DNA of 64,000 bases from NCBI GenBank assembly GCA_003280575.1, contig QCEN01000002.1, positions 62,001 through 126,000 on the forward strand. The letters are read 5' to 3'. Position numbers and translations under genes: made by a program. Positions 1 to 64,000 of this stretch are shown piece after piece (within the stretch, counting starts at the first letter, position 1; each line of letters starts with the position of its first letter). Under the pieces are notes generated by a model. That model worked only from the letters and a program-made list of their open reading frames with translations, made no database searches and was not told the DNA's origin. Source of the stretch: Prochlorococcus sp. AG-355-P07. Lineage in GTDB: Bacteria > Cyanobacteriota > Cyanobacteriia > PCC-6307 > Cyanobiaceae.

Positions 1-408
1 TTAATTCAAATTCTAAAAACTCTAGAAAAATCTTGGGAAAGAGAAGATATTCTTCTAAAAATAAAGAATGGATTAGGTACTGACGAGATAGTTGATGAAT
101 TTCTTTTAAACAACGAACTAAAAATTAAAAAATTAAATTCTTTATTAAAACAAGAAGACATTGACTTATTAAATCAAGTAGAAAAACTATCTACTTGTGA
201 ATCTAAATTAATAAATAAGATTAAATATGCAAATCACTTAGAAAAAAATGAAAGTCAAGAAATAATAAATCAGAAAAAAACTTCGCCAACTAAAAAAGTT
301 CCTTCTAACAGAATTAGTTCATTCATGATTAATTGGAGTAACAAATTTGTAGTTATTGCTTTACTAACAATTTCAGCCATAGCTTTATCAAAACAAGCGT
401 GGGCATAA
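1..408 (+). CDS. C-terminal part of a hypothetical membrane-anchored protein (start outside window)
   Basis: The frame is open from the first base to TAA at 406-408 and encodes 135 residues. The visible part is rich in Lys, Glu, Asn and Leu and looks helical or coiled. It ends in a hydrophobic segment (roughly NKFVVIALLTISAIALS) followed by KQAWA, so it is probably a tail-anchored or C-terminally anchored protein. No family recognised. It lies 35 bases upstream of the repair cassette on the same strand and could share its transcript. Because the start lies outside the window, domains upstream cannot be judged. Confidence 0.7.
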   Translation, partial: LIQILKTLEKSWEREDILLKIKNGLGTDEIVDEFLLNNELKIKKLNSLLKQEDIDLLNQVEKLSTCESKLINKIKYANHLEKNESQEIINQKKTSPTKKVPSNRISSFMINWSNKFVVIALLTISAIALSKQAWA

Positions 409-443
409 TTAGCTAAATTAACTTCATTGTAAGAAGTGTAGTT

Positions 444-1430
444 TTGAGAACTAAACAAGAATATTTAATTAGATATAAAGATGGAAATCTTTATTGTGAA
501 CTTGCTGATATTTGGATTGATCCAAGCAAGCCAGTAAAAAAAGCATTAATAACTCATGCTCATTTTGATCACTTTACATTTGGCTGTGAAGAATACATTT
601 CTACTAGGGAAACTGCGATACTTCTTAAAGAAAGAGTTGGAGATAATATCAAAATTAAGACTTTTGAATATGGCGAAGAATTTAAGATAAATGGCATTAA
701 TATTTCCTTTCATCCTTCTGGTCACATCCTTGGATCTTGTCAAATAAGGTTTATTTTTGCTGAGGAAAAATGGCTAATCTCTGGTGACTTTAAGCTTCAA
801 AAAGATGATACGTGCAAACAATATGAAATAGTCAAAACTGATTATTTAATAAGCGAATGTACTTTTGGTTTGCCAATATTTAAGTGGGATGAATCAAAGA
901 AGATAGCAAATGATATTTCAAAATGGATAACTAATTCACCAGAAAAAACTTCTTTACTTTTCTGCTATTCACTTGGAAAAGCTCAGAGATTGTTAAACGA
1001 AATTAGTCAAACAAATTTTAAAGGCAATATTTATTCCCATGACAGTATTCATAAAATGAACAATAGTTATAAAAAACTTGGAATTGATATTAAAGATACT
1101 ATAAAAATCGAAAATAAAAAAAAGATTGATGAACTTAAAGGAAGTCTAATATTATTACCACCATCTTTAAGTAAGGGCTCTTATCTAAAAAATTTCAAAA
1201 ATATTCAAACAGCTTTTGCGAGTGGATGGATGTCAATAAGAGCTTTAAGAAAAAGATCAGGATATGACAAGGGATTCCCAATCTCTGATCATGCAGATTG
1301 GGATGGAATTCTGGAAGTAGTAAAAAAGTCTGAAGCAAAAAATGTATTTTTTCATCATGGAGATAGTGAAGCTATAAGTAAATTTTTGGTTGAAAAGGAA
1401 TCAATAAATGTTCTTTTCTTTGGTAATTAA
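444..1430 (+). CDS. Ligase-associated DNA exonuclease (metallo-beta-lactamase/beta-CASP fold)
   Basis: First gene of the ligase-associated DNA-repair cassette. Visible motifs are the metallo-beta-lactamase signature HAHFDH near residues 33-38, HPSGHILG near 92, SGDF near 114, a late SDHADWDG and a terminal HHGDS. These are the metal ligands expected of SNM1/CPSF-like nucleases. Relatives are thought to trim DNA ends before sealing by the partner ligase. The 328-residue length fits the family (TIGR04122-like). The start used is TTG at 444, since no ATG lies in frame near the conserved N-terminus; it is therefore less certain than the rest. The stop is two bases from the ligase ATG, which suggests one operon with the next three genes. 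Confidence 0.9.
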   Translation: MRTKQEYLIRYKDGNLYCELADIWIDPSKPVKKALITHAHFDHFTFGCEEYISTRETAILLKERVGDNIKIKTFEYGEEFKINGINISFHPSGHILGSCQIRFIFAEEKWLISGDFKLQKDDTCKQYEIVKTDYLISECTFGLPIFKWDESKKIANDISKWITNSPEKTSLLFCYSLGKAQRLLNEISQTNFKGNIYSHDSIHKMNNSYKKLGIDIKDTIKIENKKKIDELKGSLILLPPSLSKGSYLKNFKNIQTAFASGWMSIRALRKRSGYDKGFPISDHADWDGILEVVKKSEAKNVFFHHGDSEAISKFLVEKESINVLFFGN

Positions 1431-1432
1431 AT

Positions 1433-3073
1433 ATGAGCTTAAAAAATTTTTCAGAATTATTTGTAGATTTAGATTCAAGTAACAGTACAAATAATAAAAT
1501 TGAAGTTTTAAAGAATTATTTTTTATCTAATGATCCAATAGAAAATTCATGGGCGATATATTTACTGACTGGGAAAAGTAATAAGAGATTTATTAGTGGA
1601 AGATATTTAAAAAATCTTTTTTGTCAAATATATGAATACCCTGAATGGTTAATTGACACATGTTATCTAAAAGTTGGTGATTCTGCTGAGGTAATAACCT
1701 TATTACTTAAAAATAAAAGTACTTCCAGAAAAAAGAAATTATCAAATATAAGTCTCAATGAATTACTAAGCAAAACAATCCCTGATTTATCAAAACTTAA
1801 GGAAGAGGAGAAAAATTTACAAATTAAAAATATTTGGGAAACATTACCTGAAGAAAACCATCTAATTTTCAATAAAATTCTTACAGGAACTTTTAGAGTA
1901 GGAGTTTCTATCGGATTAATCACAAAATCAATATCAAAACTAATTAATATTGATGAAGAGATTATTTCCCATAGGTTGATGGGCAATTTTGAACCTTCAA
2001 TTGATTCATATCAATTTTTAATTAACAAGAAAATCAATCTTCAAGAGTTAAATTCCAAACCATTTCCATTTCTTCTAGCCAATACTATTGAAGATAAAAT
2101 CTTCAAAAATTCAATAAATGATTTTCAATTTGAATGGAAATACGACGGTATAAGGATGCAATTAATTAAAAGATCAGGCAATGTTTCTTTATGGACAAGA
2201 GGGCAAGAATTAGTCAATGAATCTTTCCCAGAATTAGTAAAGAAAATGTCGAATATAAAAGATGACTTTGTCCTTGATGGGGAATTATTAGTTTGGAATT
2301 TTAAAGAACAAATTGCCCTTGATTTTTCTTTACTTCAAAAAAGAATAAATAGAAAGTCTCCTACAAGATCGATCCAAATAAAATATCCAATTATTTTTAT
2401 AGCTTATGATCTTTTAGAGATTAATGGGAGAGATATAAGAGAAATTAAATTAGAAAATAGAAGAATTGAGTTAGAAAAATATTTTTCAAAATGGCAAAAT
2501 AGGATTGAGAATAATATCTCTGATATTTTTAAAATATGTGATTTAATCTTTCCTAAAGATTGGCCTGATGCTTTAACTTATAAAGAAAAATCCCGAGAAA
2601 ATAATACTGAAGGATTAATCATTAAGAAAAAGACTTCTATATACTCCTCTGGTAGAAAAAAAGGTATTTGGTGGAAATATAAAGTTGATCCTATGCAACT
2701 GGATGCTGTTCTAATTTACGCTAAGGGCGGTAGCGGTAGAAGAGCTGGTCTATATACAGATTACAGTTTTGCATTATGGAAAGACCAAGAATTAATTAAA
2801 TTTGCAAGTGCATATTCTGGTTTAACGAATATTGAGATTAAAGAGTTAGATAAATGGATAAGGAAAAATACAATAGAAAAATTTGGTCCTGTTCGATCGT
2901 TAAAACCAGAAATGGTATTTGAAATATCTTTTGAGAAAATACAAATTTCTAAACGTCATAAGTCTGGCATAGCAGTAAGATTTCCAAGAATAACAAAATG
3001 GAGAAAAGATAAAAAAATCAACGATGCAGATAGCCTAGAGAATGCTTATAAACTGATGAAAAAAATATCATGA
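1433..3073 (+). CDS. ATP-dependent DNA ligase of the ligase-associated repair cassette
   Basis: 546 residues. An N-terminal helical DNA-binding region (about 1-200) is followed by the adenylation domain, with the nucleotidyl-transferase motif KYDGIR whose Lys236 should carry AMP. Other superfamily motifs are LDGELL (near 281), AYDLLE (near 325), EGLIIKK (near 390) and the WWKYK motif. An OB-fold C-terminal domain ends near 540. The length and two-domain layout match the bacterial ATP ligases encoded with an exonuclease, helicase and phosphoesterase (TIGR04120-like). It probably seals nicks or trimmed ends in repair, while an NAD ligase elsewhere should serve replication. Its last bases overlap the helicase start as ATGA, indicating translational coupling. 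Confidence 0.93.
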   Translation: MSLKNFSELFVDLDSSNSTNNKIEVLKNYFLSNDPIENSWAIYLLTGKSNKRFISGRYLKNLFCQIYEYPEWLIDTCYLKVGDSAEVITLLLKNKSTSRKKKLSNISLNELLSKTIPDLSKLKEEEKNLQIKNIWETLPEENHLIFNKILTGTFRVGVSIGLITKSISKLINIDEEIISHRLMGNFEPSIDSYQFLINKKINLQELNSKPFPFLLANTIEDKIFKNSINDFQFEWKYDGIRMQLIKRSGNVSLWTRGQELVNESFPELVKKMSNIKDDFVLDGELLVWNFKEQIALDFSLLQKRINRKSPTRSIQIKYPIIFIAYDLLEINGRDIREIKLENRRIELEKYFSKWQNRIENNISDIFKICDLIFPKDWPDALTYKEKSRENNTEGLIIKKKTSIYSSGRKKGIWWKYKVDPMQLDAVLIYAKGGSGRRAGLYTDYSFALWKDQELIKFASAYSGLTNIEIKELDKWIRKNTIEKFGPVRSLKPEMVFEISFEKIQISKRHKSGIAVRFPRITKWRKDKKINDADSLENAYKLMKKIS

Positions 3074-5556
3074 AAAATATAAGGCAAAATATTAAACCAA
3101 ATTATTTAATTTCTAAAATTAACCAGTTTTTCTTCTCAAATGGATGGAAGCCTTTACCATACCAAGTAGAGTCTTGGAAGGCATTTTTAAATGGGGAAAA
3201 CGGAATAATACAAGTTCCCACTGGATGCGGCAAAACATACGCTGCATTAATGGGACCTTTATCACAGATAGAAGATCCCAAAAATAATAAAAGTGTACAA
3301 ATATTATTAATAACGCCTTTAAAAGCACTAAGTAGAGATCTAAAAAATTCTATACAATTAGCAGCTTTACATTTTAATAAAGAAATCACTGTTGAAATTA
3401 GGAACGGGGATACAACCCCATATGAAAAGAAAAAGCAACTATCTAAACCACCTAATATTCTTATTACCACTCCAGAGTCATTATCTCTTTTACTTTCTAA
3501 TAAAGAATCTAATAATCTGTTCAAGGAGTTGTCATCAATAATTATTGACGAATGGCATGAAATGATGGGTAGTAAAAGAGGAAACCAGTGCGAGTTATCT
3601 TTAAGTTGGCTAAGAGGTAATATAAAAAATTTACAAATTTGGGCAATGTCTGCAACTATTGGAAATATTGAAGAAGCAGCAAGAGCAATAGTTGGGATGA
3701 GCGCTATTAAACCCAAAATTATAAGTACAAATATTCAAAAAGAGATAGAAATTATAAGCGTTTTACCAGAGGAGGAGACGACCTTTCCTTGGAGTGGCCA
3801 TCTAGGAATCAGAAGTCATTCTTCACTTTTAAAAATCCTAGATAAAAATAAAAGCACCTTATTATTCACCAATACAAGAAACCAATCTGAAAGATGGTAT
3901 CAGTGTCTTAAATTTTTTCTGCCAGAGATGGAAGACAAAATCGCACTTCATCACGGCTCCCTCGATAAGGAAGATAGAAAAAGAGTTGAAGAAGGGGTTA
4001 AAGACGGATTAATAAAATGGGTAGTCTGCACCAGCTCGTTAGATTTGGGAGTTGACTTCCAACCTGTAGATCAAATAGTTCAAATTGGTAGTGCAAAGAA
4101 TTTAGCTAGACTTATCCAAAGAGCGGGAAGAAGTGCTCATAGACCAGGTGGAAAATCAAAAATAATTTTTATGCCTACTAATTCTTTAGAGTTACTAGAG
4201 ATTAGTGCAATGAGAAGAATAATAAAAAGCGGTATATCTGAGGAAATTAGACTTCCTGAATTATCTTATGATGTGCTTCTACAACATCTAATAAGTTTGG
4301 CATGTGGAAATGGCTTTGATCCTAAAATTGAGAAAGAAAGAATTAAAAATTGCTGGAGTTATAGAAACTTAAAAGATCAAGATTGGAATTGGTGTCTTGA
4401 TTTTTTAGAATATGGAGGGAAATGCCTTAAAGCATACCCAAAATATAAAAAGATAGTTAAAGAAGAATCACAAAATAATAATGAAAACTTTAAATATTTT
4501 GTAAAAGACAAATCTTTAATAAGAATGCATAAATTCAATATTGGGACAATTACAAGTGACAAATTTGTGAATGTCAAATATATGAAAGGTAAATCTCTAG
4601 GTAATTTAGAGGAGAATTTTGTTTCAAAATTAAATCCCGGGGATACATTTTACTTTGCTGGCAAAATGCTTCAATTTGTAAGAATAAGAGATATGATTTT
4701 ATACGTCAAAAAATCAACAAAAAAAAGTTCTCTAATTCCTGCATGGGTTGGAGGTCAAATGGCAATTTCTGATCTACTTTGTGAGAGTTTGAGAAAAGAA
4801 ATAGATATATGCAACAAACTAGAAAATTATGATTGCTTAAATCCAGAACTCAATTCATTACGCCCAATATTGAAGAAACAAAAAGTTCTTTCAAATATTC
4901 CAAAGAAAGATGAATTCCTTATAGAAATATATAAAACCAAGGATTTATCAAATCTTTTTGTTTTTACACTTGATGGCAAATTTGTAAATGAAGGAATTGC
5001 ATTTTTATGGGCTTTAAGATTGGCAAAATTAAAACAATCTACATTTAGTATTACTGCTAATGATTTTGGATTCAGCTTAACTACCGCAGAAGATTATGAT
5101 TTTTCCATAATAAAAAAAGAAGCTGATTACTTTTTGAATAATAAGAAATTAGAAGAAGATCTAGAAAATGCAATTAATTTTTCAGAATTAACAAAACGTA
5201 GATTTAAAAATATTGCCCAAATAAGTGGACTAGTAAATCAAAATAATCCAACCAAAACAAAAACTTCTTCCCAACTTCAAATAAGTTCAAGTCTTTTCTA
5301 CGATGTCTTTACTAAATATGAAGAAGATCATCTTTTAATAAAACAATCGCATCAAGAAGTTAAAGAATATCAATTAGAAAATAAAAGAATATCTAGATCA
5401 TTAGAAAGATTAAAAAATTTAAAAATGCTACTAAACGAGATAGAAACTCCAACTCCTTTTGCTTTCCCTTTACTAGTTGAAAGACTTAAAAATACTTTAA
5501 GCAATGAGCCAATAGAAAAAAGAGTAGAAAAACTTATAAAAAAATATAGTGATTAA
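3070..5556 (+). CDS. DExH-box DNA helicase, ligase-associated (Lhr-core-like)
   Basis: 828 residues. Motif Q/I region with Walker A PTGCGKT near residues 50-56, Walker B DEWH at 160-163, SAT near 194 and motif VI QRAGRSAHR. It is a superfamily 2 helicase of the Lhr-core type (TIGR04121-like). The family translocates 3'-5' on single-stranded DNA and unwinds duplexes. The long C-terminal half (about 380-828) corresponds to the winged-helix and accessory domains. It overlaps the ligase by 4 bases and abuts the phosphoesterase with no gap, so the four products are likely made together. No frameshift or missing motif seen. Confidence 0.93.
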   Translation: MKNIRQNIKPNYLISKINQFFFSNGWKPLPYQVESWKAFLNGENGIIQVPTGCGKTYAALMGPLSQIEDPKNNKSVQILLITPLKALSRDLKNSIQLAALHFNKEITVEIRNGDTTPYEKKKQLSKPPNILITTPESLSLLLSNKESNNLFKELSSIIIDEWHEMMGSKRGNQCELSLSWLRGNIKNLQIWAMSATIGNIEEAARAIVGMSAIKPKIISTNIQKEIEIISVLPEEETTFPWSGHLGIRSHSSLLKILDKNKSTLLFTNTRNQSERWYQCLKFFLPEMEDKIALHHGSLDKEDRKRVEEGVKDGLIKWVVCTSSLDLGVDFQPVDQIVQIGSAKNLARLIQRAGRSAHRPGGKSKIIFMPTNSLELLEISAMRRIIKSGISEEIRLPELSYDVLLQHLISLACGNGFDPKIEKERIKNCWSYRNLKDQDWNWCLDFLEYGGKCLKAYPKYKKIVKEESQNNNENFKYFVKDKSLIRMHKFNIGTITSDKFVNVKYMKGKSLGNLEENFVSKLNPGDTFYFAGKMLQFVRIRDMILYVKKSTKKSSLIPAWVGGQMAISDLLCESLRKEIDICNKLENYDCLNPELNSLRPILKKQKVLSNIPKKDEFLIEIYKTKDLSNLFVFTLDGKFVNEGIAFLWALRLAKLKQSTFSITANDFGFSLTTAEDYDFSIIKKEADYFLNNKKLEEDLENAINFSELTKRRFKNIAQISGLVNQNNPTKTKTSSQLQISSSLFYDVFTKYEEDHLLIKQSHQEVKEYQLENKRISRSLERLKNLKMLLNEIETPTPFAFPLLVERLKNTLSNEPIEKRVEKLIKKYSD

Positions 5557-6207
5557 ATGAAAAAAAGTTCTTTTAAATTTTGTTGGGAAGATACATTGTT
5601 AGAGTTGCTTCCTTCAAGGGCGTTATTTCTACCGGAAACAAAAGAGTTGTTAATATGCGATGTTCATCTTGGGAAAGCTGAGTATTTTCAGCAAAATGGT
5701 ATACCTCTTACTAATAATTCAGATAAAAACAATTTTGCAAGAATAAAAAAAATAGTAAGAAAATATAGTCCTGAAAAGTTAATAATATTAGGAGATTTAT
5801 TCCACAGCAAATATTCAATAGATAAAACTCTTCAAAAAAAAGTTGAGGATCTTCCTGAACTACTAAAAACTAACGTTGAACTTGTCCTAGGAAATCACGA
5901 TGTAGGTTGCAATATTAAAAATATTAAAATTTTTGATATTAGAAAAACTAAAAATATTACTTTTAGTCATGAACCACTTAATTTAGAAAACAATAAAACC
6001 TTGAATATTTGTGGACATTATCATCCAAAAATCTATATAAAAAACAATGGAGATAAATTATCATTTAGGTGCTTTGCAATGGATAAGAATAAAAATACTT
6101 TATTTTTACCTGCATTTGGAGACTTAACAGGAGGATATCCCTGCAAAAAGTCATTTAAAATATGGGCAATTGTTTCTGAAGAAGAAATTATCGAAATAAA
6201 ATCTTAA
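5557..6207 (+). CDS. Ligase-associated metallophosphoesterase
   Basis: 216 residues, starting right after the helicase stop. Calcineurin-like metal-binding motifs are in order: CDVHLGK (Asp35, His37), GDLFHS, GNHD, SHEP and GHYHP. This set matches the ligase-associated phosphoesterase family (TIGR04123-like). In characterised relatives these are manganese-dependent phosphodiesterases or 2',3'-cyclic phosphatases that may clean DNA or RNA ends. It completes the exonuclease-ligase-helicase-phosphoesterase set. About 200 bases without a gene follow, so it is probably the last gene of the operon, although no clear terminator hairpin was seen. Confidence 0.9.
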   Translation: MKKSSFKFCWEDTLLELLPSRALFLPETKELLICDVHLGKAEYFQQNGIPLTNNSDKNNFARIKKIVRKYSPEKLIILGDLFHSKYSIDKTLQKKVEDLPELLKTNVELVLGNHDVGCNIKNIKIFDIRKTKNITFSHEPLNLENNKTLNICGHYHPKIYIKNNGDKLSFRCFAMDKNKNTLFLPAFGDLTGGYPCKKSFKIWAIVSEEEIIEIKS

Positions 6208-6412
6208 AAAAAATCCTATTGAATTGACTTAAATTTTTCATTTAGATATACCAATTTATACTTAAAAGTCTCGTTTAGTTTTTTTATCAATTAAGTTAAA
6301 TTTATTATTCTATTTTGCGAGTAAAAATAGATAATAAAAAATTTATACAGCTAATGCCCCTTTCTTTAGCAGATAATCCACGTTATAAAAAAAATAAACA
6401 CATTTTATAGAA

Positions 6413-6715
6413 ATGAAAAAATTAATAGCCTTGATTTTATTTCCATTTCTTGTCATACCATTTGGGGCAAAAGCAAATGATAATTTTTCTGTTGAAATAG
6501 AAGCACTTACACTAGTAATGGAGCAATATAAGGAAGAAACTGAATCAAGTGTTGAAATAGACATGGAAAATAAAAAGCCAAGTTACATGGCTCTTAAACA
6601 AGACGAATGTAATGCAACTGTTGAAGTTACAGAAAAAACAGGATTGGAGGTTGTAAATACAGAATCTTTCGATGTAAATGTCTGCTTGAAAGAAATCTAT
6701 AAAGTAATCAACTAA
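6413..6715 (+). CDS. Small secreted hypothetical protein
   Basis: 100 residues. The N-terminus has a classical signal peptide: KK, a hydrophobic core, then GAKAN with likely cleavage after AKA. The mature part is acidic and has two cysteines (in DECN and NVCLK) that could form a disulfide in the periplasm. No family recognised. Isolated on the plus strand, between the repair cassette and the phosphate transporter that faces it. Confidence 0.65.
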   Translation: MKKLIALILFPFLVIPFGAKANDNFSVEIEALTLVMEQYKEETESSVEIDMENKKPSYMALKQDECNATVEVTEKTGLEVVNTESFDVNVCLKEIYKVIN

Positions 6716-6755
6716 ATGATCAGGTTATAAACATATAATAAAAAAATTAATTAAA

Positions 6756-6786
6756 GAGGTCTTTTACTTAAAGAAGGTAAGACCTC
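6756..6786. other. Imperfect hairpin, possible structured RNA
   Basis: GAGGTC and TTAC pair with GTAA and GACCTC around a short loop, with a two-base bulge. A second small hairpin (AGAAC/GTTCT) lies about 20 bases downstream. No T-run follows, so this is a poor terminator. It may be an mRNA 3' structure or part of a small RNA; the strand is unknown. Confidence 0.35.
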
Positions 6787-6896
6787 GAGACCTAACAGAA
6801 AACTTTAGAACGGGTTCTGCATAACCAATTAATAACTACAATGAATTTGTAGAGGTGTAATTAAAAGTACAAAACCTAAAATTATTTTTTAAATAA

Positions 6897-7043
6897 TTAT
6901 TTCTTCTTTGATAATGTTTGTGATTCTTCTCTAGACATTAAAGCTTCTATTTGAGCGAGAACTTTTTGAAGTTCATCCGTTTTTGTGAGAGAAGCTTCTG
7001 CTACTTCTCTTAATTTTTCTAACTGTTCTTTAGTTTTATCCAT
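6897..7043 (-). CDS. Small coiled-coil hypothetical protein
   Basis: 48 residues, ATG at 7043. The sequence is almost entirely charged and helical (heptads such as EQLEKLREV and ELQKVLAQIEAL), so it probably forms a short coiled coil. It ends in three lysines. No membrane segment and no family recognised. It lies downstream of pstB on the same strand, about 390 bases away, so a functional link is not shown. Confidence 0.55.
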   Translation of the reverse strand: MDKTKEQLEKLREVAEASLTKTDELQKVLAQIEALMSREESQTLSKKK

Positions 7044-7239
7044 GATAAATAAATTAGAAATTAACCACTTTTTAAAATGGTTTTAATACAGATTTTTCAC
7101 TCCCACACAAATTCATATTCTCTCTTTTTTTTATAAAGTCAAATAAATTTCCCTTTATTAAGGTTTTATTAGGACTTCCAATTAATTCTTTATTTAATAT
7201 TGAAACCATAAGATTACCTGAAATAGAAATACTCTTAAA
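7044..7239. other. AT-rich intergenic stretch
   Basis: Together with the doubtful peptide at 7240-7329 and the bases up to the pstB stop, this is about 390 bases with no convincing gene. I see no hairpin with a T-run and no repeat. Confidence 0.4.
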
Positions 7240-7329
7240 TTACGAAGTAAATACAGGCAATCCTATTGTTGCAGTTGTTATTAGAGCCCCAGCAAAAATC
7301 AAAAAAGGTAAAAAAGGATAGTTTTTCAA
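7240..7329 (-). CDS. Candidate 29-residue membrane peptide (TTG start)
   Basis: A longer open frame reaching to 7560 overlaps the end of pstB and is mostly a shadow. Its last part reads like a genuine small membrane protein: MKNYPFLPFLIF, then AGALITTATIGLPVF. This would start at TTG 7329, outside pstB. No ribosome-binding site is evident. Low confidence; conservation among related genomes would decide. Confidence 0.3.
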   Translation of the reverse strand: MKNYPFLPFLIFAGALITTATIGLPVFTS

Positions 7330-7429
7330 AGATAAACTTACTAACTCGAAACAACTATATAGGTATTTATACTGTTTGTCTACCCCTAAGCTTTCTTGAG
7401 AGTAAAAATCTTTCTTTTTAAAGTGTAAA

Positions 7430-8239
7430 TTAACCAAATTTGCCAGAAATATATTCCTGAGTGGTTTTTTCTTTTGGAGAGTTAAAAATTTTCTTTGTTG
7501 AGTCGAATTCTGCAAGATAACCAACTTTACCTCCATCGCCATCTTCGTATTCAACCGCATTAAAGAAAGCAGTCATATCACTGACTCTTAAAGCCTGCTG
7601 CATATTATGAGTGACGATTATTATTGTGTAATTCTTCTTAAGTTCATGCATCGTTTCTTCTATTTTCAAAGTAGAGATTGGATCTAAAGCTGAACATGGC
7701 TCATCCATTAGAATTATTTCAGGTTCAATTGCGATGGTTCGAGCAATACATAATCTTTGTTGTTGTCCTCCGGATAAGGAATAGCCACTATCATTTAATT
7801 TATCTTTACATTCACTCCATACAGCAGCTTTTCTGAGCGAACTTTCAACTAGCTCGTCCATATTCCCAGTAAAGCCATTAATTCTTGCCCCAAATGCAAT
7901 ATTTTCGTAGATGGATTTTGGGAAAGGATTTGGTTGCTGAAAAACCATCCCGATTCTTCTTCTAACTTCAACTGGATCTACTCTTTTGTCATAAATATTA
8001 GTCCCATCAAAGAGAACAGTTCCTTTAAGTGAACAATTAGGGATTAAATCGTTCATTCTATTCAAAGCCCTAAGAACGGTTGATTTTCCACAACCAGAAG
8101 GGCCAATGAGTGAAGTTATATCTCCCCTTTTAAAATTACAAAAAACATTTTTTACTGCTTCAAAAGTGCCATAACTAATAGAAACATCCTCAAGAGATAA
8201 AATATTATTTTTTTGCAATTTTTTAGTATTTTTAATCAT
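7430..8239 (-). CDS. pstB: Phosphate ABC transporter ATP-binding protein
   Basis: 269 residues. Walker [10 protein letters not shown], signature LSGGQQQR and Walker [14 protein letters not shown] are intact, and the TTLKI..-type segment after Walker B (here [14 protein letters not shown]) is characteristic of PstB. It powers high-affinity phosphate uptake through PstC and PstA at the inner membrane. It starts one base after the pstA stop, so pstC-pstA-pstB is one operon. The periplasmic binding protein PstS is not in this window. Confidence 0.97.
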
Positions 8240-8240
8240 T

Positions 8241-9134
8241 TCATACCCTCTTAGTTTTCACAGTAAAAGCGGCTAATATCCTCGAAAATATATTTACTGA
8301 TAGTATTGATATAACAAGAATAAAAGAAGCTGCCCAGGCTAGTTTATTTTGAGCATCATATGGTTCAAGGGCAAAATTATAAATAAGAACTGCTAAAGAC
8401 CCCATCTCGTAAAACAAATCTTCAAAACCTACTATGTAGTAGTAAGAAAATAAAGCAGTAAAGATCAAAGGTGCTGTTTCACCTGCTGCTCTTGCAATCC
8501 CAAGCACAACACCAGTAGCAATAGATCTAAATGCTGAGGGTAAAGTTATTTTTAATATTGTTGTATACATACTTGCTCCTATGCCTAGAGAAGCATACCT
8601 TAATTCATTTGGAACTAACTTTAAACCTTCATCAGTAGTTTTTATAACTGTAGGCAACATCAATATTGAAAGAGCCATACCTCCAGCCAAGCCGCTATAC
8701 ATACTTCCAAATAAGATCTTTGTTGAAACGATTAAGGCATAAATAAATACACCTGCAATGATTGAAGGAACACCCGCTAAAACATTTACTCCGAATCGAA
8801 TAAATTTTGAAAAAGGCCCACCTTTTGAATATTCAGCCAGATAAATACCTCCCCCTACACCTACAGGTATAGCGATAATTGAAGCAATAGTTGTAATTAT
8901 TAGTGTCCCAATTAATGCAGGATTAATTCCTCCTGCATCTAAATCATCTCCAGGAGGATTTGGTTCTAAAGTAAATAGATCAGAATTTATCTGAGCACCT
9001 CCTTTAATAAGAATATATGTAACCACAAAAATCAAAGGAAGTATGGCAATGAATGCACAAAAAACTGATAAAGAAGTAAAAAATTTATCTCCTACATTTC
9101 TTGATAGTTTTTTCTGGTAATAAAGAGAATTCAT
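8241..9134 (-). CDS. pstA: Phosphate ABC transporter permease PstA
   Basis: 297 residues with about six membrane segments. The permease loop runs around [19 protein letters not shown], followed by [13 protein letters not shown]-like residues ([15 protein letters not shown]) typical of PstA. It forms the membrane channel with PstC. It sits 6 bases from pstC and 1 base from pstB. Expression is expected to respond to phosphate limitation through PhoB, as for other picocyanobacterial pst genes; that is inferred from the family. Confidence 0.96.
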
Positions 9135-9140
9135 AATTAT

Positions 9141-10088
9141 CTAATATTTGAGACTAAATTTTTTAACTAGCCATTGAGCAAAGATATTGACAACTAAAGA
9201 AAGAATCATAAGTACAAAAGCTGCATAAAAAAGGGATGAGACCTGACTTCCATCAGCTTCACCAAACTGGTTTGCAAGCATAGAGGAGATGGTATATCCA
9301 GGCGATAATAGTGACCAACTAAATGCATTAGAATTGCCAATAATCATTGTGACAGCCATAGTCTCTCCCATAGCTCTGCCTAGAGCTAATAGAACACCTG
9401 CCATAATCCCTGATAATGCTGCAGGCAAAATTACCGAAAATATAGTTTTCCATCTACTTGCACCAATTCCATAGGCTGCATTCCTAAGCTTTTTAGGAAC
9501 TTGATTAAGAGAATCTCTAGCTATCGAAGTCACAATTGGCAAAAGCATAACCACTAAAATTATTATCGCTAAAAGTGAATTCCGACCTGCAGGCTCCGAA
9601 CTGAATAAAGGAATCCAACCAAAGAAATTATGTAAAAAGGCAAAAAAGTCTCTAAAGAAAGGTTCCATAACAAAAATTGCCCATAATCCCAATACAACAG
9701 ATGGTATGGCTGCTAGTAATTCAACAAATGAACCAACTATTTCTCTGACAAATTTCGGAACAAAATCCTCTGTTATAAATATCGCAGTTCCAACGCCTAA
9801 AGGGATAGTAATCAATAATGAAAGAAGAGAAGTAACTAATGTCCCATATATTGCAGTAAAAGCTCCATATTCATCTTTTACTGGGTTCCATTCAGAAGTA
9901 ACAAGAAAATTCAAGCCATACCTAGAAAAGGATTCAAATGACTGAATAAAGACTACTAAAATAATCCCAAATAACACTACTGCTACAAGACTAGACAAAA
10001 CTAGGGTTGTATTTTTAAAAATGATATCTATATTTTTTTCAATCCCGAATCTTTTACGATTCTTGAAAAGAATTAATTTCTCTTCCAT
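9141..10088 (-). CDS. pstC: Phosphate ABC transporter permease PstC
   Basis: 315 residues, six predicted membrane segments. Conserved permease loop KLRNAAYGIGASRWKTIFSV and the following GRAMGETMAV motif identify PstC. First gene of the minus-strand pst operon. Upstream, at about 40 bases, lies a repeated TTAA-type element that may be a Pho box. Confidence 0.96.
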   Translation of the reverse strand: MEEKLILFKNRKRFGIEKNIDIIFKNTTLVLSSLVAVVLFGIILVVFIQSFESFSRYGLNFLVTSEWNPVKDEYGAFTAIYGTLVTSLLSLLITIPLGVGTAIFITEDFVPKFVREIVGSFVELLAAIPSVVLGLWAIFVMEPFFRDFFAFLHNFFGWIPLFSSEPAGRNSLLAIIILVVMLLPIVTSIARDSLNQVPKKLRNAAYGIGASRWKTIFSVILPAALSGIMAGVLLALGRAMGETMAVTMIIGNSNAFSWSLLSPGYTISSMLANQFGEADGSQVSSLFYAAFVLMILSLVVNIFAQWLVKKFSLKY

Positions 10089-10125
10089 TAAAAAAGTATA
10101 TTTATTTAAATCTACTAATAAATAT

Positions 10126-10153
10126 TGTAAAAGACTTTAAGAGGGGTTAAAGG
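10126..10153 (-). promoter_or_regulatory. Possible Pho box upstream of pstC
   Basis: Read on the minus strand, the stretch contains CTTTAACC, then CTTAAAGT, then CTTTTACA. Cyanobacterial Pho boxes are tandem 8-base units of the type YTTAAYYW. Here the first two TTAA cores are about 10 bases apart rather than the usual 11, and the third unit is poor. The site is 38 bases before the pstC start. Suggestive only. Confidence 0.35.
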
Positions 10154-10234
10154 TATATGAAAGTCATGATAATTTGACATTTATTGGGAAATTTAAAAAT
10201 TGAAAGAATTAAATATCAAATTATTTTGATATAT

Positions 10235-11290
10235 CTACTTTAATAGCTCAACTGCTACAACAAGATTTCCTAATAATCCGTTCAAAATATTAAGCTGTTC
10301 TTTACTACCAAAAGCTATTAAAACCTGACCTGGTTGAAGGATGAAATTACCTCCAGGATTAGTAAACAACTTTTCATTTTCTTTAATGGCTAATATTTTT
10401 GCTCCACTTTTTTTTCCTATTCCAAGTTCAGAAAGTGATCTTTTCTCTGCAGTTTCAAAAAGACTAATATCATTACTTAATTCAAATTCTTCAATCTCAC
10501 ATTCACTTCCTGCAAGCAGATCAAGAAAGTCAATAGCAATAGGTCTTAAAGCCATTGATGCCATTGCTCTTCCTGCTGCAATATAAGGGCTTACAACTAT
10601 ACTTGCACCAGCTAATCTCAACTTACTTGCAGCTTCTTCGGTTCCAGCTCTTGCAATTACTCTTATAGAACTTCTTATTCCTTTAGCGCTTAATACGACA
10701 TATAAATTAGCAGCATCATTAGGTAAGGTAACGACCAAACTTTTGCATTTTTCTAGTCCTGCCAGTTTTAACGTCTCATCAAGCGTTGCATCAGCACAAA
10801 GAACTTCTAAACCATTTTCTTCAGCAATCTTTTTTCTATCTTCATCACTCTCAACTACGATAATAGGAATATTTTGGGTTTTTATTTGATTAGATATTTC
10901 CTGACCTACCCTCCCATATCCGCACAAAATTACATGATTTTCCATTTTTCTAAGAAGTCTTTTAAAACGTAATTCGTTTACTCTTTGAAAATAGCCGGAT
11001 TCGAATAATCTAACAGCTTTTTGAAAGGTAAATTGAATAAAAATCAATCCGCCTACGATTACTAAAACAGTTACGATCCTGCCTTCAGGACTTAAAGGTT
11101 GAACTTCTCCAAAACCAATAGTGGTTATTGTGATTAGAACCATCCATAAGCAATCACTCCATTCCCATCCCTCCGTTATTCGATAGCCAATTGCGCCTAA
11201 GAAAAACAGAAAGAATAAAGAATAAATAAGACCAAACCAAGGCCTTAAATAATCTTTAATAAAATAGAACTCAAATAATCTAAGCTTCAT
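10235..11290 (-). CDS. Two-helix potassium channel with TrkA-N (RCK) domain
   Basis: 351 residues. Two N-terminal membrane helices flank a pore loop with the selectivity filter TTIGFGE (about residues 56-62). A Rossmann NAD-binding domain follows, with GYGRVGQEI near 124, then a TrkA-C-like domain at about 270-345. The layout is that of ligand-gated prokaryotic K+ channels such as MthK or Kch. It should sit in the plasma membrane and take part in potassium homeostasis. It lies downstream of nothing on its strand except the 43-residue gene at 11.5 kb and is separated from pstC by 146 bases. Confidence 0.92.
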   Translation of the reverse strand: MKLRLFEFYFIKDYLRPWFGLIYSLFFLFFLGAIGYRITEGWEWSDCLWMVLITITTIGFGEVQPLSPEGRIVTVLVIVGGLIFIQFTFQKAVRLFESGYFQRVNELRFKRLLRKMENHVILCGYGRVGQEISNQIKTQNIPIIVVESDEDRKKIAEENGLEVLCADATLDETLKLAGLEKCKSLVVTLPNDAANLYVVLSAKGIRSSIRVIARAGTEEAASKLRLAGASIVVSPYIAAGRAMASMALRPIAIDFLDLLAGSECEIEEFELSNDISLFETAEKRSLSELGIGKKSGAKILAIKENEKLFTNPGGNFILQPGQVLIAFGSKEQLNILNGLLGNLVVAVELLK

Positions 11291-11474
11291 ATCCCTTATT
11301 ATCGTTAACTATTCAAAAATTTCAAAAAAAATTTTCTATTATGTTCCTAAAACTATTTATTTGTTTAAGTGAAATATATATTAAGCAGGATAATAATATT
11401 TATTTTTGTAGCTGTATGCATTAAACAAATGATTACTGTCTCAGGTCTTATTTAATGCTTCATTAAAAATTAAT

Positions 11475-11606
11475 TTATGGTTTTACTTGTACTGATTCAA
11501 TAAGAAAATCAGAAGCTGCTTTTAACCAATCAGCGACTGTAAGACGAAGATCAGGTTGAGAATATACAAGCGCGACAATTATTCCGACTAAGATTATCTT
11601 TACCAT
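11475..11606 (-). CDS. Conserved-looking 43-residue membrane peptide
   Basis: ATG at 11606, TAA at 11475-11477. An N-terminal hydrophobic stretch (VKIILVGIIVALVYS) is followed by an amphipathic tail, QPDLRLTVADWLKAASDFL. The arrangement of one span plus a short Leu/Ala helix is typical of small cyanobacterial membrane proteins. Function unknown. It lies 78 bases from the DUF1499 gene on the same strand. Confidence 0.6.
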   Translation of the reverse strand: MVKIILVGIIVALVYSQPDLRLTVADWLKAASDFLIESVQVKP

Positions 11607-11683
11607 GGCATTTCAAATATTCTTATGAATTAAAGCACAACTATTTAGTAAAAAGAACCTTAAATTTATAAAAAACAGATTAA

Positions 11684-12082
11684 TTAAAATTTCTCTAATT
11701 GATTAAACAAGTATTCCACTCTTCTTAGATTAACGCCTAAATCTGATTGACCTAATCTTGCTGCAGATCTTATTTGAATGATTCCTTTTGATCTATCTAC
11801 ATAACTTCTTACATCAAGCTTTAAAATTTCAAGGTCATCAGGAAATCTAAAAATTAAGCTTCTACAAACACCTCTCCAATAATTCCTTCCACTTTCGATG
11901 ACTTCTGTACGAGGTAATCCCTCTGCTAGAGAGACAAGTTGAATGAACTTTTGATCAACATTTATTAGTTTCTTTTCTATTAAGACACTATTTAATGGAT
12001 TAGTTATTGGAGCAAGACCTTGAATGGAGGAAACCATATTTTTTAAAAACGATATAGATGTTCTAACTGATTTCATGCACAA
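11684..12082 (-). CDS. DUF1499 family protein
   Basis: 132 residues. The C-terminal half has the family hallmark: FRFPDDLEI, then IIQIRSAARLGQSDLGVNLRRVEYL. DUF1499 proteins are common in cyanobacteria and proteobacteria and have no established function. ATG at 12082 is used; a second Met at residue 3 is possible. The N-terminus lacks the secretion signal found in some homologues. Confidence 0.85.
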   Translation of the reverse strand: MCMKSVRTSISFLKNMVSSIQGLAPITNPLNSVLIEKKLINVDQKFIQLVSLAEGLPRTEVIESGRNYWRGVCRSLIFRFPDDLEILKLDVRSYVDRSKGIIQIRSAARLGQSDLGVNLRRVEYLFNQLEKF

Positions 12083-12159
12083 AGTGAGAGGAAAAAAGTA
12101 AAGAATTTTCCCATAAATTTGATCTCTTTATAAAGATTCTTTATTTTGTGATCAAAATT

Positions 12160-12297
12160 CTAAAATTTGAGATTTTTAATTGTTTTTTTTGATAGAGATG
12201 GTTGCCTACCTTCTTTACTAGTTAGTTTCCTAACCCATATAAAAACTCCTACAAACAAAAATATTTCAACAATAATTCCAACCGATATTAGACTCAT
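12160..12297 (-). CDS. 45-residue single-span membrane protein
   Basis: ATG at 12297, stop TAG at 12160-12162. The N-terminus (LISVGIIVEIFLFVGVFIWV) is a clear membrane helix followed by a basic tail RKLTSKEGRQPSLSKK. Its ATG overlaps the stop of the 30-residue gene upstream (ATGA), which supports translation of both. Function unknown. Confidence 0.55.
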   Translation of the reverse strand: MSLISVGIIVEIFLFVGVFIWVRKLTSKEGRQPSLSKKTIKNLKF

Positions 12298-12386
12298 TTT
12301 TTATCCTCTTTTTTCTTGTTAGTGCCTTCGATATATGGCACAAGGATATTTAATAACCACTTTTTAAATGCATTTAAAGGTTTCAT
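12294..12386 (-). CDS. 30-residue hypothetical peptide
   Basis: ATG at 12386, ending TGA inside the start of the 45-residue gene. Residues read MKPLNAFKKWLLNILVPY, then a short lysine-rich tail. It is amphipathic, perhaps a membrane-surface peptide. It is 7 bases from the end of the 127-residue membrane protein, so the three genes look like an operon. Recognised only from its position and coupled stop/start. Confidence 0.45.
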   Translation of the reverse strand: MKPLNAFKKWLLNILVPYIEGTNKKKEDKK

Positions 12387-12393
12387 AATCTAT

Positions 12394-12777
12394 TTACTTG
12401 CCTTTTCTCCACAAACTCCTCCCTTTGATGAGATCCTCTATATTTGGCCAAGCTGCTATTAATTCTTTTAGTGCCTTTCTATTAGGAGTATAGAAAACAC
12501 ATGACAATGCACTTATTACATAAAGTATGAACCATAACTTACTTTCTGAATAAGCTAAAAACAAAGAGAAAAGAAAACTTCCAATAAAGAAAAAGAAAAA
12601 TGTCCTATTTAATATTTCTAATGGAGTTCTTTTAAGTCTGTAAAATTTAGTCTTTTTTTTGTCTGGTCCAGGATCTTTCTGAAATTTACTTTCGTACGAA
12701 TTAATTATTTCTTCTTCTAGAACTTTTTCGTACTCTAAATTATCAATTGGATCTCTTTGATCCTTTTTATTTATCAT
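12394..12777 (-). CDS. Hypothetical two-span membrane protein
   Basis: 127 residues. A charged N-terminal 50 residues is followed by TPLEILNRTFFFFFIG and a second hydrophobic stretch (LWFILYVISALSCVFY), then a conserved-looking tail WPNIEDLIKGRSLWRKGK. No known family recognised. First gene of a three-gene minus-strand group with two tiny downstream genes. Confidence 0.6.
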   Translation of the reverse strand: MINKKDQRDPIDNLEYEKVLEEEIINSYESKFQKDPGPDKKKTKFYRLKRTPLEILNRTFFFFFIGSFLFSLFLAYSESKLWFILYVISALSCVFYTPNRKALKELIAAWPNIEDLIKGRSLWRKGK

Positions 12778-13053
12778 CGGTTTTTATACAGTAGAAATAT
12801 GGTAACTAATTTAAGGTATTTTAAAAAGTATCAAATTTTCTCTATAAACTTGATCTACACGAACAGATCATGGTTTTGAAAATACTTCAAGATTGTCTTA
12901 TTCATAAAAGATAAATTAGTCAAAATATTCTTTTTAATTTTCCCAAATCTTTCGGTCATTTAAAACAATCACTTCTATAAACTTCATAGCAATAATTAAT
13001 TTGGGAGGCAATATTTAAATCTATAGTTAATATAGTTTAGAGATTTAATAATA

Positions 13054-13371
13054 ATGTATATGCAAAGATATTTGATTTCCTACGAATTTACAGATGGCGA
13101 GGATCAAGAAGAAGGGGCAGAAATGCTAATTAATTGGTACGAATCAGGTGGTCCCCAAAACAGACCTGAAAACTATGAGGTTCATTCTTGGATTTTTATG
13201 GTTCAAAATGGGATTGGACATTCTGTAGTGAGTGCAGATTCTCTTGAGACAATTTGGAAGCAATGGCATCCCTGGAGAAGGTTAATGGATATAAGTATAC
13301 AGCCGTGTATGGATCTTGATGAGACAGTAGGATTATTCAAAAAACAAAAAATGAATACAAGAATGATCTAA
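13054..13371 (+). CDS. DUF3303-like hypothetical protein
   Basis: 105 residues. It begins MYMQRYLISYEF, so ATG at 13054 or 13060 may be used. The pattern of a beta strand, then ENYEVHSWIFMVQNGIGHSVVSAD and WHPWRRLMDISIQP resembles the DUF3303 ferredoxin-fold family. No catalytic residues known. Alone on its strand between two minus-strand groups. Confidence 0.65.
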   Translation: MYMQRYLISYEFTDGEDQEEGAEMLINWYESGGPQNRPENYEVHSWIFMVQNGIGHSVVSADSLETIWKQWHPWRRLMDISIQPCMDLDETVGLFKKQKMNTRMI

Positions 13372-13468
13372 AAATATTTCTCATTACACTTATAAATTCC
13401 TATTTAGTAGCACACAATACTACATACAGTATCCCTTGCGTTAAAAAGGATAAGATTTATTTTTCACT

Positions 13469-13660
13469 ATGAATGATTCTTATCACATTTACTTCAAAGG
13501 AGAAATTCTTTTCAAGAATTTAAGTAAAGATGAATTCGAATTTGTTTGGGGAAAACTTTATACATCCTATATAAATGCCTTAAATAAAGAGCTTACATAC
13601 GAATTAATTAGCGAAAATAATATTAAAGAGCCTACCTTTAACCTTGAGCACTCTTATTGA
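13469..13660 (+). CDS. Small hypothetical protein
   Basis: 63 residues, soluble. It begins MNDSYHIYFKGEILFKNL and continues KDEFEFVWGKLY. This resembles the small picocyanobacterial proteins that start with a two-strand motif and a DEF/W helix. No function known. It ends 19 bases before the end of the convergent gene. Confidence 0.6.
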   Translation: MNDSYHIYFKGEILFKNLSKDEFEFVWGKLYTSYINALNKELTYELISENNIKEPTFNLEHSY

Positions 13661-13678
13661 ATAAAAAAAGATCTAAAA

Positions 13679-13921
13679 TTATGAATAAAACAAGAAAAGT
13701 TGTTTCTCCTTTATTTTGAGATACTCTTTTTCCTCTTTAGTTATATCCAAACCAATTTTATTTGCCTCAATTTCAACATTTGAGCTATAAGTTTCAAAGT
13801 TCTCCTTTCTTTTATATAGGGCAACAACGCCAATATCCGTTATGTACCAAATAAAATGTTTAGTTTCTCCAATTGGCTCCTCTTTCAAAGAGTCAATTAT
13901 CAAATCACTTGTCGAATCCAT
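13679..13921 (-). CDS. Small hypothetical protein
   Basis: 80 residues, no membrane segment. The middle reads HFIWYITDIGVVALYKRK and the end is rich in Lys and Glu. No family recognised. It lies 22 bases after the 61-residue membrane gene on the same strand. Confidence 0.5.
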   Translation of the reverse strand: MDSTSDLIIDSLKEEPIGETKHFIWYITDIGVVALYKRKENFETYSSNVEIEANKIGLDITKEEKEYLKIKEKQLFLFYS

Positions 13922-13943
13922 TTAATTTATCTTTGAGAGACTT

Positions 13944-14129
13944 TTAATTGCCCCCATTGCAATACCTTACCGCTTCTGAATTGGTACCACCATCTTCAAT
14001 AATTTCGGCAACACATTTATTAAAAAGTTTAGACTCTTTTTTTACTGCACAGAATCCAAAAGCAATAGCAACTAAAGCTATTGCAGATACGAAACTAGAA
14101 CCGAGTTGTATAAAACCATAGGCAAACAT
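13944..14129 (-). CDS. Small membrane protein with cysteines
   Basis: 61 residues. The N-terminus GFIQLGSSFVSAIALVAIAF is one membrane helix. The tail has three cysteines (FCAVKK, NKCVAE, RYCNGG). The C-terminus is probably outside the cytoplasm, with disulfides; this is inference. No family recognised. Confidence 0.5.
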   Translation of the reverse strand: MFAYGFIQLGSSFVSAIALVAIAFGFCAVKKESKLFNKCVAEIIEDGGTNSEAVRYCNGGN

Positions 14130-14713
14130 AATGTTTTTTTTCCTAGAACATTTTTTTGAATCCTTTTTTTCTTATGTCATTTTAAATTTTTAACTCATAC
14201 AAACCTATTTGATTAATCTTATGTTTGGGAAATATTGCCCTAGAGAAAACCGAATCAAGACTTAATTTAAACAGATAAGACATATTTTCAAAAATTCAAG
14301 TTTCCTTTTATTTTTCTTAACTTTATTTGTCAATTTGATACATCATAGAAAAATAAATTTTTAAATTAATTCTCAATACTAGTTTCTAGATAAAATCCTT
14401 TTTATAAATATAAAAGTAATGATCCCACAGTTATAACAATTGATTATGGTGCATCTTAAACTATATTTAAACTTTTCTTGATGAAGTATTAATACTTAAA
14501 AATTATTCGAATAAAGCTTGTTTTGAACATGCTCCCCGAGAGTTATCCACTTTTTTAGTGTTTTTCAACAGGGTTTTCCACAATATGTTGATTAATTTAA
14601 ATCTTCTATGTGAAAAATAAAACATTTTCTCTTTTTAAAAAAATATAGCCACATTTTGTTTTGATGATTAGTAGGATTTAATGTGTCATTTTTTTTAGAT
14701 TGATTTTGAATTT
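14130..14713. other. Long AT-rich gap with DnaA-box-like cluster
   Basis: No credible gene on either strand. The only notable content is the GC-richer patch at about 14528-14582 with three DnaA-box-like sequences, described separately. Confidence 0.5.
14543..14582 (+). promoter_or_regulatory. Cluster of three DnaA-box-like motifs
   Basis: TTATCCACT (14543), TTTTCAACA (14562) and TTTTCCACA (14574) lie in one orientation within 40 bases. TTATCCACA and TTTTCCACA are the E. coli and cyanobacterial DnaA-box consensus forms. No dnaA or dnaN is nearby. It could be a DnaA-binding regulatory or titration site, or chance in AT-rich DNA. Confidence 0.4.
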
Positions 14714-14839
14714 ATGAATACCAACAAAATAAAAAAAAACCTGACTACTGAAATCAAAGATAAACTTAAGAAATCCAAGTTTGATTTACTTACTAACGAA
14801 AATGATTTTTTAGTTAAAAGTCTTAAAAAGGCTGGATAG
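14714..14839 (+). CDS. 41-residue hypothetical peptide
   Basis: ATG at 14714, TAG at 14837-14839. Highly basic and helical: NKIKKNLTTEIKDKLKKSKF, then LVKSLKKAG. Could bind nucleic acid. It follows the DnaA-box-like cluster by about 130 bases. No family recognised. Confidence 0.45.
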   Translation: MNTNKIKKNLTTEIKDKLKKSKFDLLTNENDFLVKSLKKAG

Positions 14840-14964
14840 TCTCTTGATTTACTAAAATTACATTTTTTCAAGAAATCTCATTAATCTAAAACTAGTTCAT
14901 AAATATAAATTATCTATTAAAAATAAAAAATAGTACTACTACAATAAACATTAGAAAAAATTAT

Positions 14965-15015
14965 CCGTTATATTAGATTAATCTCGATATGAGATCAGAT
15001 CAGAAATATAAACGG
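14965..15015. repeat. Long imperfect inverted repeat
   Basis: CCGT at 14965 pairs with ACGG ending at 15015, ATAT elements pair inside, and ATCTC at 14981 pairs with GAGAT at 14991. The whole may fold as one 51-base stem. It is 74 bases upstream of the Cys-motif gene. No T-run. Either strand could carry the RNA. Confidence 0.35.
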
Positions 15016-15088
15016 TAAATTCATAGAGCTTATTTTAATCATTTATTGCTTCTTTTTACCTATATTTGAAAACTAGTTTCAGTTAAAG

Positions 15089-15340
15089 ATGAATACCCAA
15101 GAACTTAAAGTCAATTACAAAAGGCTTTTAAACAAAGCAACTCAAGCGAACGGTCGCAAGGAAACTGTTTCTTACTTAAACAGTGCTGCTAAAATTAAAT
15201 CAAAAATCTATTCAAACACAAAAGTAAATTGCTTTAGATGTAATGGAGCAGGTTTTCTAAGAATTTCATTAGATGAGACTAAAACATGTCTGTCTTGTTA
15301 TGGAAAGGGTTTCTTAATTAAAGAAATTCAGCAACTTTAA
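15089..15340 (+). CDS. Small protein with DnaJ-type zinc motif
   Basis: 83 residues. The first 45 are basic and helical. The C-terminal half has CFRCNGAGF and CLSCYGKGF, two CxxCxGxG units as in the DnaJ zinc-binding domain, so it should bind one zinc. No J domain is present. Similar small zinc proteins act as chaperone-like factors; the function here is unknown. The following 51-residue gene starts 17 bases later. Confidence 0.65.
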   Translation: MNTQELKVNYKRLLNKATQANGRKETVSYLNSAAKIKSKIYSNTKVNCFRCNGAGFLRISLDETKTCLSCYGKGFLIKEIQQL

Positions 15341-15357
15341 AACATATTTATCTATGA

Positions 15358-15513
15358 ATGAAAGATCTAATACAAGCTCATAAAAAACTAATTAACACAG
15401 TCAAAGAACAAATGGGGTTTTCAGATTATGGTATGTACTGGCTAGCTTTCCTGGAAGGTGGATTAACTATTTGGTTGCTAGATAGAATTTTTTTTCACTG
15501 GTTAAAGTTTTAA
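15358..15513 (+). CDS. 51-residue membrane-associated peptide
   Basis: ATG at 15358, TAA at 15511. A helical N-terminus (KDLIQAHKKLINTVKEQ) is followed by a hydrophobic segment (MYWLAFLEGGLTIWLLD). No family recognised. Close spacing suggests co-transcription with the zinc-motif gene. Confidence 0.55.
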   Translation: MKDLIQAHKKLINTVKEQMGFSDYGMYWLAFLEGGLTIWLLDRIFFHWLKF

Positions 15514-15603
15514 TTTTGATTTAACCTCAAAAAATTCTGTAGGTTTTAAGTAAATTAGTTTATCGAAACCCTTTAAAAGGTTGTAGCATGGTTAAAAACT
15601 AAT

Positions 15604-15831
15604 ATGCAATTACTGGGATTAATTCTTCTTCTAGCTAGTAGCTGGTATTTATGGAAATTGACATCAAACTTTCTTGATGAACCGACAAAGAAAGAGCTTA
15701 CAAATAATTTTAATAATCTCAAAAATAAATTCTCTAAGGGGAAACAAAACTTTTCTAAAGCAAAATTAAGTGAAGCTTGGGAAAAATACAAAGAAGAAGG
15801 TGGAGCCTTATCTAGTAAAGACAAAAGCTAG
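15604..15831 (+). CDS. Small membrane-anchored protein (first of four linked genes)
   Basis: 75 residues. An N-terminal helix (MQLLGLILLLASSWYLW) is followed by a charged, Lys-rich cytoplasmic-type tail with KLSEAWEKYKEEGG. The stop TAG shares its last base with the GTG start of the next gene. No family recognised. Confidence 0.6.
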   Translation: MQLLGLILLLASSWYLWKLTSNFLDEPTKKELTNNFNNLKNKFSKGKQNFSKAKLSEAWEKYKEEGGALSSKDKS

Positions 15832-16085
15832 TGAACTTTTTTATTATTACAAGTCTCACTAAAGATATATCTAGAATTGATCTAATTGGTATTTTGATTG
15901 GTCATTTAATTTTTGGTGTTGCATTAACACAGCTTTTAGATTGGACGTGGTTGAAGAACCTTATGAGTGAAGAAGATAAAATAAGGATGCTTAAAAGTTA
16001 TATGTGGAAAGACTTATTAGTTGATGGAGCAATTGTTACTGTAGTTCTAGGAATAATCTTTTTAATAATTAGCATTTTTTTATAA
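15831..16085 (+). CDS. Small two-span membrane protein
   Basis: 84 residues, GTG start overlapping the preceding stop by one base. Two hydrophobic segments (IGILIGHLIFGVALTQLL and AIVTVVLGIIFLIISIFL) flank an acidic loop, MSEEDKIRML. Function unknown. The stop is directly followed by the ATG of a third small gene. Confidence 0.6.
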   Translation: MNFFIITSLTKDISRIDLIGILIGHLIFGVALTQLLDWTWLKNLMSEEDKIRMLKSYMWKDLLVDGAIVTVVLGIIFLIISIFL

Positions 16086-16181
16086 ATGAACGTAACTTAC
16101 ATACTTTTAGTTTTTTTAATGTTCTCAATAGTGATTTTTACTCAAATAATAAATTCCTCCGACAAAAATCAGAATAAATGA
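16086..16181 (+). CDS. 31-residue single-span peptide
   Basis: ATG immediately after the preceding TAA. Residues VTYILLVFLMFSIVIFT form a membrane helix, then a polar tail. Its TGA overlaps the next ATG (ATGA). The chain of overlaps argues that it is translated. Confidence 0.5.
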   Translation: MNVTYILLVFLMFSIVIFTQIINSSDKNQNK

Positions 16182-16279
16182 CAGAAGTAACTAGCAACTC
16201 CTCAACTGGGTGGTATTTAATCGCTTTGGTAAGCACATTATCATTTTTGGCCTTAATTTATTTCGGCCAAAAAAGATAG
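16178..16279 (+). CDS. 33-residue single-span peptide
   Basis: ATG at 16178 overlaps the stop of the 31-residue gene. A polar N-terminus (TEVTSNSSTG) precedes one hydrophobic helix (WYLIALVSTLSFLALIYF) and GQKR. Last gene of the group; a hairpin terminator follows 35 bases later. Confidence 0.5.
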   Translation: MTEVTSNSSTGWYLIALVSTLSFLALIYFGQKR

Positions 16280-16313
16280 AATAAATTTTGAAAGACTATT
16301 TAAATTCATAAAA

Positions 16314-16348
16314 AAAAGCTCTGCAACAAAATGAGATGCAGAGCTTTT
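16314..16348 (+). terminator. Rho-independent terminator
   Basis: AAAAGCTCTGC (16314-16324) pairs exactly with GCAGAGCTTTT (16338-16348) around a 13-base loop. The A and T tracts make it usable in both directions, so it can end the four-gene group on the plus strand and the candidate small gene on the minus strand. Confidence 0.75.
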
Positions 16349-16400
16349 AATTATTAAGCAACTGATTTATATAAATCTATTGATTATAAAACCTTTTTTC

Positions 16401-16490
16401 TTAATCAAAGAAAAAGAGACCGATGAATGTGATGAAGATACTGAACTCACGGCCCCTTTGATAACCGCATTTTTCGGTAGATACGACAAT
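16401..16490 (-). CDS. Candidate 29-residue membrane peptide with ATT start behind a perfect Shine-Dalgarno
   Basis: From ATT at 16490 the frame reads IVVSTEKCGYQRGREF, then a hydrophobic SIFITFIGLFFFD and stop. Codons are unusually rich in TTC, ATC and GGT, as in very highly expressed photosystem genes of this genus. A TTG at 16489 opens another frame of 40 residues, down to 16367, with less typical codons. The strong ribosome-binding site six bases upstream says something is translated here. The reading frame choice is inference. Confidence 0.4.
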   Translation of the reverse strand: MVVSTEKCGYQRGREFSIFITFIGLFFFD

Positions 16491-16493
16491 GAA

Positions 16494-16504
16494 TCACCTC
16501 CTTT
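16494..16504 (-). promoter_or_regulatory. Exceptionally strong Shine-Dalgarno sequence
   Basis: On the minus strand AAAGGAGGTGA matches the anti-Shine-Dalgarno over 11 bases. Most genes in this window have weak or no such site. It ends 3 bases from the ATT and 4 bases from the TTG codon; the GGAGG core lies 6-7 bases from them. Confidence 0.6.
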
Positions 16505-16621
16505 ACTAATGTTTTTTTTAAGATAACCAAAAGAATGAAACAAGGAAAGAAATTCGTTAAAAATTTAAAAGTTTTTTAACAAATTAACGATATAAGTCTC
16601 TTAAAAATAAAAATATTGATA

Positions 16622-17287
16622 TTACCAAGGCAAGACTTCTCCGTTGGCATGCCAAAACGTACCTGAGTTATTTTTATTTAAAGAATCAATACGTTTTAAA
16701 AGGCCATTTGCTGATTCTTCAGGACTAATTCCATTTCTTGTAAAGCCAGTCATTCTTGTACATACTAACCCAGGATGCAAAATAGCTACATAAATATCAT
16801 CTCTTGATAAATCTATAGAAAGTGATTTTGCTGCCATTGACAAGGCTACCTTAGACATCCTGTAACCATAAGAACTTCCAGATGAATTATCTTCAATAGA
16901 TCCCATTCTACTTGTGATAAAAGCAACTTTAGAAGATCTTTTTAAAAGGTGTTTAAGTGATTGGGTCATACATATTGGGCTCAATGCATTAACTTCAAAT
17001 TGCCGCAAAATACTTCTTTTATCTAAGTTTTCGAAAGAATTAAATTCATAAATTCCTGCATTATGAATTAAGCAATCTAAATTAACTCCAGAAAGTTTTT
17101 TACACAAATTTGTTATCGACTCATCAGAAGAAATTTCTATATTCTCTTCGATTCTCACTCCTAAATCTCTAAGTTCTTTTGATGCTTTCCTACACGTTGC
17201 AATTACATTATCTCCCCTCTTATGAATTCGCCTACATAGTTCTAATCCAATACCCCTATTTGATCCTGTAATTAGATAAGTCGACAT
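16622..17287 (-). CDS. Short-chain dehydrogenase/reductase
   Basis: 221 residues. The N-terminal NAD(P) motif is TGSNRGIGLEL, then HNAGIYEF at the second Rossmann motif, and the catalytic YGYRMSK (Tyr-x-x-x-Lys type, YRMSK). It resembles the C-factor or sniffer-like branch of SDRs. Substrate unknown; cytosolic. The length is at the short end of the family but motifs are complete. Isolated on its strand. Confidence 0.9.
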   Translation of the reverse strand: MSTYLITGSNRGIGLELCRRIHKRGDNVIATCRKASKELRDLGVRIEENIEISSDESITNLCKKLSGVNLDCLIHNAGIYEFNSFENLDKRSILRQFEVNALSPICMTQSLKHLLKRSSKVAFITSRMGSIEDNSSGSSYGYRMSKVALSMAAKSLSIDLSRDDIYVAILHPGLVCTRMTGFTRNGISPEESANGLLKRIDSLNKNNSGTFWHANGEVLPW

Positions 17288-17457
17288 GTCTAAACTAAAA
17301 AATAAAAGATTAATCTAAATCCAAATATAAAAAAAACATACCAGAAAAAGAAAAAATATATAAAATTACTTATAAGATTTTTTAAGGTTATGATGAGTTA
17401 GGAAATTTAAAGGATTTTATATAAGAGAGAAAATATTTTTATCATCAAATTTAGTTT

Positions 17458-17664
17458 ATGGAAATTTTCAGTCGAGAACTTATACAAGAGATTATTAGGT
17501 TAACTTGGAGAAATCCTGCTTTCATGGCTATAGCTATTGCATTAGTTTGGCTTATTCCACAATTAATTATCAGAAAAATAATGGCAAAAAAATATGAACA
17601 AAGAAAAATAGAAATTCAGAAAAATAAAATTCAGAAGCTTTACCCAACCAATACTCCTAAATAA
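17458..17664 (+). CDS. Small membrane protein
   Basis: 68 residues. The N-terminus is amphipathic (REPLIQ-like: SRELIQEIIRLTWRN). A hydrophobic helix follows (AFMAIAIALVWLIPQLII), then a basic, Lys-rich tail. It looks like a conserved single-span cyanobacterial protein without known function. Confidence 0.6.
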   Translation: MEIFSRELIQEIIRLTWRNPAFMAIAIALVWLIPQLIIRKIMAKKYEQRKIEIQKNKIQKLYPTNTPK

Positions 17665-17689
17665 GATTATTATTTATAAAATAATCTTA
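17662..17689. repeat. Ten-base perfect inverted repeat
   Basis: TAAGATTATT (17662-17671, including the stop codon of the small membrane gene) pairs with AATAATCTTA (17680-17689), loop 8. The stem is almost all A-T and no T-run follows, so its role as a terminator is doubtful. Confidence 0.35.
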
Positions 17690-17725
17690 TGAAACAAAAA
17701 AAATACTTTTGCATCTAAGTAAAAT

Positions 17726-17917
17726 ATGACCTACAAAATTATTAGAATTGATGGGAAAGATGACGAATTAACCGCTCAAAGTTTTGAAAAGTATTCAGAT
17801 GCATACGATTTGTTAGAGGAACTATATGGAGATTTATGTTGTTCAGATGCAGATTATGGAGACATAACTTATTACGATATTGTTGAAAATAACTTAAAAA
17901 ATATTAATGGAGAATAA
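17726..17917 (+). CDS. Small acidic hypothetical protein
   Basis: 63 residues, very acidic. It reads MTYKIIRIDGKDDELTAQSF, then a helix with YDLLEELYGDLCC and DITYYDIVEN. No family recognised. It overlaps the next gene by 11 bases in another frame, which suggests coupled translation. Confidence 0.55.
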   Translation: MTYKIIRIDGKDDELTAQSFEKYSDAYDLLEELYGDLCCSDADYGDITYYDIVENNLKNINGE

Positions 17918-18110
17918 AAAATGGGCTCCCTCCCAAAAAGAAAATATTGGGGTAATAACGAGTGTATATGAATCTATCAAAGAAGAGCTTTCAGAACTTC
18001 AAAAAGAAACTGGATGTCCCGATTCATTTATATATGAATTCATTGGCAAGATTCAGAATGAATGGCATCCTGAATCTTGCCACACAATAGTTAGAAATAA
18101 AAAAAGGTAA
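17907..18110 (+). CDS. Small hypothetical protein
   Basis: 67 residues, soluble. A central helix (SVYESIKEELSELQKE) is followed by CPDSFIYEFIGKIQNEWHPE and a basic end. The start overlaps the preceding gene. The 3' part of the gene contains a perfect 12-base inverted repeat. Confidence 0.55.
   Translation: MENKKWAPSQKENIGVITSVYESIKEELSELQKETGCPDSFIYEFIGKIQNEWHPESCHTIVRNKKR
18045..18081. repeat. Perfect 12-base inverted repeat inside a coding region
   Basis: GGCAAGATTCAG (18045-18056) and CTGAATCTTGCC (18070-18081) are exact complements separated by 13 bases. It would form a stable hairpin near the 3' end of the 67-residue gene. No T-run follows. It may protect or shorten the mRNA, or be a protein-binding site. 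Confidence 0.6.
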
Positions 18111-18212
18111 AATTAGAAATTTTTAAATCTTCAACTCAAATATGTAAAAATTTAAAGAATTTTTTTTAAATTAAAATTCTTTTATATAATTTGAATTTAA
18201 AAATATTAAATC

Positions 18213-18299
18213 ATGATTATTAGATTACTTGGAATCGTACTTATTCTTGGAACGATTGCATATTATGGTTTAGTTTTGACTGGGCAAAGCAACCTTTAG
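18213..18299 (+). CDS. 28-residue membrane peptide
   Basis: ATG at 18213, TAG at 18297. Nearly the whole peptide is one helix (IIRLLGIVLILGTIAYYGLV) with a short TGQSNL end. It lies 24 bases before the Trp-rich gene. Its small size means support comes only from composition and position. Confidence 0.45.
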   Translation: MIIRLLGIVLILGTIAYYGLVLTGQSNL

Positions 18300-18323
18300 T
18301 TTTTTTACTTTTAATAATTTCTC

Positions 18324-18536
18324 ATGAAATGGCCCCCTACTTTGTGTTGGACAGCACCAAAAACTATTAATGGTAATAGGCATTTTCAAGTTAAAGCTTA
18401 TGGTGGAAAAAATAAAGATAGATGGGTTGATATTTTTCCTACCAAGAATAAAAAAGATATTAAAAGGATCTCATGGGCAAAACTAAAATCAGAATGGACT
18501 ACTGGATGGTTAAGGCTTCCAAAAGATAAAGATTAA
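18324..18536 (+). CDS. TIGR02450-like tryptophan-rich protein
   Basis: 70 residues with seven tryptophans. It reads WPPTLCWTAPKTINGNRHFQ, then RWVDIFPT, RISWAKLKSEW and TGWLRLP. This pattern matches the small Trp-rich family TIGR02450 found in cyanobacteria and some proteobacteria. No biochemical function is known. Intact length for the family. Confidence 0.75.
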   Translation: MKWPPTLCWTAPKTINGNRHFQVKAYGGKNKDRWVDIFPTKNKKDIKRISWAKLKSEWTTGWLRLPKDKD

Positions 18537-18635
18537 TTTGTCTATGTAAACAAATATTATTAACTAAAAAATTGTAAAAAATAATACCTAACTCAAAAAA
18601 AATAACTTCTAAAATTTTTTAAATTGCTGCTTAAT

Positions 18636-18809
18636 ATGAAGTCAGAACCGAAGAAAAAACTCCCTAATAAAAAAGTTATAAGTTCAGCAAAATTTGAGGC
18701 TAAAGAACAATTCACAAAATCTGCATTAGAAAATTTAAAAACAGAAAATGAAAGACTGGTTAATTCACTAAAAAAATCTGGGGAGATTAAAGAAAAAAAA
18801 AGAAAATAG
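18636..18809 (+). CDS. Small basic hypothetical protein
   Basis: 57 residues from ATG 18636. A TTG at 18624 would add four residues but is not needed. The protein is extremely Lys-rich and helical (KFEAKEQFTKSALENLKTE, then KKSGEIKEKKRK). No family recognised; nucleic-acid binding is possible but only inferred from charge. Confidence 0.45.
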   Translation: MKSEPKKKLPNKKVISSAKFEAKEQFTKSALENLKTENERLVNSLKKSGEIKEKKRK

Positions 18810-18860
18810 ACTTACATTATTTAAAATTTTTTATTATTATGTATGTTTATAGATTGAGAA

Positions 18861-18980
18861 ATGATTGAAAAAATCTCTCTAGCAAATTCTCATTTACCTC
18901 AACTTATTGGATTCGTAATGATGTCAATTGGCTACACATTAGGCAATAAATTCTACCTTCCGGAAATCAAACAAAAATAA
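18861..18980 (+). CDS. 39-residue hypothetical peptide
   Basis: ATG at 18861, TAA at 18978-18980. One moderately hydrophobic segment (LPQLIGFVMMSIGYTLG) followed by NKFYLPEIKQK. No family recognised. Confidence 0.45.
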   Translation: MIEKISLANSHLPQLIGFVMMSIGYTLGNKFYLPEIKQK

Positions 18981-19332
18981 TAATTCATAATTATTAAAAA
19001 TATTTTAAATAAATAACATTGAAATATATTCCTTATAAAACTTTCCAAATATTTTATCTGATTTAAAGCAAATACTTTAAAGCCAATTCTGTAGTTAAAT
19101 AAGACTAGTCTAGGTATGTTGCTGACACATAAATGTAACAGTAAAGTCCTTAAAAATGTGAAACCCAAAGAAAAAGTAAGAATTCATACTAATTTTTTTT
19201 AAATATGTTACATTCTTTAATAATTCAAGTTAAGATTTCCTCTGTCAAAAAAGCAGAAATAAGGAAATGTTTGATGTATACAAATGTCATTTACTTTTTG
19301 GCTTACTAATTGATCACATATGAAATCTAAAA
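18981..19332. other. AT-rich gap upstream of the Hli-like gene
   Basis: No convincing gene. A tiny frame of 18 codons (19267-19323, MFDVYKCHLLFGLL) ends 9 bases before the Hli-like start and could be a leader peptide, but nothing else supports it. Confidence 0.4.
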
Positions 19333-19587
19333 ATGGATGCACTTACTAGTTTTATAGTTGTTATCATCGCTATTACAATCCAATTCTCTCTATACGCTAT
19401 CAAAAGGTTGCAAGAACCTTTAGAACCAAATTATTTGATAGATAAAAATTCGAAAAAAATTAAAAACTATATGGGTAAATTTTGGAAAAATGCCGAAATA
19501 ACAAATGGGAGATTAGCTATGATTGGTTTTATAGCTTTGATAACAAACTATGGTTTTTTTGGGTGGATAATACCTGGATTTATTTAA
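19333..19587 (+). CDS. High-light-inducible (Hli/CAB-like) protein with extra N-terminal helix
   Basis: 84 residues. The C-terminal helix carries the chlorophyll-binding Hli signature AEITNGRLAMIGFIAL (Glu and Asn-Gly-Arg ligands, AMxG). Hli proteins bind chlorophyll and carotenoid in thylakoids and protect photosystems under high light or stress. Most are 40-70 residues with one helix. This one adds an N-terminal hydrophobic helix (FIVVIIAITIQFSLYAI) and a polar linker. The usual Glu after the AMxG segment is replaced by Asn/Tyr (TNYGFFGW). Probably a divergent family member. Confidence 0.8.
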   Translation: MDALTSFIVVIIAITIQFSLYAIKRLQEPLEPNYLIDKNSKKIKNYMGKFWKNAEITNGRLAMIGFIALITNYGFFGWIIPGFI

Positions 19588-19687
19588 ACTATCAATACAT
19601 TAAGGTCTTTAAAAAAAATATAAATCCCTCGTTCAAAACAAACTCTCCTTTTTTAAAAAAAAATTTTATTATAAGTAAAAAAAGCAA

Positions 19688-19885
19688 TTGAGTAATTCTG
19701 ATTTTGATAAAAATGGATTGGATAGCTATGGTATACATTGGCTTCAATATGCTGCTTTTGTTTTCTCTGGTTTTGCTATATTTACAATCTGGGCATTTTT
19801 TTATGATGAAAGATTCCACAACTTTGTAATGAATATTTTCAGGGTTATTAACTGCAGTGGGTTCAACTGTAATGGAGCATTTTAA
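19688..19885 (+). CDS. Small single-span membrane protein
   Basis: 65 residues from TTG 19688. A polar start (SNSDFDKNGLDSYGIHW) is followed by a membrane helix (YAAFVFSGFAIFTIWAFF) and a C-terminal part with two cysteines (INCSGFNCNG). Lies 100 bases after the Hli-like gene and 6 bases before the next gene. Start codon uncertain. Confidence 0.45.
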   Translation: MSNSDFDKNGLDSYGIHWLQYAAFVFSGFAIFTIWAFFYDERFHNFVMNIFRVINCSGFNCNGAF

Positions 19886-19891
19886 AATTCT

Positions 19892-20074
19892 ATGGCTAAT
19901 CCAGATCAAAAAACAATATTAATTGATAATGCTTTTGTGGAAATAAAAAACATTTGTATAAATCTTCAAAAAGATACTGATGCTTCGAATTCAGAACTTA
20001 AAAGTTTACTAAAACTAGTTATTAATGAATGGGAAGAAAAAGAAGAACAAAAAACTGATTTTGGATTTAGGTAA
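19892..20074 (+). CDS. Small hypothetical protein
   Basis: 60 residues, soluble and acidic: MANPDQKTILIDNAFVEIKN, then a helix with LKSLLKLVINEWEEKEEQ. No family recognised. Probably shares a transcript with the preceding 65-residue gene. Confidence 0.5.
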   Translation: MANPDQKTILIDNAFVEIKNICINLQKDTDASNSELKSLLKLVINEWEEKEEQKTDFGFR

Positions 20075-20188
20075 AGTTAGTCACTTTCTAAGAAGATACT
20101 TAGGCCTCAAATAGTTTTTAATATGAACAGATTTTTACTTTTAAAATTTAACATTTATAATTTACAATTTTTAGAGAGAAATTAAAAA

Positions 20189-20218
20189 GGAATGAATCTC
20201 AGATAGAAGATTCATTCC
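20189..20218. repeat. Perfect 11-base inverted repeat
   Basis: GGAATGAATCT (20189-20199) pairs with AGATTCATTCC (20208-20218), loop 8. It lies 115 bases after the 60-residue gene. No good T-run on either side. May be a weak terminator or RNA end structure. Confidence 0.5.
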
Positions 20219-20338
20219 AGATTTAGCATTAGTTTTATCTAGATTTAAATTTTATAATTTAACTCCTCTGGTGGACTGTCAATAATTAGATCCCTCCTAT
20301 TCAATAAGTTAAACTTACGTTTTACTTGTTAAGAAAGT

Positions 20339-20360
20339 AAATCAGTAAAAATGCTGATTT
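20339..20360 (-). terminator. Likely terminator of the 33-residue minus-strand gene
   Basis: AAATCAG and CTGATTT form a 7-base stem with an 8-base loop. On the minus strand it lies 8 bases past the stop at 20369; on the plus strand it is followed by ATTGTTTT. Usable in either direction but short. Confidence 0.4.
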
Positions 20361-20368
20361 ATTGTTTT

Positions 20369-20470
20369 CTAAAATGTTTGAATTAAAGATGCCAATTCTG
20401 GTGCATCTAATAAAAGTGCAAAAAATGTAAGCACAACTAATAAAAATATGGAAAAATAGAATTGAATCAT
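20369..20470 (-). CDS. 33-residue membrane peptide
   Basis: ATG at 20470, TAG at 20369-20371. The sequence is almost one hydrophobic helix (IQFYFSIFLLVVLTFFALLL) with an acidic DAPELASL end. Size and layout recall small photosystem or cytochrome subunits, but I cannot assign it to one. Confidence 0.5.
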   Translation of the reverse strand: MIQFYFSIFLLVVLTFFALLLDAPELASLIQTF

Positions 20471-20570
20471 GCTTAAAAATTACTTAATAAGAATTTTTTA
20501 AGTTGTATAAAATAATGCTTTGTTTACATAATTAAATATCTCTACCTAAAGATGTTTAATTAGAGAATAA

Positions 20571-20804
20571 TTAAGATGCTTCAGGGGAAAATATTGTCCT
20601 ATTTTTTTGCCAATACTCACAGCCTTTAAGTAAATGATCACCCTGTGGTATGCGTTTTTCGTATTTTGGACAGATCAAGATAGTAGCAAAAGTTTCTGTA
20701 GTGCTGTAGCGAAAGTGATTGCAAGTAATACAAATCTTTGTTCGTTTTCGTTTTAGGGTAGATTCTTTTAGATATTCCCATTTTGACGGATTTACCTTTA
20801 TCAT
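20571..20804 (-). CDS. Small Cys-motif protein, second gene of operon 1
   Basis: 77 residues. Basic N-terminus, then CITCNHFRY, CPKYEKRIPQGDHLLKGCEYW. The four cysteines (CxxC ... C ... C) with nearby histidines suggest a metal site. No family recognised. It starts two bases after the stop of the ANV/GW protein, so both are likely made from the LexA-like promoter upstream. Confidence 0.6.
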   Translation of the reverse strand: MIKVNPSKWEYLKESTLKRKRTKICITCNHFRYSTTETFATILICPKYEKRIPQGDHLLKGCEYWQKNRTIFSPEAS

Positions 20805-20806
20805 GA

Positions 20807-21097
20807 TTACTGGAATTTATTAGTAACAATTTGCCAACCTCCTGAAATTAATTCATTCCATGTTTCACAAGCACATTCAATAGAATGGATCCTTGAATTT
20901 TTAATTTGGGCTGGTTCACCTAATTCATTTGCATAGAAAAGATGAGTATATACTTGTAAGTTATTAGATACAGATTTCTTATAACTCTCAAAAAAAATTA
21001 ATAAACCACTTTTTTTGTTAAACAACCAGCCAGTTGGGGTGTCAATAAGGCTGCCACGATAAAAATAAGTCCGAACATTAGCGACTCCTGAAGTCAT
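20807..21097 (-). CDS. Paralogue 1 of a small GW-motif family (DUF1651-like)
   Basis: 96 residues. It shares a clear pattern with the protein at 23245-23544: MT-G-ANV-T-F, P-GWL, a run ending KKS, YAN-LGEP--IK-S, and a final W--L---GW. The GWL start and W..L..GW end resemble the picocyanobacterial family DUF1651, of unknown function. Soluble, no catalytic motif seen. Its promoter region is duplicated in front of the paralogue too. The combination suggests duplication of a whole regulated unit. Confidence 0.65.
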   Translation of the reverse strand: MTSGVANVRTYFYRGSLIDTPTGWLFNKKSGLLIFFESYKKSVSNNLQVYTHLFYANELGEPAQIKNSRIHSIECACETWNELISGGWQIVTNKFQ

Positions 21098-21103
21098 GAA
21101 GAT

Positions 21104-21117
21104 AATACAGTTGTACT
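21104..21117 (-). promoter_or_regulatory. LexA-box-like operator 1
   Basis: On the minus strand AGTACAACTGTATT fits the published cyanobacterial LexA consensus RGTACNNNDGTWCB at all but one position. It covers the expected transcription start just after the -10 element, and lies 7 bases before the ATG. An equivalent site sits before the paralogue. Binding has not been shown. Confidence 0.55.
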
Positions 21118-21120
21118 ATT

Positions 21121-21149
21121 AATATAAATGTACTACTCGTAGGCGTCAA
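21121..21149 (-). promoter_or_regulatory. Sigma-70-type promoter of operon 1
   Basis: On the minus strand TTGACG (21144-21149) and TATATT (21121-21126) are 17 bases apart, an ideal spacing. An extra half-site AGTAGTACA lies in the spacer. The transcript would start at about 21114, inside the LexA-like palindrome. Confidence 0.6.
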
Positions 21150-21217
21150 GTATTTCTCCAGTAATTATTTAAATACTAAAATTACTTTCCAGAAATAATA
21201 AGCCGTAAACTTCTTAT

Positions 21218-21526
21218 TTGGTAATAGTGAATACAAGTAACTCCTTGAGAAGGAAAATATCATTAAAAGACTATCTCCAAAAGAATTCAATGTATCGAAA
21301 TCCCTTCTATTTAGGATGGAACAAAGGTTGGTCCTTTTTATTTTTTTTAGAGGGTGGCATTGCAAAAATTGAAGCAAAAGGTTTTGGTATTTCTATTACA
21401 ACAAAAGTTGAGAAGGGAGAATCACCCCTAGAATCTGCGGATAGATTAGTCTCGAAAGAGCAAAGGATTAGAAAATCAAGATATTATTCTTGGGTTAAAT
21501 CTATTAATGAAAAAACAATAAATTAG
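21218..21526 (+). CDS. Hypothetical protein upstream of the ligase-fragment cluster
   Basis: 102 residues if TTG 21218 is used; GTG 21227 or ATG 21290 are alternatives. The middle reads NPFYLGWNKGWSFLFFLEGG, followed by AKIEAKGFGISITTKVEKG and a basic end. No family recognised. It is divergent from operon 1, so the same 120-base region could regulate both directions. Confidence 0.5.
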   Translation: MVIVNTSNSLRRKISLKDYLQKNSMYRNPFYLGWNKGWSFLFFLEGGIAKIEAKGFGISITTKVEKGESPLESADRLVSKEQRIRKSRYYSWVKSINEKTIN

Positions 21527-21595
21527 CCAATCCTTAAATTTCTAAAGTAATTTGTTGACAGTCAATTTAAAATAGAAAATAGTTATTTATTTTTC

Positions 21596-21853
21596 GTGTC
21601 TAATAAATTTTATGAATGGTGGAAAAACCATAGAAAAGTTGTAACCTATGGGGCTTTTATCATCTTGTTTGGTTTTTATTTATCTCCTGTTGTTAAGGAA
21701 GCAAAATACAAAAACCAATGTATTAAGTACTCTACTAAAGGAGCTTTAACTAAATTTAATAAGGACGATATAGGAGAAACTTTACTAGAGGAAACAGGTT
21801 TGAATATTGATGAAATAGCAAAGATTGAGGGTTATAAGAATTGCATCAATTAA
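21596..21853 (+). CDS. Small membrane protein
   Basis: 85 residues, GTG start. A basic, aromatic N-terminus (SNKFYEWWKNHRKVVTY) leads to one helix (GAFIILFGFYLSPVV) and a polar C-terminal part with two cysteines. No family recognised. 69 bases after the preceding gene, 32 before the next. Confidence 0.5.
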   Translation: MSNKFYEWWKNHRKVVTYGAFIILFGFYLSPVVKEAKYKNQCIKYSTKGALTKFNKDDIGETLLEETGLNIDEIAKIEGYKNCIN

Positions 21854-21885
21854 AAAATTCGCAAAAATTACGCTGAGTTTTTTAA

Positions 21886-22092
21886 ATGATTAAAGGTATG
21901 TTTAAACTTATTTTATTAATATTATTATTTGGATTTATATCAATAAGTCCAAAAACAAGCTATTTGGTTGGCATAACTCTAAAAGAAATTTCTTCATTTA
22001 TTTTATGGACTATTAAATATGAAGATAGAGAAAAATGGATTATAGATAAACCAAGTTGGATATCTGACCAAAAACTTAAGCCATCGTATTAA
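21886..22092 (+). CDS. Small exported or membrane protein
   Basis: 68 residues. N-terminal hydrophobic stretch (MFKLILLILLFGFISISP) like a signal anchor, then a second weak segment and a basic tail WIIDKPSWISDQKLKPSY. Its stop is directly followed by the ATG of the ligase-like gene, suggesting one transcript. Confidence 0.5.
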   Translation: MIKGMFKLILLILLFGFISISPKTSYLVGITLKEISSFILWTIKYEDREKWIIDKPSWISDQKLKPSY

Positions 22093-22842
22093 ATGAAGAC
22101 TTATTTAGAAGAACGAATTGAATGGTATGACGATAATTATAGAAATGGTAATTCTTTAATCTCTGATAGGCAGTTCGACCAACTTGAAAAAAATTTATTA
22201 AGAACAAACCCTAATTGTGATTACTTTAAAAAGAAAAATAAACTAGTTTTACCTTCATTAGAAAAGGATTCATTAGATGAATTTTTGAAAGGATTATTAG
22301 TAGATACCAGATTATTAATTGAACCAAAAATTGATGGTTGTGCTGTTGCTTTGCAATATAGGGATGGAACCTTGGAGAAAGCAATTTCAAGAAAAGGGGC
22401 AGACGTTACTAGTAAACTTATTAAAGTTCAAGATATTCCCAATAATCTCCCTTTACGAGGAGTTCTTCAAGTTAGAGGTGAATTATATGCACCCAACCAA
22501 AGTCCAAATATCTCCCAAAGAATCGCCTCTGGATTTCTAAGAGCTAAAGAAGGATTTTCTGAAAGTCTTAGCTTCTGCACATTTCAAATACTTAATTCAA
22601 CACTTAACCAATATGAGTCCAAAAAGAGTCTTTCAAAGCTTGGCTTCACGATCCCTCAGGATATTTCATGCAACTTTACGAGCCAAGTTGAAGTATTTAG
22701 AAAACAATGGCTAGAAGGGAAGCTTTTTAGTAAATATCCAACAGATGGAATAGTAGTAAAAATAAATTCTAGAAAATTACAATTGATTAGAGAAAAATCA
22801 AATTTAGATTATCCTTATTGGCAAGTGGCAATAAAACGTTAA
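22093..22842 (+). CDS. Stand-alone adenylation domain of an NAD-dependent DNA ligase (LigA-like)
   Basis: 249 residues against about 670 in full LigA. Visible are part of the NAD-binding Ia region (YDDNYRNGNSLISDRQFDQL), the nucleotidylation motif EPKIDG with Lys79, ISRKGADVT, LQVRGELY, and TDGIVVKIN with the terminal YWQVAIKR. The OB fold, zinc finger, HhH and BRCT parts are absent, and the frame is intact, so it is not simply a broken gene. It could form ligase-AMP but would lack normal DNA encirclement. It may partner another protein, modify a small substrate or act in repair. It is flanked by two operons with LexA-like sites. Confidence 0.85.
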   Translation: MKTYLEERIEWYDDNYRNGNSLISDRQFDQLEKNLLRTNPNCDYFKKKNKLVLPSLEKDSLDEFLKGLLVDTRLLIEPKIDGCAVALQYRDGTLEKAISRKGADVTSKLIKVQDIPNNLPLRGVLQVRGELYAPNQSPNISQRIASGFLRAKEGFSESLSFCTFQILNSTLNQYESKKSLSKLGFTIPQDISCNFTSQVEVFRKQWLEGKLFSKYPTDGIVVKINSRKLQLIREKSNLDYPYWQVAIKR

Positions 22843-22955
22843 TGGATTTAATACACCAGATTTTTCCTACTTGGCATATTTACTTGGATATGTTTTTGGT
22901 TGGCTTTGCAACTTACAGTTTTCTGAGAATTAAGAAAAAAATAAAAACTAAATAA
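22842..22955 (+). CDS. 37-residue membrane peptide
   Basis: ATG overlaps the stop of the ligase-like gene by one base (TAATG). Residues read MDLIHQIFPTWHIYLDMF, then LVGFATYSFLRIKKK. One membrane span with a basic tail. Likely last gene of the plus-strand group. Function unknown. Confidence 0.5.
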   Translation: MDLIHQIFPTWHIYLDMFLVGFATYSFLRIKKKIKTK

Positions 22956-22965
22956 AGTTTTGAAA

Positions 22966-23118
22966 TCATCCGTGGTCCTTAAGCATGGATTTAAGTTGTT
23001 CGGGATCTAATTGTTCAAGATAATTTCTCATTGCCAACCAAGATCTCCTGCTTTCTAACTTTCCACTTTGTTTAAATAAATTTGCAGAAACTTGATCTAT
23101 CAATTCTTTATGAGTCAT
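22966..23118 (-). CDS. 50-residue hypothetical protein, third gene of operon 2
   Basis: Read from ATG 23118 (MTHKELIDQVSANLFKQ) rather than from further upstream, because this start overlaps the preceding stop by 11 bases. The rest is helical, WLAMRNYLEQLDPEQLKSML. No family recognised. Confidence 0.5.
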   Translation of the reverse strand: MTHKELIDQVSANLFKQSGKLESRRSWLAMRNYLEQLDPEQLKSMLKDHG

Positions 23119-23248
23119 ATTTATATTCTTCATCAAGTTCAATAACAACACCATTAAAAAATTCTGCTAATAATTTTGATGGGTCTTGCATAGATATCTT
23201 TCTATCTACTTTTGATAATTTCTTTTTGATTGGATTTAAGTTAGTCAT
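23108..23248 (-). CDS. 46-residue hypothetical protein, second gene of operon 2
   Basis: ATG at 23248 overlaps the stop of the paralogue-2 gene as ATGA. The basic start MTNLNPIKKKLSKVDRK is followed by DPSKLLAEFFNGVVIELDEE. No family recognised. The chained overlaps on both sides are the main support. Confidence 0.5.
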   Translation of the reverse strand: MTNLNPIKKKLSKVDRKISMQDPSKLLAEFFNGVVIELDEEYKYDS

Positions 23249-23544
23249 ACAGATTCAGGTAATTCAAGTTCTTCAAAAGTCCAACCTTCTAATTGAAGGT
23301 CATGCCATTTATCCCAAGCATTATCCAAATACATTTGAGTGGATGATTTAATTGCCATTGGCTCACCAAGATCATTTGCATAATATGTATGAGCAAAAAT
23401 CCTCATACTATTTCTTGGAGATTTTTTATTCCTTATAAATAAAATTAATCTGCTGCGGTCTGGGCTAAGCAACCAACCACTTGGGGACTCATTACGATAA
23501 CCGTAAGAAAAATTAGTCCAAACGTTAGCTCCTCCTAAAGTCAT
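23245..23544 (-). CDS. Paralogue 2 of the small GW-motif family (DUF1651-like)
   Basis: 99 residues. It shares MT-G-ANV-T-F, SPSGWL, a KKSPRN segment, YANDLGEP--IKSS and a final W--L--EGW with the gene at 20807-21097; roughly one third of positions are identical by eye. First gene of a three-gene operon with overlapping stops and starts. Promoter and LexA-like operator are equivalent to those of paralogue 1. Function unknown. Confidence 0.65.
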   Translation of the reverse strand: MTLGGANVWTNFSYGYRNESPSGWLLSPDRSRLILFIRNKKSPRNSMRIFAHTYYANDLGEPMAIKSSTQMYLDNAWDKWHDLQLEGWTFEELELPESV

Positions 23545-23552
23545 TACTTAGT

Positions 23553-23566
23553 AATACATGTGTACT
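23553..23566 (-). promoter_or_regulatory. LexA-box-like operator 2
   Basis: On the minus strand AGTACACATGTATT matches RGTACNNNDGTWCB at all but one position. With flanks it is a near-perfect 20-base palindrome, AGTAATACA/TGTACTACT on the plus strand. It overlaps the predicted transcription start. Confidence 0.55.
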
Positions 23567-23569
23567 ACT

Positions 23570-23599
23570 AATATAAATACATTAGAAATGGATCGTCAA
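23570..23599 (-). promoter_or_regulatory. Sigma-70-type promoter of operon 2
   Basis: On the minus strand TTGACG (23594-23599) and TATATT (23570-23575), spacing 18. The flank AAATACTTGACG is identical to that in operon 1, whereas the spacer differs, so the core elements are selectively conserved. Confidence 0.6.
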
Positions 23600-23701
23600 G
23601 TATTTTGGCAAATAAATTATTTACACTGATAGAGAGTAAAAACAGCTCAGTTATTCCAAAAAAATAAAATACCCACCAAAAGCCTGTTTTAGCATGCATT
23701 T

Positions 23702-23886
23702 TGATAGGTAAAACCGGGTCCCCGTCAGTTCTCTGCTGCATCGACCTGGAAATGCCAGAAGAGGATTCAAAGTGGGCTTTCGTTTCCGATTACAAGATCG
23801 GTTTACTACCGCATCACGACAGTCTCCTCATGTCGAAAGAGAGTCAGATCAGAGCACATAAAGAAGAACTTAACCAAAGATCCAGT
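23702..23886 (-). ncRNA. ssrS: Probable 6S RNA
   Basis: A GC-richer, non-coding 150-185 base stretch next to the purK stop. It folds into one long interrupted hairpin: apex CCGAT/ATCGG at 23786-23801, then GTG/CAC, GAGGA/TCCTC, CGAC/GTCG, and an outer stem CTCTG/CAGAG at 23731-23735 and 23850-23854, with bulges on both sides resembling the 6S central bubble. Cyanobacterial 6S RNA is known to lie next to purK. It mimics an open promoter and binds RNA polymerase. Ends are approximate. I place it on the purK strand, as a downstream processed RNA; the fold alone does not decide the strand. Confidence 0.65.
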
Positions 23887-23908
23887 GATCTAACTCTAAC
23901 TTATTTTT

Positions 23909-25099
23909 TTATGCATTTGGAGATGGCCAAATGTCTCTTACCATATTCATTAAAATTTGAGCTTCATCATATCTTTCTGAATGAGTTTTACCATTTAATA
24001 AAAATGTGATGTGAGCCATTTTTCTTCCCAGGATTTCACGAGATTTACCATAACAATGAATATTAGAACCCTCAATTTCAGATAACATTTTAATTCTGGT
24101 TTGCATTGAGATTGGGAAATTCTTTTTTAACCCCAGTAGATTTATCATAATTGCACCTTCACAGTTCATTTTAATTTCAGGTGGCATTATCCCAGAAGAA
24201 ATGCAAACATATTGATCAAACTGACTTGAAGTGCAAGCTTCAATAGAGAAATGAGCTGAGTTATGTGTTCTAGGAGCTATTTCATTAATTAAAAGACCAT
24301 ATTCTCCATAGAAGAATTCAATAGCTAAAACTCCAACGTAATTAAGTTCATTGACTATTGAAGAGAAAATATTTATTGCAAATAAGTTCAAATCATATTC
24401 ATTTGTTCCAGGGGCAAGAACCCAATCACAAACATGGTTTAATTGGAACGTCTCAACTATTGGAAAGAATCTTATCTTACCGGTCCTATCTCTAGAACCA
24501 ACAAGAGCCAGTTCTTTTTCATACTCTATCCATTCTTCTATTAACCATTCATTAGAACTATTCTCTGTTAAAAAAGAATCTAAATCTTCTTTTGTCTTTA
24601 TTTTTCTGTTCCCTTTACCGTCATATCCACCTTTATTTGATTTTGCCATTAGAGGAAAAGTCCAATTATTGATTTCCTCATCCGAGAGATTTTTAAAATC
24701 TTCAATACTTACCCATTTTGGGCAGGGAATATTCATTCTGTCTATTAATTTTTTTTGAGAAAACCTATCTACTAATGGCTTAATTGCATTAAGGCTTGGA
24801 ACAAAAATATCTTTATTGTCAATTAAATTTAATTTATCAATTTTTATCCATTCATTTTCAAAAATTATTTTTTCACACTCATTAATTAATGATTTATTAC
24901 CTCTTATCTTTAAAGGATCAGCTTCTATGACGTGATCTGCTTTTAAACCAGCAGGATCATCACAAGATTTTGTTTGTACGCATACTTCTAGATCTCTTTT
25001 TTTTGCAGCCTCGGTTAACATCAAAGCCAGTTGACCACCTCCAATTATTCCTAGGGAATAATTTTTCTTAATATCGTTTATATTTTTTTTAAAACTCAT
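23909..25099 (-). CDS. purK: N5-carboxyaminoimidazole ribonucleotide synthase
   Basis: 396 residues of the ATP-grasp superfamily. N-terminal GIIGGGQLALML, the ATP-binding loop KSNKGGYDGKGN, and late NEIAPRTHNSAH identify PurK. It converts AIR, ATP and bicarbonate to N5-CAIR in purine synthesis. Intact length. The gene is divergent from aroB with a 126-base shared upstream region. The probable 6S RNA lies just beyond its stop. Confidence 0.96.
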   Translation of the reverse strand: MSFKKNINDIKKNYSLGIIGGGQLALMLTEAAKKRDLEVCVQTKSCDDPAGLKADHVIEADPLKIRGNKSLINECEKIIFENEWIKIDKLNLIDNKDIFVPSLNAIKPLVDRFSQKKLIDRMNIPCPKWVSIEDFKNLSDEEINNWTFPLMAKSNKGGYDGKGNRKIKTKEDLDSFLTENSSNEWLIEEWIEYEKELALVGSRDRTGKIRFFPIVETFQLNHVCDWVLAPGTNEYDLNLFAINIFSSIVNELNYVGVLAIEFFYGEYGLLINEIAPRTHNSAHFSIEACTSSQFDQYVCISSGIMPPEIKMNCEGAIMINLLGLKKNFPISMQTRIKMLSEIEGSNIHCYGKSREILGRKMAHITFLLNGKTHSERYDEAQILMNMVRDIWPSPNA

Positions 25100-25225
25100 A
25101 GCATGATTTTATTACCATTTCTAATTCTTAACAACTGAATTTTTAAGGATCTAGAGCTTAGATTTTGCTAATATATAAAGTATTTAATACCAAATATTTT
25201 TAAATTTTTAACTAGGTAATCAATT

Positions 25226-26317
25226 GTGCATAACAGAAGAATATTAGTCCCATTAGGTAATAAGTCATACGAAGTAACTCTAGAAGCAGGGATACTGAAT
25301 AATATCAGTGAAGAACTTTCAAAAATTGGAATAACAAAGAATAGAAAAATACTTGTGATTTCAAATGAAGAAATATCAAATTTTTATGGAGAAAAATTTT
25401 TAAATAATTTAAAAGATAATAAATTTCAGGCCAAAATGTTCCTTATCAAGGCTGGAGAATCATATAAAAACTTAAAAACCTTAAGTGAAATATATGATGT
25501 AGCATTTGAATTTGGCTTAGATAGAAATTCAATAATTATTGCCCTTGGAGGAGGAATTGTTGGCGATGTAAGTGGTTTTGCTGCTGCGACTTGGTTGAGA
25601 GGTATTGAATATATTCAGATTCCAACAACATTATTATCAATGGTTGATTCATCTGTAGGAGGAAAAACAGGAGTAAATCATCCAAAAGGTAAGAATTTAA
25701 TTGGAGCTTTCAATCAACCTAAAGCAGTTTTTATTGATCCAGAAACTTTAAAAAGTTTGCCCAAAAGAGAATTTAGTGCAGGCATGGCCGAAGTAATAAA
25801 ATACGGAGTAATAAGAGATAAAGAACTTTTCGAATACTTAGAAATTGAAAAAAACAAAAATGAACTTATAAATCTCAAAAATGAATGTCTAATTAAAATT
25901 ATTAATAGTTCAATCAAAACAAAGTCTCATATTGTTTCTCAAGACGAACATGAAAATGGTATTAGAGCAATATTGAATTATGGTCATTCTTTTGGTCACG
26001 TTATTGAAAATTTATGTGGATACGGCAAATTTCTTCATGGTGAGGCAATATCAATTGGTATGAATATTGCGGGGGAAATAGCAATTGAGAAAGGGTTATG
26101 GTCTAAAGAAGAATTAGAGAGACAGAAGAATCTCTTGAAAAGTTACGATCTTCCTACCGAGATCCCCAAAATAAATAAAGAAGAGGTTCTAACAATACTT
26201 ATGGGCGATAAAAAAGTTCGTGATGGCAAAATGAGATTTATATTACCGAAAGAAATTGGTGCTGTTGATATATATGATGACGTAGAAGATTCATTATTTT
26301 TAAAGTTTTTTTCTTAA
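25226..26317 (+). CDS. aroB: 3-dehydroquinate synthase
   Basis: 363 residues, GTG start at 25226. NAD- and metal-binding motifs are [42 protein letters not shown] and [10 protein letters not shown]. It makes 3-dehydroquinate from DAHP, the second step of the shikimate pathway for aromatic amino acids and quinones. Its stop overlaps the convergent methyltransferase end by 4 bases. Confidence 0.97.
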
Positions 26318-27504
26318 CGCAAACAAGTTGAATTTATATTCATTTTCTTCTCATTAAACTTTTTAAAAACAAACCACTTAAAATCTCCTAAACAAACAGG
26401 ATCAACGAGTCTAAGTAATGCCTCTCTTCTTAGAAGGGCATTTGATAAATCCTCTTTAATTTCTTTCTGAATCCCATAAAGTCTCTCTGCCAATCCAAGT
26501 GCCAACAAAGCCTCTCCTTGTTTAGTTATTCCAACGGTTTCAAATCCAAGAGTCTCAGCATCATTAATTAAAGTTTCTATGCATACATGAGATGTTAAAT
26601 CGCAATTTCCAGGAGAATCTAGGACATTATTCGTCATTTTTTGATTTTCATAAGAAACTATCGTCCCATCAGAATTCTTAGAGCTGTAGTATTTTTTGGC
26701 TTCTTTAGCGTAATCAATTATCAATAAAATACCATTATTAATTTTTTGATAAATAGCTTTTAACCATTTTGAGTTGTCTATATGCCATTCTGTAGTCCAT
26801 CCTTCAAGAGCATCTTCAGGCGGAATAGTTATTCCCAACTCACTTTTAGCAAGTTCAAAACTTTTTTCCAATTCACTTGTAATTGGCATTTCATCAAAAA
26901 ATAATTTATGAGATTTTTTGTCTATAGAAACTGCTTGTCGAATTAATTTTCCCTTTGAAAAGGTTATTCTCTCTACTGGCAAAGCATCCAAAACCTCATT
27001 TGCTATAACTATTCCATTTATATTATTTTCCTCTACTTCATCCAAACCTTTCCATAAAATATCGATATCTAAGCTCAAAAATTCATCCAATTTATTTTTT
27101 TGTTTTTCTACCATCCCTTCATTAGGTTCAATAATTACAAAAGAAACCCCTTCTAAAAAATTCTTGTTGTTTTCAAAAAAATATTTAATTAATCCACTCA
27201 TAAAGCTTCCATCTCCAGCTCCAAATTCAGTTACAACTAATTTCTGATTAGATAAAAAACTACTTTTGAACTGAATCAACCAATCTTCTATTTGCTTACC
27301 AACCAAAAAAGCAAAATCATCCGATAAAGATGGTGATGTGACAAAATCTCCTCGAATGCCTAACACAGCTTTACCGCTGCCGTAATAACCATTATTAGGA
27401 TCATTTAATGCAAAATTCATAAAGTCATAAAAACTTATAGTCCCACCCATTTTTATTATTTTTTTTACTAACCAATCTGGATTATTCGCGGGTAAGCTAT
27501 TCAT
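26314..27504 (-). CDS. MidA/NDUFAF7-type SAM-dependent methyltransferase
   Basis: 396 residues of the PF02636 (DUF185) family. The SAM motif is [10 protein letters not shown], preceded by the typical N-terminal [17 protein letters not shown] and followed by [17 protein letters not shown]. The eukaryotic relative methylates an arginine in respiratory complex I; a role in NDH-1 assembly is possible here but inferred. Complete length. Convergent with aroB. Confidence 0.9.
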
Positions 27505-27535
27505 CGGCGAAAATATAAAGAGACAAAACTTATTT

Positions 27536-28333
27536 ATGCCTTCAAAGATTAACTATTTATTAGGAATATTTCTATCTATATTAGTTTTAATTTCACATAA
27601 ACCCGTTTTTGCTATAAATAATCCAAATCTCTTACCAGAAGAAAAAACACCAGTTATCGATTTAGCTAAAACATTAAGCCCTAATCAGAAAAAATCTTTA
27701 GAGGAAAAGCTCAACAATCTAGAAATTGAAAGTGGGTGGAAAATTAAGTATTTATCTCAGTTTGAGAGTTCACCTGGTAGTGCAATTAAAGACTATTGGG
27801 ATTTAGATGAGACAAGTTTGTTGATAGTTGCGGATCCTAGAGGGGGAAATTTACTGAACTTTAACGTCGGAGAGGCTTATTTTAATTTTATGCCAAGGTT
27901 ATTTTGGGTTGAACTTCAAACAAGATTTGGCAACCAATATTATGTTAAAGATCACGGTGAGGATGGTGCAGTATTAGACGCAATTGATTCAGTAAAGATT
28001 TGCCTCGAGAGAGGAGGATGCCAAGTTGTCCCTGGCCTACCCAAAGAGCAATATATATGGACTTTATGTACATCGATTCTTGGTGGTTTAGTAGCAGGTT
28101 TTGCATCTGCTCCAAGAAAAGAAGATCAAGTCATATCAATTGGATTTTTAGCTCTTCTTTCTCCTTTATGGGGAATGTTATTTGGAATTTTTGGTTTGGC
28201 ACCGATAATATCCAGAACAAATGATTTATTACCTTTATTTAAAAATGGTTTAGCTTTTACAGCCGCAGGAATTGCGGGTTATATCTTGTCTCAAACATTA
28301 TTTTCAAGATATGAAAAGCCCAAAAATACTTAA
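27536..28333 (+). CDS. TPM-domain protein (Psb32-like)
   Basis: 265 residues. Signal-like N-terminus (LLGIFLSILVLISHKPVFAI), then a TPM domain: TPVIDLAKTLSPNQKK and LLIVADPRGGNLLNFNVG. The C-terminal part (about 170-260) has two or three membrane segments. Cyanobacterial and plant TPM proteins (Psb32, TLP18.3) sit at the thylakoid and help photosystem II repair. That role is inferred from the family. It is 31 bases from the divergent MidA-type gene. Confidence 0.87.
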   Translation: MPSKINYLLGIFLSILVLISHKPVFAINNPNLLPEEKTPVIDLAKTLSPNQKKSLEEKLNNLEIESGWKIKYLSQFESSPGSAIKDYWDLDETSLLIVADPRGGNLLNFNVGEAYFNFMPRLFWVELQTRFGNQYYVKDHGEDGAVLDAIDSVKICLERGGCQVVPGLPKEQYIWTLCTSILGGLVAGFASAPRKEDQVISIGFLALLSPLWGMLFGIFGLAPIISRTNDLLPLFKNGLAFTAAGIAGYILSQTLFSRYEKPKNT

Positions 28334-28355
28334 AATATGAAAAAAATATCTAATT

Positions 28356-29189
28356 CTAAAAAAATTTATCTTCTTCACGAATTTCGCCAGACTCTGAATA
28401 CCATCGATGAGAAACATTACTTAATCCCTTTTTTTCAAACTCAATCCATGAAAAATTAATTAGTAATTTCCCATCTTCATCAGTTTTATATCTTGGCACC
28501 ACAGCAGTATTGAAATAAATTGTTCCTTTGCTATCAATTTTAAACATCTCTCTTAAACCAAGATTTCTTTTAAGTCGGTTGTGCATATGACCAAAAATTA
28601 CAAGATCAACTTTTCTTCTCTTTTGTATTTGGGAAATAGCCACAGACAAATCTCTATCTCCCCAATCTAATGAGGGTAATTTCCAGTCTTTTCCGCAAAT
28701 GCTTTCAGGTTCTGAGCCTAAACCCGATGGGCCAGCATGAGACATAATTATTAAAGGTATATCTTCTACAGTCTTTTCCGAACATTTGATAATTTTATTT
28801 ATTGAATCTTGTTCGGTGATAGGTCCATAAACACTTTTAACTTCTTTCGAAAGATAATAGCCGCCGCCAGAACTACATGGTCTAGCAGATAATAAATTTA
28901 TTTGATTATTAAAAACTTTCAAATCCCATGCACAATATTTTTCACCAAGAACTCGTATCTGCTTTGAGAGAGTTTCCCCTGTAGAATCTTTCCCTCTATC
29001 ATGATTTCCTAAAATCACAAAAGTAGGAATTTTGATCTCATTGATTTTTTTAATTATTTTGACACTCCCATCAGAAATATCACCAACAAATAAAACAATA
29101 TTTGGTTTGATAATCGATAAAACTTTCAAGTCTAATTCAGACCATTGACCATGACAGTCACCAACAATAGCAATTTTTAAATTTGTCAG
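28356..29189 (-). CDS. Metallophosphoesterase (TIGR04168-like), non-canonical start
   Basis: Calcineurin-like motifs: GDCHGQW (encoded upstream of the first ordinary start), FVGDISDG, LGNHDRG, SHAGPSG and FGHMHNRL. If translation began at TTG 29129 the protein would lack the first metal-binding motif. The frame upstream is open to 29192 and encodes LTNLKIAIVGDCHGQW but has no ATG, GTG or TTG. CTG 29189 or ATT 29192 is therefore the likely start, giving about 278 residues. Found in cyanobacteria and plants; substrate unknown. Divergent from nadA. Confidence 0.8.
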   Translation of the reverse strand: MTNLKIAIVGDCHGQWSELDLKVLSIIKPNIVLFVGDISDGSVKIIKKINEIKIPTFVILGNHDRGKDSTGETLSKQIRVLGEKYCAWDLKVFNNQINLLSARPCSSGGGYYLSKEVKSVYGPITEQDSINKIIKCSEKTVEDIPLIIMSHAGPSGLGSEPESICGKDWKLPSLDWGDRDLSVAISQIQKRRKVDLVIFGHMHNRLKRNLGLREMFKIDSKGTIYFNTAVVPRYKTDEDGKLLINFSWIEFEKKGLSNVSHRWYSESGEIREEDKFF

Positions 29190-29292
29190 AATTTTTTCTG
29201 TTTAAAGGCATATAATCTATTTAGAGATATTCTAAATCCTGACCAGTATAACTTCTACTGCAAAACAGAAATCAGTCCAAAATGAAGAGGAT

Positions 29293-30207
29293 TTGATTTC
29301 TGAAATAAAGGAGCGTTGCAAAAATGCTAATGCAATTATTCTTGCGCACTATTATCAAGCTCCAGAGATTCAGGAAATTGCAGATTTTATCGGCGATTCA
29401 TTAGATCTATCTAGGAAAGCTGCAAATAATGATGCTGATATAATAATTTTTTGCGGTGTGCACTTTATGGCCGAAACCGCAAAAATACTTAGCCCTAATA
29501 AAACCGTCCTATTACCAGATATTGACGCAGGATGCTCATTAGCAGATGATTGTCCCTCAGATAAATTTCAAAAGTTCAGGGAAGAAAATCCAGATCACTA
29601 TGTCGTAAGTTATATAAATTGTACTGCAGAAGTAAAAGCTCAAAGTGATCTAATATGTACAAGCAGTAATGCAGTCTCATTAATAAAAAAGATACCTCAA
29701 CATAAAAAGATAATATTTGCACCAGATCAGAACCTTGGGAGATGGGTACAGAAAAATTCAGGAAGAGATCTTAAATTATGGCCTGGCAGCTGCATTGTTC
29801 ATGAATCATTTAGTGAAGAAGCACTTCTAAAATTAAAATATCAAAATCCTGGATCAAAAGTCATTGCTCATCCTGAATGTAGTCAAAATTTACTAATTCT
29901 CTCAGACTTTATTGGATCAACAAGTAAGCTGCTTGATTTCGTTAGTAAAGATCCATCTAAAACTTACATGGTACTAACTGAACCTGGAATAATTCATCAA
30001 ATGAAAAAGAAAGAACCTAACAAAATTTTTATTGAAGTACCGGATGTAGAAGGTTGTAAATGTAACGAGTGTCCATATATGAAATTAAATACTTTAGAAA
30101 AAATTCTAGATTGCTTGAAAAATAATTCCCCGTCTATCGAACTTGACCCAGAAATAATAAGAAGAGCCTATGTGCCAATAAAGAGAATGCTGGATATGAG
30201 TAATTAA
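29293..30207 (+). CDS. nadA: Quinolinate synthase
   Basis: 304 residues. Substrate motif AIILAHYYQ, FCGVHFMAETA, and three iron-sulfur cysteines in INCTAE, AHPECS and CKCNECPYM. It condenses iminoaspartate with dihydroxyacetone phosphate to quinolinate for NAD synthesis, with a 4Fe-4S cluster. TTG 29293 is used. The frame stays open upstream for about 20 codons with no ATG, GTG or TTG. The end overlaps the convergent protease gene by 4 bases. Confidence 0.95.
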   Translation: MISEIKERCKNANAIILAHYYQAPEIQEIADFIGDSLDLSRKAANNDADIIIFCGVHFMAETAKILSPNKTVLLPDIDAGCSLADDCPSDKFQKFREENPDHYVVSYINCTAEVKAQSDLICTSSNAVSLIKKIPQHKKIIFAPDQNLGRWVQKNSGRDLKLWPGSCIVHESFSEEALLKLKYQNPGSKVIAHPECSQNLLILSDFIGSTSKLLDFVSKDPSKTYMVLTEPGIIHQMKKKEPNKIFIEVPDVEGCKCNECPYMKLNTLEKILDCLKNNSPSIELDPEIIRRAYVPIKRMLDMSN

Positions 30208-31523
30208 TTTAATAAAAATACTTTATCCTCCTTATTAATTTTTAAAAATGCTTCTAGATTTGATGAATTAGGAACAAACTGACTTACTTGATTTTTTCTA
30301 TTAATCATATTTACCAGCTCTTTTTCACCAGCTCTATATTGATTATCCTTTCTTGTCCCAACTTGACTTTGACGAATTGGATTGATATTCATTCTTACTT
30401 CTATGTCTGGAACAATTCCAGATTTATTTATATCAGTTCCGTTGGGAGTTAAATACTTTGCGACTGTAACAGTTAGGCCTGAGCCATCAACCAAAGTTCT
30501 TATAGATTGAACTAGACCTTTCCCAAAAGTTTTCTTCCCAACCAATTTTCCTCTTTTATTATCTTTTATTGCACCAGAGACTATTTCACTAGCACTCGCA
30601 GAGCCCTCATTAACTAAGACAACTAAGGGCTTTTTTGTTAAAGCTTGACCATTTCCTCTTTTTGTTTCTTTTAAACCGTCTTTAGTTAAGGTGCTTACTA
30701 TTACTCCTTTATTAATAAAATGCCTAGAGATATCAATGCTTGATTCTAATAAACCTCCAGGATTACTTCTCAAGTCAAGAACATATCCTGCGACTTTTTT
30801 AGTTTCTAAATTCTTTATAGCTTCTTTCGTCTCTTTTGATGCGTTTGCATTAAATTGTTTAATTCTTACGTAGCCAACTAATAAGCCTTTTTTTGTTTGA
30901 TTGACTTTACTAAAAACAGATTTTATTTCAATCTTTTCTCTTAATAAAATTTTAAAAAAGGATTTAGTATCTCTAAGAATTTCAAGTTTAACTTTAGTTC
31001 CTCTTTGTCCCCTGATTAGCTTGACAGCATTCTCAATATCCATCCCCTTTGTAGATACATTATCTATGGATAAAATTTTATCTTTAGCTTTAATTCCTGC
31101 TTCATAAGCGGGAGTTCCCTCTACTGGAGAAACGATTATTATTGAATCTGATTCTTTATCTTTAACTATTTGGATACCAACTCCAGTTAATTCCCCAGAG
31201 GTATCTATTTTCATTTGACTAAATTCTGATGGCTCTAAAAATCTTGTATAAGAATCATCTAAGTTAGAAAGCATATCTCTAATTGCATCATATGCTTCAT
31301 TGCTGTCTGAATATGTTTTTGATAAAACTTCTTTTCTCAGATTAATCCAATTAGATTTTTGAAATTTACCGCTTGAATCAAGAAAATCTCTATATACAAT
31401 TTGCCAAACATGATCAATTACTTCTTTATAACTATTATTTAAAACTGTTGCTTCTGCAAAATTATTTAAAAATAACCCAGAGAAGGTTGTGGCATATAAA
31501 ACTATAAATTTTCTTTTAAGCAA
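30204..31523 (-). CDS. ctp: Carboxyl-terminal processing protease (S41 family)
   Basis: 439 residues. Short hydrophobic N-terminus (VLYATTFSGLFLNNFAEA) as export signal, PDZ domain around 125-210 (GELTGVGIQIVKD, GIKAKDKIL), then the S41 protease core: NEGSASASEIVSGA with the nucleophile Ser and KKTFGKGLVQ with the catalytic Lys. Members of this family mature D1 or other lumenal proteins; which substrate applies here is not visible. Three Ctp types occur in cyanobacteria, so no letter is assigned. Confidence 0.92.
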   Translation of the reverse strand: MLKRKFIVLYATTFSGLFLNNFAEATVLNNSYKEVIDHVWQIVYRDFLDSSGKFQKSNWINLRKEVLSKTYSDSNEAYDAIRDMLSNLDDSYTRFLEPSEFSQMKIDTSGELTGVGIQIVKDKESDSIIIVSPVEGTPAYEAGIKAKDKILSIDNVSTKGMDIENAVKLIRGQRGTKVKLEILRDTKSFFKILLREKIEIKSVFSKVNQTKKGLLVGYVRIKQFNANASKETKEAIKNLETKKVAGYVLDLRSNPGGLLESSIDISRHFINKGVIVSTLTKDGLKETKRGNGQALTKKPLVVLVNEGSASASEIVSGAIKDNKRGKLVGKKTFGKGLVQSIRTLVDGSGLTVTVAKYLTPNGTDINKSGIVPDIEVRMNINPIRQSQVGTRKDNQYRAGEKELVNMINRKNQVSQFVPNSSNLEAFLKINKEDKVFLLN

Positions 31524-31600
31524 TTTTCTTATCTTTAAGGAATTAGATATTTTTAATTATAAAAAAAATTTATTTACAATTTCAAAAATTTGACAAATCC

Positions 31601-32818
31601 TTAAGGATCAATCCATTTCCCATCATCTTTAATAAGTTGGATTAAAGCATTAACTCCCTCATCTTCAGGTACTCTTTTTATCTCCTCTTTTCTTCTATAT
31701 AAAGCAATAGTTCCTTTACCTTTACCAACATAACCATAATCAGCATCTGCCATTTCTCCTGGTCCATTTACGATACATCCCATTATTGCTATATCTAAAC
31801 CAGTCAAATGTGAAGTAGCGTTCCTAACTTTGTCTACAACTTCTTCTAAATTGAAAAGTGTTCTCCCACAACTAGGGCAACTGATATATTCAACCATCGT
31901 TTTTCTTAATCCTAAAGATTGCAAAATTGAATAGCACACCGGTATTTCTTTTTCTGGGGCTTCTGTTAAAGAAACCCTAATGGTATCTCCTAATCCCTCC
32001 GCTAGGAGCGTTCCGATTCCGGCAGTACTTTTAATCCTTCCATAATCACCATCTCCAGCTTCGGTCACTCCTAAATGTAAGGGATAGTTATATCCTTCTG
32101 AGTCAAGCCTATCTGCAATCATTCTGTAAGCTGCCATCATGACCGGAGCCCTAGAAGCTTTCATAGAAATAATTATGTTATGAAAATCAAGCTCATCACA
32201 AATTTTGACGAACTCCATCGCAGATTCTGTCATTCCTAATGGCGTATCTCCATAAGTAAAAAGCATCCTTTCAGATAGAGACCCATGATTAACTCCAATC
32301 CTTAGAGCTTTGTTTTCAGACTTTAAAACTTCAACTAAAGGGGTAAATCTTTTAAGTATTGTTTGCTTAATAGTTTCAAATTCCTCATCTGTATATTCAG
32401 TTCTTGTAGGGTCTGATTTTTCAAAAACAAACAATCCAGGATTAATTCTTACTTTATCAACATGTTTTGCAACTTCCATTGCAATTTTCATACCATTATG
32501 GTGAACATCAGCCACCAAGGGGGTATTGATATTATTTTCTAGTAATTTTGCCTTTATGTCTCCTACCGCTTTGGCATGTGCTAAGGAAGGGACAGTTAAC
32601 CTTACTATTTCACAGCCCACATCATGAAGTCTTTTAATAGCTAAGTAAGCATTTTCGACATCCATCGTATCTTCATTTATCATCGATTGAACTCTTACTG
32701 GATAATCACTTCCAATAGCTACATCACCCACCATTACTGTTCTAGTTATCCTTCTCTCAATATGAGTTGAATATCTTTTGGAGAGACTATTAACCTCTTT
32801 TGATTGAGTTAATGACAT
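31601..32818 (-). CDS. ispG: 4-hydroxy-3-methylbut-2-enyl diphosphate synthase
   Basis: 405 residues. Cysteine ligands for the 4Fe-4S cluster in [10 protein letters not shown] and [13 protein letters not shown]-barrel motifs [12 protein letters not shown] and [14 protein letters not shown]. Penultimate step of the MEP pathway, supplying isoprenoids for chlorophyll and carotenoids; ferredoxin-dependent in cyanobacteria. Intact. It is followed by the ctp gene on the same strand, 77 bases later. Confidence 0.97.
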
Positions 32819-32853
32819 TAAAATTCTTGATATTCAAAAGGGATTTCACTAAA

Positions 32854-33357
32854 TTATACGGCATATAGTTTACAACTTACATTCTCTAGGTCTTTCAAAG
32901 TTAGATGGTAAGGTTTATTGATTTCTTTTGAAGGAAATCTCAACAAATAAGATGGATGAAAAATTACCATAATTTCTCTCCCATCTTTTTTAATCCATTG
33001 ACCTCTTAAATTACTTATAGGATCTTTAACTTCTAAAATAGCTTTCATAGCAGTTGAACCAGTAAGTAATATAAATTTTGGATCAACTAACTTTATTTGC
33101 TGTAATAACCAAGGTTTATGAATATTAATTTCTCTAGCAGTAGGTTTTCTATTATTTGGTGGACGACATTTAATTACATTACAAAAATAAACATCCTTCT
33201 TATAGTCAATCCCAGCTTGAATTAATAATTCGTTTAATAGCTTGCCGGATTTACCTACATAAGGTTTTCCTTCTAAATCTTCCTGCGCTCCAGGTGCCTC
33301 ACCAATTATTAACAAATCTGCAAATACACTTCCTCTCCCAATTACTAACCTTTTCAC
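32854..33357 (-). CDS. Family-4-like uracil-DNA glycosylase lacking most cluster cysteines
   Basis: 167 residues, GTG start. The glycosylase motifs are IGEAPGAQEDLEGKPYVG and HPSYLLR, and KCRPPNNRKPT is the family-4 landmark. Normal family-4 enzymes bind a 4Fe-4S cluster with an N-terminal CxxC, the Cys of KCRPP and a second Cys before RPYL. Here only the Cys of KCRPP (Cys64) remains. His80 sits at the position of the last cysteine, and no CxxC is encoded upstream before a stop. It should remove uracil from DNA, but probably without the cluster. Confidence 0.82.
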   Translation of the reverse strand: MKRLVIGRGSVFADLLIIGEAPGAQEDLEGKPYVGKSGKLLNELLIQAGIDYKKDVYFCNVIKCRPPNNRKPTAREINIHKPWLLQQIKLVDPKFILLTGSTAMKAILEVKDPISNLRGQWIKKDGREIMVIFHPSYLLRFPSKEINKPYHLTLKDLENVSCKLYAV

Positions 33358-33518
33358 CGAAAATAAAACTTTAAATATTTTTATCTTAAGAACTCAAAAC
33401 ATGAAAATAAAATAGATTAAGAAAATGAACTAAATTAAACCATAGTGTGATAGTTTTATTTATTCTTAATTTATGCATCTGTCATTATTAAAAGTCATAT
33501 TTGAAAAGTCATAAGTCA

Positions 33519-34697
33519 ATGAGTCAAGTTAATTTATCTGATCGGGCACTTTCAATTGAGCCTTCTCTTACACTACAGATAAGTGCTAAAGCAAATCAAT
33601 TATCTGCTGAAGGAGTAGATATTTGCAATTTAAGTGCAGGAGAACCTGATTTTGATGCCCCAAAAGAAGTTATTGAGGCTACAAGTAAAGCTATATTTGA
33701 TGGATTCACAAAGTACGGGCCTGCAGCAGGGAATTTAGATCTCCGAAAAGCAATTGCAAATAAACTTCAAATTCAAAACGATTTAAATTATGAATTTGAG
33801 AATGTAATGGTCACAAATGGTGCTAAGCAAGCAATATATAATCTTTTCCAAATATTGTTAAACCCTGGAGACGAAGTTATTATTCCTTCTCCATATTGGT
33901 TAAGTTATCCCCAGATGGTTAGATTGGCCGGTGGGAAGCCAATTTTTACAAATTCTTCTGCAGAAGATGGATTTAAAATAAATATAGAAGATTTGAAGTC
34001 TAAAATCTCTTCAAAAACTAAATTTATAATTATCAATTCTCCCAATAATCCTACTGGAAGAGTTATGTCAAAGATAGAGTTATTACAAATTGCCGATCTA
34101 GCTAGAGAAAATCCAAATATCAATATTCTTTCTGATGAGATTTACGAACTAATCCTTAAAAAAGAATTTAAAAACTACAGTTTATCTTCATTAGCAAATG
34201 ACTTAAAAGATAGAATTTTTATAATAAATGGGTTTGCGAAAGGATGGGCTATGACTGGCTGGAGGATAGGTTATTTAGTCGGTCCCAAAGATGTAATCAA
34301 AGCATCCTCAGCATTACAAAGTCAAAGCACAAGTAATGTTTGCTCTTTTGTTCAAAAAGGTGCTTTAGAGGCTTTAAAAATTAATAATGAGTTTTTCTCA
34401 ATTATAAATAGCCATTATGATCAAAGAAGAAGACTTCTCTATGAGGGCCTTAATAATATAAATGGGATTTATATTGAAGAACCTAACGGAGCATTTTACG
34501 CATTTCCAAAATTACCTAACTCCTCAATTACTTCTGTTGATTTCTGCAATAAAGCTCTTCAAGATTACGGATTAGTTGTTGTACCTGGAAAAGCTTTTGG
34601 GGAAGATCAATGTATAAGAATATCTTGTGCAGCTTCAGAGATTAAAATAAAAGATGGGCTACAAAGGATTGAAAAAGCAATATCTGAATACTATTAA
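33519..34697 (+). CDS. aspC: Aspartate aminotransferase (class I PLP enzyme)
   Basis: 392 residues from ATG 33519; TTG 33501 would add six residues. Motifs are LSAGEPDFDAP, YGPAAGNLDLRKAI, NSPNNPTGRV, LSDEIYE, and the PLP lysine in NGFAKGWAMTGWRIG. The type resembles thermostable cyanobacterial aspartate/prephenate aminotransferases. It transfers amino groups between aspartate and 2-oxoacids. It ends 13 bases before phnD but is likely an independent function. Confidence 0.92.
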   Translation: MSQVNLSDRALSIEPSLTLQISAKANQLSAEGVDICNLSAGEPDFDAPKEVIEATSKAIFDGFTKYGPAAGNLDLRKAIANKLQIQNDLNYEFENVMVTNGAKQAIYNLFQILLNPGDEVIIPSPYWLSYPQMVRLAGGKPIFTNSSAEDGFKINIEDLKSKISSKTKFIIINSPNNPTGRVMSKIELLQIADLARENPNINILSDEIYELILKKEFKNYSLSSLANDLKDRIFIINGFAKGWAMTGWRIGYLVGPKDVIKASSALQSQSTSNVCSFVQKGALEALKINNEFFSIINSHYDQRRRLLYEGLNNINGIYIEEPNGAFYAFPKLPNSSITSVDFCNKALQDYGLVVVPGKAFGEDQCIRISCAASEIKIKDGLQRIEKAISEYY

Positions 34698-34710
34698 CTT
34701 AAAGAAAGTT

Positions 34711-35604
34711 ATGTTTAATTTAAAGAATTTCCTACTAAGTTCATCTCTATTATTTTCTATTTTTTCATCACCTGTATTTTCAAATCCCAAAGTTTTAAAA
34801 GTTGGAGCAATACCTGATCAAAACCAAGATGTTTTGGACAAAAGATTTAATTTATTTTCAAAAGAATTATCCAAACAACTAGATGTAGAAGTTCAATACA
34901 TTCCTGTTATTAATTATGTTGCAGCAGTAACTGGATTTAGAACTAGAGATTTAGATTTAGTTTGGTTTGGCGGTTTATCAGGAGTTCAAGCCAGACTACA
35001 AACTCCTAATTCAATTGTCATAGCTCAAAGAGATATCGATAAGGAATTTAAAAGTGTTTTTATAGTTAACAAAAATTTAGAACTTAATCCAATTTCAAAC
35101 ATTAAAGGACTTAAAAAACTAAAAAATTTGAGATTTACTTTTGGCTCTGAAAACTCAACTTCTGGAAGATTAATGCCAGAATATTTTTTGAATCGAGCAG
35201 GGGTAGAAATTAAAAACTTTAAAGGCAAAAAAGCAGGTTTTAGTGGGAGTCATGATGCCACTATAGCTTTAGTTAATAGTGGGGCATTTGATGCTGGAGC
35301 TTTAAATAAACAAGTTTGGGGAAACACTCTTAAAAATAATCCCAAAAGAACAAGTAATTCAGAATTATTCTGGATCACCCCAGAATATGTTGACTATCAT
35401 TGGATTGCTCAAGGGGATCTTGACAATAGATTCGGGGAAGGGTTTACAAACGAACTTAAATCAGTAATTCTAAATTTAGATATAAAGCAAAAATCACATA
35501 AACAGATATTAGATATGTTCAATGCAAAAAGATTTATAAGGGCAGAATCAAAACAATATAAAAATATAGAGGAAATCGGAAGGAAATTGAATAAAATTAG
35601 ATGA
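34711..35604 (+). CDS. phnD: Phosphonate/phosphite ABC transporter binding protein
   Basis: 297 residues from ATG 34711, where a signal peptide begins (FNLKNFLLSSSLLFSIFSS ending VFSN). Binding-protein features are VGAIPDQNQDVLDKR, FGSENSTSGRLMPEYF and GSHDATIALVNSGAFD. It delivers phosphonate or phosphite (related PhnD1 proteins prefer phosphite or methylphosphonate weakly) to the PhnC-PhnE importer. No phn lyase genes are in the window. Overlaps phnC by 4 bases. Confidence 0.93.
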   Translation: MFNLKNFLLSSSLLFSIFSSPVFSNPKVLKVGAIPDQNQDVLDKRFNLFSKELSKQLDVEVQYIPVINYVAAVTGFRTRDLDLVWFGGLSGVQARLQTPNSIVIAQRDIDKEFKSVFIVNKNLELNPISNIKGLKKLKNLRFTFGSENSTSGRLMPEYFLNRAGVEIKNFKGKKAGFSGSHDATIALVNSGAFDAGALNKQVWGNTLKNNPKRTSNSELFWITPEYVDYHWIAQGDLDNRFGEGFTNELKSVILNLDIKQKSHKQILDMFNAKRFIRAESKQYKNIEEIGRKLNKIR

Positions 35605-36341
35605 ATAATACTGTCTTAGAATTAAAAAATATATCTTATAAATACAAAAATGATCTGATCCTAAATAAAATAAATTTAAAAATAAATTCTGGGGAGAAAA
35701 TTGCACTTTTAGGTAAAAGCGGTTCAGGAAAAACTACACTTATATCAGTACTTAATGGCACTATCAAGCCAACTCAAGGTGAGGTTAAATTATTTAATAA
35801 AAATTTTGAGGAATTAGATAGAAAGCAGAAAAGTAAAATAACAACTATCTGGCAAGATTTAAGATTAATAGAAGATCTCTCTGCAGAACAAAATGTTAAT
35901 TGCGGACTACTAGCGAAAAACAATTTTTATTTCGCTTTTAAAAATTTACTAAATATAAGTTCTTTTAAGAAGGCGCATAAATATATGCAATTATGTAGAC
36001 TTCACAACTCTATTTACGACAAAAAAATCAGACAACTATCTGGGGGGCAAAAACAAAGAGTGGCTATAGCTAGATCATTAATTCAAGGATCAAATATATT
36101 ACTTGCTGATGAGCCTTTTAATAATCTAGATCCTAAATTGATAACAACAATTAAAAACCTAATGCTAGAAAGTATCGATAAAAATAATACAAAAAAATCC
36201 CCAAAGACGGCATTAGTTTCATTACATCGATTAGATTTGCTGAACGATTTCGATAAAGTTATAGGAATCAGGGATGGTAAAATTTTTTTCAATATCAAAA
36301 GAAATAACCTAAAGAAGATTCATTTAGACAAAATATATTAA
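35601..36341 (+). CDS. phnC: Phosphonate-type ABC transporter ATP-binding protein
   Basis: 246 residues. Walker A LLGKSGSGKTT, signature LSGGQKQRVAIAR, Walker B ILLADEPFNNLDP. It energises PhnE. The start overlaps the phnD stop (ATGA) and its stop is 4 bases from phnE, so phnD-phnC-phnE is one operon. The final loop after Walker B reads SLHRLDLL, with His as switch residue. Confidence 0.94.
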   Translation: MNNTVLELKNISYKYKNDLILNKINLKINSGEKIALLGKSGSGKTTLISVLNGTIKPTQGEVKLFNKNFEELDRKQKSKITTIWQDLRLIEDLSAEQNVNCGLLAKNNFYFAFKNLLNISSFKKAHKYMQLCRLHNSIYDKKIRQLSGGQKQRVAIARSLIQGSNILLADEPFNNLDPKLITTIKNLMLESIDKNNTKKSPKTALVSLHRLDLLNDFDKVIGIRDGKIFFNIKRNNLKKIHLDKIY

Positions 36342-36345
36342 TTAG

Positions 36346-37848
36346 TTGAACAAATTAAAATTAAACTATACCTCATTATCTTTTCTTCCAATTTTGGTAT
36401 GCATACCTCTAGGGTATCAATTAATAAACAATATTCATTTTGGAGGATTAAAATTATTCCAAGAATTCTTAATTTCTGCATTTAATCCCAAGATCGATAA
36501 TGAAATTATTATTACCATAATTAAGCGATTAAATGAAACTATCTTAATTGGTTTGTTTAGTTGGTTAGTAAGTATTATTTTTGGAGCTATTTTTGGAATA
36601 ATTTCCTCAAATATTTTTTATAAAATCTTTAATATTCCAAATTTTTTATACCGCATAATAAGGTTTTTTCTAACAATAATTAGATCTATACACGAAGTGG
36701 TTTGGGGAATACTATTAATACAAATATATGGAATAAATTTTTCTATAGGAATATTAGCTATATCCATACCTTATATTGCTATAAATTCAAAAGTTTTTGC
36801 TGAACAATTAGAAACTATTGACTACAAAAGTTTTGAATCTATAAATCAAATAAATGCGCCTAAATTTTCTTCTTTACTAACTTTAATATGGAATCCAATA
36901 ATAAATACATTTAAAAACTTTGGTTTATATCGATTAGAGTGTTCAATAAGAAGTACGGTGATTTTAGGATTTTTTGGGGTTGGAGGAATAGGTACCAGTA
37001 TTTTTTTATCTTTCCAAACTTTGAATTTTAGAGAGTTATGGACTTATTTATGGTCCTTAGCAATTTTGATAATTCTTTCTGGATTAATTTTCAAAAAAAT
37101 AAAATTTAATACTGCAAATAAAATCCTATCTATTTTTTTTATTGCAGTTTTTTTTATAACAATTTTATTTTCTTTTTCATATTTTATTTATTTTATTTTT
37201 AATAATAATTTTGAAAATTTTAATTCCTTTAGTTTTTTATTTAAATCAAGCTCAGATTTAGGATTATTTGATTTCTTAAAACTTATATTGGAAACAATAA
37301 TTTTAAGTCTTTTATCAACAGGAATCGCAATTAGTTTCCCTCCATTAGTAATAGGAATTTTTAACAACAATACTTCTAAAATTTTTATAAAAATTTTTGC
37401 ATTTTTATTACGTTTAATTCCTACACCTGTAATACTTCTAACTCTATTAACTTTTAATAATCCTTCTATATCTTTAGCAGCTTTAACATTAGGTCTACAC
37501 AACGCTGGTATTACTAGCAAATTACTTTTTACAAATCTAGATAGCCAAGACAAGAGAAATTATATTGCAATGAAATCTCTAGGAATCTCAAAAAAGACTA
37601 GTTGGCTTTTAGGTTTATTTTCTCAACAAGCAAAAAGTTACTTAGCATATTGCGCTTATAGATCTGACATCATTATTAGAGAAACTGCAATTGTTGGGGT
37701 TATTGGAAGTGTTGGTCTAGGTTGGCAATTGCAAGAATCATTAAGTTCCTTCGCATGGCAAGAAGTTGCAATAGTTATGATAGCTTATAGCTCCATCGCA
37801 ATAGTTGGCGAATTAATAAATGGTAAAATCAAAAATAGTTTAACTTGA
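36346..37848 (+). CDS. phnE: Fused double-domain PhnE permease
   Basis: 500 residues, roughly twice the usual 260-280 of PhnE. Two permease domains follow each other: the first EAA-type loop near SFESINQINAPKFSS (about residue 160) with GFFGVGGIG, and the second near YIAMKSLGISKKTSWL (about 405) with GVIGSVGLGWQLQES. About 12 membrane helices. A single protein would thus make the whole channel. TTG start at 36346. Substrate as for phnD. Confidence 0.92.
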   Translation: MNKLKLNYTSLSFLPILVCIPLGYQLINNIHFGGLKLFQEFLISAFNPKIDNEIIITIIKRLNETILIGLFSWLVSIIFGAIFGIISSNIFYKIFNIPNFLYRIIRFFLTIIRSIHEVVWGILLIQIYGINFSIGILAISIPYIAINSKVFAEQLETIDYKSFESINQINAPKFSSLLTLIWNPIINTFKNFGLYRLECSIRSTVILGFFGVGGIGTSIFLSFQTLNFRELWTYLWSLAILIILSGLIFKKIKFNTANKILSIFFIAVFFITILFSFSYFIYFIFNNNFENFNSFSFLFKSSSDLGLFDFLKLILETIILSLLSTGIAISFPPLVIGIFNNNTSKIFIKIFAFLLRLIPTPVILLTLLTFNNPSISLAALTLGLHNAGITSKLLFTNLDSQDKRNYIAMKSLGISKKTSWLLGLFSQQAKSYLAYCAYRSDIIIRETAIVGVIGSVGLGWQLQESLSSFAWQEVAIVMIAYSSIAIVGELINGKIKNSLT

Positions 37849-37897
37849 TTTGTAAGAATAATTTGTTGAATCAAGTAATTATTTTTTTCCGGTTATA

Positions 37898-38542
37898 GTG
37901 ATTAGTTTACCAAAACAGCTAGTTGTAATTGGAGATAGCTCAGTTTATGGATGGGGAGATAATGAAGGTGGCGGATGGTGTGAGAGACTTAGAAAAGATT
38001 GGTGCAATAACCAAAATGGGCCAGTAATTTATCAACTTGGCGTAAGGGGAGATGGGATAGAAAAAGTTTCATCTAGATGGGAAAAAGAATGGTCATCTAG
38101 AGGAGAAACGAGAAGAAATAAACCTAAAGCAATTCTACTAAGTGTAGGTCTTAACGACACTGCAGCAATTGGTCAGATAAATGGAAGACATCAATTAGAT
38201 ATAGATGGATTTGAATATGGATTAGAGAGGCTAATTAATGAAATGAACTCTCAAACAAATGTCTTTGTTATTGGTCTAACACCAATTGAAGAAAGCAAAA
38301 TGCCTTTCGCAGGATGTCTATGGTACTCAAATGATTTTTGTAATTCTTATGAAAGAAGAATGGAGGAAGTATGCCTTAATCAGAATGTCCCATTTCTGCC
38401 TACTTTTAGAGAAATGTACTCTGATAAAAGGAGTAAAAATTGGATTACGCATGATGGAATTCATCTAAATTCAGAAGGTCATTTCTGGATTTTCCAAAGA
38501 CTGAAGAGCTGGGAGATTCTTACAAAATGGAAGGAATCCTAA
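37898..38542 (+). CDS. SGNH/GDSL-type hydrolase
   Basis: 214 residues, GTG start. Block I is VIGDSSVYGWG (catalytic Ser), block II LGVRGDG, block III SVGLNDT, block V THDGIHLNSEGH (Asp and His). A complete catalytic set for an esterase or lipase; cytosolic since no signal is visible. Substrate unknown. It follows phnE by 49 bases but shows no evident link with it. Confidence 0.9.
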   Translation: MISLPKQLVVIGDSSVYGWGDNEGGGWCERLRKDWCNNQNGPVIYQLGVRGDGIEKVSSRWEKEWSSRGETRRNKPKAILLSVGLNDTAAIGQINGRHQLDIDGFEYGLERLINEMNSQTNVFVIGLTPIEESKMPFAGCLWYSNDFCNSYERRMEEVCLNQNVPFLPTFREMYSDKRSKNWITHDGIHLNSEGHFWIFQRLKSWEILTKWKES

Positions 38543-38558
38543 GTCTTTCCAAATATTT

Positions 38559-39302
38559 TTAATTTAAAAAATATGAATATAAAATAAGCGCAAAGATAGC
38601 AAAAAAAGAAGCAATACTTGTCTGAATAGAATTTACCAATTCATTACTTAATTTATATTTGTTTTGAAATCTAGCACCAATAATACTCTCAGAAAGTGTG
38701 GCCAAAAATCCCGAAACTGCAACAACTATCAAATGATATTTTGTAGAAATAATTGATAGACGAAGCATTACAAAAGCCATAAATATTGATCCCAAAACAC
38801 TAGCTAATGTTCCTTCTAGACTTACTCCTCCTTCAGTTCCTCTCTCAACCTTTTTAAGTGAAGTAATTAAATATGTTTCTTTACCGAATCTTTTCCCAAT
38901 TTCACTACCAAAAGTATCTGCCAACTTTGCGGCAAAACTTGCAGCAAAACCTACTTTAAACAGCACTACATTGGCAGAATCAAATTTGGTCATAATGACA
39001 AGAAATAATCCTGTAGCTGCAGAGCCCCATACATTCTCAGGACCTCTTCTCCCTCCTCTTTTTTCAGCAATTCCTTGTGCTTTTTTAAATTTAAAACCTA
39101 TTTTAGTAACGAGAGATCCAAATAATAAATAAATTACAACTGACATCCATCCCTGCCAAGACAAACATCCCCACAAAATTGTGCCTAGGATGCCTGCACT
39201 TATCCAACCACTTTTCGTCATCAAAGGAATCTTGCAAAATATATAAATCAAAATGAAATTAACAATAAAACCTATAAAAAATTGATTTCTAATTAAATCC
39301 AT
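38559..39302 (-). CDS. DUF92 family membrane protein (phytol/phytyl-phosphate kinase-like)
   Basis: 247 residues, six or seven membrane segments. Family features are KKAQGIAEKRGGRRGPENVWGS and DTFGSEIGKRFG, then TEGGVSLEGTLAS. In cyanobacteria and plants, DUF92 proteins (VTE6) phosphorylate phytyl phosphate in the salvage of phytol for tocopherol and chlorophyll; assignment by family. The next upstream gene, rsmE, ends 6 bases away. Confidence 0.88.
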   Translation of the reverse strand: MDLIRNQFFIGFIVNFILIYIFCKIPLMTKSGWISAGILGTILWGCLSWQGWMSVVIYLLFGSLVTKIGFKFKKAQGIAEKRGGRRGPENVWGSAATGLFLVIMTKFDSANVVLFKVGFAASFAAKLADTFGSEIGKRFGKETYLITSLKKVERGTEGGVSLEGTLASVLGSIFMAFVMLRLSIISTKYHLIVVAVSGFLATLSESIIGARFQNKYKLSNELVNSIQTSIASFFAIFALILYSYFLN

Positions 39303-39308
39303 ATTTAT

Positions 39309-40082
39309 CTAATTCTTTAATTTCAAATCAATTCTCCACTGATTTAGAATTGATGATGCGTTAATACTAGCAGTCGAAGTTCTTAAGATATTGTTGGAAA
39401 GTTTAACAAGGGGAATATTATTTTTTTTAAAAAAATCAATTTCTTTAGAGGACCAACCACCTTCAGGACCAATTACATTCCAAAAAATACTTCCTTTTTT
39501 ATTTCCAAATTCTTTTTGTTTTCTTAACCATTGATTTAAGTCATATAGAGTTTCTTCTCTAGTTATAGAAATTGAAATTCTTTCTTGATTATCTTTACTT
39601 TTTAGCCATTCAATAATATCCATTCCATTTAAAATAGATGGTTTCCATAATCTCTCACTTTGCTCAACTGCTTCTTTAATAATTAAATTCCATCTCAAAA
39701 GTTTTCTAGAAAAATTTAAATTTTTGTTTATCTGTCTTTCTGAAAATAATGGCTGTATATAATCAATTCCTATTTCAGTACACATTTTCAAAATATCCTC
39801 AAAACCACTTTTTGGTATTACAACAGCTATGCCTAATAAGTAAATTTTTTGTTCTTGAAATAAGTAAGGTTTTTTTAATTGAATTATTTCTAAACAATCA
39901 TTATTAATTTTTATAGCCTTCCATAATGAACCCTTTCCGTTAGCTATAAATATTTCTTTACCATTTTTTATCCTCATTACTTTATTTATATAATGAGCCT
40001 CTTCTTTAGAAAGTTCTAAATTATTGTTCTTAATATTTTCAATTCTTTCATGGGAAATAATTAATCTTGTTAAGTCTTCCAT
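39309..40082 (-). CDS. rsmE: 16S rRNA (uracil-1498-N3) methyltransferase
   Basis: 257 residues. PUA-like N-terminus with EEAHYINKVMRIKNG and the SPOUT domain with NVIGPEGGWSSKEIDFF and LSNNILRTSTAS. The last motif usually has a Glu (RTETA); here Ser replaces it (RTSTA). It methylates U1498 in 16S rRNA. It lies in a tight minus-strand group between the DUF3531 and DUF92 genes, with gaps of 9 and 6 bases. Confidence 0.92.
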   Translation of the reverse strand: MEDLTRLIISHERIENIKNNNLELSKEEAHYINKVMRIKNGKEIFIANGKGSLWKAIKINNDCLEIIQLKKPYLFQEQKIYLLGIAVVIPKSGFEDILKMCTEIGIDYIQPLFSERQINKNLNFSRKLLRWNLIIKEAVEQSERLWKPSILNGMDIIEWLKSKDNQERISISITREETLYDLNQWLRKQKEFGNKKGSIFWNVIGPEGGWSSKEIDFFKKNNIPLVKLSNNILRTSTASINASSILNQWRIDLKLKN

Positions 40083-40091
40083 CTAAAACAC

Positions 40092-40535
40092 TTAATCTTT
40101 GAAAACTAAATCTTCATGTTCTTCAATTGCCCAATCATTATTTTCACCCCCAATAATTAACTCTTCAATTTTTACATAATTGTTTGATATCTCATTCAAA
40201 GAGTTAATTAATATATCTATTGAAATGGAGTCAGAAGTTCCAAAATCAACCCAACATCTTCCCCAATGGTTTTGATATTCCATAATTCCTAAATTATGCA
40301 TTAGGGCTGGAAGAGATGAGTTTTTTTGGTCATTATCATAAGACATCCAACTAAGATCGGAACCCTCTTCATGAGTTTGCAAATTTTCAGAATTAAATCC
40401 ACCTAATCTTCCTAAAACGTACCAACTATCAAAAACACCATCTAAATAATTTTTTTCATCTTGAGTTGGTGATTCTGAAAACCTGATCCAAATCCAACAA
40501 TTAAAAGGATCAACTTCCCTAAAAATAATATTCAT
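40092..40535 (-). CDS. DUF3531 family protein
   Basis: 147 residues. Strong family pattern: EVDPFNCWIWIRF, DSWYVLGRLGGFN and WGRCWVDFGTSD. DUF3531 proteins occur in cyanobacteria and plastid-bearing eukaryotes and have no known function. Soluble. First gene of the minus-strand group with rsmE and DUF92. Confidence 0.88.
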   Translation of the reverse strand: MNIIFREVDPFNCWIWIRFSESPTQDEKNYLDGVFDSWYVLGRLGGFNSENLQTHEEGSDLSWMSYDNDQKNSSLPALMHNLGIMEYQNHWGRCWVDFGTSDSISIDILINSLNEISNNYVKIEELIIGGENNDWAIEEHEDLVFKD

Positions 40536-40618
40536 ATTGACTAATAGCTTTTTAGATCTACAGCTATTATAAATAAGTTATTACTAGATTAAAATTCATA
40601 CCTATAACTTAATTAATA

Positions 40619-41266
40619 ATGCTTGATTTAAAAGAAATATCTTATCAACCCCAAACTGGTGAAAGAAAAATAATAGACAATTTAAATTTAAAAGTTCATG
40701 AAAATGAAATCATTTTAATTTGTGGCAATAGTGGTTCTGGCAAAACAACACTACTCGAAATAATAAGCGGATTAACAAATCCACAAAAAGGGGAAATTAC
40801 TTGGAAGAATAAAATTTTGTCTCCTAGACAAAGAAGATGGTTTTGTGGAGTAGTTTTCCAATTTCCTGAAAGATACTTTATAGGTACAACCATTGGGAAA
40901 GAATTAAAAATAGGCCATAAATCTTTAAGAGAAAAAAATATAGAAATAGTTTTAAATAAAGTTGGTTTGAAAAAAATTAATCTGACCCAACCACCTGAAC
41001 AACTAAGTGGCGGACAACAAAGAAGATTAGCTGTAGCAGTTCAACTACTTAGAAACCCCTCAATTCTTTTACTTGATGAACCAACTGCTGGATTAGACTA
41101 TTCAATGAGAAGTGATGTGAAAAATTTAATTCTTGATTTAAAAAATAAAAATACAATTATTATTGTTACTCATGAACCTGCCCTATTTGAGGGAATTCCT
41201 TCTAGGGTATTATTCTTGGAAAAAGGGAAAATCAAAAATTTTATGAAAGAAAATCATGTACGATAG
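40619..41266 (+). CDS. ABC transporter ATP-binding protein
   Basis: 215 residues with Walker [12 protein letters not shown], signature [12 protein letters not shown] and Walker [12 protein letters not shown]. The spacing and [10 protein letters not shown] resemble the energy-coupling-factor or cobalt-type (EcfA/CbiO) branch. No permease gene is adjacent, so partner and substrate are unknown. The end overlaps hslO by 11 bases. Confidence 0.87.
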
Positions 41267-42164
41267 GATAGTTCGGGCTACTGCAGCAAATGGAGGAATA
41301 AGATTAGTTGCGGTCTTAACTACAGAATCTTCTTTAGAAGCAAAAAAAAGACATGGTCTTTCTTATTTAACAACCTGTATCTTAGGAAGAGCATTTAGTG
41401 CTTCACTGCTTTTAGCAAGCTCGATGAAAATAATGCATGGGAGAGTTACTTTAAGAGTAAGATCAGACGGACCTTTAAAAGGATTACTAGTTGATGCAGG
41501 TAGAGACGGAAAAGTTAGGGGTTATGTAGGAAATCCTAATTTAGAATTAGACCTAGTCAAAATAGGAAATAATAAATATTCTTTTGATTTTACAAAAGCA
41601 TTAGGTACAGGATATTTAAATGTAATTAGAGATAGTGGATTTGGAGAACCTTTTACAAGCACTGTTGAATTAGTAAATGGAAATATTGCTGAAGACTTAG
41701 CTTCATATTTATATCATTCAGAGCAAACTCCCTCTGCTGTATTTATTGGAGAAAAAATTCAAAATAAAAGTGTTATTTGTAGTGGTGGCTTATTAGCTCA
41801 AGTTCTACCTAAAAAAGATACTGACCCTCTACTTGTCTCACTACTTGAAGAAAGATGTAAAGAAATTAATTCTTTTAGCGAAGATCTCTTTAAGTCAAAA
41901 GATAATCTTCTTTCGTTAATTAGAAATATATTTCCCGATATTGACGATAAATCAATCTCTGAAAAAGCTCGTTCCCAAGAAGTTAGTTTTAAATGCAAGT
42001 GTTCCAAACAAAGAAGTTTAAATGCGATGAAAATGCTTGATAAGAGAGAGTTAGAGGACATCCTCAAGAAAGATGGCAAAGCAGAGTTGGTTTGTGAATT
42101 TTGTAAGAATAAATATCTTATTAATTATCAAGAAATTAAATCGATGATAGAAAATCAATCATAA
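41256..42164 (+). CDS. hslO: Redox-regulated holdase chaperone Hsp33
   Basis: 302 residues. N-terminal [16 protein letters not shown] and the domain with [12 protein letters not shown]-like residues ([13 protein letters not shown]); C-terminal zinc/redox switch CKCSKQRS and CEFCKNKY. Under oxidative stress it loses zinc, forms disulfides and binds unfolding proteins. Complete. Overlaps the ABC gene upstream and, by 6 bases, the convergent CPP1-like gene. Confidence 0.95.
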
Positions 42165-42833
42165 AAAAATTACGCCTAGCCATAAAATAACCATGGCTGG
42201 AATACTTTGAATTTTTTGTATTGATAGAGAGTTATTTGATACTTCCTGAATGAAAGAATTTGTCTCTAGTAATCCACCGAATATCAATCCTATTGAAAGA
42301 AAGGTAACACTCCAACCCAGAGAACCAATAAATCTTTTTCCCGATTTAATTTGAGTATAGGTAAGAATTAATGTTGAGATAGAAAGTAAAAGTCTATTAT
42401 TAGAGTCTGGACTAATAAATAACAAAATTAAAAATAATATTCCAATAGATACTTTTATTGAAAGATTATCAAATGAGGGGGTGTTTATTTTTGGCAGACT
42501 ATACTGACTTGAGTTCTTAGAGTTATTATTTAGATTTTTTATCTTAGAAAGCAGTGGGAAATTATTATTAGTAAATTGATTAATTTGTTTTTCTTTTTTT
42601 GAGGCACTCACTGCTTCATAGCTTACATTTCCTGATTGCCTGGCTTTCAAACTCCCCATCAATAATTGGTCGAAGGAGGATTCTATTTTTGCTTTCAAAA
42701 TTAAATCTTCACCAGCCTCTTCAACCCTAAGGTCTCTAGCCTTCTGAATATCCTCAAAAGCTGCACCTTCTTTGACACCTAAAATTTCATAAGGTGATTT
42801 TTCATTATTATTTTTATTACTGTTTGAATCCAA
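42159..42833 (-). CDS. CPP1-like family (DUF3353) J-like membrane protein
   Basis: 224 residues. N-terminal J-like domain ([20 protein letters not shown], residues 13-80) without the HPD motif, then a polar linker and three or four C-terminal membrane helices. The plant relative CPP1 stabilises protochlorophyllide oxidoreductase. A thylakoid chaperone role is inferred. Overlaps hslO at the 3' end. Confidence 0.9.
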
Positions 42834-42885
42834 AATTTTTTTCTAAATACTAACAGATTAACTAATTTTATAATCCATTAAGACT

Positions 42886-44523
42886 TTATAAAACAATTGG
42901 TTCGACTCCGCTAACAACGGGAGCAACTTTGTTTAAAGTTAATTGATTATTGTCTTCAACAAATTGGTTTAAATTCCACTCATTTTTAAAAAGAATAACT
43001 GGCCGATTCCAACAATCCTTAACTATTTTACAATTGAATACTCTGCCTAGTTTTTCAATGGCTGGCCATCCATCAGAAACCCATCTAGCCAATTGATATG
43101 GCATTGATTCAAGATTAGCATCCACACCATATTCACTTTTCAACCTGTGAGTTACTACCTCCAACTGCAATTGACCAACAGCTGCGAGTATAGGGTCTCT
43201 TTTGCTCTCATCGAAATCATAAAGAATCTGAACAGCACCTTCTTCACGCAGTTCATTAACACCCTTTCTAAAGTTTTTAAATGCTGAGGGATTTGGATTT
43301 CTTAACCAGCTAAATATTTCAGGACTAAAGGATGGTATTCCTTCGTACTCCAAATGAGTTCCAGTATAGAGAGTATCTCCTATGGAAAACATCCCTGGAT
43401 TATTCAAGCCAATAACATCTCCAGGATAGGCATCATCAACTACTTCTCTATCTTGCCCAAATATTTTTTGTGGTCTCGATAATCTGATTGTTTTCCCAGT
43501 TCTGGAATGTTTAACTGACATATCCTTTTCAAATCTTCCACTACAAACTCTTATAAAAGCAACCCTATCTCTGTGCTTTGGATCCATATTTGCCTGAAGC
43601 TTAAAAACAAACCCACTAAATTCATGACTTGCAGGTTCAATATCCCCTTTATTACTATTTCTTGAAGTTGGCTTTTGAGCCATTTTTAAAAAACTATCTA
43701 AAAATGGTCTTACACCAAAATTAGTCATAGCAGACCCAAAGAAAACGGGAGTTAAAGAGCCATTAAAAACTTTTTCTTTTTCAAATTTAGAACCTGCCTC
43801 ATCGAGAACCTCCAATTCTTCAAGTGAGTTTTCAAGTAAATCTCTCTCTACATATTTTGAAAGCTCTTTATCTTCAAGACTTAATCTTTTCTCATTCGAT
43901 TGTCTCCCTCTCACCGCTTTATCAAATAAAATCACCTCTCTTGAAAATCTATCAATAACCCCTCTAAATTCCTCTCCACTCCCAATAGGCCAGTTAATAG
44001 GTAAAGTATTTAATCCAAGTTCTGATTCAATTTCATCAAGTAAGGAAAATGGCTCTCTTCCTGGTCTATCCATTTTATTTATGAAAGTAAAAATTGGTAT
44101 TTTTCGCATCTTGCAAACTTCAAACAATTTTCTAGTTTGAGGTTCTAGTCCTTTAGCAGCATCTTCCAACATAACTGCATTATCAGCAGCAGCTAATGTT
44201 CGATAAGTATCTTCAGAGAAATCTTGGTGTCCTGGTGTATCTAATAGATTGATTACTGATCTTTCATATTCAAATTGCAATACAGTTGATGTTATAGAAA
44301 TACCTCTTTGTTTCTCAAGTTCCATCCAGTCTGAGGTAGCTTTTCGCTGATTACCCCTAGCTTTTACTGCTCCTGCCTGTTGAATGGCACCTCCATACAA
44401 AAGGAGCTTCTCAGTAAGAGTCGTTTTCCCAGCATCTGGATGTGAAATGATAGCAAAATTTCTTCTTTTATTTACCGCATCATGTATTTCTTTATTATTT
44501 AAAATTTTAGTACCTAAGCTCAT
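42886..44523 (-). CDS. prfC: Peptide chain release factor 3
   Basis: 545 residues. GTPase motifs [28 protein letters not shown] and FINKMDRPG; later EF-Tu-like domain and C-terminal [17 protein letters not shown]-3 removes RF1 and RF2 from the ribosome after termination. The length is typical. It is 52 bases from the CPP1-like gene and 31 from the methyltransferase, all on the minus strand. Confidence 0.95.
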
Positions 44524-44554
44524 TTATATAATATAAGCGCCTTTCACTTAGTTC

Positions 44555-45250
44555 TTAAACATTACCATAGACTATTAAATAATTATCACCTTCTTCAAAA
44601 ACATCTAGAGAGGATAGATCATTCTCTAAAGTGAATTTTTTTAACTCTTTAAAAGTATAAGAAGCTTTTAAAGATGCATAATAATCATTTGTTAAAATCT
44701 CATTATATTTTTTTGAGCATTGTGCTTTGAGTTCTAAAGCAGACTTTTCATCTAATGGCCTTTTTAAGTCCTTGTGAAAATTTATAGTAATATTGCTAGA
44801 CAAACTTCTTATGGTGTTAAAGAAATCTTCAAGATTGGTAATGTGATGAATCAAACTATTACTTACAAGCAAACTAATACTTTTTTTAAGTAAGAAATTA
44901 TTTGATTTAATTTCTTTGATGTTAGAACAAATATAGCGTAAATTTTTTAATTTTTTTTGATTTGTAGAAATACTTTTATTATATTCTGCTCTCAAAATCA
45001 TCTCTTTAGAACCATCAATTCCAACTACTTCAGTATTAGGCCATTTTATTGCTAACTTCTCCGAAATATTTCCTGGGCCGCAACCTAAATCAACTATTAA
45101 ATCTTTTTCACCTAAAGAAATATTTTTTCTCAAAAGATAATTATTTATTTGATTTATTAGATTTACTTCCCCTTCTGAAAAATCAGCTTCATCATAAGAA
45201 ATGACCTGCTCTTTTTCTTCCATTAATTCAGGTTCAGGGATTCTTTCCAT
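44555..45250 (-). CDS. Class I SAM-dependent methyltransferase
   Basis: 231 residues. SAM-binding motif I is VDLGCGPGNISEKLA, motif II GIDGSKEMIL, then LLVSNSLIHHIT. Resembles trans-aconitate or UbiE-type small-molecule methyltransferases. Substrate unknown. ATG at 45250. Divergent from nrdJ. Confidence 0.85.
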   Translation of the reverse strand: MERIPEPELMEEKEQVISYDEADFSEGEVNLINQINNYLLRKNISLGEKDLIVDLGCGPGNISEKLAIKWPNTEVVGIDGSKEMILRAEYNKSISTNQKKLKNLRYICSNIKEIKSNNFLLKKSISLLVSNSLIHHITNLEDFFNTIRSLSSNITINFHKDLKRPLDEKSALELKAQCSKKYNEILTNDYYASLKASYTFKELKKFTLENDLSSLDVFEEGDNYLIVYGNV

Positions 45251-45383
45251 ATCCTTTCTTGAAACAAAGATTTCATATTAAACATAATTCTACACAAACC
45301 GTTAAATAGTGGTAAGAATGGTTGCAGACGCCACAGGTAGAGTTATTCTTCCAGTACGGGTTATTTACATACGTTTTTTTATC

Positions 45384-47717
45384 GTGACTATTGCACCAAA
45401 TAAAGCTTCTTCAGAGAGCAATCCCAATAATCTTAAAAAAGATGATTTTCCAAAGACTGCGCCAGCTGCTTATCCCGTCTTTTTCAGATCTTACAGTAGG
45501 AAAACTACCACTGGCAAAAGGGAGAACTGGGGTGAAGTAGGTGAAAGAAATTTATCAGGATTAAAAGAATTAGGAAAACTTTCTGATGAAGAATTGACCC
45601 TAATGAGAGAGATGCAAAGTAACCAAAAAGCCCAACCCTCTGGAAGATGGTTATGGATTGGAGGAACTCCTTGGATTAATAAAAACCAAAATTTCTCTGG
45701 GGCATACAACTGTACTTCAACAAACTTAATTGATTGGGAAGCCTTTGCTTTGATGATGGACTTAGCAATGATGGGATGTGGAACAGGTGCAATAATTGAG
45801 CCTCATTTCATAAATAATCTACCTACGGTAATTAACAAAATAAATATTAAATCAGTCAGTGAAGTTGGAATAACTCCTAAAGATCAAAGAGAAGAAAAAT
45901 CATCATTAGAAATCAAAGGAAAAGATCTTTATATCAAAGTTGGAGATAGCAGAAGAGGATGGGTAGATAGCTATAAATATCTTCTTGAGGCATCAAGTAA
46001 CGAAAATCTTGAAAGGGAAATTGATGTTTATATAAATTTGGAAGATATTAGACCTGCTGGAGAGTCATTAAAAGGTTTTGGTGGTATGGCAAATCCTATC
46101 AAATTGAAGGATCTATACTCTAGAGTCTCATCACTTCTTGGAAAAGCAATTGGCAGAAAATTAAGTACTGTAGAATGTTGTTTATTAATTGATGAAGCTG
46201 CAGTCACCATAGTTGCTGGAAATATAAGAAGAAGTGCTGGAATGAGACAATTTGCTTCTGATGATAAGGAAGCAGCATCAGCAAAAGAGAATTTATGGAG
46301 TCAAGATGAGAATGGTAATTGGAGGATAGATCCTGAAAAAGATGCTCTTAGGATGGCTAATCATACTAGGGTTTACCATACAAAACCCACTTACCAAACT
46401 GTTTTGGATGCTGTGACAAAACAATTCCATTCAGGTGAGGGAGCTATTCAATTTGCTCCAGAAGCAATCGCGAGGTCAAATGCAGATATTCTCAAAGATG
46501 ATGAATTGAGAAAGGAATTTATTGAAATATACTCAGAACAAGGAAAGGATGAAGCTAGAAATTGGATAAATAGTAGTTATGGTCCATTTTCTGAAGAAGA
46601 GTTAAACCACAGGATGAGCCGATACGGACTTAACCCTTGTGGAGAGATCTTGGGAAATGATTTTCACTGCAATTTGGCTGAAGTTCATTTAAATCAGATT
46701 GATCCCGAAAATTTAGAAGAGCAAAAAAAAGCTTTTAAGGCAGCGGCTCTTTCTGTAGCATGCTTACTTAATCATGAATTTGAAGTTGAGCGTTACAGAA
46801 AAAGTAGGGAATATGATCCTATTGTAGGAGTAAGTTTCACCGGATTATTTGATTTTTGTGTACATGCCTTTGGGACTCCATGGTTGAAATGGTGGGAAGC
46901 AGGAAGGCCAAATAGCGAGGAAGGAAAGGTTTTCAAGGAGAAGGAAGCTAAATACTTAGATTCTTGGAGAAAAATAGTAAAAGAAACTGTCTGGGAATAT
47001 TGTGATAAACATAATCTAAGGAGACCAAATCGATGTACAACAGTTCAGCCAGCTGGGACTAAAAGTCTTCTAACTGGAGCAGCTCCAGGATGGCATCCAC
47101 CCAAAGCTCAAAGATTCATAAGGAGAATAACCTTCAGGAAAAATGATCCAATTGCTTTAGCTTGCATGGATTATGGTTATTCAGTTGTTCCATCTCAATC
47201 TGATAAAGATGAAAATGGCTGCTTACTTGATAATCCATTTGATCCAAGATGTACAGAATGGTTGGTTGAAATTCCTACAGAAGTTAGTTGGGCAAATATA
47301 GAGGGCGCAGACCAAATAGACATCAATAATTTCTCAGCATTAGCTCAATTTGATTTTTACATGCAAGTGCAGAAGTTTTATACAGAGCATAATACTTCTG
47401 CAACTGTTGAATTTAGAGAAAATGAAATCGAGGATTTAGCTAAGGCTATTCATAATGCTATAGAAAATAATGAGGGATATATTTCAGCAGCATTGCTAGC
47501 TCGATTTAGTGCCAACGCTACTTTCCCGAGATTACCCTTTGAACCAATAAGTAAAGAGGAATATATATCATTGCAAAATAAAGTAATTGAAAGGAAAGTT
47601 AATAATGATTTCTTTGACGCTCTTAATAAATATGATGTTGGGGAACTATCTGAAGCTGGCCCAGCGGGGTGCGATTCAGATAAGTGTCTACTTCCTCTGT
47701 CTAAACCAAAAGATTAA
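45384..47717 (+). CDS. nrdJ: Class II (B12-dependent) ribonucleoside-triphosphate reductase
   Basis: 777 residues if GTG 45384 is used (reads MTIAPNKASSES). An in-frame GTG at 45309 would add 25 residues with a hydrophobic, unfamiliar sequence, which I consider untranslated. Active-site residues are GAYNCTS, GLNPCGEI and the C-terminal CDSDKC redox pair. It converts NTPs to dNTPs using adenosylcobalamin and is the only reductase expected in this lineage. No cobalamin riboswitch could be made out upstream. Confidence 0.94.
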   Translation: MTIAPNKASSESNPNNLKKDDFPKTAPAAYPVFFRSYSRKTTTGKRENWGEVGERNLSGLKELGKLSDEELTLMREMQSNQKAQPSGRWLWIGGTPWINKNQNFSGAYNCTSTNLIDWEAFALMMDLAMMGCGTGAIIEPHFINNLPTVINKINIKSVSEVGITPKDQREEKSSLEIKGKDLYIKVGDSRRGWVDSYKYLLEASSNENLEREIDVYINLEDIRPAGESLKGFGGMANPIKLKDLYSRVSSLLGKAIGRKLSTVECCLLIDEAAVTIVAGNIRRSAGMRQFASDDKEAASAKENLWSQDENGNWRIDPEKDALRMANHTRVYHTKPTYQTVLDAVTKQFHSGEGAIQFAPEAIARSNADILKDDELRKEFIEIYSEQGKDEARNWINSSYGPFSEEELNHRMSRYGLNPCGEILGNDFHCNLAEVHLNQIDPENLEEQKKAFKAAALSVACLLNHEFEVERYRKSREYDPIVGVSFTGLFDFCVHAFGTPWLKWWEAGRPNSEEGKVFKEKEAKYLDSWRKIVKETVWEYCDKHNLRRPNRCTTVQPAGTKSLLTGAAPGWHPPKAQRFIRRITFRKNDPIALACMDYGYSVVPSQSDKDENGCLLDNPFDPRCTEWLVEIPTEVSWANIEGADQIDINNFSALAQFDFYMQVQKFYTEHNTSATVEFRENEIEDLAKAIHNAIENNEGYISAALLARFSANATFPRLPFEPISKEEYISLQNKVIERKVNNDFFDALNKYDVGELSEAGPAGCDSDKCLLPLSKPKD

Positions 47718-47805
47718 GTTTGAAATTATTTGTAAATAAAAAATATAAATTAGTTTTTAAAAATTAAATTTATGGCTACCTCTTAAATAGGGACATAAAT
47801 TATTT

Positions 47806-48072
47806 ATGACATTAAGCTTAAATATTGGGAACTTATTTAATGATTCCTCTAGCCATGCTTTAGTTGATGAGCTAAGAAAAAGGACATCAGAAGAAGAAAT
47901 ATTAGACTTTGAAGAAAAATTTAACTCCAAAAACGAAAAAAATCTACACATCTATATATGTAGATTTCTAAAAAATAGATCTATATCCAGGGGACTTGCA
48001 TCTAAATGGTTAGTAACAATAATCAAAAACAAAGAATCAAAAATTAACGCTTTGCAAAAATCATATAATTAA
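47806..48072 (+). CDS. Small hypothetical protein
   Basis: 88 residues, soluble, helical: SSSHALVDELRKRTSEEEIL, then LHIYICRFLKNRSISRGLAS. No family recognised. The end overlaps the convergent membrane gene by 4 bases. Confidence 0.55.
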   Translation: MTLSLNIGNLFNDSSSHALVDELRKRTSEEEILDFEEKFNSKNEKNLHIYICRFLKNRSISRGLASKWLVTIIKNKESKINALQKSYN

Positions 48073-48263
48073 GTAAGCCCTGAAAGTTTCCACAGAGCAA
48101 TTCCAAAAATTGAGAACCCCATAATAAAAGTAAAAGCTAAAGCATTTACCAATTGAACCTTATCATTCATTCTGTTTGCGAATGGTAGTAATTGAGCAAA
48201 TAATGGAGTCTCTTCAACTATTGCAGATTTTTTTACTGTAGGTTTTTTGCTTCTAGAAAACAT
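48069..48263 (-). CDS. Small membrane protein
   Basis: 64 residues. A basic N-terminus (FSRSKKPTVKKSAIVEE), a polar region, and one C-terminal helix (VNALAFTFIMGFSIFGIALW). Typical of conserved single-span picocyanobacterial proteins; function unknown. Confidence 0.6.
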   Translation of the reverse strand: MFSRSKKPTVKKSAIVEETPLFAQLLPFANRMNDKVQLVNALAFTFIMGFSIFGIALWKLSGLT

Positions 48264-48491
48264 AAAACAATTTTTATAATCTTAAGAATTTTACATTTAA
48301 AAGTTCATTAAATAAAAAATACACCTCAAAAACGAACAAAATGTAACCTGTAAGCAATTATCTAGGGATAGTACATAAATATTTTTAGCAGAAAACTAAT
48401 CTGAAATTAATATATTAAGTTTATTTATTAAAGAGCTGGACAAATAATTTTCTTGGATGTTATTATAAATTTGTAGCAACCGCTACCAAAA

Positions 48492-48550
48492 CGTTCAACT
48501 TGCGTTTAGCAAGCCGCAAATCGACTTAAGCCATGGAACGGGGACTTAAG
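48492..48550 (+). promoter_or_regulatory. Glutamine-riboswitch-like pseudoknot (glnA/downstream-peptide type)
   Basis: P1 pairs CGTTC (48492-48496) with GAACG (48536-48540). P2 is the hairpin CTTGC/GCAAG (48499-48513), followed at once by CCGCAAAT. CTTAAG at 48525-48530 can pair with CTTAAG at 48545-48550 across the 3' strand of P1, giving the pseudoknot P3. Arrangement and spacing match the glnA and downstream-peptide RNAs, which bind glutamine. It ends 20 bases before the small peptide gene. A -10-like TATAAA lies at about 48466, so the RNA probably starts near 48474. Confidence 0.8.
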
Positions 48551-48570
48551 CGAAACCGGAGCTTAAAAAA

Positions 48571-48672
48571 ATGACTCTAATTTACAGAGGACAAAAGTAC
48601 GTCCAGAACAAAGAAGCAGCTAAGAAGCAGCATAATGAGCTAACTTACAGAGGAAAAGCTTATACAAGCTAG
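48571..48672 (+). CDS. 33-residue DUF4278-type peptide under riboswitch control
   Basis: ATG at 48571. The peptide reads MTLIYRGQKYVQNKEA and ends LTYRGKAYTS, so the YRG-x-x-Y motif occurs at both ends. DUF4278 proteins are short cyanobacterial proteins with the same motif, and short peptides of this kind are those found downstream of downstream-peptide RNAs. It may inhibit an enzyme of nitrogen assimilation, as reported for other glutamine-riboswitch-controlled small proteins; this is inference. A strong terminator follows 18 bases later, so the unit is self-contained. Confidence 0.8.
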   Translation: MTLIYRGQKYVQNKEAAKKQHNELTYRGKAYTS

Positions 48673-48690
48673 TTCATTTTTCTAACCAAT

Positions 48691-48719
48691 AAAAAAAGCC
48701 ACTTTAAGTGGCTTTTTTT
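48691..48719 (+). terminator. Strong rho-independent terminator
   Basis: GCCAC and GTGGC with flanking A7 and T7 tracts form a long stem with a 5-base loop, followed by a T-run. It ends the riboswitch-peptide unit and could work in both directions. Confidence 0.9.
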
Positions 48720-48808
48720 ATTGTCAATTCTTTGACTTAATAGTAACTTAGTACTTCTCACAAGAGTTAAAGTAATATGATTTAATCGCATTTATAGATC
48801 TAATAACC

Positions 48809-48958
48809 ATGACAGACCAGAAACCTTTATTTAAAGCTCCTTATGACATAAAAGATGTAGGAGTTCTTTTTTCAATAGTTGCATTCGTTTTGATTATTGC
48901 GGCCATATTAGGGAATAATTTGTTTGGAGTATTTCAAAAAAGTGTTAATTTTGGCTGA
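48809..48958 (+). CDS. 49-residue single-span membrane protein
   Basis: ATG at 48809. A polar N-terminus (TDQKPLFKAPYDIKDVG) precedes one helix (VLFSIVAFVLIIAAILG). No family recognised, though composition and charge pattern suggest a conserved thylakoid or plasma-membrane peptide. Lies between the terminator and the convergent pilD. Confidence 0.55.
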   Translation: MTDQKPLFKAPYDIKDVGVLFSIVAFVLIIAAILGNNLFGVFQKSVNFG

Positions 48959-49012
48959 GAATCAAAAATAAAATTTAATTTCCAAATCTACATGGTAAAG
49001 GTAAAAAAAGTA

Positions 49013-49831
49013 TTAAATACGCAAAATTTTTGAAATAATAAAATCATTTCCAAGAAACCATACAGTTAAACCACCTAACGAAATAAAAGGTGCAAATGGT
49101 ATTGCTTGTCTGAGTCTTAGAAAATTCATAGACAAACCTATAAAGCAATATGTTGCTGCAAATATATATGAAAGGCCTACAGCAAGTAATGTCCCAATTG
49201 GACCAAGCCAAAGAGCAAGCATGGCTACCAATTTCGAATCACCTTTACCAATCGCATCTTTTTTAAAGATATATTTAGCAACGCGTCTAAAAATTTCAAA
49301 AATAAAAAATGATATTAAAGAAGAAACTAATCCTTTTAGTAAAAAGACAATATTTATAAATTCATTACCAACGAAGCCTAAAAATATCAACCCTAATAAA
49401 CCTGAGATGAATCCGAAATTTAAAAGTCCCTGAGGTATCCATAGGCAATCAATGTCTATAAAAGCAATACATATTAATAGTGATAAAAAAATCCAACTAA
49501 AGCATATATTAAAAAACAAATCTGAACTAGAGGCATATAAAGAAGGGGAACTATTTAAAAAAATTATGAAAAGAAATCCTGTGAGAAGTTCAATTAATGG
49601 GTATCTAAAAGATATATTTGTTTTACAAGTTTTGCATTTTCCTACTTGTATAAACCAACTTATCAAAGGTATATTTTCTCGCCAAGTTAATTGAGTATTA
49701 CAACTTGGACAAAAACTTCTTGGCTTTATTATTGATAAATCATTAGGAAAACGATAAATGATTACATTTAAAAAACTTCCTATACAAGTTCCAATTACAA
49801 AAGCTTTAAGATAAATAATGTTACTTATCAT
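49013..49831 (-). CDS. pilD: Type IV prepilin peptidase/N-methylase
   Basis: 272 residues, about eight membrane segments. N-terminal cytoplasmic zinc motif CPSC...CKTC (SFCPSCNTQLTW and GKCKTCKTN), then the two catalytic aspartates in IDIDCLW and GKGDSK. It cleaves and methylates the pilin and pseudopilins of the cluster. Starts 162 bases from pilA on the opposite strand. Confidence 0.94.
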   Translation of the reverse strand: MISNIIYLKAFVIGTCIGSFLNVIIYRFPNDLSIIKPRSFCPSCNTQLTWRENIPLISWFIQVGKCKTCKTNISFRYPLIELLTGFLFIIFLNSSPSLYASSSDLFFNICFSWIFLSLLICIAFIDIDCLWIPQGLLNFGFISGLLGLIFLGFVGNEFINIVFLLKGLVSSLISFFIFEIFRRVAKYIFKKDAIGKGDSKLVAMLALWLGPIGTLLAVGLSYIFAATYCFIGLSMNFLRLRQAIPFAPFISLGGLTVWFLGNDFIISKILRI

Positions 49832-49936
49832 TGGCAGGATAAATATTCATAGCATATCTACAATAATTTGATCTGAAAATTATGTTTTTATCATTATTTT
49901 AAATAGGACTTAATTCATCGAAAAGTTTATTTTTTG

Positions 49937-49973
49937 TTGACAAATTTAAAACAAAACACGAAAATTATATAAT
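49937..49973 (+). promoter_or_regulatory. Likely pilA promoter
   Basis: A consensus TATAAT at 49968-49973 lies 20 bases before the pilA ATG. TTGACA at 49937-49942 is also present, but 25 bases upstream, too far for an ordinary -35. The -10 is probably the functional element. Confidence 0.45.
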
Positions 49974-49993
49974 ATATATTCATTTTCCTAAAA

Positions 49994-50455
49994 ATGACAC
50001 CCTTACAAGCGTATTTAAATAGCCCCAGAGCTAGAAAAGCTCTTTCCAAAAAACCTGGAGAAGAGGGATTTTCACTTATTGAACTTGTTGTAGTTGTTGC
50101 TGTTTTAGCTGTTCTCTCAGCTATTGCTATCCCATCATTTATGAGTATCGCTGATAAAGCAAGAGCTGCTGCTGCTGCCAATACAGTTGCGACAGTGGCT
50201 AAAGAATGTGCGGTTAAAATTGCTAATGACAGTTCAACAACACAGACATACGCAGCAGTCAATCTTGATGGATATAGTGGATTTACTGTCAACGGTAGCT
50301 CAACAAATTGTGCTACAACAGGTCTTATAGTTGCTACTTCTTCAAATACAGCTAAGTACCCCACTTTTAATTACAACATAGCTACTGGCGAAAAAACTTG
50401 TACGGCTTCAGATGATGCTGTAGGTCTAGGTTGCAACGCTTCCGGTAAATGGTAA
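49994..50455 (+). CDS. pilA: Major type IV pilin (prepilin)
   Basis: 153 residues. A long, basic leader ends EEG and is followed by FSLIELVVVVAVLAVLSAIA, so PilD should cut after Gly25; Glu is at +5. The mature pilin is about 128 residues with four cysteines (KECAV, TNCAT, KTCTA, GLGCN) that can form the disulfide loop. Many GCT and GCA alanine codons. Assembled into the pilus fibre for DNA uptake or flotation/adhesion. Transcribed from its own promoter. Confidence 0.93.
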   Translation: MTPLQAYLNSPRARKALSKKPGEEGFSLIELVVVVAVLAVLSAIAIPSFMSIADKARAAAAANTVATVAKECAVKIANDSSTTQTYAAVNLDGYSGFTVNGSSTNCATTGLIVATSSNTAKYPTFNYNIATGEKTCTASDDAVGLGCNASGKW

Positions 50456-50518
50456 TTTTATTTCCTAATAACAAATAAAATAAATAAACTAAAACTAATT
50501 AAATATTAGATTAAGGGT

Positions 50519-51019
50519 ATGAATTTCAAAAGTATAAAAAAAACATTTTTTATACTTTTTTCATCCCTTTTTTTAGTAGCCTGTTCTCAAAAAAATAACA
50601 ATTTTGATATAGATTTATCAAATTTACCCAAGCCAAAAAAAAATAACATAAATGATCAATTAGAAAAAGATACAGATATTGAAGCTAATAAATTGTTTAT
50701 AAAGGAATTATCATCTTTTGAAGCCAGAGAAAAATTATTATCAGAATTTAAATTTGGGAAAAAAGATCCATTTTCTACTGGTGAAACTCAACTAAATCAA
50801 TTTTCATCAGATTTTAAGTTAACAGGTTTCCTTAATACAAATATGCAAAAATATGTTTTTGTTAGCTATTTAGGTAATGAAGGTACAATTTCAGAGAATT
50901 CTATTGGTGGTTTAAATACTAATTTATTACCTAGTGGGGCAAGAGTAGTAAATATAGATAGCAATAAAAGGCAATTAAAAATTAGTTTTGATAATGAAGA
51001 TTTTATATTTGAACTTTGA
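50519..51019 (+). CDS. PilP-like lipoprotein
   Basis: 166 residues. Signal peptide with lipobox LVAC (Cys22), so an outer- or inner-membrane lipoprotein. After a disordered linker comes FGKKDPFSTG and a beta-rich domain (FKLTGFLNTNMQKYVFVSY, GTISENSIGG, GARVVNID), the layout of PilP. PilP ties the PilN/O inner ring to PilQ. In most cyanobacteria it is not annotated. The symbol is withheld because the similarity is judged only by layout. Confidence 0.6.
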   Translation: MNFKSIKKTFFILFSSLFLVACSQKNNNFDIDLSNLPKPKKNNINDQLEKDTDIEANKLFIKELSSFEAREKLLSEFKFGKKDPFSTGETQLNQFSSDFKLTGFLNTNMQKYVFVSYLGNEGTISENSIGGLNTNLLPSGARVVNIDSNKRQLKISFDNEDFIFEL

Positions 51020-51112
51020 AGTTTTAATTTCTATAAATTGGGTTAGGAATAACTAAGTTGCTCTAATAAGTGACTTAATACTATAATTGTTATCTATGTA
51101 TATGGATATCTC

Positions 51113-52252
51113 ATGGATATATCCAAAAGAAATAAATATAAAAACGAAGGTTTTACCTTAATGGAACTAGTAGTTGTAGTAGCTGGTTTAGCGATATTAT
51201 CTAGTTTATCGATACCAAATATATTAGGTAGAATTAAATTAAATAGAGTCGAAGAAGCTAAAGCATTAATGAATAGTTATGCCTTAGATTGTTTAGGTAA
51301 ATATAGGATATCTACAGATCCTGCTGATTTTATCGAAAATGCAACTCCAGATGAATTGGATAATTTACGACTATCAACCTTGCAATATCAGATTGATGGA
51401 GATAAAAATAAATGTTCTCATCTAGCAATTAAACCTTTAAATGATGAAGAAAAAGACCTTTTCGCTTTTGATTTCAGAATGTCAAGTGATGGGCGAATAC
51501 TCAAAACCGGTATACCTTCCGATAATTCCAAATTCCTTAATTCATGCAGAAGTTGGGCAGGCAAAAATTGCGGCCTATCTGATGAACAAGTTGCCCAATT
51601 TGCTAGAGAAGCTGCAATTGCAAAAGCAAAGGCAGAATGCGATTCAGGCTATAGTGCATGGTTAAGTGAGGGTAATAGTGGTGAATTTCAAGGGTGGAAT
51701 AGTATAAATGAGGACTGCACTAGGCCAGTATTTGCTTTTGAGGGGCAGCCAGTAAATTCTCTTGAAGCAGTGAATCAAGCTTTAGAAGCTAAATATGGAA
51801 GATTATGTTTAGATTGGAGAGAATCGAAAAAGAATAGTATTAGTCCAAATGGTAATCCTCAAACCAAAAACCCAGAATGTGGCGGGGTGCAATATTGGTT
51901 TCATTCAGGGAATATTTTTACAACCCAAGCAATGTGGGATGCTCACGACAATCTTCTAAAACAACAAGCATGCATTAAAAACAGAACAGATGCTCTAGAT
52001 GGAGGAGTAAAAGGCAAATATACATATACACCTGCAGGGCCACCTCCCTGCGGCCAGGTTGTATGGTTATGTAATGGGGAAGAATATGGATCACTTGAAG
52101 CATATGAATCTACATCTTGCGGTACGCCTCCACCACAACCTGGTCCTCCTCCTCCTCCTGCATACTGTGCAAATTTTAGGCCTCATTCCATTTGCGGGAA
52201 CGAAGCCTGGAGAAGACGTTATAAAGATCACCCCCTCTGTGTTTGTAGTTAG
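51113..52252 (+). CDS. Large pseudopilin with Cys-rich repeats and proline-rich end
   Basis: 379 residues. Leader NEG then FTLMELVVVVAGLAILSSLS (cleavage after Gly13, Glu at +5). The N-terminal pilin part runs to about 175. Three related units follow, each bounded by cysteines (about 202-232, 256-287, 313-336), with W/F, then a Gly and an S/TxEA motif (SLEA, TQAM, SLEA). A proline-rich spacer (TPPPQPGPPPPP) precedes a final Cys-rich piece. Probably a pilus-tip or minor pilin with an adhesive or disulfide-stabilised head. The stop abuts the pilB start. Confidence 0.8.
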   Translation: MDISKRNKYKNEGFTLMELVVVVAGLAILSSLSIPNILGRIKLNRVEEAKALMNSYALDCLGKYRISTDPADFIENATPDELDNLRLSTLQYQIDGDKNKCSHLAIKPLNDEEKDLFAFDFRMSSDGRILKTGIPSDNSKFLNSCRSWAGKNCGLSDEQVAQFAREAAIAKAKAECDSGYSAWLSEGNSGEFQGWNSINEDCTRPVFAFEGQPVNSLEAVNQALEAKYGRLCLDWRESKKNSISPNGNPQTKNPECGGVQYWFHSGNIFTTQAMWDAHDNLLKQQACIKNRTDALDGGVKGKYTYTPAGPPPCGQVVWLCNGEEYGSLEAYESTSCGTPPPQPGPPPPPAYCANFRPHSICGNEAWRRRYKDHPLCVCS

Positions 52253-53908
52253 ATGTCAAATAATCAATACACAGCTACTAGTGTCAGAAAGTTAGTAGAT
52301 AAGTTTTTCTCTCTTCAATGGTGCAGGGATAATTTTGTAGTGCCTCTTTATGAGGAGACATCTCTACCCATGGATAAGGGGATTATAAAAATTGCTATTG
52401 CAAATTATTCATACTTGGCTACTTTAGCTACGCCGATAGAGGAAAGACTAAGTCAGGCAGGCTGTACTTGTGAATTTGTAAAGAAATCTCAAGAAGAAAT
52501 ACAAGAAATTCTAGATTTAGCTTCTGAAGAAAGGTTCATTAGCGGCGACTCTATAGAATTATCGCAATTTGACGAAGATGCTGTTTTAGAGGCTATTAAA
52601 GCAACATCAGATATAGATGAAGAAAAATACGATTTTCAATTTGATAATGATGAAACTTTGGTGTCGGAAGTTGATGACGTTGATTTAGCAACAGAAATGT
52701 TGGAGAGTAAGATACAAAATGCAGCAGGAGCAATACTCATAAATTCAAAAAAGGAAAATGTATCTGATATTCATATAGCTCCAAAAGAGGATAAATATAA
52801 AATCAGAGTCAGAAAAGATGGGGTTATGCAACCTTTTATGACTATTCCAAAAGGATCAGGATTTAAACTTGTTGCTTGTTTAAAAAATATGGCAAATATG
52901 GATATCGCAGAAAAAAGAGCTAGCCAAGACGGAAAAATTCTAAGGAAATTTGAGGGCAATAGGATGGAATTTCGTTGCTCAACCGTTAGAGAAAAAGATG
53001 GAGAAAAAATGGTATTGAGAATATTAAATAGCGATGATTCAGTATTAAACCTTGATACTCTAATACATGTTGAAGAGGTAAGAAATAATTTTAGAAAAGT
53101 CATGAATAACACTAATGGAATAATAATTGTTTCTGGACCTACAGGCTCTGGGAAATCAACTACTTTAGCTGCAGCATTGAAAGAGAAAGATAATGGTGAA
53201 ATAAATATTGTAACTGCTGAAGATCCTGTTGAATACAATCTTGGAGGAGATATAAGTCAGGTACAGGTCAATAAAGCAAAGGGTGAGAACTTTGCAAAAT
53301 TACTAAGAACTTTTTTAAGGCAAGACCCTGATGTAATACTTATTGGAGAGACCAGAGATCCAGAAACGGCAGAAGCCTCTCTTGATGCAGCCGAAACTGG
53401 CCACTTAGTCTTTACGACGCTTCATGCAAACTCTTCATGCACTTCCTTAACAAGGCTTTTAGACATGGAAGTTCCCAAATATAAATTAAATTCCAGCGTC
53501 AGAGGAGTTTTAGCTCAGAGATTAGTAAGAACAGTTTGTACTGGGTGTGGAGTTAAAAGGCCAATAAATGAAAGTGATGCAAGAGAATTTAATATACCTT
53601 TGAATACTCAAGTTATGTATGCTAATAAATTAACTGCTGAAGAAAAAACTATAAGGAAAAAAGAAGGTTCAATATGTGTCAAATGTAATGGTGCAGGATA
53701 CAAAGGAAGAATTGGAATTTATGAATTACTAATTTTGAACAGAAAAATACAAAATGCTATTGCAGAGGGTAAAACGACAAGAGAAGTGGAAAATTTAGCT
53801 GTAAAAGAAAACTCAATGCTTACACTCACTCAATACGGTGTAGAGTTAGTTAAAAAACAACTAACTACAATTTCTGAAATAGTGAGAGTATGCTCTCAAT
53901 CAGATTAA
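52253..53908 (+). CDS. pilB: Type IV pilus assembly ATPase PilB
   Basis: 551 residues, a little shorter than many PilB. Walker A GPTGSGKST near residue 295, Asp box and Walker B ILIGETRDPETAEASL, His box TGHLVFTTLHAN, and the C-terminal zinc tetracysteine CTGCG and CVKCNGAGY. Drives pilus extension. First of the motor trio pilB-pilT-pilC, starting right after the pseudopilin stop. Confidence 0.95.
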   Translation: MSNNQYTATSVRKLVDKFFSLQWCRDNFVVPLYEETSLPMDKGIIKIAIANYSYLATLATPIEERLSQAGCTCEFVKKSQEEIQEILDLASEERFISGDSIELSQFDEDAVLEAIKATSDIDEEKYDFQFDNDETLVSEVDDVDLATEMLESKIQNAAGAILINSKKENVSDIHIAPKEDKYKIRVRKDGVMQPFMTIPKGSGFKLVACLKNMANMDIAEKRASQDGKILRKFEGNRMEFRCSTVREKDGEKMVLRILNSDDSVLNLDTLIHVEEVRNNFRKVMNNTNGIIIVSGPTGSGKSTTLAAALKEKDNGEINIVTAEDPVEYNLGGDISQVQVNKAKGENFAKLLRTFLRQDPDVILIGETRDPETAEASLDAAETGHLVFTTLHANSSCTSLTRLLDMEVPKYKLNSSVRGVLAQRLVRTVCTGCGVKRPINESDAREFNIPLNTQVMYANKLTAEEKTIRKKEGSICVKCNGAGYKGRIGIYELLILNRKIQNAIAEGKTTREVENLAVKENSMLTLTQYGVELVKKQLTTISEIVRVCSQSD

Positions 53909-53917
53909 ACTTATTTT

Positions 53918-54961
53918 ATGTCAATAGCTAGAGAGATAGTCAGTTTTGCAATGGAGGCAGGATCTTCAGATATTCATCTTGAAGAGGATTCTCCTATCGC
54001 AGTGAGGGTAAATTCTGATATTAAAGTTAGTCCTCAAAAACTAGATTCTGAAGATATGGATCAACTACTATTAGAATTACTAGGGGAAGATAAACTTAAT
54101 GAATATAATCAAACAGGCGATTTAGATAGTTCTATAGGGTTAGAGGGATTATCAAGATTAAGAATTAATGCATACATAGCGAACGAGAAAAGGTGTCTAA
54201 CACTGAGGCTTCTCCCAAATGATCTTCCAAGATGGCAAGACTTAGGTTTACCAGATGCTTTTATAAATTTATCAAAACTTCATAGAGGGTTGGTTTTATG
54301 CACAGGGCCCACAGGATCAGGAAAGTCAACAACCTTAGCTGCATTTATTAATTGCATGTTAGAGACTCAACAGAGACATATTCTTACCATTGAAGATCCT
54401 ATTGAATTCATTTTCAAACATACTGAGAATTCAATTATTCACCAGAGAGAAGTTAAAAGAGATACTAATTCATTCTCTGTCGCATTAAGAGCTGCTCTTA
54501 GAGAAGATCCAGACGTAATTTATATTGGAGAGATGAGAGACTTGGAAACAATACAGCTAGCTATTACTGCTGCAGAAACTGGTCATCTTGTACTAGGTAC
54601 TTTGCATACTTCATCAGCAGCGAAGACAGTAGAGAGAATCGTTGATGTCTTTCCCTCTGAACAACAAGAACAAGCCAGGTTACAAGTTTCTACTTCACTA
54701 GCTGGAATCATGTCACAAACTTTATGCAAAAATACCAAGGGTAAAAGATCTCTTGCCTACGAGTTAATGGTTAATACCCCCGCGATAGGTAACTTAATTA
54801 GAGAAAAAAAAGTTAGTGAAATTTATTCTCAATTACAGTCTGGGAGTAAATATGGTATGAGTACTCTTGAACAGTGTCTAAATAATTTATATTCAGAAGG
54901 ACTAATAACACAGGAAGAAGCATTGGGTAAGGCTTCAAACGTCAAAGCAATTAATTTCTAA
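53918..54961 (+). CDS. pilT: Type IV pilus retraction ATPase PilT
   Basis: 347 residues. Walker A GPTGSGKST near residue 131, Walker B DPDVIYIGEMRDLETI, and the PilT-specific AITAAETGHLVLGTLHT. Pulls pili back for twitching or DNA uptake. Starts 9 bases after pilB and lies 8 before pilC, so co-transcribed. Confidence 0.95.
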   Translation: MSIAREIVSFAMEAGSSDIHLEEDSPIAVRVNSDIKVSPQKLDSEDMDQLLLELLGEDKLNEYNQTGDLDSSIGLEGLSRLRINAYIANEKRCLTLRLLPNDLPRWQDLGLPDAFINLSKLHRGLVLCTGPTGSGKSTTLAAFINCMLETQQRHILTIEDPIEFIFKHTENSIIHQREVKRDTNSFSVALRAALREDPDVIYIGEMRDLETIQLAITAAETGHLVLGTLHTSSAAKTVERIVDVFPSEQQEQARLQVSTSLAGIMSQTLCKNTKGKRSLAYELMVNTPAIGNLIREKKVSEIYSQLQSGSKYGMSTLEQCLNNLYSEGLITQEEALGKASNVKAINF

Positions 54962-54969
54962 GAAAAAAA

Positions 54970-56136
54970 ATGGTTGAATATGGGAAATCCAACATAGTTT
55001 CTATAAAAAAAGAGAGAACTCCTCCCACAACCCTTTTTGGCATGACATTTGGAGAAGTTTCCCACTTAGATTATGAGCCAGATACAAAATTAAAAGTCCC
55101 ACAAGAAGATTTGCTTATTTTCTTTAGGCAAATGTCGGTAATGCTAAAAAGTGGCGTCCCTCTAGCTCAAGCATTAGAGTTATTAGCTGAAAATGTTAAT
55201 AATAAAAAATTTGGATCAAATATATATGATGTTTCAAAAAGACTGGGAGGAGGAGAAGAATTATCCTCTAGCTTAGGGATTTATCAAAGAATATTTAGTC
55301 CAATAATGATTGGACTTATTGAGGCTGGAGAAGCAGGTGGAATATTATCCCAAGTTTTAGAAAGACTAGCCGCATTAATTGAAGCCCAAAGTAAAATAAA
55401 AAGCCAAATAAAAGGAGCATTAATTTACCCAGTATTAATTCTTGTTTTAGCGATTGCCGTAAGCCTAGGACTCTTAATTGGAATAGTTCCAAAATTTGAA
55501 ACTTTATTTTCTGGCATGGGAGCCAAGCTTCCTGCCTTAACTGCTTTCATGTTGACCTTATCGCGATTAGTAACGTCTTGGAATTTTGCAATTGGTGCTC
55601 CAATTGTAGTTTTTGCTGGTTTTTATGCTTTTAAAGTTAGTTACTCTACTCCTCAAGGTAGGAGGTTCTTTGATAATTTAATTTTAAAAGCTCCATTATT
55701 TGGAGATCTAATTTTGAAATCTGAAGTTGCTCAAATGACTGACACATTAAGCACCTTAATAAACTCAGGAATTCCTATGGTGGAGGCTTTAGAAAATTGC
55801 ATCAAAGCTTCCAATAACGAAATAATAAAGATTGCTTTAAGAAAATCAATTTCTCTTGTAACTCAAGGGGAAGAATTAAGTTCAACATTGCAAACTTCTA
55901 AAGTTATTCCTAAATTACTTGTATCAATGGTGAGAATTGGAGAAGAGACTGGAGAACTATCTTTCATGTTGGAGAATATTTCTAATTTTTATAAAAGAGA
56001 AGTTGAAGAGGCAGTGACTATTCTTACAAAAGCAATGGAACCGGCAGTTATTTTTGTTGTCGCGGCAATTGTAGGTACAATTGTTATTTCTCTTTATTTG
56101 CCGATGTTTGGCCTTATAAATAAAATGGGAAGTTGA
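54970..56136 (+). CDS. pilC: Type IV pilus inner-membrane platform protein PilC
   Basis: 388 residues with two T2SSF domains. First: FRQMSVMLKSGVPLAQALEL; second: MTDTLSTLINSGIPMVEALE. Three membrane helices (about 175-195, 220-240, 370-388). Couples the motors to the growing pilus. Ends 3 bases before the convergent pilM. Confidence 0.94.
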   Translation: MVEYGKSNIVSIKKERTPPTTLFGMTFGEVSHLDYEPDTKLKVPQEDLLIFFRQMSVMLKSGVPLAQALELLAENVNNKKFGSNIYDVSKRLGGGEELSSSLGIYQRIFSPIMIGLIEAGEAGGILSQVLERLAALIEAQSKIKSQIKGALIYPVLILVLAIAVSLGLLIGIVPKFETLFSGMGAKLPALTAFMLTLSRLVTSWNFAIGAPIVVFAGFYAFKVSYSTPQGRRFFDNLILKAPLFGDLILKSEVAQMTDTLSTLINSGIPMVEALENCIKASNNEIIKIALRKSISLVTQGEELSSTLQTSKVIPKLLVSMVRIGEETGELSFMLENISNFYKREVEEAVTILTKAMEPAVIFVVAAIVGTIVISLYLPMFGLINKMGS

Positions 56137-56139
56137 CAA

Positions 56140-57894
56140 TTAATCATCTTTCAAAAATGAGTTGTCCATCTTGAAAGATTTATTTTCTTTTTTATTGGCA
56201 TTTTTATTTAACTTCTCTTCATTATTTGGTAAACCTTTTTTATTCATTTGAGAATTATCATTTATTTTTAGATTCGGTAGAGGTGGTAATTCCTTTTTTT
56301 TATCGTCAATTTTAGATTTCGATTCCGCCTTATCTTTTATTTTTAGATTCGGTAGGGGTGGTAATTCCTTTTTTTTATCGACAATTTTAGATTTCGATTC
56401 CGCCTTATCTTTTATTTTTAGATTCGGTAGAGGTGGTAATTCCTTTTTTTTATCGTCAATTTTAGATTTTGATTCCGCCTTATCTTTTATTTTTAGATTC
56501 GGTAGGGGTGGTAATTCCTTTTTTTTATCATCAATTTTAGATTTCAAACCTACCTTTATTTTGGTATTTTCTTGGTTTAATTTATTGAGGGAATCCATTA
56601 AGTTACTGACGGTTGTTTTTTTGATATCTTTTTTGTCTTCAATATCTTTTTCGTTTTCAATATTTTTTTTATCTTTAATATCTTTATTTTCTTTCTCAAC
56701 AAATTTATCAAAAGAAAAGCTTTGAGCGACAAAATCTCTACTTAATGAATTATCTTCTAAATTATCATTCTTTAATAATGATAAACCTAAGCCAATAATT
56801 CTCGACATAGAATACTGATTGATTTCATCGGGATTGTAAGAAAAATCTTTAATGGCAAAGTTATTCACTGGGGATATTAAGGCGACATCAATCTTTAAGC
56901 TTTTACCAATTAATTCAATAAGGTTCTTATGTTGACTATTTCTACCAGTTAAGAAAATTTTTCCTTTTTTATCTAGGTTATGTTTACTTAAAAAATCAGC
57001 GAATGATTGATTTATCTCCCTTAATAAAACTTTGATATCAAGTTTTGATAAAGCATGATAATTTTCTGATTTACTATGATTGTTCGACTTCTTAACTTTA
57101 TCTGAATTTGAGTTATTTATTTTTTTCATCTCCTCAATAGAGGGATAATTTCTTATGGAAGCTAATCTTTTTATAAATAAAGGTCCTGATCTATCAAAAA
57201 TCACAAATTGAGTAAATTCATCTAATAAATCGATAGAAATTAAAAGTTCATTTTTACTTAATTTATCTATTTCTGTTTTTAGTAAATTAGCAATGCACAT
57301 ATGACTCATCTGTAATGAACAGATTTCTAAATTTGCATTTTTGATTGAATCAAGAATAATATCAACATTTTTTTTTGGCAGGGATGTCAAAAAATAATTG
57401 TTATAAATTTTATTTTTTATTTCTTTTTTAGGTAATTCACATAGATTTATTTCAAAATCAGAATTTTCAAGTGAAATTGGAATTTGAATTCCAGAATTAG
57501 GATTCTCCAAATAGCTTTTAGAGTCATCTTCCTTGACTTCATCTGGTATTTCAATCAACCTGGTATAACAAGTATCAGAGGGAAGGCATACTGCAACTCT
57601 ATTGGTATTTATTTTATTATTAACAATAATTTGTTTTAAGAATTCACCAAAGCTCTTAGGATCAGTTGGTATAGATTTATCTAATGCTTCTGAGGGAAGA
57701 TTTTGTCTTATAACTTTTTTGATGTATAACTTATTTTTTTTTGATTTGGCAAGCGCAATATTTATAAAATCATTTCCTATTTCAAGCAAGATAACCTTAC
57801 TACTTATTTTTCTAAAAATTTCAACAAAGAGTTCTTTAATATCCTCAATTTGATATTCACTTAATTTTTTTTTATTTGTTTCTGCTGAATTCAT
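56140..57894 (-). CDS. pilM: PilM-like actin-fold pilus protein with repetitive tail
   Basis: 584 residues; usual PilM is about 350. The N-terminal actin-like part (35-390) has ILLEIGNDFINIALAKSKK, VAVCLPSDTCYTR and LLREINQSFADF. A long Lys/Asp/Glu-rich tail follows with four 25-residue repeats (SKIDDKKKELPPLPNLKIKD). PilM binds the tail of PilN and anchors the inner ring. The repeats could be a flexible linker or a binding platform. Last gene of the minus-strand pilus arm. Confidence 0.85.
   Translation of the reverse strand: MNSAETNKKKLSEYQIEDIKELFVEIFRKISSKVILLEIGNDFINIALAKSKKNKLYIKKVIRQNLPSEALDKSIPTDPKSFGEFLKQIIVNNKINTNRVAVCLPSDTCYTRLIEIPDEVKEDDSKSYLENPNSGIQIPISLENSDFEINLCELPKKEIKNKIYNNYFLTSLPKKNVDIILDSIKNANLEICSLQMSHMCIANLLKTEIDKLSKNELLISIDLLDEFTQFVIFDRSGPLFIKRLASIRNYPSIEEMKKINNSNSDKVKKSNNHSKSENYHALSKLDIKVLLREINQSFADFLSKHNLDKKGKIFLTGRNSQHKNLIELIGKSLKIDVALISPVNNFAIKDFSYNPDEINQYSMSRIIGLGLSLLKNDNLEDNSLSRDFVAQSFSFDKFVEKENKDIKDKKNIENEKDIEDKKDIKKTTVSNLMDSLNKLNQENTKIKVGLKSKIDDKKKELPPLPNLKIKDKAESKSKIDDKKKELPPLPNLKIKDKAESKSKIVDKKKELPPLPNLKIKDKAESKSKIDDKKKELPPLPNLKINDNSQMNKKGLPNNEEKLNKNANKKENKSFKMDNSFLKDD
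56242..56541 (-). repeat. Four tandem 75-base repeats inside pilM
   Basis: Four copies in phase with the reading frame encode SKIDDKKKELPPLPNLKIKD plus KAESK. The copies are near-identical at the DNA level; copy 3 changes Asp to Val and the last diverges at its end (KINDNSQ). Such clean repeats are prone to expand and contract. Confidence 0.9.
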
Positions 57895-58415
57895 AGTTTA
57901 CAAAAGGGTTTAGGTCTACAAAATATTCTTCTTACAGGTGTCGCATTGACTGATACACCATTCTCTGGTTTGGAGTAAAGAATGTAAATTCCTGGTTTTC
58001 CTGTGTCATTAGCTAAATCTGAGTAACTACTTTCTGAAAGAGAGGTAGGTTTAAGGCATATTTTATATGATTTTGGTATTGCTTTAGTATCAATTGATGG
58101 AATATTCCATTCTTGTGATGGTAGAGAAGTACATTCTAGGTTTAAAATAAAATCCTTTTTTATGCCTGGTTCTGAGAGGATTTCGATAATTGAATCAAAG
58201 GCATTATTGATTTGGGTATGATCATTGAGCATATCTTGTAACTCTTTCTCAGATGTAATATATTCTTCTTTAGCCTCTTCGTTTAGAGGTTGAAAAAATC
58301 TTGAAGTATATCTAACAATAGTCACAGTGAATCCTGTAAATGCAATTAACATAAATATTGCTAACACTAATTCGGGAAGAGACATTCCTCCACTATTAAT
58401 TTTTCTATTTTTCAC
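57891..58415 (-). CDS. Minor pseudopilin
   Basis: 174 residues. Leader ending SGG followed by MSLPELVLAIFMLIAFTG, with Glu at +5, so a PilD substrate. C-terminal half contains several cysteines (CTSLPS, ICLKPT, IFCRPKPFC) probably in disulfides. Overlaps pilM by 4 bases. Role in pilus priming inferred. Confidence 0.75.
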   Translation of the reverse strand: MKNRKINSGGMSLPELVLAIFMLIAFTGFTVTIVRYTSRFFQPLNEEAKEEYITSEKELQDMLNDHTQINNAFDSIIEILSEPGIKKDFILNLECTSLPSQEWNIPSIDTKAIPKSYKICLKPTSLSESSYSDLANDTGKPGIYILYSKPENGVSVNATPVRRIFCRPKPFCKL

Positions 58416-58418
58416 AAC

Positions 58419-58628
58419 TTATTCATTAAATTTTAGTAATTTGATTTCTTGATTAAGATTTTCAATATCGATTAAATTGAAACCTGCATCAATTAAAATT
58501 TGTCTCTCTTGAATTGTAAGTGGATATTTACCAACTTTTAATAATGCTTTATCAGTAACATCTACAGCCATAAGCATTGCTACAGTAACAGCTGACATTA
58601 TTACAGAGCCAATCAAAGACGAAATCAT
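58419..58628 (-). CDS. Small pilin-like membrane protein without leader
   Basis: 69 residues. Begins MISSLIGSVIMSAVTVAMLM, a hydrophobic helix at the very N-terminus, then a short soluble part. No Gly-Phe/Met-x-x-x-Glu cleavage site. Overlaps the 143-residue gene by 4 bases. May be a pilin-like partner. Confidence 0.6.
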   Translation of the reverse strand: MISSLIGSVIMSAVTVAMLMAVDVTDKALLKVGKYPLTIQERQILIDAGFNLIDIENLNQEIKLLKFNE

Positions 58629-59056
58629 TTATTTACTTCATAAGAACAAAAAGTTTCATCTTTCAAAAAACAAGAAAATAAACCAAAAGTACCATCAGCT
58701 GATTTTTTTATTAAAACTCTATGATTTAGTTCCTTGTTGACTAATACACAACTACCTAAAAACAAGTAATTTTCAGAGGGTGTCTGAGTCCCAGTTGATA
58801 AAAAGATTTCTCCTTCCTCATAGTAAGTTTCACTCAAATCGTCCTTTATTTTTAAACATACTTCTGAATCGAGACCTGAATAATTATTTAAAAAACTCAT
58901 AATCCTCCTGTCATAACTTGGAAGGGATGATTGAAAATATATATTTTCCTTAAAGCTACTTAAACTCGTAAGATTATTAATATTATTTCCTATTTGCATC
59001 ATTGCAGAAATTCCTGAAATCATTGCAAGTCCCAATCCCACATATAAAAAAGCCAT
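58625..59056 (-). CDS. Pilus-cluster membrane protein
   Basis: 143 residues. An N-terminal helix (AFLYVGLGLAMISGISAMM) and a beta-rich soluble domain with four cysteines. No leader motif. Probably a minor pilin or chaperone of the operon; inferred from neighbours only. Confidence 0.6.
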   Translation of the reverse strand: MAFLYVGLGLAMISGISAMMQIGNNINNLTSLSSFKENIYFQSSLPSYDRRIMSFLNNYSGLDSEVCLKIKDDLSETYYEEGEIFLSTGTQTPSENYLFLGSCVLVNKELNHRVLIKKSADGTFGLFSCFLKDETFCSYEVNK

Positions 59057-59094
59057 AATTAAACTAATCTAAATAAATTCATAAAAAAACTTAA

Positions 59095-59760
59095 TTAAGG
59101 TTTCCCATAAAAGGTTGTACTAATTTTGACTTCTATCTTCTCAGAAGGATTATTAAATTCACCATTATTACTATTTTGATTTAATAATTTTAAATTAATA
59201 TCATTGATTAAAATCACACTCTCTAAAAACTCAAGTTCTCTTAGGAAAGAAAGAAGATTAATGAATTCTGCATTAAAAGTTAAGTCAATTAAATATTTTT
59301 TTGATCCCTCGACTAATAGTGGATCAGTTTTAATTTCGTTATTTATACTCTGTTTATCTTTATTTTTTTCTTTTGTAATTTCTTCATAATTTAATAAATT
59401 TACTGGTGATATAGATACATATTCAATACTGTTTCTTATTGCTATTTCTCCTAATTTATCAAGTAGAGTATCTAAATTTGTCTTACCAGTTACAAGCTCA
59501 ATAATTTTTGTTTTTTCTAAATTTAATTTCTCAAATTTTTTGTTAATTATCTTATATTGTGACTTCAAATTATCCAAATCATTCTTTTTTTTAATTAAAT
59601 CATTTAATTCGAAATTGACTTTAGTTGATTTAACATATTTAGGTATGACAAAAAACGAAACTATCAATATTGATATTCCTGCAGATATGAAAATTGGTAT
59701 AAATGAAGCTGCTTTTTCAGGAGTTATAAAACTTTTTCTTGTATTAATTGAGTCCATCAT
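59095..59760 (-). CDS. pilO: PilO-like inner-membrane ring protein
   Basis: 221 residues. One N-terminal helix (ASFIPIFISAGISILIVSFFV), a coiled coil (about 50-85), and a ferredoxin-like domain with the conserved TNLDTLLDKLGEIAIRN and FLRELEFLESVILIND. Pairs with PilN to form the ring that links PilM to PilP and PilQ. It ends 38 bases before the next gene and starts 9 bases after pilN. Confidence 0.82.
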   Translation of the reverse strand: MMDSINTRKSFITPEKAASFIPIFISAGISILIVSFFVIPKYVKSTKVNFELNDLIKKKNDLDNLKSQYKIINKKFEKLNLEKTKIIELVTGKTNLDTLLDKLGEIAIRNSIEYVSISPVNLLNYEEITKEKNKDKQSINNEIKTDPLLVEGSKKYLIDLTFNAEFINLLSFLRELEFLESVILINDINLKLLNQNSNNGEFNNPSEKIEVKISTTFYGKP

Positions 59761-59769
59761 CTTATAAAT

Positions 59770-60459
59770 TTAATCAGAAATATCTCCTAAATTATTTAAA
59801 AGATTTAACCTATTAAATAATCCATATGAGCCAAGTTTAATCAAATAATTCTTATTAAGCTGACTATAGTCAGTTGAAATTTTTGTTTTTATATCAAATA
59901 AATATTCTTTATCTTTAGTATTTGAATTAAGAGATTTGATCTCTTTTAAATCAATTTCATCAAATTCAAAAAATTCAGAGTTATTTAAATTTAACAAAAA
60001 AGAATTTAATGATGCCAAGTATTTTTCATTTGATACCATAGATTTCATAAAAAGATTATTTCCTTTTGAATTGAGCTCTAACAGTTGAATATCTTTGGGA
60101 ATAATTAATGATATCTCCTTCAACAAAGCAGAACTAGAACTAATGTTTATTATTGAATTTTTAAGATCCTTATTGAATTTTGCAATTTCTTTTAATAGTA
60201 TTGATTCTTGATCTATTTTTTTTACGAGAGAATCATATTCATCAGTAAAGATTTTTATTTTATCTTTTTGATTTTCTAAAAATTTTGTTCTAAAAATAAA
60301 AGGAATTCCAAGAATTAAAGATATTGATATTAATAACAAACCTGAATAAATTCCTTTTTTGATAAATTTATTAGTATCAATGAAATATTGATCAGGTAAA
60401 TTACTACTTTCCCTCCTCTTTCGAAGTAAATCAATTTGTCTAAAATTTACATTAACCAT
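59770..60459 (-). CDS. pilN: PilN-like inner-membrane ring protein
   Basis: 229 residues. The N-terminus has NFRQIDLLRKRRES, like the INLL motif that PilM binds, then a helix (GLLLISISLILGIPFIF), a coiled coil and a domain with ALLKEISLIIPKDIQLLELN and YLASLNSFLLNL. Lies between pilQ (26 bases) and pilO. Confidence 0.82.
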   Translation of the reverse strand: MVNVNFRQIDLLRKRRESSNLPDQYFIDTNKFIKKGIYSGLLLISISLILGIPFIFRTKFLENQKDKIKIFTDEYDSLVKKIDQESILLKEIAKFNKDLKNSIINISSSSALLKEISLIIPKDIQLLELNSKGNNLFMKSMVSNEKYLASLNSFLLNLNNSEFFEFDEIDLKEIKSLNSNTKDKEYLFDIKTKISTDYSQLNKNYLIKLGSYGLFNRLNLLNNLGDISD

Positions 60460-60485
60460 TTAAGAACAAAATTTATTTTTTGAAA

Positions 60486-62426
60486 TCATTTATCTTTAAG
60501 TATTTTTGGTGTTACAAGAATAATTAATTCACTTTTTCTTTTTTGAGTAGCACTATTTCTAAAAATACTTCCAAGGATTGGAATATCTCCTAGAATTGGA
60601 ACTTTAGAGGTGGTGACTGTATCTGAATCTTGGAGAACACCAGTAAGAATTAAAGTTTCTCCATTTTGGACTCTGATGGAACCAGTATCCAATTTCCTTA
60701 CACTCAATGTGTTTTGTATACCACATCCCGCAATTTCAACTGTTGAGGTAACTGAAGAAATAGCTGGACTCAATGCAAATGTTACATATCCATTATCATC
60801 GATTTTTTCCAATTTGGCTCCAAATGTTATCCCTGCAGTACCTTCATTAGCTGTGCATGTAACCACACCTTCATTAGAGGTTTGTTCAAATCCTGTAACC
60901 ACAGTTTCACCTACTTTTATAAATCCTTCATTTTTGAAAGGTCTACCAATTGTTGCGCCACTAAGCGAATCATCCACCTGAGCGGCCCCTGACGAAAGGA
61001 TATTGCTATTTTCGCCAAGTATCAATGTTGGTGAAGCTAAAATTTTCGCATTATTATTAGTTATTTTGGCTTCTAACCAATTTAAAAATTGCCCACTAAT
61101 TAGACCTCCTGTAACTACATTTGGGACATTTGAACTTGTCAAATTTGGGTATGCAAAATTACCTGATGCTAAGCCAAGACCTTCATTATTTCTAATTTCT
61201 GTTTCTCCAGTTTTTAATTCAAAAACATTATTTTTGATATCTGATTTAGTTAATGAAACATCAATAATTTTAATTGTTAATGCTACTTGTCTATGTCTTA
61301 CGTCTAAAGATTTTATAAATGTTTCTGCAATAATCATTTGTTCTTTTGAGCCTATTAATGTGATTGTTTGCAATCTTAAATCAGCAGTGCCAACAATTCC
61401 ATATAATGGTCCCTTTTCAATTCCATAAGAGCTTATAACTTCATCCTTAAATTCCTTTTTGTTTATAAAGCCATCTCCAATTTCTTGTCCATCAATAGAA
61501 CCACTTACTAACATTACTTTTGATATATTTGCTCCTAAAGTTGAAAGATAATCAGCTACTGAGGCTGCATTAACTTGATTTAACCTGTAAGTTTTAGAAA
61601 CTTTTGGTTTCAAACTTTTGTTCAAAATATTATTGCCAACAAAAATCATTTTGTTTTCTACGACCGCCTGCATATTAGCCGAAAGTAAAATACTATTGAA
61701 TGCATCAGATATATCAACATCTTCAAAAGTTGCAGTAATTTTTGGATTTTCTAAACTTTCTCCTTTTGAATTTTTTTCTTCAATAATTAATATTCCATAA
61801 TTTCCTAACTTAGCAATTAACTTTAAAGTTTCTAAAGAATCTGAAGCTTTTAGATTTAATGAAATTTTTGGACCTAGTAACTTTACGTAACCTCTTGGTG
61901 GAACATCAAATTCACTTGTAGATATAATACTGTTGGAAGGTAAAAGCAATTCATTTGTTTTTCTTTGATTAAAATTTTTCTTATTAGATATTGTTTTTTT
62001 ATCTTTTAGTTGGTCAGTAAAGATTTTCTTTTCTATATTTACTTTTTTATTTTTAATGTCGCTCTTTAAAACCTTCTCTTTAATTGAATTGGGATTGGTT
62101 TCAGATTTAGGGTTATTTACTTCTTGATTCTTCAGATGATTAAGATTATCTGGATCAAATGTTTCTTCCACAAATTTTTCTAACTCTTCAACATATTGCT
62201 CTAAATATTCTGAATCTTGGTTAAGAAGATTATTTTCATTTTGTTTTTTACTTGATATTAATTTCTTAAATGCTTTCCCATATTTTGAAGAGAAATCATT
62301 TTCCTTGAATTCATTTATTTCTACTTTGTTATTTTTCAAAGCATAAGAGCTAAGGGTCAGTTGATTAAAAATCAACAAAAAAGTAATTATAAAATTTCTT
62401 TTTTTTATTTTTAAATAATTTCCCAT
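60486..62426 (-). CDS. pilQ: Type IV pilus secretin PilQ
   Basis: 646 residues. Signal sequence (FIITFLLIFNQLTLSSYAL), a Lys/Asn-rich spacer to about 175, a secretin-TonB type N0 domain (ISLNLKASDSLETLKLIAKL), N1 repeat and the secretin core with VGETVVTGFEQT, then VPILGDIPILGSIF and ILVTPKIL at the end. Forms the outer-membrane pore for the pilus. First major gene of the minus-strand pilus arm. Confidence 0.92.
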   Translation of the reverse strand: MGNYLKIKKRNFIITFLLIFNQLTLSSYALKNNKVEINEFKENDFSSKYGKAFKKLISSKKQNENNLLNQDSEYLEQYVEELEKFVEETFDPDNLNHLKNQEVNNPKSETNPNSIKEKVLKSDIKNKKVNIEKKIFTDQLKDKKTISNKKNFNQRKTNELLLPSNSIISTSEFDVPPRGYVKLLGPKISLNLKASDSLETLKLIAKLGNYGILIIEEKNSKGESLENPKITATFEDVDISDAFNSILLSANMQAVVENKMIFVGNNILNKSLKPKVSKTYRLNQVNAASVADYLSTLGANISKVMLVSGSIDGQEIGDGFINKKEFKDEVISSYGIEKGPLYGIVGTADLRLQTITLIGSKEQMIIAETFIKSLDVRHRQVALTIKIIDVSLTKSDIKNNVFELKTGETEIRNNEGLGLASGNFAYPNLTSSNVPNVVTGGLISGQFLNWLEAKITNNNAKILASPTLILGENSNILSSGAAQVDDSLSGATIGRPFKNEGFIKVGETVVTGFEQTSNEGVVTCTANEGTAGITFGAKLEKIDDNGYVTFALSPAISSVTSTVEIAGCGIQNTLSVRKLDTGSIRVQNGETLILTGVLQDSDTVTTSKVPILGDIPILGSIFRNSATQKRKSELIILVTPKILKDK

Positions 62427-62490
62427 AAATAATTACCCTTTTTTTTTACCGCTTATTTTTTTTAAATTGTTCCTTTTTTAATATTATAAA

Positions 62491-62835
62491 TTATTTTTTT
62501 ATTGTTAAATCATTTAATTTCAATTTATACATATCTCGAATATAATCTGAATAATCAATTATTAAGGAATCTGGATAAAAAGAAGTTTCAGGATTTTCAG
62601 CATCAAAACCAAAAAACATCTTTAGTTGGCTATCAAATTTATCATAATCAACATATTTTATTGCGTTATGAAAATAAAATTTCTTTAATTTACTTTCTTC
62701 TTGCCTAGTTCTTATTATATCCTTATCTTCAACTGCTTTAATAACTAATGGTTTGGTTATTATAAAAAAAATTAAAAACAAAAAAATAAAGTTTTTGAAA
62801 TTTTCCGAATGTGATATCAATTTAAATAAATCCAT
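62491..62835 (-). CDS. Hypothetical signal-anchor protein upstream of pilQ
   Basis: 114 residues. One N-terminal helix (FIFLFLIFFIITKPLVI) and a soluble part with YVDYDKFDSQLKMFFGFD. No family recognised. It is 64 bases before pilQ on the same strand and may belong to the pilus operon. Confidence 0.55.
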   Translation of the reverse strand: MDLFKLISHSENFKNFIFLFLIFFIITKPLVIKAVEDKDIIRTRQEESKLKKFYFHNAIKYVDYDKFDSQLKMFFGFDAENPETSFYPDSLIIDYSDYIRDMYKLKLNDLTIKK

Positions 62836-62965
62836 ATCTTAATTTGATTTAATAACACCATAACATTCCATAAAATATATATTCAAAAGTACTTTATATC
62901 CATTAATTAATACATTTAGAATTAATTTATTTATAGTGTTAAATGGATTAGTAGAAAACTTTTTT

Positions 62966-63235
62966 ATGAGCCGAAGAAATTCAAATAGGAAAAATTTAAT
63001 TTATACTCTTTTTTTTATAGCTGGTTTATCTTTAGGTATTACATTAATTTGGCCAGGAATATTGAAAAATGATAATCGAACATGTTTTTTAAAAATCATA
63101 GGAGACGGAAGTGATGGAAAAGTGTCTATAGGAACAATTTTATCTATAGACCCTAATAGTCTTGTAAAAATAAATAATGCAAAAAACAAATATGGCAAAA
63201 TTCTGAGAATTGGCGACTATTGTTTCAGGAAATAA
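62966..63235 (+). CDS. Small hypothetical membrane protein
   Basis: 89 residues from ATG 62966; GTG 62936 is an alternative. A basic start (SRRNSNRKNLIYT) and a helix (LFFIAGLSLGITLIWPGIL), then a small domain with CFLKIIGDGSDGKVS and two cysteines. Its stop is 2 bases from the next ATG. Divergent from the pilus arm. Confidence 0.5.
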   Translation: MSRRNSNRKNLIYTLFFIAGLSLGITLIWPGILKNDNRTCFLKIIGDGSDGKVSIGTILSIDPNSLVKINNAKNKYGKILRIGDYCFRK

Positions 63236-63237
63236 TA

Positions 63238-63579
63238 ATGAAATTTAATGCAAATATAAATCTCCCACAAAAAAGTATCTTTGGATTTAAAGTCTTATCC
63301 TCCTTAAATTCATCATTATCCTGCTACTTACTTTTGATATTTGGAAGGTTTTTAAATCCATTATTTGGATCTCAACAAATACAAGTAATAGCAGGTTCTT
63401 TATTTAATATCGTTCTAAACGTTAGCATTGTTATATTAATAATTAATCTTTGTGTAAAAAGAAAAGAATTACCAAAAATATTTTTTATTTTTTTAAATAC
63501 ATTACTTCTTATTTATTTACCAATTGCACTTTACTTGATTTTTAAATACATGAGGTATTTAATATTTATTGGGTTTTAA
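63238..63579 (+). CDS. Small polytopic membrane protein
   Basis: 113 residues from ATG 63238. Three hydrophobic helices (SLSCYLLLIFGRFL, LFNIVLNVSIVILIINL and IFLNTLLLIYLPIALYLIF). No family recognised. Follows the 89-residue gene so closely that both should be on one transcript. Confidence 0.5.
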   Translation: MKFNANINLPQKSIFGFKVLSSLNSSLSCYLLLIFGRFLNPLFGSQQIQVIAGSLFNIVLNVSIVILIINLCVKRKELPKIFFIFLNTLLLIYLPIALYLIFKYMRYLIFIGF

Positions 63580-64000
63580 AAAAGATAAAAACTATCAAGA
63601 TTTTTCATGAGGTAGGGTATTTCAATAAATCAGGATTAATAGATTGAAAATAAATATTTAAAAATTAATTAATTTAGTCAAATTAAAAAACATTTTTAGA
63701 TTATAGAAAAGCAAAATAAGTCAAAATTTGAAATTAGCTCATTATTTTTTTTAAATTCTCTTGTACTAGTTTATTTTTTGTATTTCTTATTGCAGGTATA
63801 ACGGAGCAAATATATAAAATAATTGAGGAGGAATAAGTGTGAAGATTATTTTAGATTTTTTTTCTGGCATTTAGCTTTTATAAGCCACTGCAAACATTAG
63901 CAAGCTGGCTTGATTTATTTTTAAATCTTAAGTTTTGTCCGGCGGATTAAGGGTTATAGTCTTAAAAGCTAGATTTAATTTATACCAGTGAATCAGAAGA
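63580..64000. other. Terminal gap without a convincing gene
   Basis: About 420 bases. An open frame without ATG at 63741-63836 encodes FVFLIAGITEQIYKIIEEE at its end and could be a small single-span protein with an unusual start. A weak inverted repeat (AAGCCA/TGGCTT) lies at about 63881-63910, and a GC-richer patch near 63940. The window ends before any following gene. Confidence 0.35.

Follow-up and report, generated by a model that had tools for sequence, protein, structure and literature searches.

A short element on the minus strand of the window, by which we mean the whole stretch of 64,000 nucleotides that was analysed, was characterised by comparison with its relatives. We put the probability at roughly two in three that the element is a small stand-alone gene of Prochlorococcus, in which a translated small protein would be encoded by a short, structured mRNA whose start region resembles an sRNA, the whole probably having arisen by fusion of a front sRNA with an ORF. 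This reading, made at the level of sequence, is supported by the conservation of the frame, a terminator, a complement to the 16S tail and the modularity of the element. It is a conserved small gene absent from the family libraries searched; the first-pass annotation of this DNA had picked the right site but the wrong frame for its title.

The TTG-initiated frame is conserved among relatives

Behind a strong Shine-Dalgarno (SD) sequence the first-pass annotation had recognised an ATT-initiated frame of 29 codons (16490-16401) and a TTG-initiated frame of 40 codons (16489-16367). Both are present:

16367..16489, minus strand: TTG-initiated ORF of 40 codons plus TAA, MSYLPKNAVIKGAVSSVSSSHSSVSFSLIKKKGFIINRFI, open in 70 of 70 aligned relatives
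16401..16490, minus strand: ATT-initiated frame of 29 codons, rejected, relatives do not keep the frame

The cross-strain alignment that had been suggested as a check of frame conservation was carried out with 70 of the 148 matching genomes of the genus (the 30 best and 40 chosen lower in the ranking), excluding the short or weak matches G017, G018, G051, G073, G121 and G149. The TTG frame was kept in all 70 relatives, with 40 codons in 68 and 39 codons in two, and the two shorter rows go back to one in-frame 3-bp deletion. It ends with TAA in 66 relatives and with TAG in four, and GGAGGTGATTCATTG is kept in 70/70. The ATT frame comprised 29 codons in only 36 of the 70, 36 codons in 12 and no more than 7-11 codons in 18, others ending elsewhere. 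Thus, a peptide behind the SD sequence, as had been proposed, is well supported, but it is the TTG-initiated one of 40 residues and not the ATT-initiated one of 29 residues. That the ATT frame encodes a peptide, although it exists in the window and has its full length in those 36 relatives, is refuted by this frame loss for all practical purposes, and shifted frames show no synonymous bias at the C-terminal stretch.

Nucleotide changes were evaluated in the 57 distinct rows of 40 codons. Almost all changes in codons 29-40 are synonymous (pN/pS 0.027), and the same C-terminal stretch gave pN/pS values of 24 and 4.8 in the two other frames. For codons 7-28 the ratio is 1.26, and codons 1-6 are nearly invariant (pS 0.0075, pN 0.0026). 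A kept frame together with a synonymous bias, as is characteristic of a conserved small gene, was found here, with the bias confined to the C-terminal 12 codons and none in the middle 22. These middle codons, which are not conserved as protein, count against the gene reading. Since the SD sequence and codons 1-6 barely vary even silently, the RNA appears to be constrained as well. According to this pattern, the back of the element is kept as protein and the front as nucleotide sequence, while the middle is strictly neither. As a separate observation, the last codons and the stop (TTT ATA TAR; window 16367-16375) are nearly fixed as DNA.

Distribution of the element

Within the window's genus, 148 of 200 genomes matched the 251-bp region of the element at E≤0.001, six of them by short or weak matches, and 60 of the 66 near-complete genomes of the genus carry the element. 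Named records bearing its start, among the matches listed, belong to Prochlorococcus and a few Synechococcaceae. A profile (A2) built from 11 members matched 73 of 300 genomes of the family at E≤1.5e-5, some of the matches being members of the model; these span 16 of 59 genera, and the next match follows at E=0.05. A 30-base degenerate pattern of the C-terminus with at most one mismatch was present in 71 of the 300 genomes, and its reversed control gave no match among the matches listed. No genome larger than 2.1 Mb (presumed Synechococcus/Cyanobium-type) occurred with a comparably strong match in the profile or pattern lists.

In genomes of other genera the element mostly comprises 33 codons (26 of the 29 different sequences; the others have 30, 32 and 35) and reads MS(Y/H)LPIGQESM...LKGFIINRFI, with several positions substituted. 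Its stop codon is TAG in 28/29. This 33-codon set was obtained by scanning 42 loci, from which duplicates, the chance matches L205 and L210, off-pattern loci (e.g. L321, L324) and L206, which contains only the front part, were left out.

Eight genomes of the genus, 95-99% complete (G372, G002, G534, G151, G023, G118, G073, G103), gave no match to a covariance model of the front part, searched with strict filters and without a positive control from the window's genus. The SD-start pattern was also absent from these eight within two mismatches, and G073 showed only a weak DNA match (E 9e-5). Absence in these genomes, which counts against the gene reading, may reflect loss in a subclade or gaps.

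The genes around the element vary from lineage to lineage, which argues for its independence of any one operon. Related amidotransferase-like ORFs (recognised by eye) lie on L342 (503-883, minus) near the form of G263 that has only the front part, and on L265 (4187-4915, minus) near the fused gene of the genome presumed to be MED4, hinting at orthologous positions of these two elements.

The start codon is preceded by an extended Shine-Dalgarno sequence

The first-pass annotation had described 11 bases complementary to the 16S tail, AAAGGAGGTGA, as exceptional in the window. They are real, lie at 16494-16504 of the minus strand and form the sole exact copy within the 64-kb window; the 1.52-Mb genome holds three. 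The 16S gene of this genome ends with CTGGATCACCTCCTAACAGGG, to which point two relatives are identical. If the mature 16S end is assumed to be ...CCTCCTAA, the complement is AGGAGGTGATTCA, with 13 nt and one G-U pair, rather than AAAGGAGGTGA:

16490..16502, minus strand: extended SD sequence AGGAGGTGATTCA, complementary over 13 nt (one G-U) to the assumed 16S 3' tail

The GGAGG motif is separated from the start codon by 7 nt (TGATTCA), and the remark that no AUG follows was correct. In 44 sequences the extended SD sequence lies inside 26 consecutive invariant columns extending into codon 4.

Pairing with CUGGAUCACCUCCUAA was predicted for 18-nt windows (step 2) on both strands of the 64 kb. 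The strongest pairing of all, -22.6 kcal/mol, was found at 16490-16502 of the minus strand, which bears out the word exceptional; the runner-up is located at 35365 of the minus strand (-22.4 kcal/mol). The SD regions of 65 mechanically listed ORFs (≥100 codons), a list containing spurious ORFs and wrong starts, were far weaker, with a mean of -3.0 and a best value of -6.6. Over the 64 kb, the minus strand held far more strongly pairing sites than the plus strand (46 versus three overlapping 18-nt windows at ≤-16), an excess which may stem from the coding strand or from composition. Another genomic copy of AAAGGAGGTGA directly precedes the ATG of a protein starting MTTLETLKWDGKKSGKVTLDL, which we take to be ribosomal protein L4; such sites thus serve as SD sequences in this organism. 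The likeness of the plus strand to the 16S 3' end, also noticed at first, is present but merely the reverse complement of the SD sequence.

The motif with up to two mismatches is not enriched within the window (25 observed, 21.2 expected), as would be the case if SD sequence and frame had arisen by chance. Nevertheless, site and frame are conserved across relatives, which refutes a chance origin almost completely.

RNA structure and transcription signals

Besides the reading frame, several putative RNA structures were located on the minus strand:

16464..16478, minus strand: small hairpin ACCG...CGGT in codons 4-9, 98.9% of cells paired, nearly invariant
16414..16458, minus strand: in-ORF hairpin AAGGGGCC...GGTCTCTT followed by a U-rich stretch, 97.4% of cells paired
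16360..16381, minus strand: imperfect palindrome AATAGATTTATATAAATCAGTT around the stop codon, seen in the sequence
16311..16348, minus strand: intrinsic terminator AAAAGCTCTGCA...TGCAGAGCTTTTTTTT, from sequence and a consensus hairpin in the window's clade

Structure counts for the window's clade are based on 44 of the 70 sequences (HL). The predicted terminator is well supported: in the 33-codon set nine of nine pairs carry two-sided changes (29 sequences). A simple terminator scan, which allows loops of 3-8 only, gave no hit at the element. The stop-codon hairpin is likely, as the 33-codon set has a longer hairpin at this position, with two-sided changes in three of ten pairs (29 sequences). 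The codon 4-9, in-ORF and other hairpins are plausible. The codon 4-9 hairpin is nearly invariant and for this reason yields no covariation evidence; the same applies to CCAUUG/CAAUGG, the hairpin at the start codon of the 33-codon form. For the in-ORF hairpin, percentage paired and covariation score exceeded all 500 shuffles (44 sequences), and the number of pairs with two-sided changes (one) was reached by 135 of 500. The changes observed in it are purine swaps opposite U in two pairs and AU-to-GC in three rows of one pair. A resemblance of the first hairpin to 16S helix 45, seen by eye in the window's clade, was dropped as a mimicry candidate because other clades lack it.

The stop codon region was also considered under the assumption of a leader peptide, on which ribosomes would stall at their own stop codon and act in cis. 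Conservation does run to the last residue, the final codon is ATA in 57 of 57 distinct rows of the window's set and in 28 of 29 of the 33-codon set, the other two C-terminal Ile codons vary in the window's set (one neighbouring Ile codon, ATT, is also fixed in the 33-codon set), and a hairpin encloses the stop codon. However, the terminator follows directly after the ORF. On the same strand, the first 1 kb downstream contains a single ORF of at least 60 codons (15573-15824), which appears spurious and overlaps ORFs of the plus strand, and downstream genes vary between lineages, so that a same-strand gene under such control was not found. A leader peptide is therefore very unlikely. An attenuator of a downstream gene was rejected likewise, as there is no consistent downstream gene.

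A scan for sigma-70-like promoters on both strands of 16250-16650 found none, with 2.0 expected in shuffles; like the empty terminator scan, this speaks against the gene reading. In the 33-codon set (34 distinct sequences for this comparison) the last 10 nt upstream of the SD sequence have a mean column identity of 0.79, compared to 0.51-0.56 farther up. This rise just ahead of the SD sequence is the sole promoter indication and gives a hint only.

Small size, a basic C-terminus, a structured mRNA and a strong SD sequence would also suit a type I toxin, a small peptide restrained by structure or by an antisense RNA. Yet the promoter scan revealed no antisense gene between 16250 and 16650, the peptide appears by eye to lack a long hydrophobic stretch, and occurrence in 60 of 66 near-complete genomes is not the patchy pattern of a toxin; we regard this assignment as highly improbable.

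The element consists of two separable modules

The C-terminal motif forms a module of its own:

16370..16396, minus strand: C-terminal motif KGFIINRFI, separable 3' module, identical in 11 chosen members

In this motif, K, F and the first I are sometimes replaced among the 33-codon sequences. The back module occurs alone in four genomes (G305, G212, G224, G239) as a 26-codon ATG ORF ending KGFIINRFI-TAG, without the SD module. On L271 of G253 (2934-3224, plus strand) a 96-codon ORF ends KEFIINRFI and by eye resembles the start of the 169-codon ORF of L273, as if the C-terminal module had joined another gene.

The front module stands alone in five genomes (G224, G276, G263, G209, G300), the last but one and the last of which were two further clear cases from a search of 64 genomes with strict filters, selected because neither a fused gene nor a front module was clear in them; two marginal cases (E 0.009 and 0.046) were not counted. 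The covariance model used, built from 19 rows of front-only and 33-codon sequences without the window's clade, recovers the window's element at E=1.2e-8, a match to which the SD stretch contributes much. The front-only form consists of GGAGGUGAUCCAUUGU and a hairpin CAGGAGUCA...CUCCUG, followed by 6-8 U in four genomes and by UCUCUUUCU in G263. In the four genomes other than G263 the first in-frame stop lies 9-22 nt beyond the start of the U-run; a transcript terminated at this run would therefore lack a stop codon. In G263 (L328) the frame is shortened to 18 codons, and the SD stretch and the hairpin are retained. Judged by its letters, the front-only form resembles an sRNA of ~100 nt more than an mRNA. 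Conservation of the RNA part without the ORF, a mark of dual-function sRNAs, was thus found in the sequences of five front-only genomes, one of them with a shortened frame.

The in-ORF hairpin of the fused gene likely corresponds to the 3' hairpin found where the front module stands alone. Structural support from a mixed front-module set (A6) is weak: it contained two pairs with two-sided changes, compared to 1.7 in shuffles and reached by 295 of 500; shuffles reached its percentage paired in 4/500 and its covariation score in 15/500. Predicted net pairing with the 16S tail, after paying for the opening of the element's own structure, amounts to -17.5 to -18.6 kcal/mol for three fused forms and -20.2 to -22.6 kcal/mol for the five front-only forms.

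An RNA with mainly regulatory function, whose 5' end would pair with the 16S tail or another RNA and whose ORF would be secondary, accords with the solitary front modules, with the SD stretch and hairpin that stay in L328 despite a frame of only 18 codons, with U-runs starting ahead of the first stop in the other four genomes, and with the near-fixed silent sites of the SD sequence and codons 1-6. Nevertheless, constraint on RNA alone would lead one to expect neither a pN/pS of 0.027 in the last 12 codons nor 70 of 70 open frames, and the solitary back module retains the peptide end behind a different start. We judge this alternative to be unlikely.

G224 holds both modules separately, at C2:273777 and C2:241583, 32 kb apart. 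Fused and front-only genomes occur side by side in genera g11 and g39, which implies either repeated change or the loss of old copies. As to its direction, we infer fusion rather than splitting.

Proposed mechanism

On the reading as a small protein gene, transcription would start ~10-25 nt upstream of the SD sequence and yield a transcript of ~205 nt. The unusually long pairing would allow 30S subunits to load although UUG is a weak start codon. The product would be a basic protein of 40 residues. Its last nine, KGFIINRFI, would be the active part and probably form the end of an amphipathic helix that docks on a membrane or a conserved partner. AlphaFold predicted one helix (residues 6-38) with a mean pLDDT of only 61. 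The front half was probably once a free sRNA of ~100 nt. When this RNA was joined to a small ORF that had existed separately and encoded the C-terminal motif, the terminator hairpin of the RNA would have become part of the frame. With such an origin it would be understandable that conservation acts on the RNA in the front and on the protein in the back.

More tentatively, the front module may be a picocyanobacterial sRNA that pairs with the whole free 16S tail, parks or titrates 30S subunits and became fused to a micro-ORF in most Prochlorococcus; we consider this possible at best. With a tail ending in ...CCUCCUAA, the predicted pairing would be as long as 15 nt (UUAGGAGGUGAUCCA in L344). A ribosome-docking end would then have turned into the start site of a protein, and a terminator into codons. 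The proposed fusion of an sRNA with an ORF is the part a specialist would not expect.

Genomic surroundings

One flank of the element is formed by a dehydrogenase-like ORF and the other by small plus-strand ORFs. Known RNAs of the window were assigned by Rfam and mark the genome as Prochlorococcus-type:

16622-17287, minus strand: short-chain dehydrogenase-like ORF (named by eye)
14426-14684, minus strand: Yfr17 (Rfam)
23707-23891, minus strand: 6S RNA (Rfam)
48489-48550, plus strand: glutamine-II riboswitch (Rfam)

A 33-codon ATG ORF convergent with the element, MTEVTSNSSTGWYLIALVSTLSFLALIYFGQKR (16178-16279, plus strand), contains one hydrophobic stretch and by eye looks like a small membrane protein.

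Significance

Prochlorococcus ranks with the most abundant photosynthetic cells and with those best covered by sequencing. The gene is found in 148 of 200 genomes of the genus and has no Pfam, NCBIfam or Rfam model. With its TTG start and 40 codons it is a conserved small protein of the kind that gene finders tend to miss, and it offers a natural test of a very long SD pairing combined with a weak start codon. It also allows an sRNA-like module and a micro-ORF to be traced both apart and fused. If the proposed origin is true, a gene was born from the joining of an sRNA and a small ORF, both of which are still apart in G224.

Comparison with known families and systems

Rfam gave no gathering-level match at the element and, at E≤5, only sub-threshold matches, mostly over the 3' terminator part; membership in a Yfr or other Rfam family was rejected, as nothing credible appeared at either level. 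Pfam and NCBIfam, searched with single sequences at E≤10, gave no match. Two forms had no tblastn match in 50,697 phage records and a 26-base pattern had none in viral contigs, and a phage origin was discarded.

NblD is a small cyanobacterial protein. With it, and with AtpTheta and SliP4 as far as the available descriptions of these two go, the element has in common the small size and the short mRNA; these likenesses are by description only.

In the available parts of the literature, supplementary tables lying outside this scope, the peptide strings of the element and a description of the locus were not found. For the locus this holds for the available parts of PMC2518516 (the 113 short mRNAs of its supplement stood outside the comparison), PMC1242208, PMC3898218, PMC5607370, PMC10903887 and PMC7368042. 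Table 1 of PMC2518516, in the part available, contains no ncRNA at the element's place, the nearest being Yfr17 (664667-664930). Yfr6 and Yfr9, dual-function RNAs of Prochlorococcus with ORFs of 33 and 44 codons, likewise combine a short structured transcript with a small conserved ORF, and the available portions of their descriptions contain no complement of the 16S tail (PMC2518516, PMC1242208). Yfr6 is located elsewhere, at complement 627729-627972 in MED4, whereas the element lies at 661994-662130 on the plus strand of a genome presumed to be MED4.

Extended SD initiation in Staphylococcus aureus, as described in the available part of PMC13009471, likewise involves extensive pairing with the 16S tail. 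There it is presented as a trait of the species, whereas here it is an outlier among the ORFs of the window. In bifunctional sRNAs of the SgrS/SgrT type an sRNA and an ORF are carried on one transcript. The element would likewise combine an sRNA with an ORF in one transcript. RNAs of this type are mentioned in the available part of PMC2518516. Unlike in SgrS/SgrT, the sRNA-like part of the element is the 5' part and holds the start codon, and separate as well as fused versions exist.
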